64,000 nucleotides of DNA, taken from the NCBI GenBank assembly GCA_019113845.1, contig DXGQ01000009.1:1-64000 (forward strand), read 5' to 3'. Made by a program: the position numbers and the translations under genes. Numbering within the stretch: the first letter of the stretch is position 1; every line of letters starts with the position of its first letter. The notes beneath the pieces are model-generated. The model searched no databases. It worked only from the letters and a program-made list of their open reading frames with translations, and was not told where the DNA came from. The DNA is from Candidatus Anaerobutyricum avicola. Its GTDB lineage: Bacteria; Bacillota; Clostridia; Lachnospirales; Lachnospiraceae. This document shows positions 1-64,000 of the stretch, in pieces.

Positions 1-88
1 CGTTCGGACATAGGAATATCCGGGTGGAGGTCAAAGCTCTTTACCTTTGACTTTTTCTTTTGCTCCCAAGCGGGAACAATCGGTTCAG
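1..88 (-). other. Non-rRNA sequence fused to the 16S gene
   Basis: Reading on the minus strand, the 16S gene runs normally through the conserved CTACGGGAGGCAGCAGTGG block and then, instead of the usual GGAATATTGCACAATGG, continues into unrelated sequence to the window edge. That sequence is open for 29 codons in one frame and reads like ordinary protein (EPIVPAWEQKKKSK at the start). I do not assign it to a family with confidence; its style recalls large proteins of conjugative elements, which is only an impression. It may be an assembly chimera or a real rearrangement. Confidence 0.6.
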
Positions 89-460
<372 letters not shown>

Positions 461-730
461 AACTTGTCGCGGCATTCGTCGAATGCTCATGCAGGCATGG
501 CGCTCGACTCATTGCTTCGCGCAAATGATAAGATGTCTCATCCAGTCTCAAGGACCACTGGTCCCATTACTGTTTCTTTTTCTGGGTTCGAACTATGTTC
601 TCTTCCATGGATCCTTCTGCCGACATCACTCGCTTCCGGACCCTACTCAATCGAATTGAACGTTCGAGGTTGTTTTGTTATTCAGTTATCAACTTACTCT
701 GTGTTGTGATCTCTCACAAGCAACTCGCTT

Positions 731-759
731 ATTCTATCACGCCGTTCTTACTTTGTCAA
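731..759 (-). promoter_or_regulatory. rrn promoter P2
   Basis: On the minus strand TTGACA (759-754) and TAGAAT (736-731) are separated by 17 bp. It lies about 270 nt before the 16S start and 95 bp downstream of a second promoter of the same quality. The 461-951 stretch holds these promoters, the rRNA leader and a terminator, and no gene that I can support. Confidence 0.85.
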
Positions 760-825
760 GAACTTTTTTAAGAAATTCTTACGTTTTTCTTTCAAAACCT
801 TTATCTCTCAGGCGCAACAGAACGT

Positions 826-854
826 ATAATACCACAGGCATATTCTGGTGTCAA
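826..854 (-). promoter_or_regulatory. rrn promoter P1
   Basis: On the minus strand TTGACA (854-849), a 17-bp spacer and TATTAT (831-826). Tandem strong promoters are typical of rRNA operons. It starts just downstream of the lctR terminator. Confidence 0.8.
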
Positions 855-925
855 CCACTTTTTTCATTTTTTCTAATCTTTTTTATGGGCGTTATCTCTT
901 TCCTCTATTCAGTCATCTGTCTTTT

Positions 926-949
926 AAACAAAAGAAGGCTTCCGCCCTC
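926..949 (-). terminator. Terminator after the GntR regulator gene
   Basis: The minus strand reads GAGGGC-GGAA-GCCTTC followed by TTTTGTTT: a 6-bp stem closed by a GNRA-type tetraloop with a U-rich tail, directly after the stop codon at 952. It separates the lactate regulator from the rrn promoters. Confidence 0.7.
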
Positions 950-951
950 AT

Positions 952-1710
952 TTATTTCTTCCGGCGGTATGTCTGCTCCATCAATTCCAGCTGTTCGCCC
1001 ACAATATCAAAATGTTTCTGCATCGCTGAGCTGCCGGCCACAAAGTCTTTATCCACCAGAGCATCATAAATATTCCAGTGGGATCGTTTCAATGCCTCGG
1101 AGCGCATCTTATCTTCCATGATCTTCACCCTGAAATCCGCGATAAACTGATGCATCAGGTCTTTCAGCATGGTGGTATACAAAATGATCATCCGATTGTG
1201 CGACGCATTGATCAGAGTATTGTGGAATTCAATATCCAGCTGGGCGCTCTCCACCGGATCGGTGATCTCATCCATCTTAACCAGCAGTTCGTGCATACGT
1301 TCAATCTCTTCTTCCGTCGCCTGGCTGATCGCCAGCTTGAGGGCAACCGTCTCATATCCCATACGAATATGATACACTTCCGTATAACTGATGCTGGATA
1401 ATGACATAACCATGTTGATAAAAGTACTCATATATTCCTGTGGTTCACAGCGCACATAATTGCCGCTGCCCTGCCGACATTCCAGCAGTCCGTTGATTTC
1501 CAGCATGTGCATGACTTCACGGATAGAGTTCCTGCTCACATCCAGCTTCTCCGCAATCTCTCTTTCCGGCGGGATCTTGTCTCCCACCTTCAGTTCTCCA
1601 GAGAGAATCTGCTCGGAAAAATAATCAAAAACATATTGATACGTTTTTTTGTGTTCGTTTTTATAGCTTCTGTAGTTCTTATAGCTCTTATATTCGTCCA
1701 AATTACTCAT
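952..1710 (-). CDS. lctR: GntR/FadR-family regulator, probably of lactate use
   Basis: A 252-residue one-component repressor or activator. A winged helix-turn-helix of the GntR type fills roughly residues 20-95 (PPEREIAEKLDVSRNSIREV, then a wing ending in RQGSGNYV), and the C-terminal 150 residues look like the all-helical FCD ligand-binding domain of the FadR/LldR group, with His/Asp residues that usually bind a metal and an organic acid. The ATG at 1710 is chosen because GGAGG lies 5 nt before it; a GTG six bases upstream is less likely. It is the last gene of a cluster for lactate uptake, racemisation and oxidation, so lactate is the likely effector. It probably binds the two palindromes at 9726-9740 and 9844-9860. 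The gene symbol follows related clusters and is an inference. Confidence 0.85.
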   Translation of the reverse strand: MSNLDEYKSYKNYRSYKNEHKKTYQYVFDYFSEQILSGELKVGDKIPPEREIAEKLDVSRNSIREVMHMLEINGLLECRQGSGNYVRCEPQEYMSTFINMVMSLSSISYTEVYHIRMGYETVALKLAISQATEEEIERMHELLVKMDEITDPVESAQLDIEFHNTLINASHNRMIILYTTMLKDLMHQFIADFRVKIMEDKMRSEALKRSHWNIYDALVDKDFVAGSSAMQKHFDIVGEQLELMEQTYRRKK

Positions 1711-1828
1711 AACCACCTCCGCAAGTTCTTACATTGCAAAAGATTCTCACCACTTTTTCAAGTGAAATACTTAACAAACAAAAAGAATCTGCTGCGCATA
1801 CCTTCTCCAGTGAAATAAGGCGGCTGCG

Positions 1829-1870
1829 TAAAATAAATGGGCGGACCCGCTGCTCATTACAGATCCGCCC
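1829..1870 (-). terminator. Terminator after larA
   Basis: On the minus strand GGGCGGA (1870-1864) pairs with TCCGCCC (1845-1839) and is followed by ATTTATTTTA. It lies 40 nt after the larA stop and before lctR, which suggests that lctR also has its own promoter or depends on read-through. Confidence 0.6.
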
Positions 1871-1910
1871 GCAAAATGCGGAAAATGAATTCCACATTAA
1901 GCAACATTTT

Positions 1911-3188
1911 TTATTTGACCATAACGGATACGCCATCCGGAATGACAGTGATGTGCGCCTGACGGCCCTTTTCTTCCAGAGCCATGGCCAGCGCTTCGTT
2001 TACATCGGCAGCGGTGAGGAATCCCATCTCCCGCGCCATAGCCCGATATTCTTCGCACATGACATAAATCACCTTATGTTTCATAAGAATTCTGGCCTGA
2101 ATCTGGTACTCCCACTGATCCGGTTTTGTCTCATCCTGCGGAACCCTGAGAATCTCTTCCATTAAAGCCGCCGGGCTTTCACAGTCTCTCAGAGCTTTAT
2201 AGAAACCTTCTCCCCCGTGTCCGTCTCCGCAGTTTGATACCATGATCAGGATACCGTCTTCTTTGGCGGCAGCTTCCGCAGCCGTCATGCCTTTAACGGA
2301 CTGGTACATATTCTGATCCAGCGGATAACCGCCGTTTGTGGAAATAGCGATGTCAGCTCTTCGCTGCGGCGTCACCTGACAGTAATTTTCCAGGAAGGCA
2401 CAGCCTGCCTCATGGGCTTTGATGGCGTCTCCCGCCACGGCATGTACCACTTTCTTGTCGCCGTCAATGATGACATTGACAATGTATCTCTGACCGGCCA
2501 TCTGACTTGCCGCCACCATATCTTTATGTATCGGATTATTTTCCAGGATTCCCGTCCGGCTGTAAGGAGAATGAATGAATTTTGAGCAGTGATTTCCAAG
2601 CACAGTTACCTTGCTGGATACTCCTGGCAGCACGCTTTTTCTTCCTCCGGAAAAACCGGCAAAGAAATGGGTCTCGATGAAGCCTTCGCTCACAAGCAGA
2701 TCCGCCTCTGCTGCCACTTTATTAATAAGGAGAGGCGCGCCGGACGGGAGTACCCCCATATTTACCATGGCGTCCATATCCTGGCTGTCATGCACCACGA
2801 TATGTTCTCTATCCACAATTTCCTCTCCAAATTTGCCAATAAGTTCTTCTCTGGTCGTTGCTCTGTGAAATCCTGTGGCGATCAGCAATGTGATCTTCGC
2901 GTCAGGATTACCTTCCCTGATTTCTTTTAACATAAACGGGATAATATGCCTGCTCGGCACCGGTCTGGTATGATCCGAACAGATGATGACAACCTTCTCC
3001 TTTCCTCTGGAAAGCTCGGAGAGCTTTGGAGAACCGATCGGGTTCTCCATCGCCTCCAGAACGATCTCATCCTCTGTTTTATCACTTTTCGGCATGGACT
3101 CAATGGAGGAGGCAAGAACCTCCACATCCAGATCATCCTCCAGATGCAGCATCATTCCCGTCGTAGAATACGGCAATTTAATTTGCAT
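1911..3188 (-). CDS. larA: Nickel-dependent lactate racemase
   Basis: Interconverts D- and L-lactate, using a nickel-pincer nucleotide cofactor bound to a lysine. The 425-residue length fits LarA. Visible family features are the N-terminal SDHTRPVPS block, the HDSQD segment, and the central GFIETHFFAGFSGGRKSVLPG segment, whose lysine corresponds to the cofactor-carrying Lys184 of the Lactobacillus enzyme, followed by a conserved His in LGNHCSKF. The ATG at 3188 (MQIKLPY) has GGAG 6 nt upstream; an ATG at 3200 is possible. The cofactor-making genes larB, larC and larE are not in this window. It lies 58 nt after the acyl-CoA dehydrogenase in the lactate cluster, where it lets one stereospecific dehydrogenase use both lactate isomers. 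Confidence 0.9.
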   Translation of the reverse strand: MQIKLPYSTTGMMLHLEDDLDVEVLASSIESMPKSDKTEDEIVLEAMENPIGSPKLSELSRGKEKVVIICSDHTRPVPSRHIIPFMLKEIREGNPDAKITLLIATGFHRATTREELIGKFGEEIVDREHIVVHDSQDMDAMVNMGVLPSGAPLLINKVAAEADLLVSEGFIETHFFAGFSGGRKSVLPGVSSKVTVLGNHCSKFIHSPYSRTGILENNPIHKDMVAASQMAGQRYIVNVIIDGDKKVVHAVAGDAIKAHEAGCAFLENYCQVTPQRRADIAISTNGGYPLDQNMYQSVKGMTAAEAAAKEDGILIMVSNCGDGHGGEGFYKALRDCESPAALMEEILRVPQDETKPDQWEYQIQARILMKHKVIYVMCEEYRAMAREMGFLTAADVNEALAMALEEKGRQAHITVIPDGVSVMVK

Positions 3189-3246
3189 ACACATCTCCAT
3201 TCTGCCGCCTCATGATCAGCGGCCTGTATCGTTCATTGCTCTGTGA

Positions 3247-4389
3247 TTATTTTACACCCATCCATCCGGAGATAACCATCATCTGTACTTCTGAGGTTCC
3301 CTCATAGATTTCAGTGATCTTGGCGTCACGCATCATTCTCTCAATCGGATAATCCTTTGTATATCCGTAGCCGCCGTAAAGCTGTAAGCAGCGGGTCGTC
3401 ACATCCATGGCATTTCTGGCTGCCACCAGTTTTGCCATAGCTGCTTTGTGAGAAAATGGCTCATGATCGTCTTTCGCGCATGCAGCCTGATAAACAAGGA
3501 GTTTGGCTGCCTCTGTGTTGGCGCGCATCTCGGCCATCTCGAACTGTGTGTTCTGGAACTGGGAGATTCTGCGGCCAAACTGTTTTCTTTCCGTGATATA
3601 TTTTGTGGTCTCCTCGAGAGCGCCCTCTGCGATACCAAGAGCCTGAGCGGCAATACCAACACGTCCGCCGTCCAGAGTCATCATGGCATACTTAAATCCT
3701 TTACCCAGCTCGCCTACCAGATTCTCCTTCGGCACGATGCAGTCTTCAAAAATCAGTTCGCAGGTGGAGGAAGCGCGGATTCCCAGCTTATCCTCCTGCT
3801 TGCCGATGCTGAATCCCGGATATCCTTTTTCAACGATAAAAGCGGAGATTCCTTTGGTTCCCTGTGACTTATCTGTCATTGCCAGCACGAAAAATACGTC
3901 GGCTGCGCCGGCATTGGTGATAAAAATCTTGGAGCCGTTTAATACCCAGTGATCGCCGGCATCCACAGCAACCGTCTGCTGACCGGAAGCATCGGTACCC
4001 GCGTTAGGCTCAGTGAGCGCAAATGCGCCGATCCACTCGCCGGAGCATAACTTCGGCAGATATTTCTTTTTCTGCTCTTCTGTACCGAACTGGTAGATCG
4101 GCGTACAGCAAAGGGAAGTATGCGCTGATAAAATAACACCGGTGGATGCACAGTATTTACTGATTTCCTCCACGGTCTGGATATAAGCCAGAGTGTCCAT
4201 TCCTGAACCGCCGTACTCTTCCGGGAAAGGAATTCCCATCAGACCCATCTCGGCCATCATCTTTACATTTTTCATCGGAAATTCTTCCGTGCGGTCGATC
4301 TCTGCTGCCAGCGGTTTTACTTCATTTACCGCAAACTCGTGTACCATCTGCAGAATATCCTGATGCTCTTCATCCTGTCTGAAATTCAT
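3247..4389 (-). CDS. Acyl-CoA dehydrogenase (butyryl-CoA dehydrogenase type)
   Basis: A 380-residue FAD enzyme of full family length. It has the N-terminal helical domain, the FAD-binding ALTEPNAGTDAS block (residues about 128-139), and the C-terminal IYEGTSEVQ motif whose Glu363 is the expected catalytic base. In clostridia such enzymes reduce crotonyl-CoA to butyryl-CoA with electrons from an Etf. Its place between etfA and larA suggests that electrons from lactate oxidation pass through the neighbouring Etf to this dehydrogenase, although the cell probably has a second copy in its central butyrate operon. A 422-bp gap with its own promoter-like site separates it from etfA, so it may be expressed separately. 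The substrate is inferred from context. Confidence 0.9.
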   Translation of the reverse strand: MNFRQDEEHQDILQMVHEFAVNEVKPLAAEIDRTEEFPMKNVKMMAEMGLMGIPFPEEYGGSGMDTLAYIQTVEEISKYCASTGVILSAHTSLCCTPIYQFGTEEQKKKYLPKLCSGEWIGAFALTEPNAGTDASGQQTVAVDAGDHWVLNGSKIFITNAGAADVFFVLAMTDKSQGTKGISAFIVEKGYPGFSIGKQEDKLGIRASSTCELIFEDCIVPKENLVGELGKGFKYAMMTLDGGRVGIAAQALGIAEGALEETTKYITERKQFGRRISQFQNTQFEMAEMRANTEAAKLLVYQAACAKDDHEPFSHKAAMAKLVAARNAMDVTTRCLQLYGGYGYTKDYPIERMMRDAKITEIYEGTSEVQMMVISGWMGVK

Positions 4390-4514
4390 CTAAAATTCCT
4401 CCTGTTCTTATCCAGGCCCACGCCCTGCAGCCTCAACCATTTTGCTGCCGGGGCATCTGCCTGACCGATCTTTTTTACGTTTTTGTTTTGCATAAACGGC
4501 ATTGTATTGTTTGA

Positions 4515-4559
4515 ATTATAACCATATCTTGTGATACCTTTTTTCATAAACAAGGTATC
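4515..4559 (-). promoter_or_regulatory. Possible internal promoter with overlapping palindrome before the acyl-CoA dehydrogenase
   Basis: In the 422-bp gap 4390-4811 the minus strand carries TATAAT (4520-4515). Directly upstream is an inverted repeat GATACCTT-N11-AAGGTATC (4533-4559) that would cover the -35 zone, and a near repeat of GATATGGTT occurs on both sides. No good -35 hexamer is seen, so an activator- or repressor-controlled promoter is plausible. I see no gene in the gap. Confidence 0.4.
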
Positions 4560-4811
4560 TGTTTTCGTTACTACTTGTGATAAACCATATCTTTTTTCAT
4601 CTGACTTGCCGGATCAAGCCCGGCCTGTTGTATCGTACCAGAAATTTTCGCCAGATACCGCCGCATCCTCCGGCCGCCGGCCAGTCTGTCAGGCCCAGAA
4701 AAGACAGCCCGAACCGACAACCTTAAGACACTGCGTTTAATTCGTAAAATATGCTGCGTGTTTCATTCTGACAGTCCTGCCGCCAAAATGAAAAGGTCTG
4801 TAAGTTACTGT

Positions 4812-5819
4812 TTATGCTTTCTGCGCCTTGAACGCTTCTGTCAGCGCAGGAACCACCTCATTTAAGTTGCCGACAATTCCATAATCGGCCACATCAAAGA
4901 TCGGCGCATCCGGATCTTTATTGATGGCAACGATCGTGTCCGCACCGGAAATACCGGCCACGTGCTGGATCGCACCGGAGATACCGATGGCAAAGTATAA
5001 TTTCGGCGCAACATTTTTACCGGACTGTCCCACCTGATGTGCGTGAGGCATCCATCCGGCATCCACAACAGCACGGCTGCATCCAACTGTCGCACCAAGG
5101 ACGTCTGCCAGATCCTTTAAGATTGTAAAGTTTTCCGCAGAGCCAACGCCTCTTCCACCGGAAACGATGATCTCAGCTTCTTCCAGATTGATGGATTCGG
5201 CCACTTCTTTTACTCTCTCCACAAGAGAGGTGCGGATCTCATCCTGGCTCACCGTGATATCTTCCCGAATGATCTCACCTGTCTTCGCCTCATCATAAGC
5301 GCCTTTTTTGAATACGCCCGGGCGAACGGTTCCCATCTGCGGCCGGTTATCCGGGCACATGATGGTCGCCATCAGGTTACCGCCAAATGTCGGACGGGTC
5401 CATGCCACATTTCCAGTCTCCTCATCGATGTCAATGCCGGTACAGTCTGCGGTCAGACCAGTCTGTAAGCGGCAGGATACTCTCGGTCCAAGGTCACGTC
5501 CGTTGTTGGTCGCGCCGATCATCAGGGTTTCCGGTTTATATTTTTCTACCAGAGCAACCATTGCTTTCGCAAATGCGTCTGTTGTGTACATCTCGTACTC
5601 CGGTCCATCCACGATGATGGCGGAGTCGGCGCCATAGCGGATGGCGTCTTTTGCAGTTTCTTCTATATTATGTCCGATGACTACGGCCACCAGCTGGCAG
5701 TTTTTCTGCTCAGCAAGAGGTTTTGCCACATTCAGCAGCTCGTAACCGACATTTTTCGGTTTTCCACACTCGGTCTCTATGTAAACCCAGATATTCTTGT
5801 ATTCAGCGAGATTACTCAT
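4812..5819 (-). CDS. etfA: Electron transfer flavoprotein alpha subunit
   Basis: The larger Etf subunit, 335 residues. It carries the C-terminal FAD domain with [13 protein letters not shown], the [23 protein letters not shown] segment and [15 protein letters not shown], all typical of EtfA. With EtfB and the lactate dehydrogenase it should form a complex that couples lactate oxidation with NAD+ to reduced ferredoxin or an acyl-CoA dehydrogenase, as described for Acetobacterium woodii LctBCD. The ATG at 5819 is preceded by AAGGAGG with 8-nt spacing and lies 13 nt after the etfB stop. A longer frame starting at 5849 would overlap etfB and lacks such a site. Confidence 0.95.
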
Positions 5820-5832
5820 ACTCTTGTCCTCC

Positions 5833-6636
5833 TTACAAAATCTTTGCATCGAAAATCAGCTTCACAACTTCTTTTGCCGCATCCTCTGCTTCCATTCCCT
5901 GAAGCTTCACACCATTTTTCTCCTTCACCGGTGTGTAAGTCTTCTTTACTTTTGTCGGAGAACCGTTTAATCCGCAGCGGGCAATGTCGATTGCCGGAAT
6001 ATCGTCCTCTGTCAGAACAGGGATATCTTTTTTCTTTGCAGCCATCTTGCTCTTGATCGTAGGATATCTCGGCTCATATGGCAGTTTGACTACCGTAACC
6101 ACTGCCGGAAGCTTCGTAGCGATCATGTCATAGCCCTCATCACATTCTCTCTTCACCTGGATATCGCCGTCTTTCTCAATGATATCCAGCGCATAGGTGA
6201 TCTGCGGCAGGTCAAGATGCTCCGCGATCTCCGGTCCTACCTGAGCGGTATCGCCGTCCACGGCCTGTTTTCCACAGAGGATCAGGTCGAATTTTAAGCC
6301 TTCTTTTTCTTCCACTGCTTTGATCGCCTCTGATAAAATGTAGCTGGTAGCCAGGGTATCAGAGCCGCCGAACTTACGGCTGGAGATCAGGTATCCGGCA
6401 TCCGCTCCCACGGAAAGACAGGTTCTGATCGCTTCTTTTGCCTGCTCCGGTCCCATGGAGATGACAACAACTTTGCCACCCAGCTTTTCTTTCAGGCGAA
6501 CGCCCACTTCCTGTGCATAGGTGTCAAACGGATTGACGATACTCGGCACACCTTTGCGGACCAGGGTATGAGTTTCCGGATCCACTTTAATCTCGTTCGT
6601 ATCAGGTACTTGTTTGATGCATACACAAATATTCAT
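5833..6636 (-). CDS. etfB: Electron transfer flavoprotein beta subunit (bifurcating type)
   Basis: The 267-residue small Etf subunit. It begins MNICVCIKQVPDT and contains VDGDTAQVGPEIAE around residues 126-139. In the Etf family this loop binds the second FAD in electron-bifurcating members, whereas ordinary EtfB holds AMP there. This supports a bifurcating or confurcating role, in which endergonic electron transfer from lactate to NAD+ is driven by ferredoxin oxidation. It lies between the lactate dehydrogenase gene (53 nt upstream) and etfA. Confidence 0.93.
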   Translation of the reverse strand: MNICVCIKQVPDTNEIKVDPETHTLVRKGVPSIVNPFDTYAQEVGVRLKEKLGGKVVVISMGPEQAKEAIRTCLSVGADAGYLISSRKFGGSDTLATSYILSEAIKAVEEKEGLKFDLILCGKQAVDGDTAQVGPEIAEHLDLPQITYALDIIEKDGDIQVKRECDEGYDMIATKLPAVVTVVKLPYEPRYPTIKSKMAAKKKDIPVLTEDDIPAIDIARCGLNGSPTKVKKTYTPVKEKNGVKLQGMEAEDAAKEVVKLIFDAKIL

Positions 6637-6689
6637 TCTATTTCCTCCTATTTATACTCGCGCCTGTCATAGCGCCTTACCGGCATATA

Positions 6690-8102
6690 TTACAGACGGT
6701 AACATACCTTGCCAGGATTCAGGATCATCTTAGGATCAAATACTCTCTTGATTCCTTCCATGATCTCCATGTTTCTCTCGCCCACGGATTCCACGAGATA
6801 CTTCACCTTGCCCATGCCGATGCCGTGCTCTCCGGAAACCAGTCCGCCGCAAGCTGTTGCTTCTTTATAAATAATGTCGAAGAATTTATCCACTCTCTTC
6901 TTGAATTCTTCCTCCGTAAGATCGTTGGAGCACTGATAAATATGAAGATTTCCGTCTCCTGCATGACCGAAGGATTTGATCTCCAGACCACATTCCTCAC
7001 CGGTTTTATTGACAAATGCCAGATATCCTGCAATCTTATTTACCGGCACAACTACGTCACACTCATCCAGAAGCTTCGTCTCTTCCATGATGGCTTCCAG
7101 GAAGGAGGAACGTGCTGCCCATGCGTCTTTGATCTTGCTGGAAGTGTCCGCCACGAGAACATCCATGGCTCCGGCTTCCAGAACAAGCTCAGCCGCTTCC
7201 TCGATCAGGGCATCCACCTCATCCTCGCTCTTTCCGTCAAGAGTTACCAGCAGATACGCGCCGATCTGTGTTCCTTCCAGTTCCTGTGGGAAAACGGATT
7301 TGCCGATGTAACGCTCGGATGCGAGAACGATTTCTCTTTCCATAAACTCAATGGCCTGCGGATCCATATGCGCCATCTTGAATTTTGGTACGGTGGACAG
7401 CGCTGTCTCCAGATCCTCAAAAGGAATGATCAGGGAAGCGACTACCTTCGGCGCCGGAATGATCTTCAAAGTAAGTTCTGTGATGATTCCAAGAGTTCCC
7501 TCGGAGCCGATCATCAGGTTCAGCAGGGAATATCCGGAAGAAGTCTTTGATACCGTTGCGCCCAGATGTGTGATCTCACCGGTAGGAAGAACAACCGTCA
7601 TCGCACGCACATAGTCACGGGTCGCGCCGTATTTTACAGCACGCATTCCTCCGGCGTTGGTCGCTACATTTCCACCAAGACAGGCAAACTTTTCGCCCGG
7701 ATCCGGCGGATACATCATTCCTCTGGAAAGACAGTCTTCTGCAAGATCGTTTAAGAGCACGCCTGCCTCTACCTCTACCACAAAGTTCTCCATATCATAG
7801 GATTTGATCTTGTTCATTTTGGAGATATCCATGAGAACGCCGCCAAATACAGGCACAGCGCCTCCGGCAAGTCCGGTTCCCGCTCCTCTTGGAGTCACAG
7901 GGATATTGTTGTCATAGCAAATCTTCATGATAGCCGCCACTTCTTCTGTGGACCGCGGCTGTACTGCCAGATCCGGCATATGTGTGCCGTAGATCGGCAT
8001 CTCGTCTTTTGCGTAGTCCGGATTGATATCCTCTCCCAGAAAAACATTGCTGGAAACCTTTTTGATCTCTTCGATAATCTCCGGTGTCAGCTTATTGTAC
8101 AT
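6690..8102 (-). CDS. lctD: FAD-linked lactate dehydrogenase, Etf-dependent (GlcD/LctD family)
   Basis: A 470-residue flavoenzyme of the glycolate oxidase/D-lactate dehydrogenase group. The N-terminal FAD_binding_4 (PCMH) domain shows PRGAGTGLAGGAVP and GGNVATNAGGMRAVKYG, and the C-terminal oxidase domain shows SFGHAGDGNLH and SGEHGIGMGKVKYL. It oxidises lactate to pyruvate and passes electrons to EtfAB. The ATG at 8102 (MYNKLTPE) follows GGGAGG at 8-nt spacing; an upstream start at 8207 would overlap the permease gene. Which lactate isomer it uses cannot be told from sequence, but the family is mostly D-specific and the racemase next door would supply it. Confidence 0.93.
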   Translation of the reverse strand: MYNKLTPEIIEEIKKVSSNVFLGEDINPDYAKDEMPIYGTHMPDLAVQPRSTEEVAAIMKICYDNNIPVTPRGAGTGLAGGAVPVFGGVLMDISKMNKIKSYDMENFVVEVEAGVLLNDLAEDCLSRGMMYPPDPGEKFACLGGNVATNAGGMRAVKYGATRDYVRAMTVVLPTGEITHLGATVSKTSSGYSLLNLMIGSEGTLGIITELTLKIIPAPKVVASLIIPFEDLETALSTVPKFKMAHMDPQAIEFMEREIVLASERYIGKSVFPQELEGTQIGAYLLVTLDGKSEDEVDALIEEAAELVLEAGAMDVLVADTSSKIKDAWAARSSFLEAIMEETKLLDECDVVVPVNKIAGYLAFVNKTGEECGLEIKSFGHAGDGNLHIYQCSNDLTEEEFKKRVDKFFDIIYKEATACGGLVSGEHGIGMGKVKYLVESVGERNMEIMEGIKRVFDPKMILNPGKVCYRL

Positions 8103-8163
8103 GTTTCTACCTCCCTTATTTTCATTCTGCAAAATGCAGTTGCATGTTTTTTGCTGCATATTT

Positions 8164-9708
8164 TTATAATCCCATGGCCGATCCCGCGAAGCAGATGACT
8201 CCGGCAATCAGCACATAGATGATAAAATACTTAAATACGGACCGTAAGATCTGGCTTTCCGAACCGACAGCGTTGATCGCGCCTGCTCCAATGGCGATAC
8301 ACTGCGGGCAGATCATCTTTCCGATTCCTGCTCCCATGACATTGGCTGCTGCCATCCAGGATGGATTGAGTCCCAGTGAGATTGCTGTCTGACTCTGCAG
8401 TCCTCCGAAAAGTACACAGGTGGATGTTCCTGAACCTGTGACGAACGCTCCCAGCGCTCCGATAAACGGAGAGATAAACGGATAGAACGGTCCGGCGACA
8501 ATAACCAGTACATTTGCTATGTCGGAAATCATTCCGCTGTATCCCATGATTTTGGCCGTCGCCATCACGCTGCAGATGGTAAGAATGGTCTTCCAGTATT
8601 TTTTCAGCGTATCAAGAAGGACTCCCAGCATATCTCCCACTGTCGCCTTCTGAATCAGTCCGCCGATCACTGCCGCGATAAAGATCATGACGCCCGGCGT
8701 ATTGATCCAGCTGAATGTCAATGTACTTCCGCCCTCTCCCGCGTAAAACACCGCACTGGTTTTAATGTCCGCGATCAGATTATGGATTGGCGGACAAAGT
8801 GTGGAGGTAAACATCAGCAGAAAAAATATCAAAATAAATGGACTCCATGCCTTTACGCCCTCGGCCACGGTAAATCCGGTTCCCCGGTCTTCCTCTGTCA
8901 GAGTGATCGCATACTCCTCATCCGGTTCTTTATTAAAGAAGCGGGATGCGGCGATCATACAGATCAGAGAGATGATCGAACCGATGATATTCGGCAGCTC
9001 GCAGCCAATCAGCTGCGCGGAAATAAACCATGGTACCGTAAAGGAAAGAGCGGAAATCAATACCATAGGGAATACTCCCTTCAGTGCTTTCAGTCCTTTT
9101 CCCACAATACATACCATAAAGAATGGAGATAAAAATGTGAGAATGCACTGAATCACAGCTACATCTCCGGCCAGCGGCAGAGCGTCAAGTCCGGTGACAG
9201 ACGCCAGCGTCACTGTCGGAACTCCGACAGAACCGAAGGCTGTCGGTGTGGAATTCACCACGAGACAGGCGATAACTGCCCGCATCGGGTCCAGGCCGAT
9301 ACCTGCCAGCATGGAGGCCGGAATCGCTACCGCCGTTCCAAAGCCTGCCATACCTTCCATGAAGTTTCCGAATCCCCATCCGATGATCAGAAGAAGGATT
9401 CTCTCGTCCATGGAGACACCGGCCAGCATCTTTTTGATCAGATCCATGGCGCCCGTCTTCAGTGTCAGATTATAAGTAAAAAGAGCCGCCACGATTACCA
9501 GACAGATTGGCCACAGGGCGTTGAGTACACCCTCCAGTCCTGCCGTCAGTGTGTAAGTAAGATTCAGTTTCCAGTAAGTCATTGCCAGAATGACTGTAAG
9601 GACAAGGGCCGCAACACAGGCCTTATGTCCCGCGATCTTCAGAACACTCAGAGCAATGATCAGCCAGAGTATTGGAAGTATCGCCAGCAAAAATTTTAAA
9701 AACAACAA
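8164..9708 (-). CDS. lctP: L-lactate permease family transporter
   Basis: About 514 residues with 12 or more hydrophobic segments, typical of the LctP/LldP/GlcA family that imports lactate or glycolate with protons. Family signatures include GFGNFMEGMAGFGTAVAIPA around residues 113-132 and the C-terminal FVTGSGTSTCVLFGGLQ. The start is a TTG (9708, or the next TTG at 9705) preceded by GGGAGGG at 7-8 nt; no ATG fits. It is the first gene of the lactate cluster, with the promoter and operators about 40-150 bp upstream. Confidence 0.93.
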   Translation of the reverse strand: MLFLKFLLAILPILWLIIALSVLKIAGHKACVAALVLTVILAMTYWKLNLTYTLTAGLEGVLNALWPICLVIVAALFTYNLTLKTGAMDLIKKMLAGVSMDERILLLIIGWGFGNFMEGMAGFGTAVAIPASMLAGIGLDPMRAVIACLVVNSTPTAFGSVGVPTVTLASVTGLDALPLAGDVAVIQCILTFLSPFFMVCIVGKGLKALKGVFPMVLISALSFTVPWFISAQLIGCELPNIIGSIISLICMIAASRFFNKEPDEEYAITLTEEDRGTGFTVAEGVKAWSPFILIFFLLMFTSTLCPPIHNLIADIKTSAVFYAGEGGSTLTFSWINTPGVMIFIAAVIGGLIQKATVGDMLGVLLDTLKKYWKTILTICSVMATAKIMGYSGMISDIANVLVIVAGPFYPFISPFIGALGAFVTGSGTSTCVLFGGLQSQTAISLGLNPSWMAAANVMGAGIGKMICPQCIAIGAGAINAVGSESQILRSVFKYFIIYVLIAGVICFAGSAMGL

Positions 9709-9725
9709 TTATTTTCCCTCCCTTT

Positions 9726-9740
9726 AATGGGTCACCCAAT
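9726..9740 (-). promoter_or_regulatory. Operator-like palindrome 1 (downstream of lct start site)
   Basis: The minus strand reads ATTGGGTGACCCATT, a near-perfect palindrome centred at 9733, about 5-20 nt after the predicted transcription start. It follows the ATTGG-N5-CCAAT scheme known for LldR sites of lactate operons, which supports binding by the GntR regulator encoded in the cluster. Confidence 0.65.
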
Positions 9741-9752
9741 ATTTATGGTTTT

Positions 9753-9780
9753 ATTATACCACTTCTCCTTTTTTATGCAA
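9753..9780 (-). promoter_or_regulatory. Promoter of the lactate operon
   Basis: On the minus strand TTGCAT (9780-9775), a 16-bp spacer and TATAAT (9758-9753), predicting a start near 9746. It lies between two matching palindromes. The 9709-10249 stretch otherwise holds AT-rich sequence, a pair of direct repeats and a terminator hairpin, and no gene. Confidence 0.7.
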
Positions 9781-9843
9781 TACCCTTTATTTTTTTCAGC
9801 ATTTTTACAGATTTTTGGGCATATTTTTTAGTATTAATTCATA

Positions 9844-9860
9844 TATTGGGTTGTCCAATA
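9844..9860 (-). promoter_or_regulatory. Operator-like palindrome 2 (upstream of lct promoter)
   Basis: TATTGGGTTGTCCAATA has perfect TATTGG/CCAATA arms centred at 9852, roughly 100 bp upstream of the predicted start and 119 bp from palindrome 1. The paired arrangement around a promoter resembles the O1/O2 design of E. coli lldPRD. Confidence 0.65.
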
Positions 9861-10024
9861 TGAGTTTCAATCACATTTTTTATCCCACAATTCTTAAAGA
9901 AAAACAATTATTTACTCTTCATTCTAAAAATCACGTTTTTCACCCCGATTTTTTTGCCTTTCTATGTTTTTGCAAATTTTAACGATATTTTTTTGTCTTT
10001 CCTTTCCTCTCATTGTTTATTTTC

Positions 10025-10102
10025 TTTTTCTCATTGTTTTATTCAGGAGATATTTTTTCAGATTCTTTTCTCATTGTTTCACTCGGGAGATGTTTTTTCA
10101 GA
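10025..10102. repeat. Two imperfect 38-bp direct repeats, 40-bp period
   Basis: Copy 1 (10025-10062) and copy 2 (10065-10102) share TTTTCTCATTGTTT, then AYTCRGGAGATRTTTTTTCAGA with only a few differences. A partial third copy (CTCATTGTTTA) occurs near 10012. They lie in a non-coding AT-rich gap; function unknown. Confidence 0.6.
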
Positions 10103-10105
10103 CAA

Positions 10106-10140
10106 AAATTGCGGGGATACAAATCATTGCCCCGCAATTT
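10106..10140 (-). terminator. Terminator downstream of the EamA transporter gene
   Basis: A perfect 11-bp inverted repeat AAATTGCGGGG/CCCCGCAATTT with a 13-nt loop. On the minus strand the stem ends in a short T run, about 110 nt after the stop at 10250. The symmetric A/T ends could let it act in both directions. Confidence 0.65.
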
Positions 10141-10249
10141 CATAAAATCAGATATGTATTTATAGAAACAGACACATATTCAGATTATCAATATCACCAT
10201 ATTGTGCCTGCCGATACGCCATATTGACTTTTCATTGGCATTCAGCGTA

Positions 10250-10672
10250 CTATATTGTCAGCAGCAATGTACCCGCCACAATCATGACCAGTCCCAACAT
10301 TCCTTTTCTGGTCAGTTTCTCATGAAAAACAATATAGGAAAATGCAATGGTAACTACGATGCTCAGCTTATCCACCGGAACTACCACGCTGGCCGGTCCG
10401 GTCTGAAGCGCACGATAATAGCAAAGCCAGGACGCACCAGTGGCAAGTCCTGACAACACGAGAAATACCAGCGTCCGGGCAGAAATCTCCGGGAGACCCG
10501 TCTGGCTTCTCACAATGAAAACCATCACCCAGGAAAATAACAGCACCACCACTGTCCTTACGGCTGTCGCCACATTAGAATCAATATTTTTAATTCCACA
10601 TTTGGCAAGAATCGCTGTCAGACCTGCAAAAAAGGCGGAATCAAAAGCAAAGAGAAGCCACATGTTCTTCAT
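10250..10672 (-). CDS. EamA-family (DMT) membrane transporter, single-domain
   Basis: About 140 residues with four or five predicted membrane helices, equal to one EamA half. Family traits are the start MWLLFAFDSAFFAGLTAILAKCGI, the GLATGASWLCYYRALQTG segment before a helix, and PVDKLSIVVTIAFSYIVFHEKLTRK near the end. Ordinary EamA exporters have two such repeats; one-repeat forms are thought to pair up. The substrate cannot be told. The ATG at 10672 sits 5 nt after GGGAG; an ATG at 10684 is also open. It has its own terminator and no clear functional link to its neighbours. Confidence 0.8.
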   Translation of the reverse strand: MKNMWLLFAFDSAFFAGLTAILAKCGIKNIDSNVATAVRTVVVLLFSWVMVFIVRSQTGLPEISARTLVFLVLSGLATGASWLCYYRALQTGPASVVVPVDKLSIVVTIAFSYIVFHEKLTRKGMLGLVMIVAGTLLLTI

Positions 10673-10754
10673 CTCCTCTCCCATTCATGTGCTTTCTTTC
10701 TATTGTATATTTACACCCGTATGTCTGTTCTCGTTGAAGTCTTCCGTCGGGATT

Positions 10755-12077
10755 TTATCTTTTTATGACCACTATACCGCGGGTCAGTCCCGCCCCGAAC
10801 AGTCTCTCGTATTGATCCAGGCAGGCCAGCGGCAGCCGCACCTTCACTGCGGACGACAGTCTGTGAAAGGCTCTGCCGTGACATTGTCTCAGCTGTGTCC
10901 CTGAAAATGTCAGCGTTCTCAGTCGGATATCACCGGCAAAAGCATCCGCTCCCAGGAGACGCAGCTGCGTCCCGAAATGCACGTCCCGGAGGCGCAGACA
11001 TCCCGCCAGTCCTTTCTCTTCCACCACACGCAGCGAATCCGGCAAGGTGAGCTTTTCCATGCGCTGACATTCCTGAAAAGCGAACGCTCCAATACACTCG
11101 ATCCGATAATAATAATCGCCCAGCTTCACGTTTTCAGGCAGGCTGATATGTATTTTTTCCGGTTCCCTCCAGAGAAGACAGCGAACACTTCCGTTTTTTA
11201 CAGACGGATTCATGATCTGGAACAGTCCATTTCCCGCTGCGATCCTTTTCCCCGCAGGATTGGCAAATGTCCAGCAGGCATGTAACGTAAGACTTTCTGT
11301 CACCCTCTCCGGATGCCTGCTCCAACGCAGTTCATATCCTCTTTTCTTCCGTTCCGGGTACAGAAGGAGATCTCCATAATGATACTTCTTTTCCTGCACC
11401 AGTTCTTCGCCATCATAAAAGGCGACCGTATATTCATTATATATGTAAGAAAATACTGCGGAGATATCCACATTTTCCGTTATTCTTTCCGTCTGTGCAC
11501 TCCAGCCCGCAAATGCATAGTGATACACGGCGTCCGCCGCCTTCACCGGCGCTTCCGGCGGATGTGCCGGACTGCCGTACTCCACCTGCTCTTCCTTCAG
11601 CAGGTTGCCGTCTTCATGAAGAAAACGCACGGAAAACACCCTTCTTTTCCGGCCAAATACCGCTTTGACATTCGTATCCTTCTCAATGTGGTCAAGCGGA
11701 CGATTCCACCCGAGAAATGGATATTCATACTCCGCGTCTCCCTCTTTTTCCGGAAAGACTTCCGCCTTCGCCGCCTGTCCATAGGACACGCTCTCCATGC
11801 CGAGAAGCCTGTCATTTTCATGAAAATACATGACCAGATATTTCTTCGGGATCTCTTTGTAGATCGCTTTTACTACCAGATTCTTCTCCACCCGGGAAAA
11901 ATCCGTATCCCAACCGGCGAACACAACCTCATGATGCGCCGTCTCACCTTTCTTAGCCGAAATCTCCGGCGGCTGCGCGCCGTCCCCTTCCGCCACAAAG
12001 GCTGTCTTTAACACTGTATTCTCTTCGTCCTGAAAGACGACGATATATTTTTTACCGGTTTTCTTTTTTTCTGCCAT
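10755..12077 (-). CDS. Protein with four Listeria-type beta repeats and a leucine-rich (BspA-like) C-terminus
   Basis: A 440-residue protein of unknown function. Residues about 10-270 contain four repeats of about 65 residues with the pattern Y-x-V-x-F-x-(D/H)-E-(N/D) ... Y-G ... F-x-G-W ... V-x-A-x-F, resembling InlB B-repeats (List_Bact_rpt). Residues about 330-430 resemble LRR_5/BspA repeats (IGAFAFQECQRMEKLTLPDS). Such modules are usual in surface proteins, yet the protein starts MAEKKKTGKKYIVVFQDEE with no signal peptide, no membrane helix and no sorting signal. It may be cytoplasmic or leave by an unusual route. It lies 9 nt downstream of the YbaK gene and probably shares its transcript. 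Confidence 0.75.
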   Translation of the reverse strand: MAEKKKTGKKYIVVFQDEENTVLKTAFVAEGDGAQPPEISAKKGETAHHEVVFAGWDTDFSRVEKNLVVKAIYKEIPKKYLVMYFHENDRLLGMESVSYGQAAKAEVFPEKEGDAEYEYPFLGWNRPLDHIEKDTNVKAVFGRKRRVFSVRFLHEDGNLLKEEQVEYGSPAHPPEAPVKAADAVYHYAFAGWSAQTERITENVDISAVFSYIYNEYTVAFYDGEELVQEKKYHYGDLLLYPERKKRGYELRWSRHPERVTESLTLHACWTFANPAGKRIAAGNGLFQIMNPSVKNGSVRCLLWREPEKIHISLPENVKLGDYYYRIECIGAFAFQECQRMEKLTLPDSLRVVEEKGLAGCLRLRDVHFGTQLRLLGADAFAGDIRLRTLTFSGTQLRQCHGRAFHRLSSAVKVRLPLACLDQYERLFGAGLTRGIVVIKR

Positions 12078-12086
12078 GATTGATCC

Positions 12087-12569
12087 TTATATTTCCTTAC
12101 ATACGTCCGCATACTGCCCGTCCGTGATTTTCACGAGATCATCCGGCGCACAGGCCACCTGGGTTCCGATCTTGCCGCCGCTGACCATGATGACCGGCTG
12201 CTCTTTTGCCGACTCGTGGTACGTCGTCCGATATGCCTTTTTCATCCCCACCGGGGAACAGCCGCCGCGGATATACCCGGTCACTTTATTGATATCCTTC
12301 ACATGGATCATCTCCACAGATTTCGCTCCGACTGCTTTCGCCGCCTTTTTCAGATCCAATTCTCTGGCGACCGGGATGACAAAAACAAAATACTCCTTCT
12401 TGTTGCTGACCGTCACCAGCGTCTTAAAAACCTGATCCGGGTCCTGCCCGGTCAGTTCCGCCACCGTCACTCCATCCACAGCTTCCTTTCCATGGGGATA
12501 GAACTTCGCCTCATAATTTATGTTTTCTTTTTCAAGAATACGCATAACGTTGGTCTTGGTTTCTTTCAT
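12087..12569 (-). CDS. ybaK: YbaK/EbsC-type Cys-tRNA(Pro) deacylase
   Basis: A 160-residue protein that hydrolyses Cys-tRNA(Pro) formed by prolyl-tRNA synthetase errors. It matches the family throughout: KTNVMRILEKENINYE at the N-terminus, a conserved lysine in QVFKTLV, LDLKKAAKAVGAKSVEM, and GYIRGGCSPVGMKK, where the GxSPxG segment shapes the active site. The ATG at 12569 follows AAGGAG at 8 nt; the frame continues upstream without a site. It is the first gene of a two-gene unit with the repeat protein and lies just beyond the trp terminator. Confidence 0.9.
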   Translation of the reverse strand: MKETKTNVMRILEKENINYEAKFYPHGKEAVDGVTVAELTGQDPDQVFKTLVTVSNKKEYFVFVIPVARELDLKKAAKAVGAKSVEMIHVKDINKVTGYIRGGCSPVGMKKAYRTTYHESAKEQPVIMVSGGKIGTQVACAPDDLVKITDGQYADVCKEI

Positions 12570-12644
12570 GGTTGTCGCTCCTTGCTGTTCTTCATTTATT
12601 TTATCTTTCTCTGTTATTGTACCTGATTCCTCTGAATAGTCAAT

Positions 12645-12681
12645 CAAAAGAATCAGCACCCTGGCAAAATGCAGGGTGCTG
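12645..12681 (-). terminator. Terminator of the trp operon
   Basis: On the minus strand CAGCACCCTG (12681-12672) pairs with CAGGGTGCTG (12663-12654) around an 8-nt loop, followed by ATTCTTTTGATT. It lies 75 nt after the trpA stop. Confidence 0.85.
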
Positions 12682-12756
12682 TCGCACAATATCTATCTTT
12701 ATACCATTATCAGTCCATATGAAATCATTTTGTGATCAGGACCTCCTCAGGCCCTT

Positions 12757-13596
12757 TTACCTCTCCGCCGCCTTTTCCAGCCCTTCTTTGAAGGTTCTCA
12801 CGTAGTCTTTCGCTGTTTCCAGGTCATAGCCAGAGTCTTCCATAATCTCGATGAAATGGGTCCCCACAATACAGCCGTCGATGGTATCGAGCAGTCCCGC
12901 CACATCGTCGGCGGTGCGGATGCCGAATCCCATCATAACAGGGATTTTGGAGACGGCCTTTACATTTTCCAGATAGGCACGGACATTTCTGTGGAAATCC
13001 GCCGCCTGACCGGTAACGCCCATGGAGGAGACGCAATAGACGAAACCCCGGGCATTCTCCAGAATCATCGGGATGCGGTCTGCGGAGACCGGCGCCACAA
13101 GCTGAATGAGGATCGGGGCATTTTCCACCCGGGCGAGGGCATCGGTCAGTTCATCCTGTTCCTCCTTTGGCAGGTCAGGGATGATGAGTCCGTCCACGCC
13201 GACGGAGGCGCATTTTTCCACAAAAGCGTCCACGCCATAATGGAGGATCGTATTGTAGTACATCATGTACACGATCGGTACCTCACAGTCTTTTCGCACT
13301 TCTTCTACGGCGGCAAAGACTTTTTTCAGGTTCGTCCCCTTGCATATGGAGCGGTAGGAGGCGTCCTGGATGACCGGGCCATCCGCAGTCGGATCAGAAA
13401 ACGGGATGCCCAGTTCGATCACGTCGATGCCTGCCTCCGCCTCCGCGCGGATCAGCGCCTTCGTTCCATCCATGTCAGGAAGACCGGCTGTCATATAAGT
13501 GATAAAAGCCTTCTTCCCGGTCTGCTGCAGTTCTTTCATGCGTCTCTCTATCCGATTTTCTCTCTGATTCTCTCTTTTCTCCTCTTGATGGTTCAT
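12757..13596 (-). CDS. trpA: Tryptophan synthase alpha subunit
   Basis: Cleaves indole-3-glycerol phosphate to indole and glyceraldehyde 3-phosphate and feeds indole to TrpB. It shows FITYMTAGLPD, the catalytic Glu in IELGIPFSDPTADGPVIQ, the catalytic Asp of the GLIIPDLP loop, and the phosphate-binding FGIRTADDV and IVGTHFIE segments. The frame opens at 13656 immediately after the trpB stop, but the ATG at 13596 has a strong AAGGAGG 10 nt upstream and is closer to the family start, so I favour it; the N-terminus (MNHQEEKRENQRENR) is still about 15 residues longer and more charged than usual. Last gene of the operon. Confidence 0.95.
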   Translation of the reverse strand: MNHQEEKRENQRENRIERRMKELQQTGKKAFITYMTAGLPDMDGTKALIRAEAEAGIDVIELGIPFSDPTADGPVIQDASYRSICKGTNLKKVFAAVEEVRKDCEVPIVYMMYYNTILHYGVDAFVEKCASVGVDGLIIPDLPKEEQDELTDALARVENAPILIQLVAPVSADRIPMILENARGFVYCVSSMGVTGQAADFHRNVRAYLENVKAVSKIPVMMGFGIRTADDVAGLLDTIDGCIVGTHFIEIMEDSGYDLETAKDYVRTFKEGLEKAAER

Positions 13597-13656
13597 CGCG
13601 AAGGCCCCTCCTTTTTCTCTTTCATCCTCTGTCACAACCGTCTTTGTGGTTTCCAT

Positions 13657-14838
13657 CTATTGATACCCCCTGTCTTTGAAATAATCCGCGATCGTGTGTA
13701 CATCTTTGTCACCCCGACCGGAAAGATTGACGACCATGATCTGTTCCGGACGCATGGTCTTCGCTTTTTTAAAGGCGTAGGCGAGGGCATGCGCGCTCTC
13801 AATGGCCGGAATGATTCCTTCTGTCTTACATAATTCCAGCAACGCTTCCATGGCTTCATCGTCCGTGACAGACACGTACTGTGCGCGGCCGCTGTCATGC
13901 AGATAAGCGTGTTCCGGCCCTACTCCCGGATAATCCAGTCCGGCTGATATGGAATGAGCGATCTGCACATTTCCGTCCTCGTCCTGCAGGAGGTAGGAGC
14001 GCATGCCGTGGAGGACGCCCGCCTGTCCCACAGAAAATGCACTGGCATGTTTTCCGGTTTCTATGCCGCATCCGGCAGCTTCCACGCCGATGAGTTCCAC
14101 CTCTTTCTCATCAATGAATTCGGCAAACATGCCGATGGAGTTGGAGCCGCCGCCCACGCAGGCGATCACACAGTCCGGCAGCCGTCCTTCTTTTTCGAGT
14201 ATCTGCTTTTTTGTCTCCACGCTGATGACGCGCTGGAACTGTTTGACCATCTCCGGGTACGGGTGCGGTCCCACGGCGGAACCGATGATATAAAAAGTAT
14301 CCTCCGCATTTTTTGCCCAGGTACGGATCGCCTCGTTAGTGGCATCCTTGAGGGTGCGGCTTCCGGTCTTCACACATTCCACCTTCGCGCCGAGCATTTC
14401 CATGCGGAATACATTGAGCGCCTGTCTTGCCATATCTTCTTCTCCCATGTACACCGTACATTCCATCCCGAACAGCGCGGCTCCGGTGGCGGTCGCCACG
14501 CCGTGCTGACCGGCTCCGGTCTCCGCGATGACTTTCTTCTTTCCCATGCGCTTTGCCAGAAGGATCTGCCCGATCACGTTGTTGATTTTGTGAGCGCCGG
14601 TGTGATTCAGGTCCTCCCGCTTGAGATAGATCTTCGTCCCGTATTTCTCCGACAGTTTTTCTGCCAGATAAAGGGGCGTTTCTCTTCCCACATAATCTTT
14701 CAGATAATATTCATATTCCCTGATAAACGCCGGGTCGCTGATTGCCTCCCGGTAAGCGCTCTCCAGTTCCTTTAAGGTGTTCATGAGAGACTCCGCCACA
14801 TACTGTCCGCCATATTGTCCGTATTGTTTATTATTCAT
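13657..14838 (-). CDS. trpB: Tryptophan synthase beta subunit
   Basis: The PLP-dependent subunit that joins indole and serine to make tryptophan. Its 393 residues are full length. The PLP lysine lies in [10 protein letters not shown] (about residue 85), and the phosphate-binding loop is [12 protein letters not shown]. The stop abuts the trpA frame and the start overlaps the trpF stop by 8 nt, so translation is coupled. Confidence 0.97.
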
Positions 14839-15508
14839 AGCTGTGCACCATCCTTATTATTTTTTTCATTTTTTCGGGGTCCTTTCCCCGGAACATCTGT
14901 TGTCCTGCGACTTCCACTGCCGAGCTCACATCAATGCCGTCAGGCCGCACTCTCCGGATTGCCTCCTGTACGTTTCCTTCATGAATGCCGCCCGCCAGAA
15001 AGAGAAGCTTTCCGTCCCTCTCCAGCCCGTCCAGCAGGGACCAGTCAAAACATTTCCCGCTGCCCGGTTCTCTGGCGTCAAAAACGTAGCCGGCGATCCT
15101 GGAAAGATCCCTCATGGCAGCAAATGTACCGGCAAACGCCCCGGCGCCTTCCTTTGCCGCAAATGTCTCTATATCATCCGCCTGCACTGCCCGGAGCACC
15201 GGCAGATGGATTGCCTCATAAACCTCTTCCGGCAAAGAGCCGTGGATCTGGATATAATCAAATCCCTGGCTTTCAATCTCTCTGACCTGCTGAACGGACG
15301 GAGAGACGACCACCGCCACACTTTTAATGCGGGGCGACAGTTTCCGCCGCAGCGCCGCCGCTGCGGGAAGGTCCAAATTCCGTCTGCTTTTCGGACAGAA
15401 CAGCACAAACCCGGCAAAGTCCGGAAGAAAGGTATTGGCATATACGACGTCCTGTTCTGTTGTAAGACCGCAGATTTTTATGAGTGTTCTTTTCGGTTTT
15501 TCACACAT
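14831..15508 (-). CDS. trpF: Phosphoribosylanthranilate isomerase
   Basis: A 225-residue TIM barrel that isomerises phosphoribosylanthranilate to CdRP. The catalytic Cys is in [10 protein letters not shown] (about residue 13). [35 protein letters not shown] and GIDVSSAVE are family motifs; the catalytic Asp lies in the FDA segment. GGGAG stands 8 nt before the ATG. It lies 59 nt after trpC and overlaps trpB. Its substrate needs TrpD, whose gene is absent from this operon. Confidence 0.95.
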
Positions 15509-15567
15509 TTTGATATCTCCCTGTTTTTCAGTGATCTTTTTCCGGAAATCTTTTGCTCCGTTTCGCT

Positions 15568-16365
15568 TCAGAAGTCTGTCGACTCTTCGTTATAAATCGC
15601 CTTCCACTCTTTTGCCAGCGCTCTCGGATGCGCCGACAGCATGAAAGCGCCGCCGATCAGCAGAGCATCCACCTTACATTTTCTCAGAAACCGGATATGT
15701 TCTCCGGTCGTCACACCGCTCTCCGATACGAAGACGGTTTCTTCCGGAACCATGGGCCGCAGCTTCCATGTATTTTCAAGAGAAATGGTAAAATCTTTAA
15801 GATTCCGGTTATTGACTCCGATGATACGAGGTTTCAGGCGAAGCGCCCGCTCCATCTCCTCTTCATCGTGGACTTCCAGCAACACATCCATTCCCAGCGC
15901 ATACGCCAGTTCATAGAATTCTCTCATCTGCTCATCCGTCAGGATAGCGGCGATAAGCAGGATACAGTCGGCGCCGATCACCTTCGCCTCATAGATCTGG
16001 TAAGCGTCAATGATGAAGTCTTTCCGTATCATCGGCAGAGGCGTGATCTCCCGGATCTTCTTAAAATATTCTACGTTGCCAAGGAAATGGTCTTCTTCCG
16101 TCAGGCACGAAATGGCATCCACGGAACTGTTATAGTCGTCAATCCGGTCTGTCAGCTTCATTGTCATCCCGATCTTCCCCATGCTCGGGGACGCCTTCTT
16201 AAATTCACCGATGATCGACAGACCGTCTTTTGCCAGCGCATCATGGAAGGAAATGCTTTTTCTCTCCGATGCCAGTGCCAGCCGGCGCATTTGTTCTTCC
16301 GACACAGCTGCCTTGTGTTCTTTCAGCCGCTTCTTTTTATCTTCAACAATGGTATCCAGTATCAT
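15568..16365 (-). CDS. trpC: Indole-3-glycerol phosphate synthase
   Basis: Closes the indole ring from CdRP. About 265 residues with the usual order: IIGEFKKASPSMG near residue 60, SCLTEEDHFLGN, MIRKDFIIDAYQIYEAKVIGAD, LLEVHDEEE, IIGVNNRNLKDF, and FVSESGVTTGEH. All catalytic lysine and glutamate positions look intact. The ATG at 16365 (MILDTIVE) follows GGAGG at 8 nt; that GGAGG overlaps an earlier in-frame ATG at 16380, which I reject. It begins only 29 nt after trpG, exactly where trpD would be expected. Confidence 0.96.
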   Translation of the reverse strand: MILDTIVEDKKKRLKEHKAAVSEEQMRRLALASERKSISFHDALAKDGLSIIGEFKKASPSMGKIGMTMKLTDRIDDYNSSVDAISCLTEEDHFLGNVEYFKKIREITPLPMIRKDFIIDAYQIYEAKVIGADCILLIAAILTDEQMREFYELAYALGMDVLLEVHDEEEMERALRLKPRIIGVNNRNLKDFTISLENTWKLRPMVPEETVFVSESGVTTGEHIRFLRKCKVDALLIGGAFMLSAHPRALAKEWKAIYNEESTDF

Positions 16366-16393
16366 TTTCTCGTCCTCCATTTCTTCTTATTTT

Positions 16394-17023
16394 TTATTTC
16401 CTGTCCAACCTTCCTGACCGGAGATCGTTCCCGGATCCGTTTGTTTCCCGTCTGATCTGCTGTATATTCAGAAAATTCTCTATCATTTTCTTTCCGTGGT
16501 CTGTGAATACGGATTCCGGATGAAACTGTATGCCGATGACCGGATACTGCCGGTGCTCCATCGCCATGATCTCACCATCTTCCGCTCTGGCGAGGACTGT
16601 AAACTCCGGCGGGAGCGTCTTCTCATTCACCGACAGAGAGTGGTATCTCGCCACCCGGACAGGGCTTGGAATCCCCTGAAAAATCCCGCAGCCGCCGTGG
16701 GTGATGACGGACTGCTTTCCATGCATCAGCTCTTTCGCATGGATGATTCTGGCGCCAAAGGCTGCTCCGATACTCTGATGTCCCAGACAGATGCCCAGAA
16801 TGGGGATCTTATCGTAAAATTCCCGCACGGCCTCAAGACAGATTCCTGCTTCCGCCGGGCTTTTTGGCCCGGGAGAAAGCACCAGGCACTCAGGTTTCAT
16901 CCTGTGTATCTCCTCCACAGTAATCTTATCATTTCGAACGACCTGAATATCACTTCGAAAGATTCCCATATACTGGTACAGGTTATAAGTAAATGAATCG
17001 TAGTTATCAATCAACAGTATCAA
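16394..17023 (-). CDS. trpG: Anthranilate synthase component II (glutamine amidotransferase)
   Basis: Supplies ammonia from glutamine to TrpE. About 209 residues, with ILLIDNYDSFTYNL at the start, the oxyanion loop SPGPKSPAEAG, the nucleophile Cys in GICLGHQSIG and the catalytic His-x-Glu in GIQFHPESVFTDHG. The start is a TTG at 17023 that overlaps the trpE stop as TTGA, with GGAGG 7 nt upstream; this gives the standard N-terminus, whereas the ATG at 17077 would add 18 non-homologous residues. It is not fused to TrpD. Confidence 0.93.
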   Translation of the reverse strand: MILLIDNYDSFTYNLYQYMGIFRSDIQVVRNDKITVEEIHRMKPECLVLSPGPKSPAEAGICLEAVREFYDKIPILGICLGHQSIGAAFGARIIHAKELMHGKQSVITHGGCGIFQGIPSPVRVARYHSLSVNEKTLPPEFTVLARAEDGEIMAMEHRQYPVIGIQFHPESVFTDHGKKMIENFLNIQQIRRETNGSGNDLRSGRLDRK

Positions 17024-18516
17024 AGCGCATCCTCCTTCACCAGTATTTTTGCCAGCGCCCGCACCTTGTTGCAGCACTCACTGTATTCCCGTTCCGGATC
17101 GCTGTCAGCGACAATGCCGGCTCCCGCCTGAATATACACCCGGCTTCCTTTTTTTATCATCGTGCGGATGGTGATGCAGAAATCCAGATTACCGCCAAAG
17201 TCGATATATCCCACCGCGCCGCCGTACAGTCCCCGTCGCGCGGTCTCAAGTTCATCGATGATCTCCATGGCACGCACCTTCGGCGCTCCGCTCAGCGTGC
17301 CCGCCGGCAGAAAGGAACGAATCAGATCGACCGACCCGTACTCCGGTTTTTTCTGTCCTTCCACAAAGGATACCAGATGCATCACATGCGAATAACGCTG
17401 GATATGCATGAAATCTTTCACCTTTACGCTGCCAAACCGGGCGATCCGCCCCATATCGTTTCTCGCCAGATCCACCAGCATCACATGTTCCGCCTTCTCC
17501 TTCGGGTCTGCGTACAGGCTCTCTTCCAGCCGTTTGTCCTCAGCCGCATCTTTTCCTCTCGGTCTTGTTCCCGCGATCGGGCAGGTGGTGACAATACCGT
17601 CTTTCTGCTTCACGATCATTTCCGGAGAACTGCCGATGATCTCAAAGTCATCAAACCGGAAATAATACAGGTACGGCGAAGGATTCAACTGCCGCAGCTG
17701 CTGATAGAGCGCAAATCCATCCTGCCCGGTCTCAATCGTCCAGCGCTGCGAGAGCACCGTCTGGAAAATATGTCCCTCACGGATGTATTCTTTGATCTTT
17801 TCTACTTTGCGGCAATAATCTTCCAGCGTATCCGACTGCCTGACGATCCGGCCGTCCGGCGGCAGAGATTCCGGTTTCTGTGACTGATCGGCCGCTCCGG
17901 CGGCTTCCGGGCTATCGTTTCGCTCCACCGCCATAGTATTTCCCGGCACATGCTGTTGTTCCGGTGCGGTGGTTACTCTCTGCGCCTCTTCTAACATCTC
18001 CCGCAGCCGCCGGGCCGCCCTTTTTTCTCCCTCTTCGCCGTCCTCTTCCAGAACGATGGCCGTCATCGTCTCCGCCACATGGTCAATGGAAAGGAACTCT
18101 GTCACCTGCATTAGCTGGATGGTCCCGATACCAATCTCATCCGGGTTCTCATCGGGCAGATCTTCTGTGTACCGGACGAAATCATAACCGAGCGCGCCCA
18201 CGAGACCTCCGGAAAAAGGAATCGCCGCACCCTCTCCGAGGATCTCGAAGCTGTTCACATAATCTTTCAACGCCTCTGCCGGGTTTCCCGGCAGAGAATG
18301 CCGACTTCCGTCCCTCCCGCAGACAGTAAGCTGTCCATCCACCGTGCGCAGCACCGCTTCCGGGTTCTTCCCCAGGAAAACATACCGGTCATAGTTTTTG
18401 TCATAGCTTTCCAGAAGAAAGCCTGTACTGTCCCCGACATAATTTTTATAAATATCCACTGCTGTCTCCGTCAGGATACTGACGGTCTTGCTGTATACTT
18501 TCAGGATTCGTTTCAT
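17020..18516 (-). CDS. trpE: Anthranilate synthase component I
   Basis: Converts chorismate to anthranilate with TrpG. At 498 residues it has the N-terminal regulatory part with the LLES tryptophan-binding motif (about residue 34) and the chorismate-binding part with FQTVLSQRW, IIGSSPEMIVKQ, PIAGTRPRG, VDLARNDMGRI, GTLSGAPKVRAMEI and YGGAVGYIDFGG. A Pro/Gln/Glu-rich insert of about 50 residues (near 180-230) separates the two and looks like a flexible linker. An AAGGAGCAGCC site precedes the ATG. First gene of the operon, controlled by the T-box leader upstream and probably by feedback. Confidence 0.96.
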   Translation of the reverse strand: MKRILKVYSKTVSILTETAVDIYKNYVGDSTGFLLESYDKNYDRYVFLGKNPEAVLRTVDGQLTVCGRDGSRHSLPGNPAEALKDYVNSFEILGEGAAIPFSGGLVGALGYDFVRYTEDLPDENPDEIGIGTIQLMQVTEFLSIDHVAETMTAIVLEEDGEEGEKRAARRLREMLEEAQRVTTAPEQQHVPGNTMAVERNDSPEAAGAADQSQKPESLPPDGRIVRQSDTLEDYCRKVEKIKEYIREGHIFQTVLSQRWTIETGQDGFALYQQLRQLNPSPYLYYFRFDDFEIIGSSPEMIVKQKDGIVTTCPIAGTRPRGKDAAEDKRLEESLYADPKEKAEHVMLVDLARNDMGRIARFGSVKVKDFMHIQRYSHVMHLVSFVEGQKKPEYGSVDLIRSFLPAGTLSGAPKVRAMEIIDELETARRGLYGGAVGYIDFGGNLDFCITIRTMIKKGSRVYIQAGAGIVADSDPEREYSECCNKVRALAKILVKEDAL

Positions 18517-18630
18517 GGCTGCTCCTTTCCCTTGTGAGGAGATGCTGTCCGGATTTTTTCCGCAGAATATTTTTGTTGGAAAACAGATGGCTGCGTGCTT
18601 CGCACTCCCGCTGTCCGGATTTTTTCCAAC

Positions 18631-18665
18631 AAAAAAATCCCTGACTTACATAATGTAAGTCAGGG
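18631..18665 (-). terminator. Regulated terminator of the trp T-box
   Basis: On the minus strand CCCTGACTTAC (18665-18655) pairs with GTAAGTCAGGG (18649-18639) and is followed by ATTTTTTT. It lies directly after the T-box core, which can compete for its 5' arm. Confidence 0.92.
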
Positions 18666-18977
18666 ACGAAGATTCCGCGGTGCCACCCTTATTAATCCTA
18701 TGACATCGCCGTGCGCCCTGTCTGCCTCTGCCCTCTCCGGACATACCGGCCAGAACGGAAAGCCTGCCATAGTATTCACTCTGATTCTGATACGGACCTG
18801 CCGGTCGATATCATACCCCTGTAACGCGAGGACGCGGCGTCAGCTACTGTTACTTCACCTTGCATCTCCCAAATCCATTCCCCTTCTCGTCCCATATCGG
18901 CTCTCACCTGCCCGACTCTCTGTCATGTTCCTGATGAAAGGTACTACTTTTGTTCAAAGACTTTTGCTTTTTTCACT
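18631..18977 (-). ncRNA. T-box riboswitch for tRNA-Trp, leader of the trp operon
   Basis: The minus strand carries the T-box core GGGTGGCACCGCGG (18688-18675), stem I features (AGAGAGTCGG, GGTGAGAGCCG) and a terminator hairpin before trpE. The specifier is most likely the TGG of GGGGAATGGAT (18877-18875), the tryptophan codon. The variable T-box base gives UGGC, which pairs with GCCA, as expected for a tRNA-Trp with a G discriminator. Uncharged tRNA-Trp should stabilise the antiterminator and switch the operon on. The leader is about 350 nt long. Confidence 0.93.
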
Positions 18978-18983
18978 GCGTCT

Positions 18984-19012
18984 AGTATATCAGTAATATA
19001 TTGTGATGTCAA
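18984..19012 (-). promoter_or_regulatory. Promoter of the trp operon
   Basis: On the minus strand TTGACA (19012-19007), a 17-bp spacer and TATACT (18989-18984) give a start near 18977, just ahead of T-box stem I. The 18517-19407 stretch is accounted for by the T-box, this promoter and a divergent small transcript. Confidence 0.88.
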
Positions 19013-19114
19013 CCGGTTCATTTTGTCAATTATGCTTGCTATTTCTTAATTTTATATTCATTTTTTGTCAAACTGGTGTATAGATTTTTTCTGAAAACGT
19101 GTTATACTATAATC

Positions 19115-19243
19115 ACAGTAGATGAAATCAATTTCAACTACTTCTCAACGTTTCAATTACCTGACCACCGGTACTCCTCCTTTTTCCGGTTGGTTGACGA
19201 CAGAAGGCATCGCTTATTCAGCCATCTAAGCGATGCCTTTTTT
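19115..19243 (+). ncRNA. Candidate small RNA between trp and spoIIID
   Basis: A plus-strand extended -10 box (TGT-TATACT, 19100-19108) predicts a start near 19115. The transcript would end at a perfect 12-bp hairpin AAGGCATCGCTT/AAGCGATGCCTT with a T6 tail. The roughly 130-nt product has no convincing reading frame. Between two short stem-loops it carries ACTCCTCCTTTTT, which is complementary to Shine-Dalgarno sequences and typical of the seed of many Gram-positive regulatory RNAs. A leader-attenuator for spoIIID, 165 nt downstream, is the main alternative. Confidence 0.4.
19204..19243 (+). terminator. Strong plus-strand terminator
   Basis: A 12-bp perfect stem, 12-nt loop and TTTTTT tail. 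The minus-strand side lacks a T run, so it acts only on plus-strand transcription, although no plus-strand protein gene precedes it. Confidence 0.85.
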
Positions 19244-19349
19244 CGTGTCTTCTGTTCGCCATGTTCTCTGTTTTCCATGCACAGTATCCGCCATGACGAC
19301 TGTGTGTTACAGGCGCCGCAGGGTCTTCCCCAAAACTCCATTCTCCCTG

Positions 19350-19378
19350 TCATAGGACAGTTCTTACAAGCATAGACT
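19350..19378 (+). promoter_or_regulatory. Possible sigma-E promoter of spoIIID
   Basis: CATAGACT (19371-19378) fits the sigma-E -10 pattern CATANANT, with TCATAGG (19350-19356) 14 bp upstream as a plausible -35. SpoIIID genes are made in the mother cell under sigma-E, which fits, but the match is short. Confidence 0.45.
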
Positions 19379-19407
19379 GTATCAAATTCATCGGAGTTTC
19401 GCTTATC

Positions 19408-19662
19408 ATGAAACAATATATGGAAAACAGGATTCTTTCTATCGCTCATTACACCATCGACCACAGTTCTACGGTCCGCTCCACTGCCAGAAAGTTCGGC
19501 ATTTCCAAGTCCACCGTACATAAAGACCTCACAGAACGGCTCCCGCAGATCGACCACCATCTGGCAGAGGAAGTCCGGGATATTCTGGAGGTCAATAAAT
19601 CAGAACGTCATATACGGGGAGGGCTGGCAACCCGCCAGAAGTATCTGCAAATGCAGCGTTAA
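19408..19662 (+). CDS. spoIIID: Sporulation transcription factor SpoIIID
   Basis: An 84-residue mother-cell DNA-binding protein that activates and represses genes in mid-sporulation. It follows the family closely along its whole length: a helix-turn-helix with STARKFGISKSTVHKDLTERL (about residues 26-46) and the basic C-terminal IRGGLATRQKYLQ. It is one of only two intact protein genes on the plus strand. A longer minus-strand frame (19153-19560) overlaps it and is a shadow. Its presence shows the organism belongs to a spore-forming lineage. Confidence 0.96.
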   Translation: MKQYMENRILSIAHYTIDHSSTVRSTARKFGISKSTVHKDLTERLPQIDHHLAEEVRDILEVNKSERHIRGGLATRQKYLQMQR

Positions 19663-19707
19663 AAACCGCAGACCAGATTTATGCGTCGCTGTATTGTCGC
19701 TGTATCC

Positions 19708-20661
19708 TTATGCTTCTGCCCGTATCGTTGTGACCAGTGCATCACACACTCCTTCTACAGTGTAGGCGCCGCTGCCGGCCGGCAGGAAGATGCTGTCTCC
19801 TTTTTTGTATTCTACGGTCTCATCACCACAGGAGATGCTTCCCCTGCCGTCAAGGACGAGAATACTCAGGAAAGAAGCGTCTGTGACACGTCCGCTCATT
19901 TTTTCCATAGTCGTACCGTCCAGATTCAGTTTATCTACGGTAAAATAGCCACAGTCCGCGATATGTGGATAGTGGCTGCCGTCTTTGCTCACCGGAGCGC
20001 GCTTTGTCACATCAAGCGCCTTGTCCACATGCAGTTCTCTCTTTTTGCCGTCTTTGCCGACTCTGCCGTAGTCGTAAACCCGGTAAGTGACGTTGGAGTT
20101 CTGCTGGATCTCTGCCACCAGAATGCCCTTGCCGATGGCATGGATGGTCCCCGCCTCGATAAAGAGAACGTCGCCTTTTTGTACCGGTACCTTGTGGAGT
20201 ACTTCCAGAAGAGTGTCTTCCTCAATGCGCTTTGCAAACTCTTCCCGGCTGATCTCCCTTTCAAATCCATGGTACAGGAAGGCTCCCTCATCGGCATCCA
20301 TCACATACCACATCTCTGTCTTGCCATACTGTCCCTCATGTTCCAGCGCATACGCGTTATCCGGATGCACCTGGATCGAGAGATTATCCTGCGCGTCAAT
20401 AAACTTTACAAGAATCGGAAAATCCTCAAAACGGGCGCAGTTCGTCCCGAGCACTTCCCTGCCGTTTTCTTCAATGTACTGTCGCAGCGTTTTGCCCGCA
20501 TCGCTGCCGTTTGTAATATAGGACGGTCCGTCCGGATGGCAGGATAACTCCCAGGTCTCCGCAAGGATACCACCCTGAATCTCCTTGCCGTACTCGTCTG
20601 CCAGTCTTCTGCCGCCCCAGATATAATCTTTTCCGCTTGGTTTTAATTTTAAGATTCCCAT
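19708..20661 (-). CDS. manA: Mannose-6-phosphate isomerase, class I
   Basis: Interconverts mannose 6-phosphate and fructose 6-phosphate, linking the PTS product to glycolysis. The 317 residues resemble the short Gram-positive ManA with a cupin fold and a zinc site: SIQVHPDNAYA with the metal His, the Glu in KTEMWYVM, and the His in EAGTIHAIGKG. GGAGG precedes the ATG. It is the last gene of the mannose PTS operon, 58 nt after the DUF956 gene. Confidence 0.94.
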   Translation of the reverse strand: MGILKLKPSGKDYIWGGRRLADEYGKEIQGGILAETWELSCHPDGPSYITNGSDAGKTLRQYIEENGREVLGTNCARFEDFPILVKFIDAQDNLSIQVHPDNAYALEHEGQYGKTEMWYVMDADEGAFLYHGFEREISREEFAKRIEEDTLLEVLHKVPVQKGDVLFIEAGTIHAIGKGILVAEIQQNSNVTYRVYDYGRVGKDGKKRELHVDKALDVTKRAPVSKDGSHYPHIADCGYFTVDKLNLDGTTMEKMSGRVTDASFLSILVLDGRGSISCGDETVEYKKGDSIFLPAGSGAYTVEGVCDALVTTIRAEA

Positions 20662-20719
20662 AATTCCTCCATCTGACGCATTCTGCTGCGTCTATCATGA
20701 CAGAGCGGACATGCCGCCT

Positions 20720-21100
20720 TTATTTCTTCTTTTTACTGAAAATGTTCTTAAACGAGCGTTTTAACACATCAAAAAAGCTTAAAGAGCGCACCATACGCTC
20801 TGATGGAACGTACGGACGCATGGCCCGCAGCAGCTCTTTTGTCTTGTTTGCCGAAAATGTAAATGTGCCATTCCTCTTCGTCTGAATGGCAAAACGAGGG
20901 ATGTATTTTCCCTTAAACATTACCGAGGCAATGACGTAATCGACTTCCTCCCACGGAATCTGGATATAGTCGCTTACTTTCCGCTCATTGTAATATTCAA
21001 ACCCCCGGTCCCCGATCATAATATTGCCGTAGTTATTCATACTGTGAAAGGAAGTGGCCTTCATGACCAGATCCACCTTCGTGTTAAGAGACTGTGCCAT
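20720..21100 (-). CDS. manO: DUF956 family protein of mannose PTS operons
   Basis: A 126-residue protein of the DUF956 group, nearly always found next to mannose-type PTS genes in Firmicutes and sometimes called ManO, with a regulatory role suggested. It starts MAQSLNTKVDLVMKATSF, contains GDRGFEYYNE and IQIPWEEVDYVIASV, and ends in a lysine-rich tail. The ATG at 21100 lies 8 nt after GGAGG; an ATG at 21154 is open but has no site. It follows manZ and precedes manA. No membrane segment is seen. The symbol is used by analogy. Confidence 0.85.
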   Translation of the reverse strand: MAQSLNTKVDLVMKATSFHSMNNYGNIMIGDRGFEYYNERKVSDYIQIPWEEVDYVIASVMFKGKYIPRFAIQTKRNGTFTFSANKTKELLRAMRPYVPSERMVRSLSFFDVLKRSFKNIFSKKKK

Positions 21101-21234
21101 ATCCTTTTCCTCCATATACTCATATAGGGCTGTCACACAGACAGCCCACCGCAACAGCAGAGTTCGCCGTAAGGCAAATCTTCCGTGCAGCAGCCGCTTT
21201 GCGACAGCCCTATCATTATCTTTTTATCCGTTGA

Positions 21235-22146
21235 TTACAGAAGTCCGATCACATGTCCTACGATACCAACGATGAATAATCCGATGATGATGATGATTGG
21301 AGAAACGTTTTTCTTCAATAACCACATACAGAGCAGGGTAAGCAGTAATGGTGCAAATCCTGGAATCAGAGAATTCAGGTTGTCCTGTAAAGTTGTGATC
21401 TGTTCCGGTGAGAGAGAAAGTCCTGAAGAGAACTGCTCTAAAGCAGTGCGGATGCCTTCTGCTCCTGCAGGCAGGCTCTCCCAGTCAATGTAAGCACCTT
21501 CGCTGAGCTGTACTTTGGAAACAACCGGAGTAAAGTTGATCGTTACCCAACGTTCTACCAGAGAACCAAGTACGAACATACCAAGGATGGATGCGGTTTT
21601 GGTCACTTTCTGAAGCAGACCGCCGGAAAGGTCTTCGGAAATCTTGCTTCCTGCCTTGTAACCAAATTCCTGTGTATACCACATGAATGCCCAACGGATC
21701 ACGTTCCATAATACGAAGAATAAAATCGGTCCGAGGATACTTCCGCCCATGGCCAGGGATGCGCCGAGCGCACCGAGCATAGGACGTACGGTAAACCAGA
21801 ATACCGGGTCGCCGACACCGGCCAGAGGTCCCATCATACCGACTTTAACACCCTGGATCGCTGCGTCGTCTACCTTTGCGCCGTTTGCTCTTTCTTCTTC
21901 CAGAGCAAGGGTAACACCAAGGATAGGTGAAGCCAGATAAGGATGTGTATTAAAGAACTCCAGATGACGTTTTAAAGCCGCCTTCTGATCTTCTTTATTG
22001 GTGTACAGCTTTTTGATCGCAGGGATCATAGCGAAACACCAGCCGCCGTTCTGCATACGTTCATAGTTCCAGGAACCCTGAAGGAAGGTGGAACGCCATG
22101 CGACAGCGAGACGATCTTTTTTGGATAATGTAATTTTTTCTGCCAT
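21235..22146 (-). CDS. manZ: PTS mannose-type IID membrane component
   Basis: A 303-residue membrane subunit that forms the sugar channel with IIC. It has the family N-terminus LAVAWRSTFLQGSWNYERMQ and GGWCFAMIPAIKKLY, GVKVGMMGPLAGVGDPVFW, and a C-terminal hydrophobic anchor ending in IIGLFIVGIVGHVIGLL. The ATG at 22146 follows GGGAGG at 7 nt and slightly overlaps the long upstream frame only if the start at 22176 were used, so I prefer 22146. Third PTS gene of the operon. Confidence 0.95.
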   Translation of the reverse strand: MAEKITLSKKDRLAVAWRSTFLQGSWNYERMQNGGWCFAMIPAIKKLYTNKEDQKAALKRHLEFFNTHPYLASPILGVTLALEEERANGAKVDDAAIQGVKVGMMGPLAGVGDPVFWFTVRPMLGALGASLAMGGSILGPILFFVLWNVIRWAFMWYTQEFGYKAGSKISEDLSGGLLQKVTKTASILGMFVLGSLVERWVTINFTPVVSKVQLSEGAYIDWESLPAGAEGIRTALEQFSSGLSLSPEQITTLQDNLNSLIPGFAPLLLTLLCMWLLKKNVSPIIIIIGLFIVGIVGHVIGLL

Positions 22147-22165
22147 TTCTATACCTCCCTTACCA

Positions 22166-22969
22166 TCAATAATCATTCAGGATATCATCAAGCGGATCTC
22201 CGACGTTTCCGCCACCGCCGCCGTTTCCTGAACCGCCGCTTTCGGATAACTTAATGTAGATGAGTGCCATACAAAGCGCGATCGCACCAAGGGCAATCAG
22301 AGTCAGGTCGGAAATTGCTGCCAGACAGAAACCGATGATGAAGAAAGGCCATACTTCCTTCGTAGCCATCATGTTGATAACCATTGCGTAACCTACGGCA
22401 ACAACCATACCACCACCGATAGACATACCGTCTGTCAGCCATGCAGGCATGGACTCCAGGAATCCCTGTACAGTCTCTGTCGGGATTGCCAGCAGAGCTG
22501 CTGCCGGGATCGCGATACGAAGACCCTGCATGATGACAGCGATGATGTGCCATAACTCAACGCCTGCGAAGCTTCCCTTTTCAGCGGCTGCATCCATACG
22601 GTGTGCACATACCACGGAAAGAGTACGAACGATCATTGTTAAGAACAGACCTGCCACTGCCAGCGGGATTGCCACTGCGATGGCAGTACCAACGCCGTCT
22701 ACACCCTGTCCGCCAAGAGCCAGGATGATCGCAGATGCCACGGAAGCAAGCGCAGCATCCGGTGCAACGGCAGCACCAATGTTTGCCCATCCAAGAGCGA
22801 TCATCTGGAGCGTTCCGCCCAGAATGATACCGGCTTCCAGATTGCCGGTAACAAGACCAATTAATGTACAAGCTACCAGCGGCTGATGGAACTGGAATTC
22901 ATCCAGAATACCCTCCATACCGGCGAGAAAGGCAACTATTACAACTAAAATGATTGAAATAATTGACAT
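22166..22969 (-). CDS. manY: PTS mannose-type IIC membrane component
   Basis: A 267-residue membrane subunit with IIC traits: LAGMEGILDEFQFHQPLV near the start, TGNLEAGIILGGTLQMIALGW, and repeated hydrophobic helices. The C-terminus SESGGSGNGGGGGNVG is an unusual glycine-rich tail of the kind also seen in some clostridial homologues. It lies 32 nt after manX. Confidence 0.95.
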   Translation of the reverse strand: MSIISIILVVIVAFLAGMEGILDEFQFHQPLVACTLIGLVTGNLEAGIILGGTLQMIALGWANIGAAVAPDAALASVASAIILALGGQGVDGVGTAIAVAIPLAVAGLFLTMIVRTLSVVCAHRMDAAAEKGSFAGVELWHIIAVIMQGLRIAIPAAALLAIPTETVQGFLESMPAWLTDGMSIGGGMVVAVGYAMVINMMATKEVWPFFIIGFCLAAISDLTLIALGAIALCMALIYIKLSESGGSGNGGGGGNVGDPLDDILNDY

Positions 22970-23001
22970 ATACTTTTCCTCCTATACTATTTCACTGAAC
23001 T

Positions 23002-23994
23002 CTAGCAGCCAAGCTCAGCTTTTGCTTTTTCGATGATGGCATCCATGTTGTCCTTGGAATCACTAGGAACCTTGCGGACATCGAATGTGATGCCGAGCTT
23101 TTTGAGCTCCTCAAAAGTCTCCACATCTTCTTTTCCTAAAGACAGTACCTTGCTGACAGCCACTTTGCCAACAGAGTGCGCCATGGAACCGATGTTCAGC
23201 TCTTTGATATCCACGCCGCCCTTGATGGCTGCGAGCGCATCCTGCGGTGTCTCAAAGAGAAGCAGTGCTTTGGTGTTGCCAAAACGAGGATCCTTGGCTA
23301 CCTGGATCATCTTGCCGATCGGCACTACGTTTGCCTTTACTCCCGGAGGCGCTGCTTCTGTGATCATGCTCTTACGCAGATTGTCATGAGCAACACCATC
23401 GGATACAACGATGATACGGTTCGGATTGGTGGTCTTGGTCCATGCGGTTGCCACCTGTCCGTGAAGCAGACGGGAGTCGATACGTGCCAGTACGTATTTG
23501 ATCTTACCGTCGCCCACTACGGTTCCCTCAGGCAGAGCGCCTGTAGGCTGACCGTCGGAAGCTGCTGCCGCCGCTTTCTTTTCTTCCTTCGGCTCCAGAG
23601 ACTCCGGATAAATACGGACGCCTTCTTTTGCGCTGCCGGAAATCTGAACGGCAAGCTCGTGAGCAGTATCCATCATCATACGGGAAGCGTATGCGTCAAT
23701 CAGCATCGGAAGATTGAGGCCGGCAACAATAGCCCACTTATCTTCGTGTCCGGCGATAAGACCGTTGGACTGATTGAATGGAGTGCCACCCCATAAATCA
23801 ACAAGGATCAGCACCTGTTCCGGATCTTCAAAGGAGGCAACGGCTTCTTCCATTTTCCTTCTCACATCATCCGGACCTTCGCTCGGCTGCAGTGTGACCG
23901 CTGCCACATTCGGCTGTTCACCGAAAATCATGGACGCTGACTGCAGGATACCCGTAGCAAAATTACCATGGGTTGCAAGAATAATTCCTACCAT
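23002..23994 (-). CDS. manX: PTS mannose-type IIAB phosphotransfer protein
   Basis: A fused soluble protein of 330 residues. IIA occupies about residues 1-135 with the phosphohistidine His9 in ILATHGNFATG. An alanine-rich linker (KKAAAAASDGQ) follows, then IIB from about 165, with the phosphohistidine in IDSRLLHGQVATAWTK. It takes phosphate from HPr and passes it to sugar imported by ManYZ. It lies 44 nt after manR, too short for a conventional separate promoter, so it is probably transcribed with manR. Confidence 0.96.
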   Translation of the reverse strand: MVGIILATHGNFATGILQSASMIFGEQPNVAAVTLQPSEGPDDVRRKMEEAVASFEDPEQVLILVDLWGGTPFNQSNGLIAGHEDKWAIVAGLNLPMLIDAYASRMMMDTAHELAVQISGSAKEGVRIYPESLEPKEEKKAAAAASDGQPTGALPEGTVVGDGKIKYVLARIDSRLLHGQVATAWTKTTNPNRIIVVSDGVAHDNLRKSMITEAAPPGVKANVVPIGKMIQVAKDPRFGNTKALLLFETPQDALAAIKGGVDIKELNIGSMAHSVGKVAVSKVLSLGKEDVETFEELKKLGITFDVRKVPSDSKDNMDAIIEKAKAELGC

Positions 23995-24038
23995 TTGTTA
24001 ATCACATCCTTTCTCTCCTGTTAGAAATCATTCAATAT

Positions 24039-25961
24039 CTATCTCAAAATTTGAAAAATTTGAAACAGTCTCTGTCTGAATACCTCATCCGGCAGAGAAT
24101 TCTCCGCCTGAAGCTTTCTGATCTTTTCCTCCACATCCGGACTGGCAAGCACCCGGTAGAAGGTATGAAAGGTCATCGGTCTGACCTTCAACACATCGGC
24201 AGACGCAGCAAAGAGAAACGCGCAGTACACCTTCGCTCCATCCCAGTCCAGCGGACTCTTCATCCTGCCGATCACCAGTCTCGTGGAATCCACCAGAGAC
24301 GGATTCCCGTGCGGCATGGCAATGTGGCACATACTGGTCGGGGAGATCTCCTCCCGCTCCAGCACACTCTGCAGATATCCTTCTGCCACATATCCTTCCT
24401 CCGCCAGCGGACGAACCATCGCCTCAATGGCCGACAAAACGTTCCGGGCGTCTATGGGCACGATGATTGCCTCCAGAATATTCATTTTCAAAAGGCGGGT
24501 CACCTGAATCTCCCGGATACACTCGCTGACCTTCTTGATCTCCCGCTCCGGAAGAGCCATGGAGATATACACCACCGGCAGCTCTGTCCTTATCAGCCGC
24601 TCTGTGGTCACGATACAGTCGCAGTCCACCTTATCCTGCTGGGAAAACTCCTGAAGAGAATACATCTCGGTCACCTTCACATCGGCGATCCTGCGCTCCA
24701 GCTTCGACTGAATGAGCCGCGCCGCCGCCGCGCCGAAATGACACACGATCACGATCCGTGTCTTTTCCTCCCGGTCTTTGATCCTCTCTATGGCCGCCTG
24801 AAAATGGATTGCCAGATAAATGAGGTCGTTATCCTTCATGGACAGATTATAAATATCAGAAATGTAATCCGCCGCGATGGCCGCCATCTCAAATCCAAAA
24901 GGATACTGACGCTTCATGGAAGTGATCATATAAAAATCCGACTCCACTTCCATACTGCTGCCCCGCAGCACTGAGGTGTACAGGTGACCGGAGAGTCCCT
25001 GTATCAGCTCTTCATCCTGACTCAAATCTATCTGAAGTCTCTCTTTGATGCCATGAAGAATCTCCCGGACCGGACTGGACATTTTCTCCATGATCTGTTC
25101 CCCGTCATTGATCTTCTGCTTACGCAGAGACAAAAGAAGAAAATACAGATGCCGGACCTCCTCTTCCGAATCAGGAAGACGCAGCCTGCGGCAGAGTTCT
25201 CCAATCCAGGCGAGCAGCCCCTCAAATTCGATCTCGTCCAGGTATTCCTGCTCCCGGTTGTTCGGTCTTTCCGGATTATCGCTGTCCGCATGACGTGCCA
25301 AAAACAGCACATATAAAAATATCTGCTGCAGGGATTCATCCGTAAAGCGAAACCATTCCAGATGTCCGAACATCTGAAGCGCTTCCTTCGCCCGTCTCAT
25401 CTGGTTCTTTGTAAAATAGTCCAGAATCGGGAAATGCAGTTCATGGAACTGCCGAAGCGCCGCCTCATAGTCCTCTCCATACAGATATGGAAACAAAATC
25501 TTGACAAAGAGCGCCCGTCTTTTATCCTGCGGCCCCGCATAGCGGATGCCATAATGTCTCTGCGACTGGATATCATCGGGATACTTCTTCATAATGGCGG
25601 ACAACTGCTTCTCCGCGTAGGACTTGCTCACCAGAAGCTGGTCGGCAATATCCTGGATAATCAGAAAATTATCATGGAGCGTGAGCAACAGAAGAAACCG
25701 CCTCTCAAACTCCAGCTCAAAACGGGGGATGCTCATGTTCAGTACATCGATAAACTTCTCCCGCCCGTGAATCCGTACCTGGTTTCCGGACAGGAACTGA
25801 ATCGTGACGCCGTATTCCTCCATCTCCTCCGATAAATCTCTGAGATGATTCCTGAGAGTCTTCACGGACACTTCCAGATAATCGGCCATGGCGTCAAGCT
25901 CCACTTCCGCGTAATCCTTCAGATATCCGAGTATTTCCATATCTCGTTTTGTAAACTTCAT
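24039..25961 (-). CDS. manR: PRD-containing PTS-controlled transcription activator
   Basis: A 640-residue regulator with two N-terminal helix-turn-helix regions (about residues 5-60 and 90-135), two PTS regulation domains (roughly 185-400), a IIB-like domain beginning IVIVCHFGAAAARLIQ (about 410), and a C-terminal IIA(Fru/Mtl)-like domain with the phosphohistidine in CHIAMPHGNP. The layout is that of MtlR/LicR/ManR activators, whose activity is set by phosphorylation from HPr and from the cognate transporter. It lacks an AAA+ domain, so it is not of the sigma-54 LevR type. First gene of the mannose operon, which it probably controls. Confidence 0.92.
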   Translation of the reverse strand: MKFTKRDMEILGYLKDYAEVELDAMADYLEVSVKTLRNHLRDLSEEMEEYGVTIQFLSGNQVRIHGREKFIDVLNMSIPRFELEFERRFLLLLTLHDNFLIIQDIADQLLVSKSYAEKQLSAIMKKYPDDIQSQRHYGIRYAGPQDKRRALFVKILFPYLYGEDYEAALRQFHELHFPILDYFTKNQMRRAKEALQMFGHLEWFRFTDESLQQIFLYVLFLARHADSDNPERPNNREQEYLDEIEFEGLLAWIGELCRRLRLPDSEEEVRHLYFLLLSLRKQKINDGEQIMEKMSSPVREILHGIKERLQIDLSQDEELIQGLSGHLYTSVLRGSSMEVESDFYMITSMKRQYPFGFEMAAIAADYISDIYNLSMKDNDLIYLAIHFQAAIERIKDREEKTRIVIVCHFGAAAARLIQSKLERRIADVKVTEMYSLQEFSQQDKVDCDCIVTTERLIRTELPVVYISMALPEREIKKVSECIREIQVTRLLKMNILEAIIVPIDARNVLSAIEAMVRPLAEEGYVAEGYLQSVLEREEISPTSMCHIAMPHGNPSLVDSTRLVIGRMKSPLDWDGAKVYCAFLFAASADVLKVRPMTFHTFYRVLASPDVEEKIRKLQAENSLPDEVFRQRLFQIFQILR

Positions 25962-26110
25962 GACCTCACATCACCTCTCCAATTTAACAGAAATGTTCGT
26001 AAGATAAAACTCATTGTTTTTTCTTTCTCTGACAAAAACATGTGCTTAACTTACAAATTTATTTCATCATAATTACGATTTTTTTGCAAGCTTTTTTTCA
26101 CATTTTTTGC

Positions 26111-26150
26111 AAAAAAGTGAGAGTTTTTTTTTATTTTTTTCAGACTCTCA
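26111..26150 (-). terminator. Terminator after the fructose-type PTS genes
   Basis: On the minus strand TGAGAGT (26150-26144) pairs with ACTCTCA (26124-26118) over an A-rich 19-nt loop, followed by CTTTTTT. It lies just past the stop at 26175 and separates this operon from manR. Confidence 0.75.
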
Positions 26151-26174
26151 TGGCATTTTTTCAGGAAAGAATCC

Positions 26175-27587
26175 TCATCGGCTTTTCTTTTTGAGGAAAA
26201 GCACCATGGCGGTGGAAACCGCCGTCCCGGCGAATATGCAGAGCAAGTAAAGCATCAGATGGTTCGTCGCTCCGAGAAAGCCCACGATAGGACCTCCGTG
26301 CGGCGCTGCCGAGGTGACCCCTGTGAGCGCTGCCGCCGCTCCCGCCACAGCGGAACCGGTGACAACAGAAGGAATCACATGCTTCGGGTCCGACGTTGCA
26401 AAAGGGATCGCCCCCTCACTGATGCCCAGAATCCCCATCAGTACAGTATAGATTCCCATTCCCCTCTCCTCGCCGGAAAAACGGCTGACCCCGATCATCG
26501 CCGCCACCCCCATGGAAAGGGGCGCGACTGCGATGGAAGAGGATGCGATGCCCATGATCCGGAGATTACCCTCCGCGATGGAAGCCACACCGAAGAAGAA
26601 CGCCATTTTATTGATCGGCCCTCCCATATCCACCCCGATCATGGCGCCGAGTACCAGACCGAGCAGGAGCGCCGTCGAGGAACTGTCCGCCAGATAGACG
26701 AGCAAACTGTTCAGACTCCGCATAAGGGAGGCGATGGGCTGCCCTAAAACAAAAATAAAAAGAACCGACACAAGGCTGACGCCGGAGAGCGGAATGATAA
26801 AGATGGGCATCATCGGCTTTAACGCCTTCGGCGTCTTCCAGGTATTCATCCACCGGACCAGGTATCCTACGACATAGCCCACCACGATGCATCCCAGAAA
26901 GCCGGTCCCCTCCCCGGTTCCCAAAAGCTCCCCGTTCGTCACGATCATCGCCCCGATCATCGCCGGCGCCAGCGCTGCCCTTCCCGCAATGGAAAAGGCG
27001 AGGAAGCCAGACAGGATCGGATACATCAATTCAAAAGCCAGATAACCGATCTTATGCACCTTGTCCCAGAATACCGAATTAATAAACAGACCGGAAGAGG
27101 AACTCTCCCCGGCAAAGGACTGCGCCAGCGCGATAAAAAGACCGCCCACTACCACAAAGGGGATCATGTAAGAGGCCCCGTTCATCAGCTGCCGCAGCAT
27201 CTCCGACTGCTCTCTTCCTTTTTCCGCAGAAAAAGAAAATACCGGCGTTCTCCCTTCTTCAGGAAACGCCGGCGCCATCACTTCTGCCTTTTCTTCCATA
27301 TCCCGAAATATCTTCTCCGTATCCCGCAGAACCGGTTTGATGGGCGTCCGGAACACCTTTTTTCCGACAAAACGTTCCGTTCCGTCCACGGCGATATCCG
27401 CAGCGATGATGACATAATCCGCTTCCTCGATTTCTCTGTCCGTAAGCATATTTTCCGTTCCCTGTGACCCCTGGGTCTCCACGTACATTTCATGTCCCAG
27501 TTTTTTCCCCGTCACCTCCAGACGTTCCGCCGCCATATAGGTATGGGCGATGCCCGTGGGACATTTGGTAACGCCCGCGATCTTCAC
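26175..27587 (-). CDS. PTS fructose-type IIBC component
   Basis: A 470-residue transporter. The IIB domain (residues 1-100) shows VTKCPTGIAHTYMAAERL with the phosphocysteine Cys9. The IIC domain (about 130-465) has nine or ten hydrophobic segments with NGASYMIPFVVVGGL, the MGGPINKMAF segment and ISEGAIPFATSDPKHVIPS. It belongs to the fructose/2-O-mannosyl-glycerate group, so the sugar is not certain. No FruK-like kinase or regulator is adjacent, unlike standard fru operons. It lies 11 nt after the IIA gene. Confidence 0.93.
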   Translation of the reverse strand: MKIAGVTKCPTGIAHTYMAAERLEVTGKKLGHEMYVETQGSQGTENMLTDREIEEADYVIIAADIAVDGTERFVGKKVFRTPIKPVLRDTEKIFRDMEEKAEVMAPAFPEEGRTPVFSFSAEKGREQSEMLRQLMNGASYMIPFVVVGGLFIALAQSFAGESSSSGLFINSVFWDKVHKIGYLAFELMYPILSGFLAFSIAGRAALAPAMIGAMIVTNGELLGTGEGTGFLGCIVVGYVVGYLVRWMNTWKTPKALKPMMPIFIIPLSGVSLVSVLFIFVLGQPIASLMRSLNSLLVYLADSSSTALLLGLVLGAMIGVDMGGPINKMAFFFGVASIAEGNLRIMGIASSSIAVAPLSMGVAAMIGVSRFSGEERGMGIYTVLMGILGISEGAIPFATSDPKHVIPSVVTGSAVAGAAAALTGVTSAAPHGGPIVGFLGATNHLMLYLLCIFAGTAVSTAMVLFLKKKSR

Positions 27588-27598
27588 TGCATTTCCTC

Positions 27599-28048
27599 CT
27601 ATCTCATCTCACGCATCATATAATAGTAAAGCTGCGACCGGTTTCTGCACAGTCTGAGTCCTTCGACAAATTTTTCATTCATCAGTTTCCGCGCCAGCAT
27701 GGCAAGCATCGGAAGATGGCTGTCCTGCTCCGGCTCCGCCGGCGTCACAGCGACCACAGCCAGATCTACCGGCTGCCCGTCCACTGCCTCCCATTCGACC
27801 GGCACGGCAAAACGGACCAGCGCAAATACCGGCTCCGTAAGTCCCCGGACTCTGGCATGCGGGATGGCAATGCCGTCCCCAAAACCCGTGGAATACATGT
27901 TCTCTCTTTCCTGAAATGCCTGAAACAGGAGAACTTCCCGGGCCACGTTTTTCTTTGCGCACAGATGACTGATAACCTTTAACGCCTCTTCCTTGGAGCG
28001 AACTTCTATTCCGTCAAAAATCATATCTGGTCTCACCATGGTGTTCAC
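27599..28048 (-). CDS. PTS fructose-type IIA component
   Basis: A 149-residue IIA protein with the phosphohistidine His64 in GFGDGIAIPHARVRGL. It receives phosphate from HPr and passes it to the IIB domain of the next gene. The start is uncertain: the frame opens with GTG at 28048 after a G-rich stretch, and an ATG three codons later (28039) or a further one at 28024 could be used. azlD lies 30 nt upstream. Confidence 0.9.
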   Translation of the reverse strand: MNTMVRPDMIFDGIEVRSKEEALKVISHLCAKKNVAREVLLFQAFQERENMYSTGFGDGIAIPHARVRGLTEPVFALVRFAVPVEWEAVDGQPVDLAVVAVTPAEPEQDSHLPMLAMLARKLMNEKFVEGLRLCRNRSQLYYYMMREMR

Positions 28049-28078
28049 TGTCTGTCCGCCCCCTTTTTATGGATATAT

Positions 28079-28396
28079 TTACAAGATATTTATGATAAGT
28101 TCCGCAATCAGCACTGCCGCGCAGGCTCCCGCCGCCACGATGATAAGACTCTGGCGGCGAAATGCCAGCCATACGGCCACGATCAGTCCCGCCACAGCGG
28201 AAACGAGCGTCCCGGTGGCCTGCAGGATGGCCGGAAATGTCATCGCCGCCAGGACAGTATAAGGAATATAATATAAAAATGAATTCAGCATCCGGTTCTT
28301 TATTTTTTTCTTCACCAGAACAAGTGGGATGACCCGGATCAGATAAGTGACTCCTGCCATCACGATCAGATACGGCAGAAATTCCATAAAATCCAT
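28079..28396 (-). CDS. azlD: AzlD-family branched-chain amino acid export subunit
   Basis: A 105-residue protein with three or four membrane helices, including LIVMAGVTYLIRVIPLVLVKKKIKN, typical of AzlD. With AzlC it forms an exporter of branched-chain amino acids and analogues. The ATG at 28396 lies 8 nt after GGAGG; a GTG that overlaps the azlC stop opens the same frame but has no site. Confidence 0.92.
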   Translation of the reverse strand: MDFMEFLPYLIVMAGVTYLIRVIPLVLVKKKIKNRMLNSFLYYIPYTVLAAMTFPAILQATGTLVSAVAGLIVAVWLAFRRQSLIIVAAGACAAVLIAELIINIL

Positions 28397-28425
28397 CTGC
28401 GCTCCCTCCTTCACAAACTGATTTT

Positions 28426-29172
28426 TCACTGCGCTTCTTCCACAGGGAAGAACACCGCCCCCACTGCCGAGGCGATGACTGCGCAGAGGATGATCGCAAA
28501 TCCGCTGGAGATCCCGGCAAACGCCGGCACAAAGTTAAGCAGAACGCTGATGGCGACTGCCAGAAGCACCGTAATGCAGACGTGCCTGTCCTCCACTGAT
28601 TTTGGCACAAATACGGCGATAAACATGCCGTAAAGCGCCACGCCCAGCGCATTGGTGAGAATCTCCGGAAGGATGTTTCCGAGAAAGGCCCCGAGGAAAG
28701 TACCTGCCGTCCATCCCGCAACGGGCAGGAGCATCAGTCCGCCAAAATAGCCTTTTCGCACCGGTCCCTCGCTCTGGATCGCCGCCGCAAAAATCTCATC
28801 GGTGACGCCATAACCGAGGATCCACCGCCAGATACCGTGAACGTCCTCGTCCACTTTCTGAGAAAGCGCAATGGACATGAGCATATACCGGGCATTGATC
28901 ACAAGCTGCGTCACTGCTGTCTCCAGAAGACTTCCCGCCTGCGCAATGACCGTCAACCCGGCAAACTGCCCGGCGGAGGTCAGATTGGTGAGCGAGATCA
29001 GTGTTGCTTCCAGAACCGTGCATCCGCTGTCCACCGCCAGAATGCCAAAAGCGAAGGATACGGCAAAATAGCCCAGACAAATGGGGATTCCGTCACGGAG
29101 TCCCCTTTTGAAATCGCTGTGCTTTTTTCCGGCCGCCTGTTCCCATCCCACGGATGGCTTTGCCGACGTCAT
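28426..29172 (-). CDS. azlC: AzlC-family branched-chain amino acid exporter
   Basis: The large subunit, 248 residues with about eight hydrophobic helices. Family segments are FKRGLRDGIPICLGYFAVSFAFG and TNLTSAGQFAG near residue 65. The ATG at 29172 lies a few bases past the purD stop and uses a GAGG site inside the end of purD, so it may be translationally coupled to purD although the functions are unrelated. Confidence 0.93.
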   Translation of the reverse strand: MTSAKPSVGWEQAAGKKHSDFKRGLRDGIPICLGYFAVSFAFGILAVDSGCTVLEATLISLTNLTSAGQFAGLTVIAQAGSLLETAVTQLVINARYMLMSIALSQKVDEDVHGIWRWILGYGVTDEIFAAAIQSEGPVRKGYFGGLMLLPVAGWTAGTFLGAFLGNILPEILTNALGVALYGMFIAVFVPKSVEDRHVCITVLLAVAISVLLNFVPAFAGISSGFAIILCAVIASAVGAVFFPVEEAQ

Positions 29173-29174
29173 GC

Positions 29175-30446
29175 TCACGCCTCGTCGATGGCTTTGCCGA
29201 TGTCATGCCGCATGTACTTGTTCGCAAAGTTCACCCACTCGGTAGCAGCGTAGGCATTTTTTCTCGCCTCTTTCAGGTCTGCTCCCTTGGCAGTGATGCC
29301 AAGCACCCGGCCGCCGTTGGTGACGATGCCTTTATCGGTCATTTTGGTACCGGCATGGAAACAATAATATCCGTCCTTATCTTTGAAGTTCTCCAGACCT
29401 TCAATGACAAAACCTTTCTCATAGGAAACCGGATACCCGTCAGAAGCCAGTACAACGCAGACTGCCGCATTGTCCTCAAACTGCAGGTCAATCTCATCCA
29501 GTCGTCCGTCGATGCAGGCTTCCATCACGTCAATGATATCGTTTTTCATCCTCGGCAGCACAACCTGCGCCTCCGGGTCGCCGAAGCGGGCATTGTATTC
29601 CAGCACCTTCGGACCGTCTTCGGTGAGCATCAGACCGGTAAAGAGCACGCCCACGAACGGACGTCCTTCCGCTGCCATGGCGTCCATGGTCGGCTGATAA
29701 ATGTGTTTTTCACAGAAGTCCTGCACTTCTTTTGTATAAAACGGGCTCGGAGAGAAGGTTCCCATACCGCCGGTGTTCAGTCCGGTATCTCCGTCCCCGG
29801 CTCTCTTGTGATCCTGGGCGCTGGTCATACATTTAACCGTTTTTCCGTCGCAGAAAGCCAGAACGGATACTTCTCTTCCCGTCATAAACTCTTCAATGAC
29901 CATCTTGTTGCCGGCATCGCCAAACTTCTTCTCCTCCATGATGGTCTTAACGCCTTCTTTTGCTTCCTCCAGCGTATTGCAGATGAGCACGCCTTTGCCG
30001 AGAGCCAGTCCGTCCGCCTTCAGCACGATCGGCATTTTGGCAGTCTCCAGATAAGCGAGGGCTTCTTCTTTGGAAGTAAAGTTCTCGTAGGCTGCCGTCG
30101 GAATGTGGTATTTCTTCATCAGATCCTTGGAAAATGCTTTGGAGCCCTCGATGATCGCCGCATTTTTACGCGGACCGAAGACACGCAGTCCTTCTGCCTC
30201 AAAGACATCCACAATACCGCCCACCAGCGGGTCGTCCATTCCGATGATCGTCAGGTCGATCGCATTTTCTTTTGCGAACGCCGCCAGTTTTTCAAACTCC
30301 ATGGCTCCGATATCCACGCATTCCGCGTACTCCGCGATGCCTGCATTTCCCGGCGCACAGTAAATCTTATCGACTTTATCACTCTTGGCAACTGCCCACG
30401 CGATGGCATGTTCTCTTCCGCCGCTTCCAACTATTAATACTTTCAT
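29175..30446 (-). CDS. purD: Phosphoribosylamine-glycine ligase
   Basis: Second step of purine synthesis, joining phosphoribosylamine and glycine with ATP. Its 423 residues carry VLIVGSGGREHAIAWAV, the ATP-grasp part with VLKADGLALGKGV, FMTGREVSVLAF, GGMGTFSPSPF and EYNARFGDPEAQVVLPR. The plus-strand frame of 427 codons on the opposite strand is a shadow. Last of four pur genes in the order purE-M-N-D. Confidence 0.97.
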   Translation of the reverse strand: MKVLIVGSGGREHAIAWAVAKSDKVDKIYCAPGNAGIAEYAECVDIGAMEFEKLAAFAKENAIDLTIIGMDDPLVGGIVDVFEAEGLRVFGPRKNAAIIEGSKAFSKDLMKKYHIPTAAYENFTSKEEALAYLETAKMPIVLKADGLALGKGVLICNTLEEAKEGVKTIMEEKKFGDAGNKMVIEEFMTGREVSVLAFCDGKTVKCMTSAQDHKRAGDGDTGLNTGGMGTFSPSPFYTKEVQDFCEKHIYQPTMDAMAAEGRPFVGVLFTGLMLTEDGPKVLEYNARFGDPEAQVVLPRMKNDIIDVMEACIDGRLDEIDLQFEDNAAVCVVLASDGYPVSYEKGFVIEGLENFKDKDGYYCFHAGTKMTDKGIVTNGGRVLGITAKGADLKEARKNAYAATEWVNFANKYMRHDIGKAIDEA

Positions 30447-30459
30447 CCTGCGTCCTCCC

Positions 30460-31086
30460 TTACTCGTCTATGGTAACCTTTCGTCCGTCCACATGTACCT
30501 TTCCGTTGGCAATGAGGTCAATGGCCTTTGGCAGGATCACCCATTCCGCCTGTTCCATGATCCTCTTCTGCAATACCTCCGGCGTATCGTCCTGCTCCAC
30601 CATCACCGGCTTCTGCAGGATGATCGGTCCGGTGTCCGTCCCCTCATCCACAAAGTGCACTGTGGCGCCGGAAACCCGCACGCCCCGCGCCAGGGCTTTT
30701 TCATGGACATGCAGACCGTAGCATCCCGTTCCGCAGAAAGACGGAATCAGCGACGGATGGATGTTGATGATCCGGTTCTCGTACTCCTCGATGACACACG
30801 GAGGAACGACGACCAGATAGCCGGCCAGCACCACAAGATCGATCTCTCTCTCCCGCAGCGCCTCCAGCAGCTTCTCATTAAACTCTTCTCTTGTATCAAA
30901 GCTCTTCGGTGACAACAGCAGCGCTTCCACTCCATAGTTTCTGGCACGCGTGAGCGCATAAGCGCCCGCGTTGTTACTGATGACTACGGAAATCTGCGCG
31001 TTGGTGATCCTGCCGTCGTCAATGGAATCCATGATCGCCTGCAGGTTCGTCCCGCCGCCGGATACAAGAACCGCAAGTTTTAACAT
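30460..31086 (-). CDS. purN: Phosphoribosylglycinamide formyltransferase
   Basis: Transfers a formyl group from 10-formyl-tetrahydrofolate to GAR. About 208 residues, with [35 protein letters not shown], the catalytic [10 protein letters not shown] and [15 protein letters not shown]. The ATG at 31086 has GGGAG 7 nt upstream and overlaps the purM stop by 7 nt. Confidence 0.96.
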
Positions 31087-32105
31087 ATGGTCACTCCCTT
31101 TTCTCCAGCTTCCACTTTTCCGACGATCCATGCTTTTTCTCCGGCGTCCGTCAGCGCCTGCACTGCCCGATCGGCATCTGCCGCATCCAGAGCCAGCATC
31201 ATACCGATTCCCATGTTGTACGTGTTGTACATCATCTCTTCCGCGATCTCTCCCTCTTTTGCCAGGAGACGGAAGATGGCTGGTACCTCATAACTGTTCT
31301 TATCCACGACCGCACGCACGCCTTCCGGCAGCATCCGCGGAATATTCTCATAAAATCCACCGCCGGTGATATGACTGCATCCCTTGATGACGATGCCGGC
31401 GGCTTTCACTGCCTTTAATGCCTTCACATAAATTCTGGTCGGAGTGAGCAGCGCCTCACCGAGCGTCATACCAAGCTCTTCTTTATATTCATTCAGCGCC
31501 TCTTTCTCCATCGGGAACACTTTTCGCACGAGAGAATATCCGTTGCTGTGCACACCGGAGGAGGCGATACCTACCAGCACGTCACCGGCTTTGATATTTT
31601 CTCCGGTGATCATATCTTTTCTGTCACAGACGCCCACAGCAAATCCTGCCAGATCGTACTCATCCTCTTCCATCAGACCCGGATGCTCCGCAGTCTCTCC
31701 GCCGATCAGCGCCGCCTCGGACTGCAGGCAGCCTTCTGCCACGCCCTTTACGATGGATGCGATCTTTTCCGGATAATTCTTGCCGCAGGCAATGTAATCC
31801 AGGAAAAACAGAGGCTCACCTCCGGCGCAGGCAATATCGTTGACACACATGGCAACACAGTCGATGCCGATGGTATCATGCTTATCCAGTATCATGGAAA
31901 GCTTCACCTTCGTGCCGCAGCCGTCGGTGCCGGATAAGAGAACCGGTTCCTCCATCTCCTTAATCTTGCTCAAAGAAAAGGCGCCGGAAAATCCTCCCAG
32001 TCCGCCTAACACTTCCGGACGCATGGTCTTTTTTACATGTTCCTTCATCAGTTCCACCGACTGATAGCCGGCCTCAATATCCACGCCTGCGTTCTTATAA
32101 TCCAT
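31080..32105 (-). CDS. purM: Phosphoribosylformylglycinamidine cyclo-ligase
   Basis: Closes the imidazole ring to give AIR, using ATP. The 341 residues follow the family throughout: [61 protein letters not shown], and [14 protein letters not shown] near residue 186. It lies 33 nt after purE. Confidence 0.97.
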
Positions 32106-32138
32106 AACAGACTCCTTTCCTCTCTGACGTATCTTGTT

Positions 32139-32651
32139 CTACATCTGTTTCAGATATTCTTTGTATCCGATGGATGCCAGCTTGTCCGCCTTCTCCACGA
32201 CCTGATTTTTCAGCTTCTCAGAGTATGCTTTTAATCTGTCAAGCAGCGCGGCGTCCGATGTGGCAAGAATCTTCGCCGCAAGAATACCTGCGTTTGCCGC
32301 TCCGTTGATGGCAACCGTAGCCACCGGGATACCGGTCGGCATCTGTACGATGGAATACAGAGAATCCACACCGCCAAGATCGGAGGTCTTCATCGGAACG
32401 CCGATCACCGGCATCGGAAAGATAGCGGCGCACATACCCGGCAGATGCGCTGCCTTGCCGGCGCCCGCGATGATCACCTTATAACCTCTCTCTTCCGCAG
32501 ACTTTGCATACTGAAAGAACTCATCCGGCTCTCTGTGCGCAGAGATGACTGTCATCTCAAAATCAATTCCCAGTTCCTCTAAGATATCCGCTGCCTTGCT
32601 CATGATCGGCATGTCGGAATCGCTTCCCATTACAATACCTACTTTTGCCAT
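32139..32651 (-). CDS. purE: N5-carboxyaminoimidazole ribonucleotide mutase, class I
   Basis: Moves the carboxyl group on the imidazole ring of carboxy-AIR. The 170 residues show GSDSDMPIMSKAA, ISAHREPDEF, IIAGAGKAAHLPGM, and the GVPMKTSDLGGVDSLYSIVQMPTGIPVATV block. The partner PurK is not in the window; class I PurE normally works with it or accepts CO2 at high levels. First of the four pur genes. Confidence 0.96.
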   Translation of the reverse strand: MAKVGIVMGSDSDMPIMSKAADILEELGIDFEMTVISAHREPDEFFQYAKSAEERGYKVIIAGAGKAAHLPGMCAAIFPMPVIGVPMKTSDLGGVDSLYSIVQMPTGIPVATVAINGAANAGILAAKILATSDAALLDRLKAYSEKLKNQVVEKADKLASIGYKEYLKQM

Positions 32652-32763
32652 GTTTTTTCTTCCTTTCTATATAATCTATATGATATAAATGTAACAAGGT
32701 TATTTTTTCACTGAAAAGCCTTCGTGATTTATGCAAATATCACATGTCCTGTGCCGTTTCTCA

Positions 32764-33681
32764 CTATTTTACAAAGGCGTTCTTCAGGTCTTCCTTCATG
32801 TCAAGAACCGCCTGACGGCTGGCGTCCCCGAAATTCTCCGGTCCGTACACATCTGACTTCTGGTATGCGCAGATGATGCCGCGGCTGGAATTTACGATCG
32901 CACCCAGACCATCCTCGTTAAAGAACGGTGCCAGGTCTTTTCCGGTTCCTCCCTGTGCGCCGTATCCCGGCACCAGAATATAGTTTTTCGGCATCAGCTT
33001 GCGGAGCACAGCGCCCATCTCCGGATAGGTCGCGCCCACAACAGCTCCCACATAGCTGTAATCTTCACCCATGTGCTCTTCGCCCCACTGTGCCACCTTT
33101 TCCGCCACGATCTCATACAGAGGACGTCCGTCGATGAGACGATCCTGAAACTCCCCGCTGGACGGGTTGGAGGTCTTCACAAGAATGAACATACCCTTCT
33201 TTTCTTCTTTGCACACCTTGATAAACGGCTTCACTCCGTCAGAACCCAGGTAAGGATTTACCGTGATAAAGTCCTCGGTAAACGGAGAATACACCTTCTC
33301 TCCCACCTGCACTCTGCCCACATGACCGATGGCATAAGCCTCGGAGGTGGAACCGATATCGCCGCGCTTGATATCGCCGATGATGACAAGTCCTTTACTC
33401 TTTGCATAGTCGCAGGTACGCTTAAATGCCTGCATTCCCGGGATACCAAACTGTTCATACATGGCAACCTGCGGTTTCACTGCCGGGATCAGATCGTATG
33501 TCGCATCGATGATACCTTTGTTAAACTGCCAGATGGCTTCCGCCGCTCCCTCCAGCGTCTCGCCATATGCGGCAAAGGCATCTTTTCTTATGTGCTCCGG
33601 CACATAGGAAAGCATCGGATCCAGACCGACAACGATCGGAGCGTCTTTGTCTTTGATATTCTTAATTAATTCCTGAATCAT
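32764..33681 (-). CDS. pyrF: Orotidine 5'-phosphate decarboxylase, subfamily 2
   Basis: Last step of UMP synthesis. About 305 residues, the longer form found in many clostridia and actinobacteria. Seen are APIVVGLDPMLSYVPEHI, the catalytic GLVIIGDIKRGDIGSTSEAYA, PFTEDFITVNPYLGSD and the phosphate loop ILVPGYGAQGGTGKD. The ATG at 33681 follows GGAGG at 6 nt; the frame is open back to 33804 without a site. It lies 225 bp after pyrC. Confidence 0.95.
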   Translation of the reverse strand: MIQELIKNIKDKDAPIVVGLDPMLSYVPEHIRKDAFAAYGETLEGAAEAIWQFNKGIIDATYDLIPAVKPQVAMYEQFGIPGMQAFKRTCDYAKSKGLVIIGDIKRGDIGSTSEAYAIGHVGRVQVGEKVYSPFTEDFITVNPYLGSDGVKPFIKVCKEEKKGMFILVKTSNPSSGEFQDRLIDGRPLYEIVAEKVAQWGEEHMGEDYSYVGAVVGATYPEMGAVLRKLMPKNYILVPGYGAQGGTGKDLAPFFNEDGLGAIVNSSRGIICAYQKSDVYGPENFGDASRQAVLDMKEDLKNAFVK

Positions 33682-33906
33682 CTTGTCCCTCCAGATATTC
33701 TTTTCCTTTGTTTTCCATTTGCAAAAGAAGCCAGCATCCTGATCTCCTTTCGCATCTCCGTATGCCGGCGGTCGCTGTCCGCCTTCACACACCGGAAAAC
33801 TCATTGGTACATTCTAGCATATTTTTATCTCTCTGTATACTTGCGAATCTGCCAAAATCTCCGTCGGATTCTCTCCCCACTGGCTTTGGGTCCCCGGTTC
33901 CTTGTC

Positions 33907-35172
33907 CTATTTACCGTATACGATCTTTCCGCCACAGATGGTATAATGCACCTTTCCGCAAAGCTGCGCTCCCAGAAACGGAGAATTGCTCGCCCTGGAC
34001 GCAAACTTTTCCACCTGCCAGACCTCATCCGGATCAAAGATCACCAGATCCGCCGGCCGCCCCTCGGAGATATCTCCGCAGTCAAATTGATACAGTCTTG
34101 CCGGATTCACCGTCATTTTGGTCAGAAGTTCCATCATGGACAGATAGCCTCTCTTCACCAGATTGGTGATTCCAAGCGCCAGCGCCGTCTCCAGTCCGAT
34201 GATACCGCTCGGCGCAGCGGCAAACTCTCTCTCTTTCTCCTCTGCCGAGTGCGGCGCATGGTCGGTGGCGATCATATCGATCGTGCCGTCCATGAGTCCT
34301 TCGATGATCTTTGCCTTATCCCAGCTGGTCCGCACCGGCGGGTTCATCTTGCACATCGTGCCGTAGTTTGGCACGTCCTCTTCCGTCAGGGTAAAGTGGT
34401 GCGGCGTCGCTTCCGCGTACACCTTCGCTCCCTTACTCTTCGCATAGCGCACCAGATCGACCGATCTTCCCGAGGAAATGTGCTGGATATCCACCTTCGC
34501 GCCGGTCTCCAGAGCAAGCATCACATCCCTTGCTACCATCACATCCTCAGAGACTGCCGGCGCGCCGCCCAGTCCCATCTGCTCGCTGATCGTCCCTTTA
34601 TTGATCCCGTTGAGTTCGTTCAGCGTCGGGTCCTCCTCGTGAAGACTGATCGGCATATCCACCTTTGCCGCCATCTCCATCGCTTTTTTTATAAAACCGG
34701 CATCCGTGAGAGGGATACCGTCATCGGTAAAGCCGCAGGCGCCGTGGCGGGCCATCTCCTCAAAATCCACCAGTTCCTTTCCCTGAAAACTTTTCGAGAC
34801 CGCGGAGGCCTGTTTCACATGGATCGGCAAAGCCTTTGCCCGCTCCAAAATATCGTCCAGAACTTCCGGGCAGTCTACGATCGGCTTCGTGTTCGCCATA
34901 CAGACCACCGTCGTATAGCCGCCCGCTGCCGCCGCGGCGCTTCCCGTCTCCAGATCTTCTTTGTAAGTAAGTCCGGGATCCCGAAAATGTACATGCACAT
35001 CCACCAGTCCCGGCGCAACGATACATCCGGAGGCATCGATCACCTGCTCCGGTTCCCAGTCGGCTCCCCCGCTTCCAAAACCGGCGATCCGTCCTCCTTC
35101 TGTCCACACATCCGTCACCATATCCATACCGGTGGCCGGGTTCATGACTCTTCCATTCCTGATAAGAAACAT
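33907..35172 (-). CDS. pyrC: Dihydroorotase, class I
   Basis: Cyclises carbamoyl aspartate to dihydroorotate. About 421 residues with the zinc motif PGLVDVHVHFRDPGLTYKED, the metal-ligand His in IQHISSGRSVDLVR, and the catalytic Asp in IATDHAPHSAEEKE. The ATG at 35172 follows GGAGG at 6 nt. It starts 45 nt after the aminopeptidase gene. The aspartate transcarbamoylase genes are not in the window. Confidence 0.96.
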   Translation of the reverse strand: MFLIRNGRVMNPATGMDMVTDVWTEGGRIAGFGSGGADWEPEQVIDASGCIVAPGLVDVHVHFRDPGLTYKEDLETGSAAAAAGGYTTVVCMANTKPIVDCPEVLDDILERAKALPIHVKQASAVSKSFQGKELVDFEEMARHGACGFTDDGIPLTDAGFIKKAMEMAAKVDMPISLHEEDPTLNELNGINKGTISEQMGLGGAPAVSEDVMVARDVMLALETGAKVDIQHISSGRSVDLVRYAKSKGAKVYAEATPHHFTLTEEDVPNYGTMCKMNPPVRTSWDKAKIIEGLMDGTIDMIATDHAPHSAEEKEREFAAAPSGIIGLETALALGITNLVKRGYLSMMELLTKMTVNPARLYQFDCGDISEGRPADLVIFDPDEVWQVEKFASRASNSPFLGAQLCGKVHYTICGGKIVYGK

Positions 35173-35216
35173 ATCAGCCCTCCTCTTTCTCTTCACTCTG
35201 TCTGACGCTTTTCCTC

Positions 35217-37406
35217 TCACAGCGACTGTCCGCTCTCCTCTTCGACACTGTCGCCGTCACTTTCCTCCGTCAGGATCTCTTCCACCAGTTCACTGGAGGT
35301 TCCTTTTATCTCCAGTTCTTCCTCTTCCTCGCTGGCAAACGGGTCATTTAACCGGAACGTACCATCCAGCACAAAACGACCGTCCAGGATGATCGGCACC
35401 TCCACCCGGTCTTTGTTCACCGCCACGATGCGGCCCAGCGCCTCGTACGGTATCGTGATATCCGTGTGGCAGTTAAAGTATGCCTTTTTCGGATTCTCTT
35501 TTCTTAAAATGGAACATTCGTTGTCCTTTGCCATGATCTCTCTGCCGTCCGGATTGAACACCCGCACATCCTCACAATAGGAATAACAGGTATCTCCCAA
35601 CGCTACATGCGGTCCCATTTTCTCCGCAATGAGTATCGGCAGCTTGGACATGATATCATATTTTGCCGCCATCACATAAGCTGTCGTGTTCGTTCCGATG
35701 GCAAACTCTCCCATCGGAAGAGTATCCCGGTTAAAGAGAAGATTCTCCTTGATGAACTTCCTACCCTCTTCCTCATCCGGGAAATTACTGCAGGAGTAAT
35801 CGGTCACCATGCCATCCTCAAACTGCAGCCGCAGGTTTTTATAGAACAGCCCGTTCAGGTACACATTATCTACATGCAAAAGACCGTTTGTTCCCTTGAG
35901 ACGCGGAGAGGTGAACACCTCGCCCACCGGGATATTGACATCTGCCAGACAGTTCTCGAACTTGGTCTGCGTTTCCGGGTCTTCAAGATCAATGAGAGCA
36001 ATGGTCAGATTCGTCATATTGCTGCCCCGTCCCATGATCTTCACGTAAGCGGAGCGATCCAGCACCTGGATCATGTTCTGCTGAATCTCTTTGTATTTCT
36101 CCTTGTCGAGCGTGTTGACCTTCCGCACTTCCTCAAAGATCTCCTCGAACTTCTCGCCGATGGATGGCAGCGGATAGGCAATGATCGTAAAACTTCTCTC
36201 GTCCTGGTTAATGAATTCATTGATCAGCGCGTTGGACTCTGCGGAATATTCCGTCAGAAGATTCTGCTGTCTCTCGCTCAGACGGTACGCCTCCGGTTTG
36301 CTCACCGGCTCAAACGGTACCTCCCCGAACACCTCAAAGCAGGCCGGTCCCGCAAATCCTTCCGCTTCCTCGGCAAATTCTTCATACGCCTTCCGCATAC
36401 AGGTCAGTTTCCGGTCCAGCATCCTCTTGTCAAAATAGATCGCGTTGTCAAAGCGATGATCGTAATCATACTGCTCATTTGGACTCGAGGAAACGTATCC
36501 CACCTTGATATTCTGTCTTTTGTTTAATGTATTGACTGCCGCACGGTATATGACCGGCTCCAGCCCCAGCTCTCTGAACTGATAGACCGCCGCGCGGATG
36601 ATCCTCTCAAATCCGATATTGTAGCGGATATTTACCGTTTTCTTTTTGGAGAGATCCACATTTTTAAGCGCAAATCCCTCCCGATATCCGTCAGTAAATG
36701 TAAATGCGATCTCCTCAATCTCTTTTTGCGGCAGACTGTTCAGGTACTGCGCCATACGGATCTCATTTTCTGATACGTACTCCCCATAGGAATACAGATA
36801 ACGGATATCAGAGAGATCCGCTCCCATGACAATGTCCGTGGCAAACGAGAGGGATGTGTCAAACATCTCCCTCACACGCCAGCCTACCCAGTCCTCCGCA
36901 TAATCATAGAGGAACCAGTATATGACATCCTTTACCTGATGGTAGCTGACGTCCCCGCTCTCAAACATGCAGTAACTCTCGATAAAAAGTTCATTGAGGA
37001 AGGTCATCTTCTCGAGATTCTGCTCAAAAATAAACACGCGCTCCGACCGAAGCTCCGTGTACAAAAAGCTCAGGATCCGTCCGTATTCCTCTCCGAGCGT
37101 CCTGACGGCATAAGCGGGATTCGCGTAAGACGTCTCATAATTTTCCGGAAAGAGCTCTTCATAAAACTCCCGGTTTTCCCGCTGCAGATCCTCCAGCGTA
37201 CAGCGGTCCAAAATCCCGTCTTCCACCGCCGCATAGATCGCTCTGCACTTTTCGAGAAAAGCCGCCGTCTTCTTAAAATACTCTCCCAGCTCTCCACTGA
37301 CCGCCGCATTCTTCGCAGACGCGATCTCCCGGATGCGGTCCGCCGCCAGCTCAAATCTCTCTCTTACCGCCTCATTTTCTTCTTTTAATACTATTCTGTA
37401 ATCCAT
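35217..37406 (-). CDS. M29-type aminopeptidase with a long N-terminal extension
   Basis: The C-terminal 330 residues match thermophilic (M29) metallo-aminopeptidases: MGRGSNMTNLTIAL, NIPVGEVFTSPRLKGTNG with a metal Glu, MGEFAIGTN with a second Glu, a metal His in AEKMGPHVALGDTCYS, and YFNCHTDITI near the end. The usual length is about 410 residues; this one has 729, so roughly 380 N-terminal residues rich in Glu, Tyr and Phe are extra, with no domain I recognise. The protein ends in an acidic tail. It probably removes N-terminal amino acids from peptides in the cytoplasm. It sits between a small membrane protein and pyrC, with no metabolic link to pyrimidines. Confidence 0.85.
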   Translation of the reverse strand: MDYRIVLKEENEAVRERFELAADRIREIASAKNAAVSGELGEYFKKTAAFLEKCRAIYAAVEDGILDRCTLEDLQRENREFYEELFPENYETSYANPAYAVRTLGEEYGRILSFLYTELRSERVFIFEQNLEKMTFLNELFIESYCMFESGDVSYHQVKDVIYWFLYDYAEDWVGWRVREMFDTSLSFATDIVMGADLSDIRYLYSYGEYVSENEIRMAQYLNSLPQKEIEEIAFTFTDGYREGFALKNVDLSKKKTVNIRYNIGFERIIRAAVYQFRELGLEPVIYRAAVNTLNKRQNIKVGYVSSSPNEQYDYDHRFDNAIYFDKRMLDRKLTCMRKAYEEFAEEAEGFAGPACFEVFGEVPFEPVSKPEAYRLSERQQNLLTEYSAESNALINEFINQDERSFTIIAYPLPSIGEKFEEIFEEVRKVNTLDKEKYKEIQQNMIQVLDRSAYVKIMGRGSNMTNLTIALIDLEDPETQTKFENCLADVNIPVGEVFTSPRLKGTNGLLHVDNVYLNGLFYKNLRLQFEDGMVTDYSCSNFPDEEEGRKFIKENLLFNRDTLPMGEFAIGTNTTAYVMAAKYDIMSKLPILIAEKMGPHVALGDTCYSYCEDVRVFNPDGREIMAKDNECSILRKENPKKAYFNCHTDITIPYEALGRIVAVNKDRVEVPIILDGRFVLDGTFRLNDPFASEEEEELEIKGTSSELVEEILTEESDGDSVEEESGQSL

Positions 37407-37471
37407 ATATCTTACCTGTCCTCCCCGTCAAATTCTGTCTCTGATCCTCGTGGTATCTTCCTGCCACACAC

Positions 37472-37780
37472 TCACAACATCACTAATGTGATACCCAGAA
37501 AAATAACAATGACATTCAGACAGATTCCTGAAATCTTAAATCTCTGATTCGTTTTCACATCATCATAGCTCAGCACACCCCAGATAACACCAAAAAAAGC
37601 CAGAATCACCAGCAGGCATCCTACCAGTCCTCCGGCAATCCCCATATTTCCACGGCTCAAAATGGAAATCAGCATCAAAATGACAAATCCAACGAGTTCC
37701 ACAATTCCCATGATCAATGTGATGACCGCGTTTCTGGAAACCTTCTTTTCCGAAAACGACAATGCATTTCTTGAAATCAT
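37472..37780 (-). CDS. Small membrane protein (DUF6142-like)
   Basis: A 102-residue protein with three predicted membrane helices and a short Ser/Lys-rich N-terminus (MISRNALSFSEKKVSRNAV). It resembles uncharacterised clostridial proteins that I know as DUF6142; the assignment is from memory. It starts 5 nt after the vanZ-like stop, so the two are probably coupled. Function unknown. Confidence 0.75.
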   Translation of the reverse strand: MISRNALSFSEKKVSRNAVITLIMGIVELVGFVILMLISILSRGNMGIAGGLVGCLLVILAFFGVIWGVLSYDDVKTNQRFKISGICLNVIVIFLGITLVML

Positions 37781-37784
37781 ATTC

Positions 37785-38288
37785 TCATTCCTCTTTCTTT
37801 TTGCTCTTCTTCCGGCCGCGCGCCCGCACAAAGCGGAACACCCGAAGCGCCAGACAGTAACAGAGCCAGCCAGCCAGTCCTCCCAGCGTGTTCATCAGCA
37901 GATCGTCCACATCAAACACGCCGACCTTTGTCACCAGCTGCAGAGTCTCAATACAAAGTGTAAATAAAAATGTATAGATCAGAATCCGGATAAACCCGGT
38001 CTTCTTCGTCCTCCACAGAGGAACCAGCATCCCCACCGGGAAAAATACCAGCAGATTGCCCACCAGATTCAGCAGGAAAGCCCCCCGGCTCACATAATCC
38101 CGATACAGGATAAAACGACGAATCTCTACAAATGGTATCAGATTATACCGATACGTACTGTATCCTTCCACCCGGCCCAGCCGGTCACTGAACAATACAA
38201 AATATAATACAACACAGGCATATATGATCAAAAGGAAAAAACTCAGTGAGCCAATTCTCTTTCTGGTTATTTTTTTCAATATATCCAT
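37785..38288 (-). CDS. VanZ-like membrane protein
   Basis: A 167-residue protein with four membrane helices and the VanZ signature: YSTYRYNLIPFVEIRRFI after the first helix, NLLVFFPVGMLVPL, ETLQLVTKVGVFDVDDLLMNTLGG, and a basic C-terminus. VanZ gives low-level teicoplanin resistance in enterococci, but most members have no known role. Nothing else here suggests glycopeptide resistance. Confidence 0.88.
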   Translation of the reverse strand: MDILKKITRKRIGSLSFFLLIIYACVVLYFVLFSDRLGRVEGYSTYRYNLIPFVEIRRFILYRDYVSRGAFLLNLVGNLLVFFPVGMLVPLWRTKKTGFIRILIYTFLFTLCIETLQLVTKVGVFDVDDLLMNTLGGLAGWLCYCLALRVFRFVRARGRKKSKKKEE

Positions 38289-38412
38289 TTCCTTCCATCA
38301 TATAATGCACGCAGGAACACCTGTCATACAACCTGTTGCAAAAGGCAGCATCCCCGGCATCCGCACACAGCAACACTGCCTGCCCGATCCCGGAGCTGCC
38401 GCCCGCCAGAAC

Positions 38413-38565
38413 TCAGATCATGATATTCTTTTTGGCTGACAGCGCACGTGCACCATTGATGATAGTCAACACTCCCAGGCTGATCCCCACAGCCATGCAG
38501 AGAATACCAACGACGATCCCGGAAGCGCCAATCTGGTTCAAAGTCTTAAAAACCTTTTCATTCAT
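38413..38565 (-). CDS. 50-residue single-helix membrane protein downstream of pyrE
   Basis: A short frame reading MNEKVFKTLNQIGASG, a 22-residue hydrophobic helix (to about residue 36) and a basic end ARALSAKKNIMI. A GGAGG that overlaps the pyrE stop lies 12 nt before the ATG, a little far but the only candidate, and it starts 17 nt after pyrE. The charge pattern suggests a cytoplasmic C-terminus. It has the look of the tiny conserved membrane proteins often found in Lachnospiraceae operons; no function is known to me. Confidence 0.6.
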   Translation of the reverse strand: MNEKVFKTLNQIGASGIVVGILCMAVGISLGVLTIINGARALSAKKNIMI

Positions 38566-38582
38566 AAAAGCGTCAAGCCTCC

Positions 38583-39257
38583 TTATTTTACACCATACTG
38601 CTCATAATAAGCGTCAATGGCAGCCTTAATCTCGTCATTAATAATTATTTGACCTTTATATGGTTTATTATACAAATGTTCCACAACTTCCGCCATGGTC
38701 ACAATAGCCGTCGTCTTAAATCCGTACGTATCCCGGATCTCCTGCAGGGCGCTCTTCTCTCCCTGACCTCTCTCCATCCGGTCCACAGAGACCACCAGAC
38801 CGATGACATCCACATCTCCCTGTGCCTTCACGATCGGCAGAGTCTCCTGAATGGAAGTGCCCGCTGTCGTCACGTCCTCGATGATCACAACCTCATCTCC
38901 ATCCTGGATCGGACTTCCAAGCAGGATACCCTTATCTCCATGATCCTTCACTTCTTTCCGGTTGCTGCAGTAACGGATATCCTCTCCGTACTTCTCTGAA
39001 ATGGCGATGGTCGCTGCCACAGACAGCGGAATCCCCTTATACGCCGGTCCGAAAAGCACATCAAAATCCAGTCCAAACTGATCCTTAATCGCCTGCGCGT
39101 AATACTCGCCCAGTCTCTTCAGCTGAGAACCCGTCCGGTAAAAACCGGTATTCACAAAAAACGGGGTCTTTCTTCCGCTCTTCGTCACGAAATCACCAAA
39201 CTTCAGTACGTTACAATCGATCATAAACTCAATAAACTCTTTCTTATACTGTTCCAT
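38583..39257 (-). CDS. pyrE: Orotate phosphoribosyltransferase
   Basis: Converts orotate and PRPP to OMP. About 224 residues, the longer clostridial type, with FVTKSGRKTPFFVNTGFY, GPAYKGIPLSVA and the PRPP loop VVIIEDVTTAGTSIQE. The ATG at 39257 follows GGAGG at 9 nt; the frame is open to 39362 without a site. In related genomes pyrE directly follows pyrD; here the two are 6.5 kb apart, separated by an AT-rich accessory island. Confidence 0.95.
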   Translation of the reverse strand: MEQYKKEFIEFMIDCNVLKFGDFVTKSGRKTPFFVNTGFYRTGSQLKRLGEYYAQAIKDQFGLDFDVLFGPAYKGIPLSVAATIAISEKYGEDIRYCSNRKEVKDHGDKGILLGSPIQDGDEVVIIEDVTTAGTSIQETLPIVKAQGDVDVIGLVVSVDRMERGQGEKSALQEIRDTYGFKTTAIVTMAEVVEHLYNKPYKGQIIINDEIKAAIDAYYEQYGVK

Positions 39258-39537
39258 ATATCCAAACCTCCGTATGATGAGCGCGAGGATCTCTGTCGCT
39301 TCCCAAAGAGAAACCGGCTGTCTTTCTCCCATCAGCATCCCTTTCTCTCTCAGGAACTCCATTCCTTCCGCGCTCTTATTTTTCTATCGTATTTGTTCCG
39401 TACCGCCTGTCACAAAGGCGATACGTCTTTACCGGCGCCCGGCATATTTTACCATGCCCGGCACTTCTGTTCCATCATAACATACCCGCCAGTGAATTTC
39501 AATTGAGGAAATTTATTTATGTGAAAGAAAAAACAAA

Positions 39538-40014
39538 ATGTTTCCATCTATTTTTATCAATATGTTTCTCCCGACCGCCGTCGTAAGCCTCATGCTCCGC
39601 GGAGAATTCCAGAGCTACTGGTCACAGACCGGAAGCTATGAAGCAATCCTCCCTTTAATCAACATGAACTTTGACGGACTGAAAGCAGCCATACTGACGA
39701 TGCTCTCCGGCAGCAGTGTAAAAGTGCGGGTCAACTCCTTCCAAAATGATATGGTGACTTTTAAAAACAAAGATGATGTGCTGACACTGCTCATCCATCT
39801 CGGATATCTTGGCTATGACCAGAAACAACAGATGGCATTCATCCCCAATGAAGAGATACGCACCGAACTGGCAGACGCCGTAGAGGAAACCCGGTGGAAT
39901 GAATGGATTTAGTTTCAACAGGAATCCAATCATCTCCTGGAAGCAACCCTTGATATGGAGGCCGAAACGATATCAGAGGGAATTGAAAAGATACTAAGAC
40001 ACACCAATGTGTGA
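39538..40014 (+). pseudogene. Remnant of an AAA-ATPase/nuclease-like (DUF1703) protein
   Basis: A plus-strand fragment with family-typical wording: YWSQTGSYEAILPLINMNF, SSVKVRVNSFQNDM, FKNKDDVLTLLIHLGYLGYD, FIPNEEIRTELADAVEETRW. An in-frame TAG (39910) interrupts it, after which ESNHLLEATLDMEAETISEGIEK continues in the same frame to a stop at 40012. The N-terminal ATPase part and most of the C-terminal PD-(D/E)XK part are missing. Such genes exist in many copies in gut bacteria. It marks the pyrE-side edge of the island. Confidence 0.8.
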
Positions 40015-40083
40015 TTGAGAGAATTGAAAGTTGAAATGGGGATTTGTAAAGGTGATAACAGGTTTCTCATATAACAGACGATA

Positions 40084-40320
40084 CCATTCGTTCTCATACA
40101 GTTCCTCCCGACTCGACCCTCACTCGGACTACTAACGTTTTCTGATCAGCAGGGAGAAACCGCAAAGCGGTTTCAGCTACGCTTTACAGGATTAAAAAGA
40201 TCTGCTCCTTCGTGCAAGCACGGGAGCCATCCCTTTTCCAATCCTGCTCCCTGCCTTCCACAAGTCTTAGATAGTCCTTCCTCACAGCTCGCGGTCGGAA
40301 ACTGTATGCATTACGAATGG
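40084..40320. repeat. 237-bp self-complementary element, MITE-like or structured RNA
   Basis: The ends form an imperfect inverted repeat: CCATTCGT (40084-40091) with ACGAATGG (40313-40320), CATACAGTT with AACTGTATG, then CCGA/TCGG, GGACT/AGTCC and GCAGGGAG (40149-40156) with CTCCCTGC (40247-40254). Inside are nested hairpins GAAACCGC-AAA-GCGGTTTC, CAGGATT/AATCCTG and GCTCC..CGTGC-AA-GCACG..GGAGC. No reading frame and no clear target-site duplication. The right end supplies the stop codon of a truncated lipoprotein gene, suggesting insertion. Confidence 0.65.
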
Positions 40321-40562
40321 CAAATTAAATCGGCAAACATAGTCAAACTCTGTTCAAACTGATACACTTCTCCGTTGAATTTAATAGATTGTCCCTTATA
40401 AGCTTCAGGAGAATTGAAAAATTCAGTAAATTGTGCTTCTTCCACATACTGTTTTTCTTCATTGATTTCTGTATTATTGGTTTCCTCTGCGGAATTGCCT
40501 CCGCAGGCCGTCAGTGATGATATCATAACAGCACATAAAATATACGATATTAGTTTTTTCAT
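40311..40562 (-). CDS. Lipoprotein, C-terminally truncated
   Basis: An 83-residue frame starting MKKLISYILCAVMISSLTAC, a clear lipoprotein signal with lipobox LTAC and Cys20, followed by an Asn/Glu-rich linker and a short folded-looking start (FNSPEAYKGQSIKFNGEVYQF). It ends abruptly in DLICHS, where the last codons and stop lie inside the 237-bp inverted-repeat element. The original protein was therefore probably longer. No family can be given. It is 15 nt downstream of the membrane coiled-coil gene and on the same strand. Confidence 0.6.
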   Translation of the reverse strand: MKKLISYILCAVMISSLTACGGNSAEETNNTEINEEKQYVEEAQFTEFFNSPEAYKGQSIKFNGEVYQFEQSLTMFADLICHS

Positions 40563-40577
40563 AGTAATTCACTCTTT

Positions 40578-41744
40578 TTAATAATTTCTTTGACATATTT
40601 GCCTGATATTCAACGCTTCTAAATTATAAGACATATATCTCTGCTCTTTTAAAGCCTGCCTTGAATACTCTATTTTTTCTTGACTTTGGTCAATCATTCT
40701 ATTATTTTGGGCAATGATTTTATGATTACTGTCAAGTATTTCTTGTTGTTTTTTATATGTATTTGCTATTAAACTATTTGCTTCTTCAATTTCCTCTAAG
40801 ATATATTTCTGATTTTGAATTATATTATCTAATTTTGTTTCAATTCTCCCTAATCGACTTTCTAAATCATACTTATTTATTGCTTCTTTCATTGAATCAA
40901 CATTACCATTTTGAAAATATTTATATAAGATACACACAATTTCCAATTTAAAATAATCAACTGGAATTATATTTAAAGATTTTATCTCTGCTAAAATACT
41001 TTCTGCTTTTTTTCGCTGTTTTTGTAAAATCTGTACTTTTCTTTCAATTTCTATTTTTTTAATATTTTCTTCATCCAGTCGTTTTTTGTCTCTTTTATAA
41101 AATTCCTGCTCTTTTCTTTGTTCATTGAGTAAATTTCTTTCATATTGCTTTTTACGATCTGAATATGATATTTTTTCAACAATTGCACCTAATACACAAA
41201 CTAGCAAACACACTATTAATAATATAATACATATTTCAATAATAATCCAAACTCCATACTGAAAAAAATCAGTAATTAGTTCAATACCAAAATCTAAATG
41301 TTTATATGATAATTCTCCTATAGGTAAATTCCATCCTAGTTCATTTACAACATAACGAACAGGCCAAGACAAATAAAAAAATATTTTAGGTAAAAAATTA
41401 GCCCAAACATACTTAGGATCTCCATATCCTACACCGCCAAAAATATCATTTAAGAAACTTAATGTGATTAATATTATTTGTAATATACAAAGTAATAACA
41501 AAATTACTAATCCATATCCTGTAACTACAAAATTTGAAACAACTCCTGAAAAGAATCCAGTAAAAGTTCCAAATATTAAACTTCCTTTTTCTGGTTTCTC
41601 AAATTTATTTTGCTTATATCTTTTTTTTATGCCTAATTTCCCCATCTGCTGTTGTAAGTTATAAATACCTTTGTCGGTATTAATTACCGTATACTGTAAT
41701 GTCGCTGTTGCACTTAACAAGTTTTTTATCTCTTCTCTCCGCAT
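40578..41744 (-). CDS. Membrane protein with long C-terminal coiled coil, unknown function
   Basis: 388 residues. A basic, hydrophilic N-terminus (about 1-55) is followed by two or three hydrophobic stretches (about 60-110, perhaps 120-140, and 165-195) and then about 190 residues of strongly charged, heptad-like sequence (NLLNEQRKEQEFYKRDKKRLDEE onwards). No enzyme motif is visible. Codon use is very AT-rich, unlike the flanking pyr genes. It lies 36 nt after the ankyrin-like gene and probably belongs to the same transcript as the RiPP genes; a role in export, anchoring or immunity would be a guess. Confidence 0.7.
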   Translation of the reverse strand: MRREEIKNLLSATATLQYTVINTDKGIYNLQQQMGKLGIKKRYKQNKFEKPEKGSLIFGTFTGFFSGVVSNFVVTGYGLVILLLLCILQIILITLSFLNDIFGGVGYGDPKYVWANFLPKIFFYLSWPVRYVVNELGWNLPIGELSYKHLDFGIELITDFFQYGVWIIIEICIILLIVCLLVCVLGAIVEKISYSDRKKQYERNLLNEQRKEQEFYKRDKKRLDEENIKKIEIERKVQILQKQRKKAESILAEIKSLNIIPVDYFKLEIVCILYKYFQNGNVDSMKEAINKYDLESRLGRIETKLDNIIQNQKYILEEIEEANSLIANTYKKQQEILDSNHKIIAQNNRMIDQSQEKIEYSRQALKEQRYMSYNLEALNIRQICQRNY

Positions 41745-41780
41745 ATTTCTTCACCTTAATCTACATTTTAGATATTATAA

Positions 41781-42599
41781 TTATCTCTTCTTCCCTTCTC
41801 TTTTTACCTCTTGTGCTACTTCCCGCAATATTCTTCCACCTTCTTTATCCCAAAATTTTTCATTTTCTACAAATTCAGTCCATTTCTCTTCCCCTAATTT
41901 CTTTTTTAATCGTTCTTGTGCTGCAATTCTATCTTCATAATCTCTCATTAAAAAATGATTTTCTTCTTCTATTGAGTTACGAAACAAAAAACCTACTTTT
42001 TTTAATGTAGGCTTTGGTATTTCTCTGTATTTATCAGGATCTAGAGAAATCGTCTTCCTGCTTATAAAAGGATTATTTTTTATAAATTGTGTCACTTCAC
42101 TTCTAGGATATTTTTTACATTCGGCATCAAAATAATTTCTTGGTCTCCCATTTTCCAATAATATTTTTATCGGCAAAATTTCTTCATTTTTAAACCAATA
42201 TTCATCAAAATTACCATTATAATGAAATCCATTTTGAATTAATAATTCCATTACATCATAATTTTTTAATTCTGCTGCTCGATCTGTTAACCTTTTACAG
42301 TACGACTCATTATCAATGCATTCAAAGGACATAAAATATCCATAGAAACCCTGAAAACCATGTTTAATTAAACTTTGCATCACATTTATATCATCTAATA
42401 TAAAATATAATGTTCTCTCAAAAGAAACTCTATGTATTTTTTCCAATGATGCTCCTTTATCAAACAAACTTTCCATTTCATCAACATTTTTTTCAATTAT
42501 TGCTCTTAAAAGCCTATTGACAATTGGTCTCGGTTCTCCATATCCTTTTTTATCCCAACCAAACTGCCATGTATAATTTATTTCTTCGTTAATATCCAT
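41781..42599 (-). CDS. Ankyrin-like repeat protein, unknown function
   Basis: 272 residues. Helical repeats such as LLRAIIEKNVDEMESLFDKGASL, NVMQSLIKHGF, NYDVMELLIQNGF and PIKILLENGRP resemble divergent ankyrin repeats (about residues 25-155). The C-terminal third is charged and lysine/glutamate-rich. There is no signal peptide or membrane helix. It starts 22 nt after the radical SAM gene and is therefore probably co-transcribed with the RiPP operon. Ankyrin-like proteins occur as toxin or immunity partners and as scaffolds, but nothing here decides. Confidence 0.65.
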   Translation of the reverse strand: MDINEEINYTWQFGWDKKGYGEPRPIVNRLLRAIIEKNVDEMESLFDKGASLEKIHRVSFERTLYFILDDINVMQSLIKHGFQGFYGYFMSFECIDNESYCKRLTDRAAELKNYDVMELLIQNGFHYNGNFDEYWFKNEEILPIKILLENGRPRNYFDAECKKYPRSEVTQFIKNNPFISRKTISLDPDKYREIPKPTLKKVGFLFRNSIEEENHFLMRDYEDRIAAQERLKKKLGEEKWTEFVENEKFWDKEGGRILREVAQEVKREGKKR

Positions 42600-42620
42600 A
42601 TACTATTCACATCCTCTCTT

Positions 42621-43238
42621 TTATCTTGGGGTTTCATCAAGTAACATTCTTTTCATTTCATCATCTACAAATTTTCGTCTTAATTCAGCCACTCTACAGA
42701 AAAATGGATCTACTTTTTCTTCATCATCATATGCTAATTTAAAATTAGCAACACAATGTTCACAAAAACGAATATTATCACACGAATGACATTTATAGTT
42801 TAGAGATGCTTTTTTATCTACAAATTCCTTTTGTAGATAGTTCCAACCTTCATCAAAATTTCCTTTTTTTAAATCATATTTACGATATGAAGCTCTAACA
42901 CATCCTTGCATCTTGTAATCTGATGTAATAAAAACATGTTGATTAGCAATAGAACATGGATATAAATACCCTTCATCAAATCTTTCAATTGTTCTCTGCG
43001 GCCTTATCTTAATTTCGCCTGTCAAAATATCTTTAGCAACATTTTTCCAAAAATCCCTTCTTCCTTCATCTTTTATATCAAAATCAAAAGCCTCTTCAGG
43101 TGTTAAACGAAAGGACATTGGAGCAATACAACCATCGCTCATTGGATGTACATCTAAAATAACCACCATTGGAACCCCCAATTCCTTTCCAAACTGTCTC
43201 ACTTTATATAAATCATCAATATTTTGTTTCATTGCCAC
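42621..43238 (-). CDS. Radical SAM/SPASM peptide maturase, C-terminal part (frame-shifted)
   Basis: 205 residues that continue the preceding frame after a one-base slip. It contains the end of the barrel (FGKELGVPMVVILDVHPMSDG) and a SPASM-like auxiliary Fe-S domain with cysteines in YPCSIANQ, MQGCVRA, KCHSCDNIRFCEHC and FFCRV. No Shine-Dalgarno site precedes its GTG or ATG, so it is unlikely to be translated alone. If the frame is restored, residues ELKFVAMKQNIDD follow smoothly from the upstream part, giving one protein of about 376 residues. Confidence 0.8.
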   Translation of the reverse strand: MAMKQNIDDLYKVRQFGKELGVPMVVILDVHPMSDGCIAPMSFRLTPEEAFDFDIKDEGRRDFWKNVAKDILTGEIKIRPQRTIERFDEGYLYPCSIANQHVFITSDYKMQGCVRASYRKYDLKKGNFDEGWNYLQKEFVDKKASLNYKCHSCDNIRFCEHCVANFKLAYDDEEKVDPFFCRVAELRRKFVDDEMKRMLLDETPR

Positions 43239-43255
43239 AAATTTTAATTCATATT

Positions 43256-43750
43256 TTATATTATTTTTTGTAACATTTCAAGAGATTTCATAAATTGTCG
43301 ATAACTTCCTTTTACACCGGTTACCTCTTCATAAGATTTTTCAGAATAACCATACATAGATGTACTTATTATCTCAACTGGATATTCTTTGAACAATTCA
43401 ATATGTCTTTCATTCAATAAAGTAATATTTGACAATAATGATATTAAAACCCCTTTCTTTTTGGCATAAACATACATTTCCTCAAAATCAGGTCTTGTAA
43501 ATATTTCTCCACCTGTAAAATAACAATCTAATAATCCTCTTTCTATTAAAATATCAAATATCTTTTTGAAATTATCTACAGAAAAATCTTGATGATTTCT
43601 GTCTGACTTTGCATAGCAATGTACACAATTCAAATTACACTTTGCTGTCAATTCAAAGCCCGCAGTAAAAGGAGCTCGTATTCCTTCAAAATTGTTATCG
43701 ATAAAATCATTCATCAATTGACTATGTACACAATATCTATATGATGGCAT
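43256..43750 (-). CDS. Radical SAM/SPASM peptide maturase, N-terminal part
   Basis: 164 residues with the radical SAM cluster motif CNLNCVHC (Cys38, Cys42, Cys45), the FTGGEIFTRPDF (GGE) SAM-binding segment near residue 79, and ISLLSNITLL further on. It stops just after MLQKII because a run of six A (43264-43269, T on the plus strand) appears one base short; a seventh A or a -1 slip on AAA would continue as LQKNNIKYELKF into the next frame. With the adjacent PqqD-like protein and a Cys-rich peptide this is a RiPP-modifying enzyme. The chemistry (thioether, cyclophane or other) cannot be told. Confidence 0.85.
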   Translation of the reverse strand: MPSYRYCVHSQLMNDFIDNNFEGIRAPFTAGFELTAKCNLNCVHCYAKSDRNHQDFSVDNFKKIFDILIERGLLDCYFTGGEIFTRPDFEEMYVYAKKKGVLISLLSNITLLNERHIELFKEYPVEIISTSMYGYSEKSYEEVTGVKGSYRQFMKSLEMLQKII

Positions 43751-43763
43751 TATATTCTCCTAC

Positions 43764-44030
43764 TTATTCAAAAAGTAACTTGTAATCAATTAACTGCAAA
43801 ATATAATTTTTTACTGCCGTTTCTTCTACCGAACCCGATTGAAGATTATACAATTTACATATTTTTACTATCAGTTCTGTTACATTATTTGTATTTTCTG
43901 CCATTTTCCATATAGCAACAGCCATATCATTTAAATAAATAGGATTATTATTAGCATTATTCTTTCTTATAGGCATTAATATTGCTTTCCCATATATTTC
44001 CCTTAAAATAAAATCTTTATTTCTCTTCAC
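43764..44030 (-). CDS. PqqD-like RiPP recognition protein
   Basis: 88 residues with the PqqD (RRE) pattern: an N-terminal beta region (FILREIYGKAILMPIRK), YLNDMAVAIWKMAENTNNVTELIVKICKLY and a final helix NYILQLIDYKLLFE. Such proteins bind the leader of a precursor peptide and present it to the partner radical SAM enzyme. It lies between the precursor gene and the maturase gene, 13 nt before the latter, the classical order for such systems. Confidence 0.82.
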   Translation of the reverse strand: MKRNKDFILREIYGKAILMPIRKNNANNNPIYLNDMAVAIWKMAENTNNVTELIVKICKLYNLQSGSVEETAVKNYILQLIDYKLLFE

Positions 44031-44046
44031 TATTTATCTCCCGTAT

Positions 44047-44082
44047 AAAGGGCTGCTACACAAAAAATATAACAGCCCCTTT
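44047..44082 (-). terminator. Hairpin between precursor and RRE genes (partial terminator)
   Basis: On the minus strand AAAGGGGCTG pairs with CAGCCCTTT (one bulge) around an AT-rich loop. The tail (ATACGGG) is poor in T, so it may only partly end transcription or protect the 3' end of a short precursor mRNA. Such hairpins often keep precursor levels above those of modifying enzymes. Confidence 0.5.
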
Positions 44083-44096
44083 GTCACTAAGTACTA

Positions 44097-44213
44097 TTAT
44101 TTCCCCTGATAACAACATGACTTAAAAGTACAATGATATGGGTTTTCTGGGCCATATGCTGCTACTCTGTCACTTTTACCTAAAATAATCATTTGAGGAA
44201 ATTTAAACTTCAT
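44097..44213 (-). CDS. Candidate RiPP precursor peptide, 38 residues, Cys-rich tail
   Basis: A short frame with an excellent site (AAGGAG, 8 nt before the ATG) and the right place, immediately upstream of the PqqD-like and radical SAM genes. The leader-like part begins MKFKFPQMIILGKSD and the C-terminus is YGPENPYHCTFKSCCYQGK, with one Cys, three residues, then Cys-Cys, plus aromatic residues and a basic end. There is no double-glycine site. I know of no named family with this core, so product class and activity are open. It has its own promoter under apparent double-operator control. Confidence 0.75.
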   Translation of the reverse strand: MKFKFPQMIILGKSDRVAAYGPENPYHCTFKSCCYQGK

Positions 44214-44313
44214 CTTTATCACTCCTTCCATAAAAAATTGAAATATTCTTTACAAGAGTAAAGATTATTATTTCCTATACAGTTTTCCAATATCACTATG
44301 ATTTTGTCTATTT

Positions 44314-44332
44314 TGACATCTACTAAATGTCA
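44314..44332. promoter_or_regulatory. Operator 1 of the RiPP locus (TGACA-N9-TGTCA)
   Basis: TGACATCTACTAAATGTCA, a palindrome with 6-bp perfect arms, lying at about +5 to +23 of the predicted RiPP transcript. Its design is the same as that of operator 2, 53 bp away. Confidence 0.65.
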
Positions 44333-44343
44333 TTACACTTCGC

Positions 44344-44372
44344 ATTTTATCATAAACTATCAATAATGACAA
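44344..44372 (-). promoter_or_regulatory. Promoter of the RiPP operon
   Basis: On the minus strand TTGTCA (44372-44367), a 17-bp spacer and TAAAAT (44349-44344) give a start near 44337. The -35 hexamer is inside operator 2 and operator 1 follows the start, so bound repressor would block it. The leader to the precursor ATG is about 120 nt. Confidence 0.65.
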
Positions 44373-44386
44373 TCACTGAATGTCAT
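44366..44386. promoter_or_regulatory. Operator 2 of the RiPP locus (TGACA-N9-TGTCA)
   Basis: ATGACA-N9-TGTCAT with perfect 6-bp arms. The centre part ATCACTGAA resembles TCTACTAAA of operator 1. It covers the -35 of the RiPP promoter and lies 45 bp before the XRE regulator gene, so it may also control that gene. Confidence 0.65.
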
Positions 44387-44430
44387 TTTTTTAGATTTTC
44401 ATTTGATTTTTTAAATATAAAGGAGTTCAT

Positions 44431-44682
44431 ATGTACAAAAATAAATCAACTGATGGAAGCAATAATATTTGTGGAAAAAAATTATATGTATTAAGAAAAC
44501 AGTTATCCCCTAAAGTATCTCAGCGTGCTTTCGCAGACAAATTACAACTTAAAGGAATTGATTTAGACAAAAATGCTATTCAGCGCATTGAATGTGGAAA
44601 ACGATTTGTGACTGATATCGAATTAAAGGCATTTGCACAGATTTTGAATACTACAACTGATGAATTGTTAAGCGACAATTAA
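44431..44682 (+). CDS. XRE-family helix-turn-helix regulator
   Basis: 83 residues, nearly all one Cro/CI-type domain: LYVLRKQLSPKVSQRAFADKLQL, then NAIQRIECGKRFVTDIELKAFAQIL and TTDELLSD. AAAGGAG lies 5 nt before the ATG. It is divergent from the RiPP operon and next to two matching palindromes, so it is the obvious candidate for their ligand, most likely a repressor that also controls itself. No sensor domain is present; release could depend on a peptide, a partner protein or protein level. Confidence 0.85.
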   Translation: MYKNKSTDGSNNICGKKLYVLRKQLSPKVSQRAFADKLQLKGIDLDKNAIQRIECGKRFVTDIELKAFAQILNTTTDELLSDN

Positions 44683-44839
44683 TAAGTTACTGTCCTATCC
44701 CTTTTTAGCCAAATAAAAAAGGACTGTTATATGAATCTTTCTCCAACTCTCTGAATTTTGATTAGAATTTCGTAGAAGCATCACAATACAGTCCTTATAT
44801 TTATATTTTTTTCGTATAATTGTATTTTTACATATTATT

Positions 44840-45112
44840 TTACAATCCGAAATACTCATACCATCTGGCGATAATGTCCGCCCGGTTAGCACAGATATAT
44901 TTCTGAATTCTATTTAAATCTTTTTGAGGAATATTTCCTCTTCTTTCCAACTCGATGGAATCTCTTTTTATCCAGAATTTAGCTGCATTATTTGATGGTT
45001 TTCCTTTTGTCACATGTACCGGCTCATTGCCTTCTTCTGAATAAAAATAAAATGTATACCCCATAAAATCTAACAGCGCTTTAGGCAATTTCTCCACCTT
45101 CCTCTCTGGCAA
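44840..45112 (-). CDS. DUF4160 family protein
   Basis: 90 residues with the DUF4160 pattern: LLDFMGYTFYFYSEEGNEPVHVTKG, then AAKFWIKRDSIELERRG and a C-terminal helical stretch ending in IIARWYEYFGL. These small proteins are usually paired with a DUF2442-like protein and are suspected toxin-antitoxin or regulatory partners, without a proven role. It overlaps the preceding gene by 32 nt, which implies a co-translated pair. It ends convergent with the XRE gene. Confidence 0.72.
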   Translation of the reverse strand: MPERKVEKLPKALLDFMGYTFYFYSEEGNEPVHVTKGKPSNNAAKFWIKRDSIELERRGNIPQKDLNRIQKYICANRADIIARWYEYFGL

Positions 45113-45347
45113 TCTCCCAGATTAAAAAGCTGTTATTTCTGAGATATTTTTCCATTTGCATCATTTCGTCTTCTGAGAAACCATAAGATTTATAAATCAT
45201 ATTTTCCGGGAGACGTCCTTCCGCAAAATCAAATCCCTGTTCGTTGGGACGTTCAAAACGAAATGTAATGGAATCAAATCCATCTCGTTCTTCAATATCC
45301 GAAAATATCAATGTGATATTGTCAATCTTACTGTAATAATTTTTCAT
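45081..45347 (-). CDS. Small protein paired with the DUF4160 gene
   Basis: 88 residues (MKNYYSKIDNITLIFSDIEE ... FLIWEIAREEGGEIA), acidic, with no membrane helix or known motif. The frame is open upstream to 45731, but that part overlaps a terminator hairpin and GC-rich repeats and does not look like protein, so I place the start at the ATG at 45347, with a weak AGGTG site. By position it may take the place of the DUF2442 partner usual next to DUF4160; sequence alone does not prove this. Confidence 0.6.
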   Translation of the reverse strand: MKNYYSKIDNITLIFSDIEERDGFDSITFRFERPNEQGFDFAEGRLPENMIYKSYGFSEDEMMQMEKYLRNNSFLIWEIAREEGGEIA

Positions 45348-45638
45348 AAATAACACCTGCCTCTCTACCTTTTCTTTGACAGCAATGTTTCTCTTATCCA
45401 TTACCTTAATGGAATAGTCTTTATCTTTCTCCATCATTTTATCATGCCGGGGGCTGACGTAAAAGATAAAAATATATTCTTTACTCCGGCACATCTTTAC
45501 TCCGGCATAAAGTATGCACCGCCGGATTCCGCTCACACCGACGCAGCGGTCGCCTGCGTATGCCATTGCCTGACCCTTGTTAAAGCATTCTGCCTGTACC
45601 AACGCAGCGGCTGTCCTTGGGGTGTATCCGTATCTCGC

Positions 45639-45728
45639 AAAAAAAGACATGGCCCTTTGACGTTCTTCCCACAACATCAGAGCTGCCGTCTGACGCAGAA
45701 AGAGTCGTTTCATCTGCCATGTCTTTTT
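45639..45728 (-). terminator. Terminator of the pyrK-pyrD transcript
   Basis: On the minus strand AAAAAGACATGGC (45728-45716) pairs with GCCATGTC (45653-45646), followed by TTTTTTT. The 62-nt inside can form further short stems. It lies 35 nt after the pyrD stop. The remaining non-coding stretch to 45348 contains a 14-bp direct repeat TCTTTACTCCGGCA (45478-45491 and 45494-45507) and no gene I can support. Confidence 0.65.
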
Positions 45729-45762
45729 CATTACACTATTAACTTATCAGCGGTTTGGCCGC

Positions 45763-46662
45763 CTACATACACCCGATGATCTCATTGATATCTTCGATCT
45801 GGTATCTTTCCATGTACTCTTTGATGCCCTGAAGCACTTCCATGGTTGCCCGTGGATTGTGGAAGTTAGCGGTTCCGACTGCCACCATGGTGGCGCCTGC
45901 CATCATCAGCTCGATGGCGTCCTCGCCGGTCATGACGCCGCCCATGCCGATGATCGGCAGGCTGCAGGCTTTGTGTACCTGATAGATCATGCGGACTGCC
46001 ACCGGTTTGATGGCCGGGCCGGACAGGCCGCCGGTCTGGTTGGCGAGGATGAACTTCCGGCGGTGGATGTCGATTTTCATACCGGTGATGGTGTTAATGA
46101 GGGAGAGGACGTCGCTGCCGCCGGCCTCCGCTGCCTTTGCCATCTCGGTGATGTCTGTGACGTTCGGGCTTAACTTCATGACGATCGGCTGTTTTGCTTT
46201 CGCTTTGATGGCTTTTGTGATCTCATAGAGGGCGTCCGGGTTCTGTCCGAAGGCGATGCCGCCCGCCTTGACGTTCGGACAGGAAACGTTGATCTCCAGC
46301 AGGTCCACCGGCTCGTCAGCGAGACGTTCCACCACTTCCACGTAGTCTTCGACGGTGCGGCCGCAGACGTTTACGATGATGGACGCATTTTTCTCTTTTA
46401 AATGCGGGATATCTCTCTGGCAGAACAGCTCGATGCCCGGATTCTGCAGGCCGACAGCGTTTAACATGCCGCCGTAAGTCTCCGCGATACGCGGCGTCGG
46501 GTTGCCTTCCCATGGCACGTTGGCAACACCTTTTGTGGTGACTGCGCCGAGAGCGGAGAGATCGACAAATTCTTCGTATTCCGCGCCGGAGCCAAAGGTT
46601 CCCGAGGCGGTTGTCACTGGGTTTTTAAAGGTACGTCCTGCCAGCTTTACTTCTAAATTCAT
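45763..46662 (-). CDS. pyrD: Dihydroorotate dehydrogenase B, catalytic subunit
   Basis: Oxidises dihydroorotate to orotate, passing electrons to PyrK and NAD+. The 299 residues show KNPVTTASGTFGSG, GLQNPGIELF, the class 1B catalytic Cys in NVSCPNVKAGGIAFGQ, LSLINTITGM, GLSGPAIKPVAVRM, and IIGMGGVMTGEDAIE with the phosphate site. The ATG overlaps the pyrK stop as ATGA. It is followed by a terminator and then the accessory island, rather than by pyrE. Confidence 0.96.
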   Translation of the reverse strand: MNLEVKLAGRTFKNPVTTASGTFGSGAEYEEFVDLSALGAVTTKGVANVPWEGNPTPRIAETYGGMLNAVGLQNPGIELFCQRDIPHLKEKNASIIVNVCGRTVEDYVEVVERLADEPVDLLEINVSCPNVKAGGIAFGQNPDALYEITKAIKAKAKQPIVMKLSPNVTDITEMAKAAEAGGSDVLSLINTITGMKIDIHRRKFILANQTGGLSGPAIKPVAVRMIYQVHKACSLPIIGMGGVMTGEDAIELMMAGATMVAVGTANFHNPRATMEVLQGIKEYMERYQIEDINEIIGCM

Positions 46663-47420
46663 GAAAATACAACCTCCTTTGCGTCGAATACCGGCCCGTC
46701 TTTACAGATCCGGGTGTTGTTCACGTTGGTGTGATGGTCTTTTTCTTTTGTCTTACAGATACAGCCAAGGCAGGCGCCGATACCGCAGGCCATTCTCTCC
46801 TCGAGAGAAATCTGCGCTTCCATGCCGTACTCGTCCGCATATTCTGCCAGAGCTTTTAACATCGGCATCGGTCCGCAGGCATAAATGATGTCTCCGCTTA
46901 CCTGTGCGGCTTTGATGGCATCAATAACGGTTCCTTTTGTACCGCAGCTGCCGTCCTCCGTGGCCACGACCACATCCGCGCAGGAGTCAAACTCTTCTTT
47001 TAAGAACAATTCGTCCCGGTAACCGAGAACGACGGTCTTCTCACAGGAGAGCTGTCTGGCAAGTTCCAGCATCGGAGGGATTCCGATACCGCCGCCCACG
47101 ATGACCGCTTTCTTGTCTTTCATCGTGAAACCGTTGCCAAGAGGACCCATCACTTCCAGGGAGCCCCCCTCCTTCATCTCAGAAAACAGGCGGGTTCCCT
47201 CTCCGGCAATCCGGTAAACGACCCGGAGTGTTCCTTTTTCCGCGTCAATGCCACAGATACTGATCGGCCGGGGCAGAAGTTTTGTGCCATCCTCACAGTA
47301 CATGGCAATGAACTGTCCCGGCTTCGCTTCCTTTGCTCCTTTCGGGAACGACAGCACCATATCATAAATATCTGTGCCGATACATTTCTGGCTGACGATC
47401 ACTGCCCTTTCTTTCACCAT
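46659..47420 (-). CDS. pyrK: Dihydroorotate dehydrogenase B, electron transfer subunit
   Basis: Binds FAD and a 2Fe-2S cluster and links PyrD to NAD+. About 253 residues, with the flavin motif LLPRPISICGID, the NAD part IVGGGIGIPPMLELA, and the cluster cysteines in ERMACGIGACLGCICKTK plus a later CKDGPVFDAKEV. The ATG at 47420 (MVKERAVIV) lies 9 nt after GGAGG. Confidence 0.95.
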   Translation of the reverse strand: MVKERAVIVSQKCIGTDIYDMVLSFPKGAKEAKPGQFIAMYCEDGTKLLPRPISICGIDAEKGTLRVVYRIAGEGTRLFSEMKEGGSLEVMGPLGNGFTMKDKKAVIVGGGIGIPPMLELARQLSCEKTVVLGYRDELFLKEEFDSCADVVVATEDGSCGTKGTVIDAIKAAQVSGDIIYACGPMPMLKALAEYADEYGMEAQISLEERMACGIGACLGCICKTKEKDHHTNVNNTRICKDGPVFDAKEVVFS

Positions 47421-47487
47421 ATGCATACACCTCCATTTTTTCATCTTTATCTTATGATCCATTTACTATTTATTTCATTCCACGCCG

Positions 47488-48306
47488 CTACCAAAACTTC
47501 CGCACAAATACCGGGAGCGGCGGGTGATTCGGTCTGTTATAAAATGCTTCCACCAGCACCATATATCGCTGTGGATCGAGGTCTTTCAGCCACGCGAGCA
47601 CCTGCTTCTTTTCCTCAAAGCCGGAATCGCCGCCGCTGTAGATCATCAGCGATAAAAGTCCTCCGGGTTTCAGCAGCCGAAGCGCTTTTGTAAGCGCCAT
47701 GAGCGTGGTTGCCGGCTTTGTGGCAAGCCCGTGGTCGCCGCCGGGCAGATAGCCCAGGTTAAACATGATGAGATCTGCCAATCCTTCCGGGACATACTCG
47801 TCCATATGCTCATGTCCCCGGAGCAGGAGACGAATCCGTTTCCTGCCCGCGGCGTCCTGAAGAACTGCCCGGTTTTTCTTCTCGTCTTTCTGCTCCACCG
47901 TCTTTTCCGGACAGCCAGGCACATCTTTTCCGCACCCGGTGACATGCTCCGCACCGGGACGTTCCATATCGCCGACATTCTTCTTCCCGTCAGAACATCT
48001 GCCCGGACATTCTGTATACCCATTTTTAAGAAGTCTTTCTCTTGTCTTTTGCAATGCCATTTCCTGAATATCCATGGCAAGGATCTCACCACCATTCTCT
48101 CCCAGCAGCTCACTCAGAAAGAGCGTGTCTTTTCCCGTGCCCGCCGTGGCGTCAATAAAGAAAGCCTTCTCTTTCCCTTGTCCCTCATGATCCGGGCTGT
48201 CGGACGGAGATGCAAATGCCGTTCCGCACGCATCCGTATTCCCATCCGGCAGGAACATCTGGCGAATCCGCTCATGGCACCAGTCTGTGATCACAAAACG
48301 CTTCAT
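47488..48306 (-). CDS. mnmM: SAM-dependent methyltransferase, YtqB/MnmM family
   Basis: About 272 residues. The SAM motif FIDATAGTGKDTLFLSELL and the signature LIMFNLGYLPGGDHGLATKP identify the YtqB group, which in Bacillus and Staphylococcus methylates aminomethyl-uridine 34 of tRNA (MnmM). The usual length is near 190; here an insert of about 55 residues, rich in Cys, Gly and Lys (ECPGRCSDGKKNVGD ...), separates two core strands, and a second, shorter insert lies near the N-terminus. The ATG at 48306 follows GGAGG at 7 nt. It precedes pyrK by 67 nt. Confidence 0.85.
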   Translation of the reverse strand: MKRFVITDWCHERIRQMFLPDGNTDACGTAFASPSDSPDHEGQGKEKAFFIDATAGTGKDTLFLSELLGENGGEILAMDIQEMALQKTRERLLKNGYTECPGRCSDGKKNVGDMERPGAEHVTGCGKDVPGCPEKTVEQKDEKKNRAVLQDAAGRKRIRLLLRGHEHMDEYVPEGLADLIMFNLGYLPGGDHGLATKPATTLMALTKALRLLKPGGLLSLMIYSGGDSGFEEKKQVLAWLKDLDPQRYMVLVEAFYNRPNHPPLPVFVRKFW

Positions 48307-48428
48307 TCTCGTTCCTCCATTCTCCCCGCTCAAACAGCCTGCATCCCTAGGCGTTATACCGATTGATGGCAACACCGCAGATGGAAGCGCAGGACAGTCA
48401 TTATGCGAAATGTGGGCAGGTCAGTACA

Positions 48429-49247
48429 CTACGCCAGCAGGAAGTACCCGGCCACAAGGATACCGAGCACGATCCGGTACACGCCAAATGCCTTAAAGTC
48501 ATTTTTCTTTACATAGTTCAGCAGGAACTTGATGGCGAGGATAGAAACCACAAAGGCGACCACCATGCCGACCAGCAGCACTGCCACCTCATAACCGGTG
48601 TAATGGAAGCCGAACTTCACCATCTTTAAGAGGCTGGCTCCGAACATGACCGGGATGGAGAGGAAGAACGAGTATTCTGCCGCCACATACCGGGAGGTTC
48701 CGATGAGCACGGCGCCGAGGATCGTCGCGCCGGAACGGGAAGTTCCCGGTATGAGCGCAAGGATTTGAAAACAACCGATGAGGAATGCTGTCTTTACGCT
48801 GACAGATTCCAGCGTGGTCATGGACGGCGTTCTCTTTTTGTTATAGTTTTCCACTACGATAAACAGGATACCGTAAAGGATCAATGTAAATGCGACTGTC
48901 TGTGGATTATAAAACAGAGCGTCCAGCGTATCATCCAATGGCAGTCCGATGATCGCCGCCGGCAGACAGCCCACGATCACTTTACCCCAGAGCCGGAAAG
49001 TGTCTTTCTTTTCTACGGCTGTCTTCTTTGGACTGAACGGGTTTAACTTATGGAAATATAAAATGCAGACAGCCAGAATGGCGCCAAGCTGAATGACAAC
49101 CCGGAACATCTCCATGAATTCATGGGATACGTTAAGCTTTACAAATTCTTCCACCAGGATCATGTGTCCCGTAGAACTGATCGGCAGCCACTCTGTGATA
49201 CCTTCCACGATACCCAGCAAGATTACCTTTAACATTTCTAAAATCAT
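48429..49247 (-). CDS. uppP: Undecaprenyl-diphosphate phosphatase
   Basis: Membrane enzyme that recycles the undecaprenyl carrier for cell-wall synthesis and gives bacitracin tolerance. About 272 residues with the two family motifs [20 protein letters not shown] (residues about 12-31) and [14 protein letters not shown], and about seven helices. The ATG at 49247 follows GGAGG at 11 nt; the frame opens further upstream but that part is not protein-like. Confidence 0.95.
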
Positions 49248-49427
49248 TTTGTTATGTACCTCCTGTAAACATACGACAATTCTGAAAATACAGTTTATTG
49301 TATCACAGATGACTGCCTTTGTGGACAGCGATTTTTTTACATCTCTCGCGCACGCATTTTCACACACATTTCCGCGCAGTTCCGGCAGCGCCGATACCGC
49401 CGGAAACCTGTATGCCACCGGCGTCTT

Positions 49428-51437
49428 TTATATCTCTTCTGTTTGTATCAGGCCCTGTTCCGTCAAAAACTGCAGAGAAAAGATTTTTTTCCGCCCGCCT
49501 TTATCAAATCGCAGGGTGATCTTATCCCCATCTATATTGACGATGGTTCCCTCTCCGTACTTTTTATGGCGGATCCTCTGTCCCGGTCGAAACCCTTCTT
49601 TATCATACTGTATTTCTGCCAGATAACGGGAAGGTTTCGCCGCTTTCTGATAGAGTTCCTTCACCGAGTAGAGGAAGAGATAGGTTTTTGCTCTGGTGAG
49701 CGCCACATACACAAGACGACGCTCCTCTTCCAGGTCTGCAGGCTTCACTGCCTTCTTGTGCGGCGTAATCCCCTCATTCATATCCATAACGAAGACCACC
49801 TCATACTCCAGTCCCTTGGCGCTGTGCATGGTGGTAAGGGTGACTCCGCTGCTGTCATTTTTCCGCCCGGCTTCCAGCTGTTTTTTTAACTCTTCCCCAT
49901 ACTCCTCGATATAGGCAAACCACGCCTCCACCGTAGGACAGTCTCTGGCCGTCTCCTGAATCTGGTCGAGAACTTCTGTCAGATCATCGGGGTTCATCCG
50001 TCGGAAAGCGGCGTATTCCGCCAGATACTCCTCATAGCCGATACCGTTTCTTATGTAGGTGATGGCGGCGTAGGGATCCATTTTTTTCAGCAAATATAAA
50101 TCCATTTCCAGCTTGTCGATTTTCTCATAGAGCCATCTCTTCCCGAACGTCTGCTGTTTTAAAGCCGTCAGATCGACTTCCGGTTCTGTCAGCATATTTC
50201 GGGAAATGTACCGTTTCGGCCGGTTCATGACCTGTAAAAACAGTTTCCGGTCTCTCGCTCCCATGGCGAGCTTCAGATAGGCAATGATGTTCCGGGCGAT
50301 CCAGTGTTCAAAAATGTTTGGCAGTACATCCCGCATCTGAAAGGGAATGTTGTATTCCATCAGACGCCCTGCCAGCAGTCTCGGCTGGGTGTTTGTCCGG
50401 AATATGACGGCAATCTCCTCCGCAGGAATCCCCTTTTTCATGTAAAAGCGGATGCCGTTTACGATATCACTGCATTCCGCGCTGGTGTTTTCCATCTTCC
50501 GGTATACAATAGGCACTTTGCTTCCCCGGGCGGCTGTCAGTTTCTTTTCAAATCGCTTCGTGTTATGTGCGATCAGTCTTCTGGCGCCCTCCACGATCTC
50601 CTGACTGCACCGGTAATTGATATTCAGTATCATTCGTCTGGCCCGCGGATAATCTTTTTCAAATCCAAGCATGATCTCCGGTTTTGCTCCCCGGAAGCGG
50701 TAGATAGACTGGTCATCATCTCCCACGATGAACAGATTCTCCCGGCTGCCCGCCAGCAGTTTTACGATCTCATACTGGATACGGTTGATATCCTGAAACT
50801 CATCCACCAGGATGTACTGAAACCGCTCCTGCCACATCTTTAAAATGTCCGGCCGGTCCCGCAGCAACTCATAGCAAAAGACCAGCATATCGTCAAAATC
50901 GAGCATCTGATGGCTCCGCAGTCTTTTCTCATATCCCTCGTATAATTCCCGGAATAACTCGTCCGCACAGTTGCTGCTGTGATAGAGAGACAAATCCATC
51001 ATCTCTCCCTTGACAAAGCTGATCTCATTGAGAATACCCGTGAGAAACTCTCCCTCGTCCTCAATCTCCAGCTCTTTTTCGTCCACCATCTCTTTTATGT
51101 ATCTTCTCCGGTCTTCTTCGCGGATGATATTGCTCCCTGTATATCGGTACGCATAACGAAGAATCCTGAAAAAGACCGAGTGGAAAGTACCGAAGAGAAC
51201 CGGCGTCCGTTCTTCCCCCATCAGCTTCTCAAAACGCTGCTGCATCTCCTTTGCCGCCGCTCTGGTAAATGTAATGACCAGTATATGGGACGGATGCACT
51301 CCTGCTTCCTCGATCAGCCATTTGACGCGGTAAGTGATCACCAGTGTTTTTCCGGAACCAGGTCCCGCCAGTACCATCGCCGGCCCATCCTGATGGGTTA
51401 TGGCTTTTTTCTGTTCTTCGTTAAATTCTGCGCTCAT
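49428..51437 (-). CDS. UvrD/Rep-family ATP-dependent DNA helicase
   Basis: About 669 residues with all superfamily 1A motifs in order: VLAGPGSGKTLVITYRV (I), ITFTRAAAKEMQQRF (Ia), ILVDEFQDINRIQYE (II), VGDDDQSIYRFRGA (III), INYRCSQEI (IV), TTMHSAKGLEYEVVFV (V) and VYVALTRAKTYLFLYS (VI). The C-terminus has a Tudor-like GQRIRHKKYGEGTIVNIDG segment, as in PcrA. It is shorter than typical PcrA (about 740) and may be a paralogue. The ATG at 51437 is chosen; 51446 and 51479 are also open. Confidence 0.9.
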   Translation of the reverse strand: MSAEFNEEQKKAITHQDGPAMVLAGPGSGKTLVITYRVKWLIEEAGVHPSHILVITFTRAAAKEMQQRFEKLMGEERTPVLFGTFHSVFFRILRYAYRYTGSNIIREEDRRRYIKEMVDEKELEIEDEGEFLTGILNEISFVKGEMMDLSLYHSSNCADELFRELYEGYEKRLRSHQMLDFDDMLVFCYELLRDRPDILKMWQERFQYILVDEFQDINRIQYEIVKLLAGSRENLFIVGDDDQSIYRFRGAKPEIMLGFEKDYPRARRMILNINYRCSQEIVEGARRLIAHNTKRFEKKLTAARGSKVPIVYRKMENTSAECSDIVNGIRFYMKKGIPAEEIAVIFRTNTQPRLLAGRLMEYNIPFQMRDVLPNIFEHWIARNIIAYLKLAMGARDRKLFLQVMNRPKRYISRNMLTEPEVDLTALKQQTFGKRWLYEKIDKLEMDLYLLKKMDPYAAITYIRNGIGYEEYLAEYAAFRRMNPDDLTEVLDQIQETARDCPTVEAWFAYIEEYGEELKKQLEAGRKNDSSGVTLTTMHSAKGLEYEVVFVMDMNEGITPHKKAVKPADLEEERRLVYVALTRAKTYLFLYSVKELYQKAAKPSRYLAEIQYDKEGFRPGQRIRHKKYGEGTIVNIDGDKITLRFDKGGRKKIFSLQFLTEQGLIQTEEI

Positions 51438-51519
51438 TTTCTCCATCCTCACAGAGAAAAAGGGTGTTTTTATAAACACCCTTTCTCCTTCGTCTCAGAA
51501 ATATATTCTGATATATTCT

Positions 51520-53226
51520 TTATTTTGCAACTGATTCCAGATATGCTTTTACTTCTGCTTCTGTAACCAGAGACATTGCTTTCTCAGCTACAGCGTTGGC
51601 CTCTTCCATCGTCCAGAGAGAAATCGTCTTTCTGGTCGCCAGAATGGATGTAGCACTTACACTGAACTCGTCCAGACCAAAGGAAAGCAGCAGCGGTGTC
51701 AGCAGCGGATCAGCAGCTGCCTCTCCACACATGCCTACCATAGTTCCCTCTGCCTTGCCGGCCTTGATGACTCTCTCAATGGAGCGGAGCACAGCCGGAT
51801 TGTAAGTAGAATACAGATAAGCCACATCCGGATTACCACGGTCAGCAGCCATAGTATATCCTGTCAAGTCATTGGTTCCGATGCTGAAGAAATCTGCTTC
51901 TTTTGCGAAAGCATCCGCCATCAGGCTGGCTGCCGGTGTCTCCACCATGATACCAACCTTGATATCTTTGTTATACGGAATACCTTTTTCATCAAGTTCC
52001 GCTTTGATCTCTTCTAACATTGCCTTTACTGCGCGGAACTCATCCACACAGGAAATCATCGGCACCATGATCTTAATCTCACCGTAAGCGCTCGCGCGAA
52101 GCAGGGCTCTTAACTGTGGACGGTATAAATCCTCTCTCTTCAAGCAGAGACGTACTGCACGGAATCCAAGGAACGGATTCTCCTCTTTAGCAAGGCCAAG
52201 ATACGGAATCTCCTTGTCACCGCCGATATCAAGAGTACGGATGATGACCGGCTTGCCCTTAAGCATCTCAGCCACTTTTTTATAAGCCTCAAACTGCTCA
52301 TCCTCTGTAGGTACCTGTGGACGGTCCATGAACAGGAACTCTGTACGGAACAGGCCGATACCTTCTCCGTCACATTCCACTACTTTCTCTGCGTCTTCCG
52401 GTTTTCCGATGTTTGCGCACAGCTCAACGACATGTCCGTCGGCCGTTGCGCTCTCTTTTCCGATGAATGCCTGCAGAGCGGCCTTCTCAGCCAGATACTC
52501 TTCTCTCTTTGCAGTATATTTCTTAAGAAGCTCTTCGTCCGGAGAAGCAAATACCTCACCGGTAGAGCCATCCAGGATTACGGTCTGTCCGTTTTCCAGC
52601 TTGCTCACGATCCCTTCAATACTGAGTACTGCAGGAATCTCCAGCGCTCTTGCAAGGATCGCGGAATGCGAAGTCTTTCCGCCGATCTCAGTCAGAACAC
52701 CAGCCACGTTGGCAGGATTAATCCCTGCGGTCATGGACGGCGTCAGATCTTCTGCCACAAGAACTGTTCCTTCCGGAACGCTTGCCAGATCGAGATCTTC
52801 CACATCAAGAAGGATCTTTAAAAGTCTTGTCTTGATGTCGCAGACGTCTGTCGCTCTCTGCTGGAACATCTCATCCTCAATGGATGAAAACATCTGTGCG
52901 TACATATCGCAGACCTGCTCAACAGCGGCCTCCGCGCACATTTTCTCATTTTCAATATTTGCGTTAATCTGTCCGGTCATCTCCGGATCCATTAACAGCA
53001 GGACATGTCCCTCTAAAATTTCTGCCTCTTTTGCCCCCACGCGAGTTTTCATGTCTTCTGCCATAGCCTGCGTCTTAGCAATACATTTCTCCAGTGCATT
53101 GTTAAAACGTTCTTTTTCAGCAGCAATGTCGCTGACTGTAACGTTATCATATGCCAGAGACGGTTCCTTTACGATCACTACGGAACCGATACCAATTCCG
53201 GCAGATGCACCAATACCAGTATACAT
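51520..53226 (-). CDS. ptsI: PTS Enzyme I
   Basis: Transfers phosphate from phosphoenolpyruvate to HPr. About 568 residues, with the swivel-domain histidine in GGKTSHSAILAR, and PEP-domain blocks GIGLFRTEFLFMDRPQ, IRTLDIGGDKEIPYLG, NPFLGFRAVRLCL, DFFSIGTNDLTGYTMAADRGN and the catalytic Cys in VGMCGEAAADPLL. The ATG at 53226 lies after GAGGTGG. It follows ptsH by 24 nt and serves the mannose- and fructose-type PTS genes elsewhere in the window. Confidence 0.97.
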   Translation of the reverse strand: MYTGIGASAGIGIGSVVIVKEPSLAYDNVTVSDIAAEKERFNNALEKCIAKTQAMAEDMKTRVGAKEAEILEGHVLLLMDPEMTGQINANIENEKMCAEAAVEQVCDMYAQMFSSIEDEMFQQRATDVCDIKTRLLKILLDVEDLDLASVPEGTVLVAEDLTPSMTAGINPANVAGVLTEIGGKTSHSAILARALEIPAVLSIEGIVSKLENGQTVILDGSTGEVFASPDEELLKKYTAKREEYLAEKAALQAFIGKESATADGHVVELCANIGKPEDAEKVVECDGEGIGLFRTEFLFMDRPQVPTEDEQFEAYKKVAEMLKGKPVIIRTLDIGGDKEIPYLGLAKEENPFLGFRAVRLCLKREDLYRPQLRALLRASAYGEIKIMVPMISCVDEFRAVKAMLEEIKAELDEKGIPYNKDIKVGIMVETPAASLMADAFAKEADFFSIGTNDLTGYTMAADRGNPDVAYLYSTYNPAVLRSIERVIKAGKAEGTMVGMCGEAAADPLLTPLLLSFGLDEFSVSATSILATRKTISLWTMEEANAVAEKAMSLVTEAEVKAYLESVAK

Positions 53227-53250
53227 GATTTCCACCTCTATATTATTAAC

Positions 53251-53514
53251 TTACTCTCCAAGACCGGATTCGATCAGCTCTACAGCTGTCTTTAAAGCTT
53301 CCTCTTCGTCTGGTCCGTTACATTCCAGTTCGATCTCGGAACCGCATTTGATACATGCGCCAATAATATTAAGAAGGCTCTTTGCATTGATGTCTTTGCC
53401 GTTGAAGTGGATCGTTACATCGCTCTCAAACTTTGCAACGCCTTTGGCAAAAACGCCTGCCGGTCTCATGTGAAGTCCCTGTGGATTAGTGATTGTGATT
53501 TTTTGTGATACCAT
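53251..53514 (-). CDS. ptsH: Phosphocarrier protein HPr
   Basis: 87 residues with the active His15 in PQGLHMRPAG and Ser46 in AKSLLNIIG, the site phosphorylated by HPr kinase in Firmicutes for carbon catabolite control. AAAGGAG precedes the ATG at 53514. First gene of ptsHI, behind a structured leader of about 200 nt. Confidence 0.97.
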   Translation of the reverse strand: MVSQKITITNPQGLHMRPAGVFAKGVAKFESDVTIHFNGKDINAKSLLNIIGACIKCGSEIELECNGPDEEEALKTAVELIESGLGE

Positions 53515-53535
53515 AATATTCTTCTCCTTTTCTTT

Positions 53536-53568
53536 AAAAAGTTGTAAAACAGCCGGAAAAGCTGTTTT
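53536..53568 (-). terminator. Attenuator-like hairpin in the ptsH leader
   Basis: On the minus strand AAAACAGC (53568-53561) pairs with GCTGTTTT (53553-53546), followed by ACAACTTTTT, only about 20 nt before the ptsH ATG. It looks like a weak intrinsic terminator inside the leader. Farther upstream the leader contains TGCGA-GA-TCGCA and a CCGC/GCGG stem. Confidence 0.45.
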
Positions 53569-53724
53569 CATGTTATAGAATAACAGAATTAAAAATAACC
53601 GGTTCAACTCACTGCTGGTAGATGCATTTTGATTAGTATTATACGTACTGCCGTCAACAGACTCCGCAGACAGTAGCGGATACGTGCGATCTCGCAGAAA
53701 CCCCCTAGTTATTTTATAGGACTA

Positions 53725-53753
53725 ATTTTACCATTGATTGGGTAGAGTGTCAA
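53725..53753 (-). promoter_or_regulatory. Promoter of ptsHI
   Basis: On the minus strand TTGACA (53753-53748), a 17-bp spacer and TAAAAT (53730-53725). The start near 53718 leaves about 200 nt of structured leader before ptsH. Confidence 0.8.
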
Positions 53754-53772
53754 CCAATTGACAGGGATAAAC

Positions 53773-54429
53773 TTATATCCTCGTGGATAAAAACGTCATC
53801 TCCCGCTGTCCTGCCTCGTCTTCCGGAAACAGTTCACAGTACTCCTGTACCGCCTCGTAGGCGGCCTCATAATCCAGAGAACGCTCATAGATGACGACCT
53901 TCTGGAACATAAAGGTCTGCTTGCTCTCTCCTCCGGCCGCAATCCCCTGCTCGGTAAAGGCAAGTGCATTCTCATAATCTTCCTGTTCGAGATAAATATC
54001 GCAGATCAGCTGTAAAAACACACTGTCCTCCGTCTTCTCCCATCCTTCGGAATATATGGTGAGCGCCCGCTCATGATCGCCTTCCTCTCTGGCGCATCTT
54101 CCCTTGAGCTCATAGTAGCGAGGCTCTCTGGAATCCGACGCGATCAGCCTGTCATAGATGGTCTCCGCCTGCGCGTAATCCTCAAGCTGATAATAGCTCT
54201 CCGCCAGATAACAGGTCATATCGTGATTCAGACCGCCGGCAAAAATGCAGTGCCTGTCCAGAGCACTCTCCAGATACTGGATCGTCTTGGAGTAATCTTC
54301 CTCCGCAAAGTATAAGAGCGCGTCGTCCCGAAGCTCCTGCTTCCTGCCGTATTCTCTCCACTGCCAGATGCCGCTGAGAAGAAGAAGGACAACCGCCGCT
54401 GCGATGATTCCCCGTAATAATCTGCTCAT
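53773..54429 (-). CDS. Membrane-anchored TPR-repeat protein
   Basis: About 218 residues. The N-terminal helix LLRGIIAAAVVLLLLSGIW is an uncleaved anchor or signal, followed by TPR-like units: DALLYFAEEDYSKTIQYLESAL, YLAESYYQLEDYAQAETIYDRLI, YELKGRCAREEGDHERALTIYSEG, LICDIYLEQEDYENALAFTEQGI. Probably a scaffold outside the membrane; no partner is evident. The ATG at 54429 lies 7 nt after GAGGG. It lies about 280 nt past rpsO, beyond its terminator. Confidence 0.82.
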   Translation of the reverse strand: MSRLLRGIIAAAVVLLLLSGIWQWREYGRKQELRDDALLYFAEEDYSKTIQYLESALDRHCIFAGGLNHDMTCYLAESYYQLEDYAQAETIYDRLIASDSREPRYYELKGRCAREEGDHERALTIYSEGWEKTEDSVFLQLICDIYLEQEDYENALAFTEQGIAAGGESKQTFMFQKVVIYERSLDYEAAYEAVQEYCELFPEDEAGQREMTFLSTRI

Positions 54430-54671
54430 ATACATACCCTCATTGTCAAAAAATTGTTATGTTTCGTTCTGTTTTTCTGTTCTATTTTATCGTATTCATA
54501 CTGAAAAAACAACCGGAAGATTTTTTCTGTTTCGCTCTCACTCCGCCGCAGTGTGATCCCCGCGCCGGCCGCGGTCGCTTTAGCGACCAAATTCTGTTTT
54601 GCGCAAATGCGCATCCTTTCCGGAGGGATTTTTATCTTATCAAAATTCCGACGAAATTTCCTATAAGCAAA

Positions 54672-54700
54672 ACGAACGCCGCTCCCGGAGGATGCGGCGT
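54672..54700 (-). terminator. Terminator after rpsO
   Basis: On the minus strand ACGCCGC (54700-54694) pairs with GCGGCGT (54682-54676) over a C/G-rich loop, then TCGTTTTGC. It lies 14 nt after the rpsO stop. Confidence 0.7.
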
Positions 54701-54713
54701 CCTATCTTTTGTA

Positions 54714-54980
54714 TTATTTTCTTAAGCCTAACTGCTCGATCAGAGTTCTGTAACGCTCAATATCTTTTGCTTTCAGGTATGCGAGAAGGTTTCTTCTCTG
54801 ACCTACCATTTTAAGAAGACCTCTTCTGGAATGATGATCCTTCGGGTTCGCCTTGAAGTGATCCTGCAGGTCGTTGATTCTTGCTGTGAGAATCGCTACC
54901 TGTACTTCCGGTGAACCTGTGTCTCCCTCGCTTCTTCCATATTTTGCGATCAGTTCTGCTTTCATTTCCTTTGTGATCAT
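54714..54980 (-). CDS. rpsO: 30S ribosomal protein S15
   Basis: 88 residues with the family wording [52 protein letters not shown] and [14 protein letters not shown]. It binds 16S rRNA helix 22. AAGGAGG precedes the ATG at 54980. In many bacteria it represses its own mRNA; the 117-nt leader here could fold but I cannot name a known site. Confidence 0.97.
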
Positions 54981-55170
54981 GTTCAAATCCTCCTTCAATG
55001 ATAAACACCTTTACGAAGACAAGGTCGGAGTAACTCCATATCCTGGCAAAGGTTATTTCGGCCTGCGCTTTCTTCCCGCACAGACACTTTAGCAAGTTTA
55101 CCATACGGAAAAATGTTTGTAAAGAATTTTTTTCACGGATCGTTCTCTTTTTACCCTGCTCTCTGCCGCC

Positions 55171-56097
55171 TCAGCCGCCAAGTTTACCGAGAAGCTCTCT
55201 GAAATATTCCGGCAGAGGCGCCTCGAACTCCATATACTCTCCCGTTCTCGGATGGACAAAACCGAGCACTCTGGCATGTAGACACTGTCCCTGCAGCCCC
55301 TTTCTGCCGCTTTTCGGCCCGTAGATCTCATCGCCTAACAGCGGGTGTCCGATACTTGCCATATGGACGCGGATCTGATGCGTCCGTCCCGTCTCCAGCT
55401 GACATTCCACATGGTTAAACTGATGATTCAGATGGCTCAGCACCCGGTAGTGGGTGACTGCTCTCTTTCCGTTTTTGTATTCCACCGCCATCTTTTTTCT
55501 GTCAACAGGGTTTCTGCCGATGGGAGCGTCGATCACGCCCTCCTCCTCCGGAAAATTGTTGTACACGATCGCTTCGTATTTTCTTGTGATGGAATGTTCC
55601 TTCAACTGTTCTGCCAGACTCTGATGGGCGATGTCCGTCTTACAGACGACAAGCACTCCCGTGGTATCTTTGTCAATGCGGTGCACGATCCCCGGCCGCA
55701 GCACGCCGTTGATGCCGGAGAGATGTCCCGCACAGTGGGCGAGCAGTCCGTTGACCAGCGTCCCCGAATATCTGCCCGGGCAGGGATGCACCACCATATC
55801 TTTCGGCTTATTGATGAGAATGACATCCTCATCCTCATATAAAATATCCAGATCCATCTCTTCCGGAAGGACGCTCAGTTCCTGAAGCGGCGGCACTGTA
55901 AGCACGATCCGGTCCTCCGTCTGGATACGGCTGCCCGGCTTCGCCGCCTTCTCATTTAAAGTAACCTTTCCGCCTTTTATGAGTTTCTGGATATACGAGC
56001 GGGACTGTCCGCTCAATTCCGCCGCCAGAAACTGATCCAGCCGCAGTCCCTCCTGCTCCTTTTCCACTGTATAAAAATAACGCTGCTCCTGTTCCAT
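55171..56097 (-). CDS. rluD: RluD-type 23S rRNA pseudouridine synthase
   Basis: About 308 residues. An S4 RNA-binding domain (about 15-75: LRLDQFLAAELSGQSRSYIQKLI) is followed by the synthase domain with VINKPKDMVVHPCPG-like wording (LINKPKDMVVHP), the catalytic Asp in VHRIDKDTTGVLVV, and LETGRTHQIRVHMASIGHPLLGDEIYG. It is placed next to lspA, as in many Firmicutes. The ATG at 56097 lies after AGGGAACG. Target positions are inferred from RluD. Confidence 0.94.
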   Translation of the reverse strand: MEQEQRYFYTVEKEQEGLRLDQFLAAELSGQSRSYIQKLIKGGKVTLNEKAAKPGSRIQTEDRIVLTVPPLQELSVLPEEMDLDILYEDEDVILINKPKDMVVHPCPGRYSGTLVNGLLAHCAGHLSGINGVLRPGIVHRIDKDTTGVLVVCKTDIAHQSLAEQLKEHSITRKYEAIVYNNFPEEEGVIDAPIGRNPVDRKKMAVEYKNGKRAVTHYRVLSHLNHQFNHVECQLETGRTHQIRVHMASIGHPLLGDEIYGPKSGRKGLQGQCLHARVLGFVHPRTGEYMEFEAPLPEYFRELLGKLGG

Positions 56098-56192
56098 ATC
56101 GTTTCGTTCCCTCTGTTTTTCTTCTTTTCTGACCGGCATTCTTCTTTCTGGTCACTGCTCTGCTTGCGGGCGTCCCCGTCATCCCGCGGTTC

Positions 56193-56687
56193 TTATTTCT
56201 TTCCGGAGAAGATCCGGTCAAAGTCTTCCTCCCGGTACAGCACTATAACGAGGATGATCAGCACAAAGGAGGCTGTCGTCACATAGATATCCGCCACGTT
56301 AAAGACCGGAAAGTCGATAAGTTTAAAGTACAGAAAATCCACCACATATCCCCGGAATATCCGGTCTGCCATATTTCCGACAGCTCCGGCTCCGATCAGA
56401 CAGAGACAGACCTTCAGCGGAAGAAAATGTTTCTCCTTCGGAATCCTCGGCAGCACCCACAGAAGCGCCGCAAGCACAAGGACTGTGATGATCAGGAAGA
56501 GCCACTGTTTATTCTGCAGGATGCCGAAGGCAGCTCCCCTGTTTTCCACATAGAGGAGCTGAAATACGCCAGGCAGGATGTCGACCGGCTCTCCCCCTTT
56601 CAGCGTCTGTAATGCCAGCAGCTTGGTGAGCTGGTCGAGAACGACCAGCAGGACACAGCCGACAAATGCTTTTACTCCCTGTTTCAT
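56193..56687 (-). CDS. lspA: Lipoprotein signal peptidase
   Basis: The membrane aspartyl protease that cuts prolipoprotein signals. 164 residues, four helices, with VLDQLTKLLAL near the start and the two catalytic Asp in GNMADRIFRGYVVDF and FNVADIYVT. GGAGG precedes the ATG. It would process lipoproteins such as those at 40311 and 62685 in this window. Confidence 0.96.
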   Translation of the reverse strand: MKQGVKAFVGCVLLVVLDQLTKLLALQTLKGGEPVDILPGVFQLLYVENRGAAFGILQNKQWLFLIITVLVLAALLWVLPRIPKEKHFLPLKVCLCLIGAGAVGNMADRIFRGYVVDFLYFKLIDFPVFNVADIYVTTASFVLIILVIVLYREEDFDRIFSGKK

Positions 56688-56699
56688 GGCTGCCCTCCT

Positions 56700-57857
56700 T
56701 TATACTGACGCGCTGTCCGTGGAAACGTCCGGAGATTTTTGTGACTGTATTGTATTCCTTCCGGACATTTTCTTTTCCTCTTCCAGAATCCCCGTCATCT
56801 CTTCATCCGTCACATCGCGGAAAATGTCTGCCACACCGACTTCTTTCAACAGGATAAACTTGATGGTCCCATGTTCCATTTTTTTATCGTGTTTTGTCTC
56901 CCGGACGATGTCCGCCGGACACAGTTCTTCCGGCAGCTCCGGAAAATCAAAATACCGGAAGATCTCCCGGATATCCTCATACTCTTTTTCGGAAATGTAA
57001 CCCCTCTTGCAGGACATGCCGGCGGCGAGCACAGCGCCGATACCCACACACTCTCCGTGAGTCAGACGAAAATCCATCATTTTCTCGACAGCATGGCCGA
57101 AGGTATGACCGAAGTTCAGGAGAGCGCGGATCCCCTGCTCCTTCGGATCTTCCTCCACGACGGCACGCTTGATCCGGCAGCTTCCCTCCACCGTCACGGC
57201 GAGTGCTTCCGGCTCCCGCGCGGCGATGGCTTCCTTATTCTCTTTTAACCACTCATAATATGCCCGGTTCCGGATCAGTCCATGCTTGATGACCTCCCCG
57301 AGTCCGCTGTGAAACTCCCGTTCTGACAGAGTATGCAGCGTGTGAATGTTAATGTAGACGAGTTTTGGCATATAAAATGCGCCTACCATATTTTTGTAGG
57401 ACTGAAAATCCACGCCGGTCTTTCCTCCGATGCTGCTGTCCACCTGCGACAGCAGACTGGTCGGCACCTGCACAAAGTCAATGCCCCGCAGGTAAGTAGC
57501 TGCGGTAAAGCCCGTCAGATCTCCCACGACGCCGCCGCCCAGAGCGATCAGCATATCTTTTCTGTCATATTCATGCCGGATCAGATACCGGTAGAGCTGG
57601 CTGACCGTATCCAGATTTTTGCTGGCCTCCCCGGCCTGAAAAATAAAGATATCCACTCTGGCGCATACTGTTTCCAGAATCTCCTGCACCTCATTGAGAT
57701 AATATCCCGCAACATTTCTCTCTGTCACGATGCAGAGCTTTCTCTTTTCCGTTTCAAAAGGTTTCAGCTCTTCCGCAAGCCCTCCAAAAGTATCTCTGAT
57801 CACAATGTCATAGGCCTTTTTGCCCTCTGCTTTTACTTCCAAACGTTTTTCTAACAT
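56700..57857 (-). CDS. aroB: 3-dehydroquinate synthase
   Basis: Second shikimate-pathway step, from DAHP to dehydroquinate, with NAD+ and a metal. The 385 residues show the NAD loop LIALGGGVVGDLTGF, QVPTSLLSQVDSSIGGKTGVDF, the metal-binding region EVIKHGLI, and LNFGHTFGHAVEKMM with metal His residues. A Ser/Gln-rich tail of about 30 residues follows the usual end. It supplies chorismate for TrpE. It lies 12 nt before lspA. Confidence 0.96.
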   Translation of the reverse strand: MLEKRLEVKAEGKKAYDIVIRDTFGGLAEELKPFETEKRKLCIVTERNVAGYYLNEVQEILETVCARVDIFIFQAGEASKNLDTVSQLYRYLIRHEYDRKDMLIALGGGVVGDLTGFTAATYLRGIDFVQVPTSLLSQVDSSIGGKTGVDFQSYKNMVGAFYMPKLVYINIHTLHTLSEREFHSGLGEVIKHGLIRNRAYYEWLKENKEAIAAREPEALAVTVEGSCRIKRAVVEEDPKEQGIRALLNFGHTFGHAVEKMMDFRLTHGECVGIGAVLAAGMSCKRGYISEKEYEDIREIFRYFDFPELPEELCPADIVRETKHDKKMEHGTIKFILLKEVGVADIFRDVTDEEMTGILEEEKKMSGRNTIQSQKSPDVSTDSASV

Positions 57858-58104
57858 AATGTCCTCCTGTTTCTACCTGATGCACTGACCTGCCTGCATT
57901 TTCATCTGCGGCGCTGTCATCAATCGACGCACTGACCTGTTCCCATTTGTGAATATTACGGTGACAAAACTTGTCCGGTCTGCGCAAATGTCCGGCCGTT
58001 CTGCCGGCATAAGAAATGGCAGAGTCCGCCGCTCGGCCGTCCTGCTGTCCTCAAACAAGACCGTCTGCCGCGCAGCTGCTCTGCCTGCCATGAAAAGATG
58101 TTCT

Positions 58105-58656
58105 CTAAAACTTCGTTAATTCAGGAGAAAGCATACTGTCACTGATAATCTCATCCCGCAGATCTCCGGACACCTCGATATTGCCCGGGGCCACGATGAA
58201 AATATTGTTGGAGATAGCCTTCAATGTTCCGTCAATGGCAAAGCAGGCTCCGCCGACAAAATCAGCGATCCTCTGCGCCTCTCCGATCTCAATGCCTTCC
58301 AGATTCACAACGACGGTAATTCCGTCTTTTAAAAACTCAGCGACAACGCGCGCCTCATTAAATAACTGTGGTTTTACAACTTTCACGACTTCACCTTCTT
58401 CTTGTCTTCCATGAAATGGGATTACTCTTCTCTCTGCTGCCGGTTCTTCTTCCGGTTCCTCCTCTTCCTGCTCTTTTTTCTTCCGTCGGAAGGAAAGAAT
58501 CGGTTTCTTATGCTGCTGCGCAGGCTGCTCCGAAGTCTCCTCTTCGTCAGTGTCCTCCGTCACCTCTTCGTACTCTTCTTCGAACTCTTCCGGTAACTCT
58601 TCATCAGAATCATTGAGCGTCATCATGTTCAAAAACTTCTCTGCGAACTTTACCAT
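58105..58656 (-). CDS. sepF: Cell division protein SepF
   Basis: A 183-residue FtsZ partner. An N-terminal segment MVKFAEKFLNMMTL can bind the membrane, followed by a very acidic, low-complexity linker (about 15-80), and the C-terminal SepF core with VVKPQLFNEARVVAEFLKDGITVVVNLEGIE, RIADFVGGACFAIDG and IFIVAPGNIEVSG. It forms rings that align FtsZ filaments. It lies 18 nt after the YggS-type gene, the arrangement usual in Gram-positive division clusters. Confidence 0.95.
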   Translation of the reverse strand: MVKFAEKFLNMMTLNDSDEELPEEFEEEYEEVTEDTDEEETSEQPAQQHKKPILSFRRKKKEQEEEEPEEEPAAERRVIPFHGRQEEGEVVKVVKPQLFNEARVVAEFLKDGITVVVNLEGIEIGEAQRIADFVGGACFAIDGTLKAISNNIFIVAPGNIEVSGDLRDEIISDSMLSPELTKF

Positions 58657-58673
58657 TCCTTTGTTCCTCCCTG

Positions 58674-59375
58674 TTATTTATTGTAATTACGCTCGCCAAA
58701 GATACCGGTTCCCACCCGGACCATGGTGGCTCCCTCCTCGATGGCAACTTCATAATCATTCGTCATGCCCATAGATAAAATATCCATGGTTACATTATCA
58801 ATGTTTTTATCTCCAATGTCAACAAATAATTTATGTAATTTTCTAAAATAACAGCGATTTTCTTCAGGGTCTGCCACGTACGGAGCGCTAGTCATCAATC
58901 CACGGATGTGCACATGCGGGAAATGGCTGATCTCCTCCGCCATTTTTATGACTTCATCCCCATCCACGCCAAACTTGGTGTCTTCCTGCGCGATGTTCAC
59001 CTGCAGAAGAATCTGCGCGGTCACACCTTTTTTGGCAGCTTCCTTCTCAATCTGCTTTGCCAGATGTACGGAGTCCACCGAGTGGATGAGAACCGTCTTA
59101 TCCACGATATATTTTACCTTGTTCGTCTGCAGATGCCCGATCATATGCCAGTGCACCGGCTGGCTCACATGCTCGTATTTATCACAGAGTTCCTGCACAT
59201 AGTTCTCACCGTACTCCATCTGTCCGGTCGTGATGAGTTCCTCGATATCTGCAAGAGGCTTCATCTTGCTGACCGCCACCAGAGTGACTTCTGCGGCATC
59301 CCTGCCCGCTCTCTGGCAGGCAGCCTTTATCTTTTCCTGTACATTTTCCAGATTTTTTTTCAAATTTTCCTCTGA
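58674..59375 (-). CDS. YggS/YlmE-family PLP-binding protein
   Basis: About 233 residues, the pyridoxal-phosphate homeostasis protein family. The PLP lysine lies in VTLVAVSKMKPLADI (about residue 37), with GENYVQELCDKYEH, WHMIGHLQTNKVKYIV, LLQVNIAQEDTKFGV, and SMGMTNDYEVAIEEGATMVRVGTGIFG. The ATG at 59375 lies 8 nt after GGAGG. As in Bacillus (ylmE-ylmF), it stands directly before sepF. Confidence 0.95.
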   Translation of the reverse strand, partial: SEENLKKNLENVQEKIKAACQRAGRDAAEVTLVAVSKMKPLADIEELITTGQMEYGENYVQELCDKYEHVSQPVHWHMIGHLQTNKVKYIVDKTVLIHSVDSVHLAKQIEKEAAKKGVTAQILLQVNIAQEDTKFGVDGDEVIKMAEEISHFPHVHIRGLMTSAPYVADPEENRCYFRKLHKLFVDIGDKNIDNVTMDILSMGMTNDYEVAIEEGATMVRVGTGIFGERNYNK

Positions 59376-59435
59376 CATTCTGATCTCCTCCATTCCTCTG
59401 CTCACAAGTGTGCTGACCCGTTCATTTTCCGTACA

Positions 59436-60824
59436 TCAGTAAATGACCTGATCTTCCTCTATGGTATCACTGTTTAAGATGACTCTGTCATAAAGCTCCA
59501 CTTCGCTGTCCTCCGCAGAGATGATACAGTAATCCTCTGTCCTCTCCAGGATCTTTACCGGTTTAAACTCGGCATAGCCCCGGTTTACCACATAAACGCC
59601 CTGCAGGACGCTGGTCTCTTTTAATGTATAGGTTCTGGCCTTCTCCACATCGGAAATGCGGTCTCCCGCTTTCAGTTTATCCGACGCGATCAGGACGTTA
59701 TTTCCCTCCGTCCGGTAACGCGTCACTGTCACCTGCGTGAGGATCTCTTCCCCATCTTTGTTCTCTGACAGAACATTGACCTGATTCTCCGCGCTGCTGT
59801 TGCTGCCTCTGGTCAGATATTCTTCCGGGACTGTGAAGACATCCTTGCCCACCAGCGAGCTGGACGGGATCTGCAGGCCGCTGGTCTCCGAAAGTTTCAG
59901 GCGCACGGAAAGATACCGCTGGTTTATATAACGCTGCACATAGTCCTCAAAGGAAAGGATCACATAACATTCCCCTCCTTTTTTCTGGCAGGCAAACGGA
60001 GCGGTCGTGACAAAGTTATCTTTCCGGAAAGTCACCTGCACGGTGCGGACTTCCTTCTTTTCCAGTTCCTTCATGCGGTTATATTCGTCCTCATTGACCG
60101 GAAGTACCAGCTCCCAGTTCTGCCCGGTGACGATACGGTAAACCGGAGAACCGGCTGCCACCTCCTCCCCGCTCCGCAGGTCTTTCATCCGGGAACTGCT
60201 GCCGAAATCCTCGCTGGTAAAGTTTGTGGCACTCACCTCTTCCATACCGTCGGAGAAAAAGGAGACCAAACCGGACTCTCCCGCCTTCACTTCCAGGTAA
60301 CTGCCGCTCCCGTATTCTTCTTCCAGATTCTCTCTGTTATCGGCAAGGATCGTGTCCGTATAGGACATCAGATCATGGTCGATCTCGCTTTTCGCTTCAT
60401 AGATCTCATAAAAACTGTTATCGGAAAAACTGTCGGAGAAGGTCAGCAGATCCTCATACACTTTCTGCTTCTCCTCATCGCTGACAGCGGTTTTCTCTTC
60501 CAGCAGCTTGTCCAGATACGACTGCAGTTTTCCTGTCGTATCGAGAGTGTAGACCACGCCGTCCTTTTTTACCCGGGAGCCGTCTTTTACGTAATAATTG
60601 ACGTATCCCTTTTCCTCCGTATTCACCAGAGCTTCCTGGCGGAGGATCAGTCCGGTCTTGCTCATCTCCTCTGACACATCGCTGGCGCTCACCTCGTATA
60701 TGGCCAGCGTTTCCTTTCCCAGATACTGGATCACATAGGCTGTCAGATAGATGATGATCACCAGAAAGACCAGAGTTCCGAGATTGATGACCGATAATCG
60801 TTTTTTCTTTCTTTTCTTTTCCAT
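59436..60824 (-). CDS. HlyD-like membrane-anchored adaptor protein
   Basis: About 462 residues: a strongly basic N-terminus (MEKKRKKKRL), one membrane helix (LGTLVFLVIIIYLTAYVIQYL), then a large extracytoplasmic part with a biotinyl-lipoyl-like segment (YYVKDGSRVKKDGVVYTLDTTG), a helical hairpin and beta domains, the pattern of HlyD-type adaptors. Clostridial homologues of unknown role are frequently encoded next to sepF, suggesting a cell-envelope or division function rather than drug export; no ABC partner is present. The ATG at 60824 lies 2 nt after the stop of the upstream gene. Confidence 0.78.
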   Translation of the reverse strand: MEKKRKKKRLSVINLGTLVFLVIIIYLTAYVIQYLGKETLAIYEVSASDVSEEMSKTGLILRQEALVNTEEKGYVNYYVKDGSRVKKDGVVYTLDTTGKLQSYLDKLLEEKTAVSDEEKQKVYEDLLTFSDSFSDNSFYEIYEAKSEIDHDLMSYTDTILADNRENLEEEYGSGSYLEVKAGESGLVSFFSDGMEEVSATNFTSEDFGSSSRMKDLRSGEEVAAGSPVYRIVTGQNWELVLPVNEDEYNRMKELEKKEVRTVQVTFRKDNFVTTAPFACQKKGGECYVILSFEDYVQRYINQRYLSVRLKLSETSGLQIPSSSLVGKDVFTVPEEYLTRGSNSSAENQVNVLSENKDGEEILTQVTVTRYRTEGNNVLIASDKLKAGDRISDVEKARTYTLKETSVLQGVYVVNRGYAEFKPVKILERTEDYCIISAEDSEVELYDRVILNSDTIEEDQVIY

Positions 60825-60826
60825 CT

Positions 60827-61777
60827 TTATAATCCCCATCTGTTCAATGCCGCACCGTTCAGATACTGACAGTGGATCCCCTGCACATAGTTCTTCTCTT
60901 CCATCAGTGCTTTCCACTCATCCATCAGCTTCCACCAGCTGCAGCCCCAGTTACAGAAGGCGGAGTCTTTTTCCGGTATTCTGGCAAATAGTCGTTCCAC
61001 CGCGATATCCGGACGCAGCAGGGCGATAAATTCTGCCAGCCGCTCCAGATATTCCTCTTTTGCGCATACGCTTATTCTACCATTTCTGTATTCCTGATAC
61101 AACACAGATTTTTTGGGAATATAGAGAGAGTGAAGCTTTACCATGGACACGGGCAGCGCAGACAGTACTCTCGCCGATTCTCTGGCATCCTCCATCGTAT
61201 CTCCCGGCAGATTGAGGATCATATGCACGCAGACCGGGAATCCGTAAGGAGCGATGGCAAGTACGGCATCTAAAAATTCCGCCAGGCCGTGCCCCCGGTT
61301 TACCGCCCGGAGCGTGTGATAATTCACCGTCTGCAGCCCAAGCTCCAGAGAGACCTCCATCCCACTTTTCTCCCGAAAGACAGCCATGGCGTCAAGATAA
61401 TCCCGGCGGACACAGTCCGGTCTCGTGGAAAGACAGACCTCCACCACATTTTCTTCCCGGGCCGCCTCCTCCAGATAACCGAGGAGTTCCGGAAGCGGAA
61501 GAAATGTATTGGTATAGTTCTGAAAATAGGCAATATATTTTTTGGCATGATACCTTTTTTCGACTTTTTCTCTCGACGACCTCAGCTGCTCTCTCACAGA
61601 GATCCGGGCATCTGCGGACTCAAATCCGGTTCCCTCCTCCGCACAGAAGGTGCATCCCCTGCCCTCTCTCCGGTTGGGACAGGATACCGGCAGATTGACC
61701 GGCAGCTTATACACTTTTTCCCCGTATTTTTCTTTCAGATATTCACTGTAGGAATAATACATTCTCTCTTCGGCCAT
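60827..61777 (-). CDS. Radical SAM protein, TIGR01212/YhcC family
   Basis: 316 residues. The variant cluster motif is CPNRREGRGCTFC (about residues 33-45), followed by NYTNTFLPLPELLGYLEEA, LSTRPDCVRRDYLDA, LELGLQTVNYHTLRAVNRGH, and VHMILNLPGDTMED. Members resemble the Elp3/TYW1-like group and have no proven reaction; an RNA substrate is suspected. Its C-terminus (CNWGCSWWKLMDEWKAL) is family-typical. A start at 61762 is also possible. Confidence 0.88.
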   Translation of the reverse strand: MAEERMYYSYSEYLKEKYGEKVYKLPVNLPVSCPNRREGRGCTFCAEEGTGFESADARISVREQLRSSREKVEKRYHAKKYIAYFQNYTNTFLPLPELLGYLEEAAREENVVEVCLSTRPDCVRRDYLDAMAVFREKSGMEVSLELGLQTVNYHTLRAVNRGHGLAEFLDAVLAIAPYGFPVCVHMILNLPGDTMEDARESARVLSALPVSMVKLHSLYIPKKSVLYQEYRNGRISVCAKEEYLERLAEFIALLRPDIAVERLFARIPEKDSAFCNWGCSWWKLMDEWKALMEEKNYVQGIHCQYLNGAALNRWGL

Positions 61778-61923
61778 AAACTGTCTTTTTATCCTTTCTT
61801 CCTGATTCAGTACTCCGATGCTTTCCTTCCCATACGGCGGACAGTCATTCAGATAACTTTGTCCACCGCACCATAAACATACCTGCTTTTCGGACGGAAG
61901 TATGTTGTTTTATGGCATCAGAC

Positions 61924-62013
61924 AAAAAGAGGGTGTTCCAAAATCCTGTCCGTCCGCTCTGCCGGAAATGTATCTCTCCTGCAAGTCGGCATCCTCTTTT
62001 TTGCAACACCCTC
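61924..62013 (-). terminator. Terminator after the P-loop gene
   Basis: On the minus strand GAGGGTGTT (62013-62005) pairs with AACACCCTC (61937-61929), followed by TTTTTGTC. The 67-nt interior contains a further GCC/GGC stem. It lies about 105 nt after the stop at 62118. Confidence 0.65.
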
Positions 62014-62117
62014 ATCCATTTTATCCACATTTTATTATCCGCTCTCCCAAATCCACGGAAAAGCTGGTTTCCAGTATACACCGGAGCGTTTCTCTCTGAT
62101 ACGCCTCTTATGTACTC

Positions 62118-62534
62118 CTATAAAGAAACCGTTACATACTGCTGTACGGACTCCGGCATATCGTCCTTCTCAGCAGATGCGCTGATGACGAAATCCACAT
62201 CGTATTTCTCAGACAGTACGTTCAGTTTGCCAACGGCATAGTCCAGATTGCCATCGATGCATGCTGTTGTTAAGAAGCTGTCTAAGTAAATCTTATCCAG
62301 GTCGTGATCCTGAGACAGGATACCTGCGATAAATCCGATGAACATATCTGTATTCTCAATGTTGAATTCAGGAACCACAATGAGACGAATCTGATTACTC
62401 AGCTCGTACATATGTTTATTATTTTTGTCCAGATAGACGATCGTACCTTTGGTAAGCTTGATATCATCATTGACCTTCTGAATTAATATTTTGGTTTTAC
62501 CGTGTCCTTTCAGTCCTGCAATAATTTCAATCAT
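62118..62534 (-). CDS. Small P-loop protein, unknown function
   Basis: 138 residues beginning MIEIIAGLKGHGKTKILIQKV, a Walker A-like GLKGHGKTK. YLDKNNKHMY, LDKIYLDSFL (possible Walker B Asp) and DVDFVISASAEKDD follow. It looks like a minimal ATPase of the AAA/KAP type but without further motifs. The ATG at 62534 lies 8 nt after AAGGAGG. Homologues are, as far as I recall, uncharacterised proteins of Lachnospiraceae. A long hairpin lies in its leader. Confidence 0.7.
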   Translation of the reverse strand: MIEIIAGLKGHGKTKILIQKVNDDIKLTKGTIVYLDKNNKHMYELSNQIRLIVVPEFNIENTDMFIGFIAGILSQDHDLDKIYLDSFLTTACIDGNLDYAVGKLNVLSEKYDVDFVISASAEKDDMPESVQQYVTVSL

Positions 62535-62565
62535 GTTGGTGTCCTCCTTAAATATATATTCTTGT

Positions 62566-62625
62566 CTGCCTGTCAGGAGGCGGAGCTCTTCTTCATCCGG
62601 AAGAGCACTGCCTTCTGACAGGCAG
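62566..62625 (-). repeat. 60-nt near-perfect hairpin in the leader of the P-loop gene
   Basis: CTGCCTGTCAG (62566-62576) pairs with CTGACAGGCAG (62615-62625), extended by GAGGC/GCCTT and an inner GCTCTTC/GAAGAGC stem with a short loop. On the minus strand it is followed by ACAAGAATATATA, not T, so it is a poor terminator for the gene upstream. A leader-stabilising or regulatory hairpin, or a tiny inserted element, is possible. Confidence 0.6.
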
Positions 62626-62684
62626 CTATTGTACGGATTATACATACATTATAGTTGAAACGCCGTAAAATCACAACCATTATT

Positions 62685-63665
62685 TCAATTGTTCACAATA
62701 TTTTCTAACAATTTCGTCATGGATTTGTATAAATCATCGTGCGTCTCCGCTCCCATCACCACGGAAAAGAATCTTTCACCCTCATCATTCTCCGTGAGCA
62801 GGATCAGACAGGCTTTCGCCATGGATGTGGTACCTGTTTTTCCTCCGTACAGAGTGACTCCCTCCGGGACCGGGTAATTGTTCAGAAGGAACTCGTCCGT
62901 ACTCTGCATATACTCGCTGACTTCGCGGCCGTCTGCCGTCACATAGGTCATGGTGTAGTCCTTAAGAGCCGCCGTCTCAAGGAAGGCATCATGTTTTACC
63001 ACTTCTTTAAAAATAAGATACAGGTCGTAAGCGGTCGTATAATGATTGTCGTCATGCAGACCGTGAGAATTGGCAAAGTGGGTATGTGTCGCGCCCAGCT
63101 CTCTGGCTCTCTCGTTCATCATATCCACAAACTTCTCCTCAGTCCCCGCGATGTATTCCGCCAGAATAACGGCACAGTCGTTGGCCGATTTGACCAGCAG
63201 ACCGTGAAACAGGTCGTTCACAGACACCGTATCCCCTTTGGACAGGGTGCTGGCAACCGCGCCGTCCTCGTTTAAGTCGATATCATGCTCCAGCGTCACC
63301 TCATCATCCAGATCACCATTCTCCATCACAAGGAGCGCTGTCATGATCTTTGTGACACTGGCCGGATAGACACGCTCAAAGCACCGGTATGATTTGAGTA
63401 CTTCCCTGGTATCATCATTGATGAGCAGGTCTGCGTAGTCGTTGCTCTGGAATCCGGGCGTATTCTCGCTGCCGGCATCGATCACCGCCAAATCCTCCGC
63501 CATTCCTTTTAGTTCTTCCGTCTCCGCCTTCTCCTGCTGTTCATAGTAGGAGTCGTATGAATTCGTAATCTGAAAAGGATTCTGTATACATCCGGACAGA
63601 TTTACACTGAGGATGACCAGCATCAGAATCCAGCCCAAACGGGCAAATCTTCGTTTCTGTCTCAT
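62685..63665 (-). CDS. D-alanyl-D-alanine carboxypeptidase, lipoprotein form
   Basis: A 326-residue penicillin-binding protein of the DacA/DacF (S11) family that trims peptidoglycan side chains. The motifs are SVTK in PASVTKIMTALL (active Ser), SAN in VKSANDCAVIL, and KTG in YGGKTGTTSMAK. The N-terminus is a signal with lipobox LSGC (Cys26), so it is a lipoprotein anchored by lipid, whereas typical S11 enzymes use a C-terminal helix; that helix and most of the C-terminal beta domain are missing here, in line with the short length. Confidence 0.92.
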   Translation of the reverse strand: MRQKRRFARLGWILMLVILSVNLSGCIQNPFQITNSYDSYYEQQEKAETEELKGMAEDLAVIDAGSENTPGFQSNDYADLLINDDTREVLKSYRCFERVYPASVTKIMTALLVMENGDLDDEVTLEHDIDLNEDGAVASTLSKGDTVSVNDLFHGLLVKSANDCAVILAEYIAGTEEKFVDMMNERARELGATHTHFANSHGLHDDNHYTTAYDLYLIFKEVVKHDAFLETAALKDYTMTYVTADGREVSEYMQSTDEFLLNNYPVPEGVTLYGGKTGTTSMAKACLILLTENDEGERFFSVVMGAETHDDLYKSMTKLLENIVNN

Positions 63666-63759
63666 ATGCCTCTCTTTTCGTTTTTGTTATTTTTGCGTGC
63701 TGTCATATCTGTGAATATGTCCCCGTCGCTGTCACTGTTTTCACCGGATTTTACAACGA

Positions 63760-64000
63760 TCAGCGGTACATCTCCCGCCATTCCAGATCTCCGCGGTCCA
63801 GAGCCATGATCAAAAGCTCCGCTGTCGCCAGGTTCGTGGCCAGCGGGATATTGTGCATATCGCACAGGCGCATCACATTAAATAAATCCGGTTCGTGGGT
63901 CTTCTGGTTCAGAGGGTCTCTCAAAAAAATCACCATATCAATAAGATTATGTTCAATCTGTGAGCCCAACTGCTGTTCGCCGCCCAATGGACCCGCCAGA
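63760..64000 (-). CDS. mgsA: Methylglyoxal synthase, C-terminal part (runs off the window)
   Basis: The last 79 codons are present; the start lies beyond 64000. LAGPLGGEQQLGSQI, DMVIFLRDPLNQKTHEPD, and HNIPLATNLATAELLI are hallmark wording of MgsA, which converts dihydroxyacetone phosphate to methylglyoxal as a bypass of lower glycolysis. The protein ends in LEWREMYR. Confidence 0.93.
   Translation of the reverse strand, partial: LAGPLGGEQQLGSQIEHNLIDMVIFLRDPLNQKTHEPDLFNVMRLCDMHNIPLATNLATAELLIMALDRGDLEWREMYR

Follow-up and report, generated by a model that had tools for sequence, protein, structure and literature searches.

What is made by a locus that places a short peptide gene ahead of a PqqD-like gene and a radical SAM coding stretch, and is the copy found here still able to make it? 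The locus lies in a 64,000-nucleotide stretch of Candidatus Anaerobutyricum avicola DNA, the whole of which we call the window. The original prediction described it as a compact RiPP locus in which a 38-residue peptide comes first, followed by the two proteins needed to modify it. Indeed, the peptide and the two modification proteins were found in that order on one strand, at the positions given in the prediction (42621-44213), and the reading as a radical SAM RiPP locus is supported. The precursor, the PqqD-like RRE and the radical SAM/SPASM stretch all stood up to analysis, but the maturase proved to be split between frames and is not one gene, a break that the prediction had overlooked. Judging from sequence comparison, we consider it fairly probable that the locus belongs to an RRE-guided radical SAM RiPP cassette that has spread horizontally and whose core is crosslinked, most likely through Cys thioethers. 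The parts of the cassette are as follows.

44097 to 44213, minus strand: precursor peptide of 38 residues, full sequence MKFKFPQMIILGKSDRVAAYGPENPYHCTFKSCCYQGK, with an F-x-F-P-Q-M leader and the core AAYGPENPYHCTFKSCCYQGK
44047 to 44081, minus strand: hairpin between the precursor and RRE genes
43764 to 44030, minus strand: stand-alone PqqD-like RRE of 88 residues (Pfam PF05402)
43256 to 43750, minus strand: radical SAM half of the maturase (Pfam Radical_SAM, 77.4 bits; CNLNCVHC), 71-84% identical to intact enzymes
42621 to 43238, minus strand: maturase, SPASM half; lies in another frame (open from about 43274) and shares 73-81% identity with the C-terminal part of intact enzymes

A scan of genome contigs with the radical SAM half returned nine loci, five at 24-41% identity and four that were close (71-84%). 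The close ones are all intact homologues.

L003: Blautia sp. An249
L004: Blautia caecimuris
L005: an uncultured Clostridia MAG
L006: a Coriobacteriales MAG

In each of these the maturase is intact, at 372 or 373 residues, with a PqqD-like gene just 5' and the same short peptide farther 5'. Precursor, RRE and maturase occur together in 5/5 loci across two phyla, two of the loci being in one genus (Blautia). The expectation of a conserved small peptide beside homologues was borne out, a near-identical peptide being found 5' of the PqqD-like/maturase gene pair in 4/4 close relatives (L003-L006). To place this similarity on a scale, we compared all coding-strand ORFs of 25-90 residues lying no more than 1.2 kb upstream of the PqqD-like gene at the five loci, which gave 458 pairs. 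The ten precursor pairs ranked at the top with scores of 169-208, against 47 for the next pair and a median of 17. The window ORF is preceded by a Shine-Dalgarno-like GGAAGGAG. The precursor is a real gene, and its recurrence exceeds chance.

Within the precursor, the two ends have diverged differently. Compared with L003, L004, L005 and L006, the window precursor shows 9, 8, 11 and 16 synonymous codon differences in its final 20 codons, with 0, 0, 2 and 1 residue changes, respectively; the 16 codons before these carry 6, 5, 7 and 7 residue changes. Across the five precursors, 17/20 residues are invariant at the C-terminal end versus 8/16 just before it. On this comparison the core is under purifying selection, and no other region of the cassette is as constrained as the tail. 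The cysteines occupy positions 28, 33 and 34, so that the core reads C-x4-C-C and the C-x3-CC of the original prediction needs correcting. His27, Cys28, Cys33 and Cys34 are invariant at the five loci, Tyr and Lys positions in the core are largely so, and there is no Trp. The window precursor has no Pfam match. Between the precursor and RRE genes there is an inverted repeat with its own sequence in each of the five loci. It folds better than shuffles in all of them (z -4.1, -5.5, -4.9, -6.4 and -2.4, for stretches hand-picked around the visible repeat); in the window it was not called by the terminator scan, and it may set the precursor:enzyme ratio.

The window RRE scores 23.9 bits against PF05402 (cut-off 23.4), and the same model is above cut-off in both relatives scanned (L003 and L006). 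Identity between the window RRE and those of the relatives is 39-53%. Its nearest NCBIfam model is a lasso PqqD model, below that model's cut-off. When the RRE profile was compared with the PDB, designed helical proteins came out best (E 7e-6), matches that we took for chance, and two lasso RREs came next (E 0.004-0.005). The leader pattern F-x-[FY]-P-Q-M is kept across the five precursors; short as it is, it resembles the YxxPxL motif that lasso leaders carry (PMC6856326). Upstream of the L003 cassette, a fragment at 4246-4494 repeats approximately the first 30-37 residues of the PqqD-like protein, which is a sign of local duplication.

Since the maturase coding stretch of the window runs over two frames, this copy is either broken or carries a sequence error, and unless the break is such an error the copy would be inactive. 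It is a substantial possibility, against which we lean slightly, that the cassette in this genome is a remnant, that is, a decaying insert without function. The two frames point that way, as does the adjoining lipoprotein, which is without the C-terminal part present in the related genome G001. Against this, the precursor and the RRE are intact, and both maturase halves keep their cluster cysteines, all seven predicted SPASM cysteines being present in the SPASM half (profile positions 159-370). Moreover, the non-synonymous divergence of the two halves is similar against each of the four relatives (0.104 and 0.100 against L003); synonymous-rate estimates gave proportions above 1 in some pairs, hence the non-synonymous values alone were used. 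The retained cysteines and the similar divergence argue that the break is recent, or that it is an error in the A-rich run. The radical SAM CX3CX2C and the seven SPASM cysteines are invariant in 11/11 aligned relatives, seven of which are just 22-31% identical to L003. The generic SPASM model does not reach its cut-off (22.7 vs 27 bits).

Does the cassette belong to a family that already has a name? No named-family match had been foreseen, and precursor, RRE and maturase all fell below NCBIfam cut-offs among the matches listed (for the maturase, the best 25 of 59-69); nor is the cassette family named in NCBIfam or Pfam among these matches. We therefore rejected the named radical SAM peptide families, none of whose curated cut-offs was reached among the matches listed. 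Sactipeptides of the SkfB and AlbA type share a Cys-bearing core with the cassette, and the radical SAM half matches AlbA at E 9.5e-26 and SkfB at E 6.6e-14. However, the maturase lies far below the curated cut-offs (AlbA 90/850 bits, SkfB 44-53/300, StsB 43-74/625), the RRE of the cassette is a separate protein, and a thioether is here only predicted. RumMC was not among the matches listed for the maturase (best 25 of 59-69). The SCIFF/PapB ranthipeptide models TIGR03974 and NF047865 were not among the best 25 rows for the maturase or its halves, and appeared, below cut-off, only for a second radical SAM protein of L005 and L006. Among the matches listed, the nearest NCBIfam model both for the SPASM half (E 1.1e-6) and for the C-terminal part of the relatives' enzymes is that of the CcpM/CLI_3235-type Cys-rich peptide maturases (TIGR04068), to which the cassette scores 20-28 bits versus a cut-off of 500. 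The PQQ system (PqqA-PqqD-PqqE) likewise combines a separate PqqD-like RRE, a SPASM radical SAM enzyme and a short precursor, but there are no PqqB/C/F/G genes among the neighbours scanned and the PQQ equivalogs are below cut-off (PqqD 12.9/46 bits, PqqE 56-74/381 bits). The Glu-x3-Tyr setting of PQQ is absent from the cassette core.

Searches with the core strings and topic terms found no earlier description in the literature covered; an existing survey of streptococcal and human-microbiome radical SAM peptides may contain one. The pairing of a discrete RRE with an adjacent radical SAM enzyme is already known as a general kind, of which the cassette is a further member. The RRE-Finder survey (PMC7470986) counts about 300 such pairs in which the discrete RRE is lasso-like, in loci where, as here, a stand-alone PqqD/lasso-type RRE adjoins the enzyme; its accessible text gives no precursor with the sequence of the window cassette.

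From these comparisons we infer a route for leader binding, crosslink type, promoter control, leader removal and every chemical step between them. The stand-alone PqqD-like RRE would bind the short leader (F-x-x-P-x-M) and hand the C-terminal core to the radical SAM/SPASM enzyme. Using S-adenosylmethionine, the enzyme would then make a substrate radical and introduce one or more crosslinks into AAYGPENPYHCTFKSCCYQGK. The crosslinks would most likely be thioethers from Cys28, Cys33 and/or Cys34, with about 2 Da lost per bond. Thioethers are preferred because the three cysteines are invariant, which makes a sactipeptide-type bond from Cys sulfur to an alpha-carbon possible. An unlinked protease would remove the leader, and a divergent HTH protein would repress the cassette promoter.

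The same cassette could instead serve an enzyme that makes carbon-carbon or carbon-oxygen links of the streptide or PQQ type on Tyr, Phe, His or Lys, leaving the cysteines free or as disulfides, an alternative that we regard as unlikely. A structure model of the L003 enzyme (mean pLDDT 83.7) scores about equally well against the peptide-modifying SPASM/twitch enzymes SkfB, PqqE and SuiB, against 5why (whose title names a thioether-bond enzyme), and against BlsE, MoaA and an anaerobic sulfatase maturase. The presence of PqqE and SuiB among the best of these would suit carbon-carbon or carbon-oxygen links, as would the largely invariant Tyr and Lys positions of the core, and PqqE too works with a separate PqqD (PMC8326336). 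The lack of Trp and the invariance of all three cysteines speak against such links, as does SkfB, the best maturase match by sequence and by fold E-value, albeit by small margins. Predicted fold matches also include the non-RiPP enzymes MoaA, BlsE and viperin. Since similar fold scores extend across thioether, carbon-carbon and non-RiPP enzymes, the fold leaves the chemistry undecided. An anti-phage viperin was considered and rejected: although pVip profiles match the radical SAM domain (E 4e-15), such a role does not fit the SPASM cysteines or the presence of a precursor.

It is distinctly improbable that the cassette yields a peptide that binds metal, or one cut down to a small redox cofactor like PQQ or mycofactocin. 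Such a product would explain the near-constant core, and the invariant His27, Cys28, Cys33 and Cys34 are in keeping with it; however, no cofactor-type oxidase or peptidase is common to the five loci among the neighbours scanned, and a zinc-finger reading of the core was rejected, as the resemblance is not significant (E 0.27). A lasso peptide locus is hardly credible and was rejected: the RRE and leader resemble lasso parts, but the leader is without the penultimate Thr, and among the neighbours scanned at the five loci (a subset of the ORFs) there is no lasso cyclase or leader peptidase, a radical SAM enzyme being found instead.

The radical SAM cassette with predicted Cys thioethers, which we prefer, is rare. 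We sought the maturase half or a four-enzyme profile in overlapping sets of 24 genus, 397 family and 392 order genomes, and in further overlapping sets of 64 genomes of the L003 genus, 247 of the L006 order and 394 of the L005 order. Throughout these sets the sole orthologue-level scores came from the five known loci, the four intact ones at 801-820 bits; the next best among the 392 order genomes reached 172-213 bits. The precursor is present in 1/220 family genomes, namely its own. Plasmids, phages and viral contigs held no cassette relatives at the limits used. About 6 kb downstream of the cassette, An249 (L003) carries a gene for a conjugative coupling protein. Given its rarity, its scatter over Bacillota and (in one MAG) Actinomycetota, and the coupling-protein gene near the An249 copy, horizontal spread of the cassette is likely.

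In the window, the insert that carries the cassette sits between pyrD and pyrE, behind a divergent HTH gene.

40588 to 44306, no strand assigned: cargo stretch with the cassette and two accessory genes, replaced by unrelated genes in G001
44314 to 44332, minus strand: palindrome TGACATTTAGTAGATGTCA, candidate operator, present in G001 with two substitutions
44367 to 44385, minus strand: palindrome TGACATTCAGTGATTGTCA, candidate operator, identical in G001, overlapping the -35 of a promoter-like site
44431 to 44682, plus strand: divergent HTH protein, candidate repressor (HTH_3 18.8 bits, cut-off 23)

The cargo stretch has a GC content of 28% versus 50% and 51% on its flanks. At 18/24 pyrE loci, from 23 of the 24 genus genomes, pyrD and pyrE lie side by side; the other six comprise three with an insertion (the window's own genome, G001 and G023), two that end too soon and one second pyrE copy. 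A blastn comparison of the window with L049 of G001 gave flanking matches at 40311-40587 and 44307-45477, and none in between. DNA identity to G001 is 80% over the start of the lipoprotein gene (40311-40587) and 90% around the divergent HTH gene, where it extends as far as window position 44307. G001 fills this pyrD-pyrE slot, behind the same HTH gene, with an alternative cargo (L049 3184-5419) that encodes two small proteins and a lipoprotein with WG repeats. Window positions 40311-40562, at the insert's left edge, form an 83-residue small lipoprotein ORF whose G001 relative has 139 residues (L049 2719-3138), the C-terminal part being the one that is missing.

The HTH protein is below Pfam and NCBIfam cut-offs and is kept together with its upstream region in G001 at 90% DNA identity. 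A promoter-like site for the precursor lies at 44372-44344, where the palindrome at 44367-44385 overlaps its -35. Promoter-like sites occur no more often than in shuffles (35 vs 30.4), and the palindrome search pattern was derived from both sites themselves, so that its chance expectation is no independent test. With sub-threshold HTH scores, a self-derived pattern and promoter-like sites of shuffle frequency, it is from position and conservation that we infer repression of the precursor promoter by the HTH protein, and a slot behind the HTH gene that accepts different cargo. That the HTH gene and palindromes are kept while the cargo behind them is exchanged suggests a way in which such cassettes come under the control of a new host's elements.

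The two accessory genes of the cargo stretch lie downstream of the maturase.

41781 to 42599, minus strand: accessory gene for a protein with weak ankyrin similarity (Ank_4 E 0.008, below cut-off)
40578 to 41744, minus strand: membrane/coiled-coil protein, accessory gene of uncertain link to the cassette, weakly similar to L004 7162-8142

The downstream membrane protein that had been proposed as possibly involved with the product does exist, but the gene directly downstream is the ankyrin-like one. The claim that no transporter or protease is adjacent held for the eight window proteins scanned at 40.3-44.7 kb, none of which was above cut-off for a transporter or protease family. In L006, the gene directly 3' of the maturase encodes a homologue of the ankyrin-like protein (29% identity across 254 residues, E 9e-36). 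The protein was rejected as a marker, being found in 1/220 family genomes, namely its own, and its structure model (mean pLDDT 61) is too poor for use. The membrane protein is similar to L004 7162-8142 at E 2e-4 over 85 residues. Downstream of the maturase, L004 has a membrane/coiled-coil protein with a subtilase farther on; in L005 a small membrane protein comes first and Sel1 proteins after it. Directly downstream in L003, at 7149-10712, is a TPR-CHAT (caspase-like protease) protein, which might cut off the leader or have nothing to do with the cassette. A second radical SAM protein, encoded at L005 1561-2622 and L006 8049-9086 (44% identical to each other), might add another modification. 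Its gene adjoins the cassette only in these two loci (G421 and G422), found no match in G419 and G420 and just a weak 29% match elsewhere in G000, and was rejected as a fixed partner. As no accessory gene is constant across the loci, the minimal unit comprises three genes.

Competing bacteriocins are expected to have variable cores. The near-invariant core seen here suggests one fixed partner, a signal or factor, and not an arms-race bacteriocin. It is the same nearly letter for letter in Blautia and in a Coriobacteriales bacterium, with widely diverged synonymous codons and RRE, which points to one conserved target. A bolder reading, speculative and rather unlikely to hold in full, is that the product is a single, fixed peptide, crosslinked by radical SAM chemistry, which has a conserved partner and acts as a dedicated signal or as an intracellular factor. 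The cassette would move as plug-in cargo between Bacillota and Actinomycetota of the gut, and would here be slotted behind a resident repressor-operator platform that in a close relative carries different cargo. The radical SAM peptides of gut bacteria gain a compact precursor-RRE-maturase set that is easy to test and has an unusually constant core, and intact copies of the cassette exist in four other genomes (L003-L006).

Among four more distant relatives, two had no candidate precursor under the filter used, and two carry, beside the enzyme, a short Cys peptide of their own that differs from the cassette's and has a leader of the form Y-x-K-P-x-[FI] (L060 7357-7491 and L061 5773-5901). The L060 candidate precursor has 44 residues and is rich in Cys and Trp. 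At 9991-11528, L060 also contains a second radical SAM gene, accompanied by a separate Cys-bearing ORF of 40 residues.
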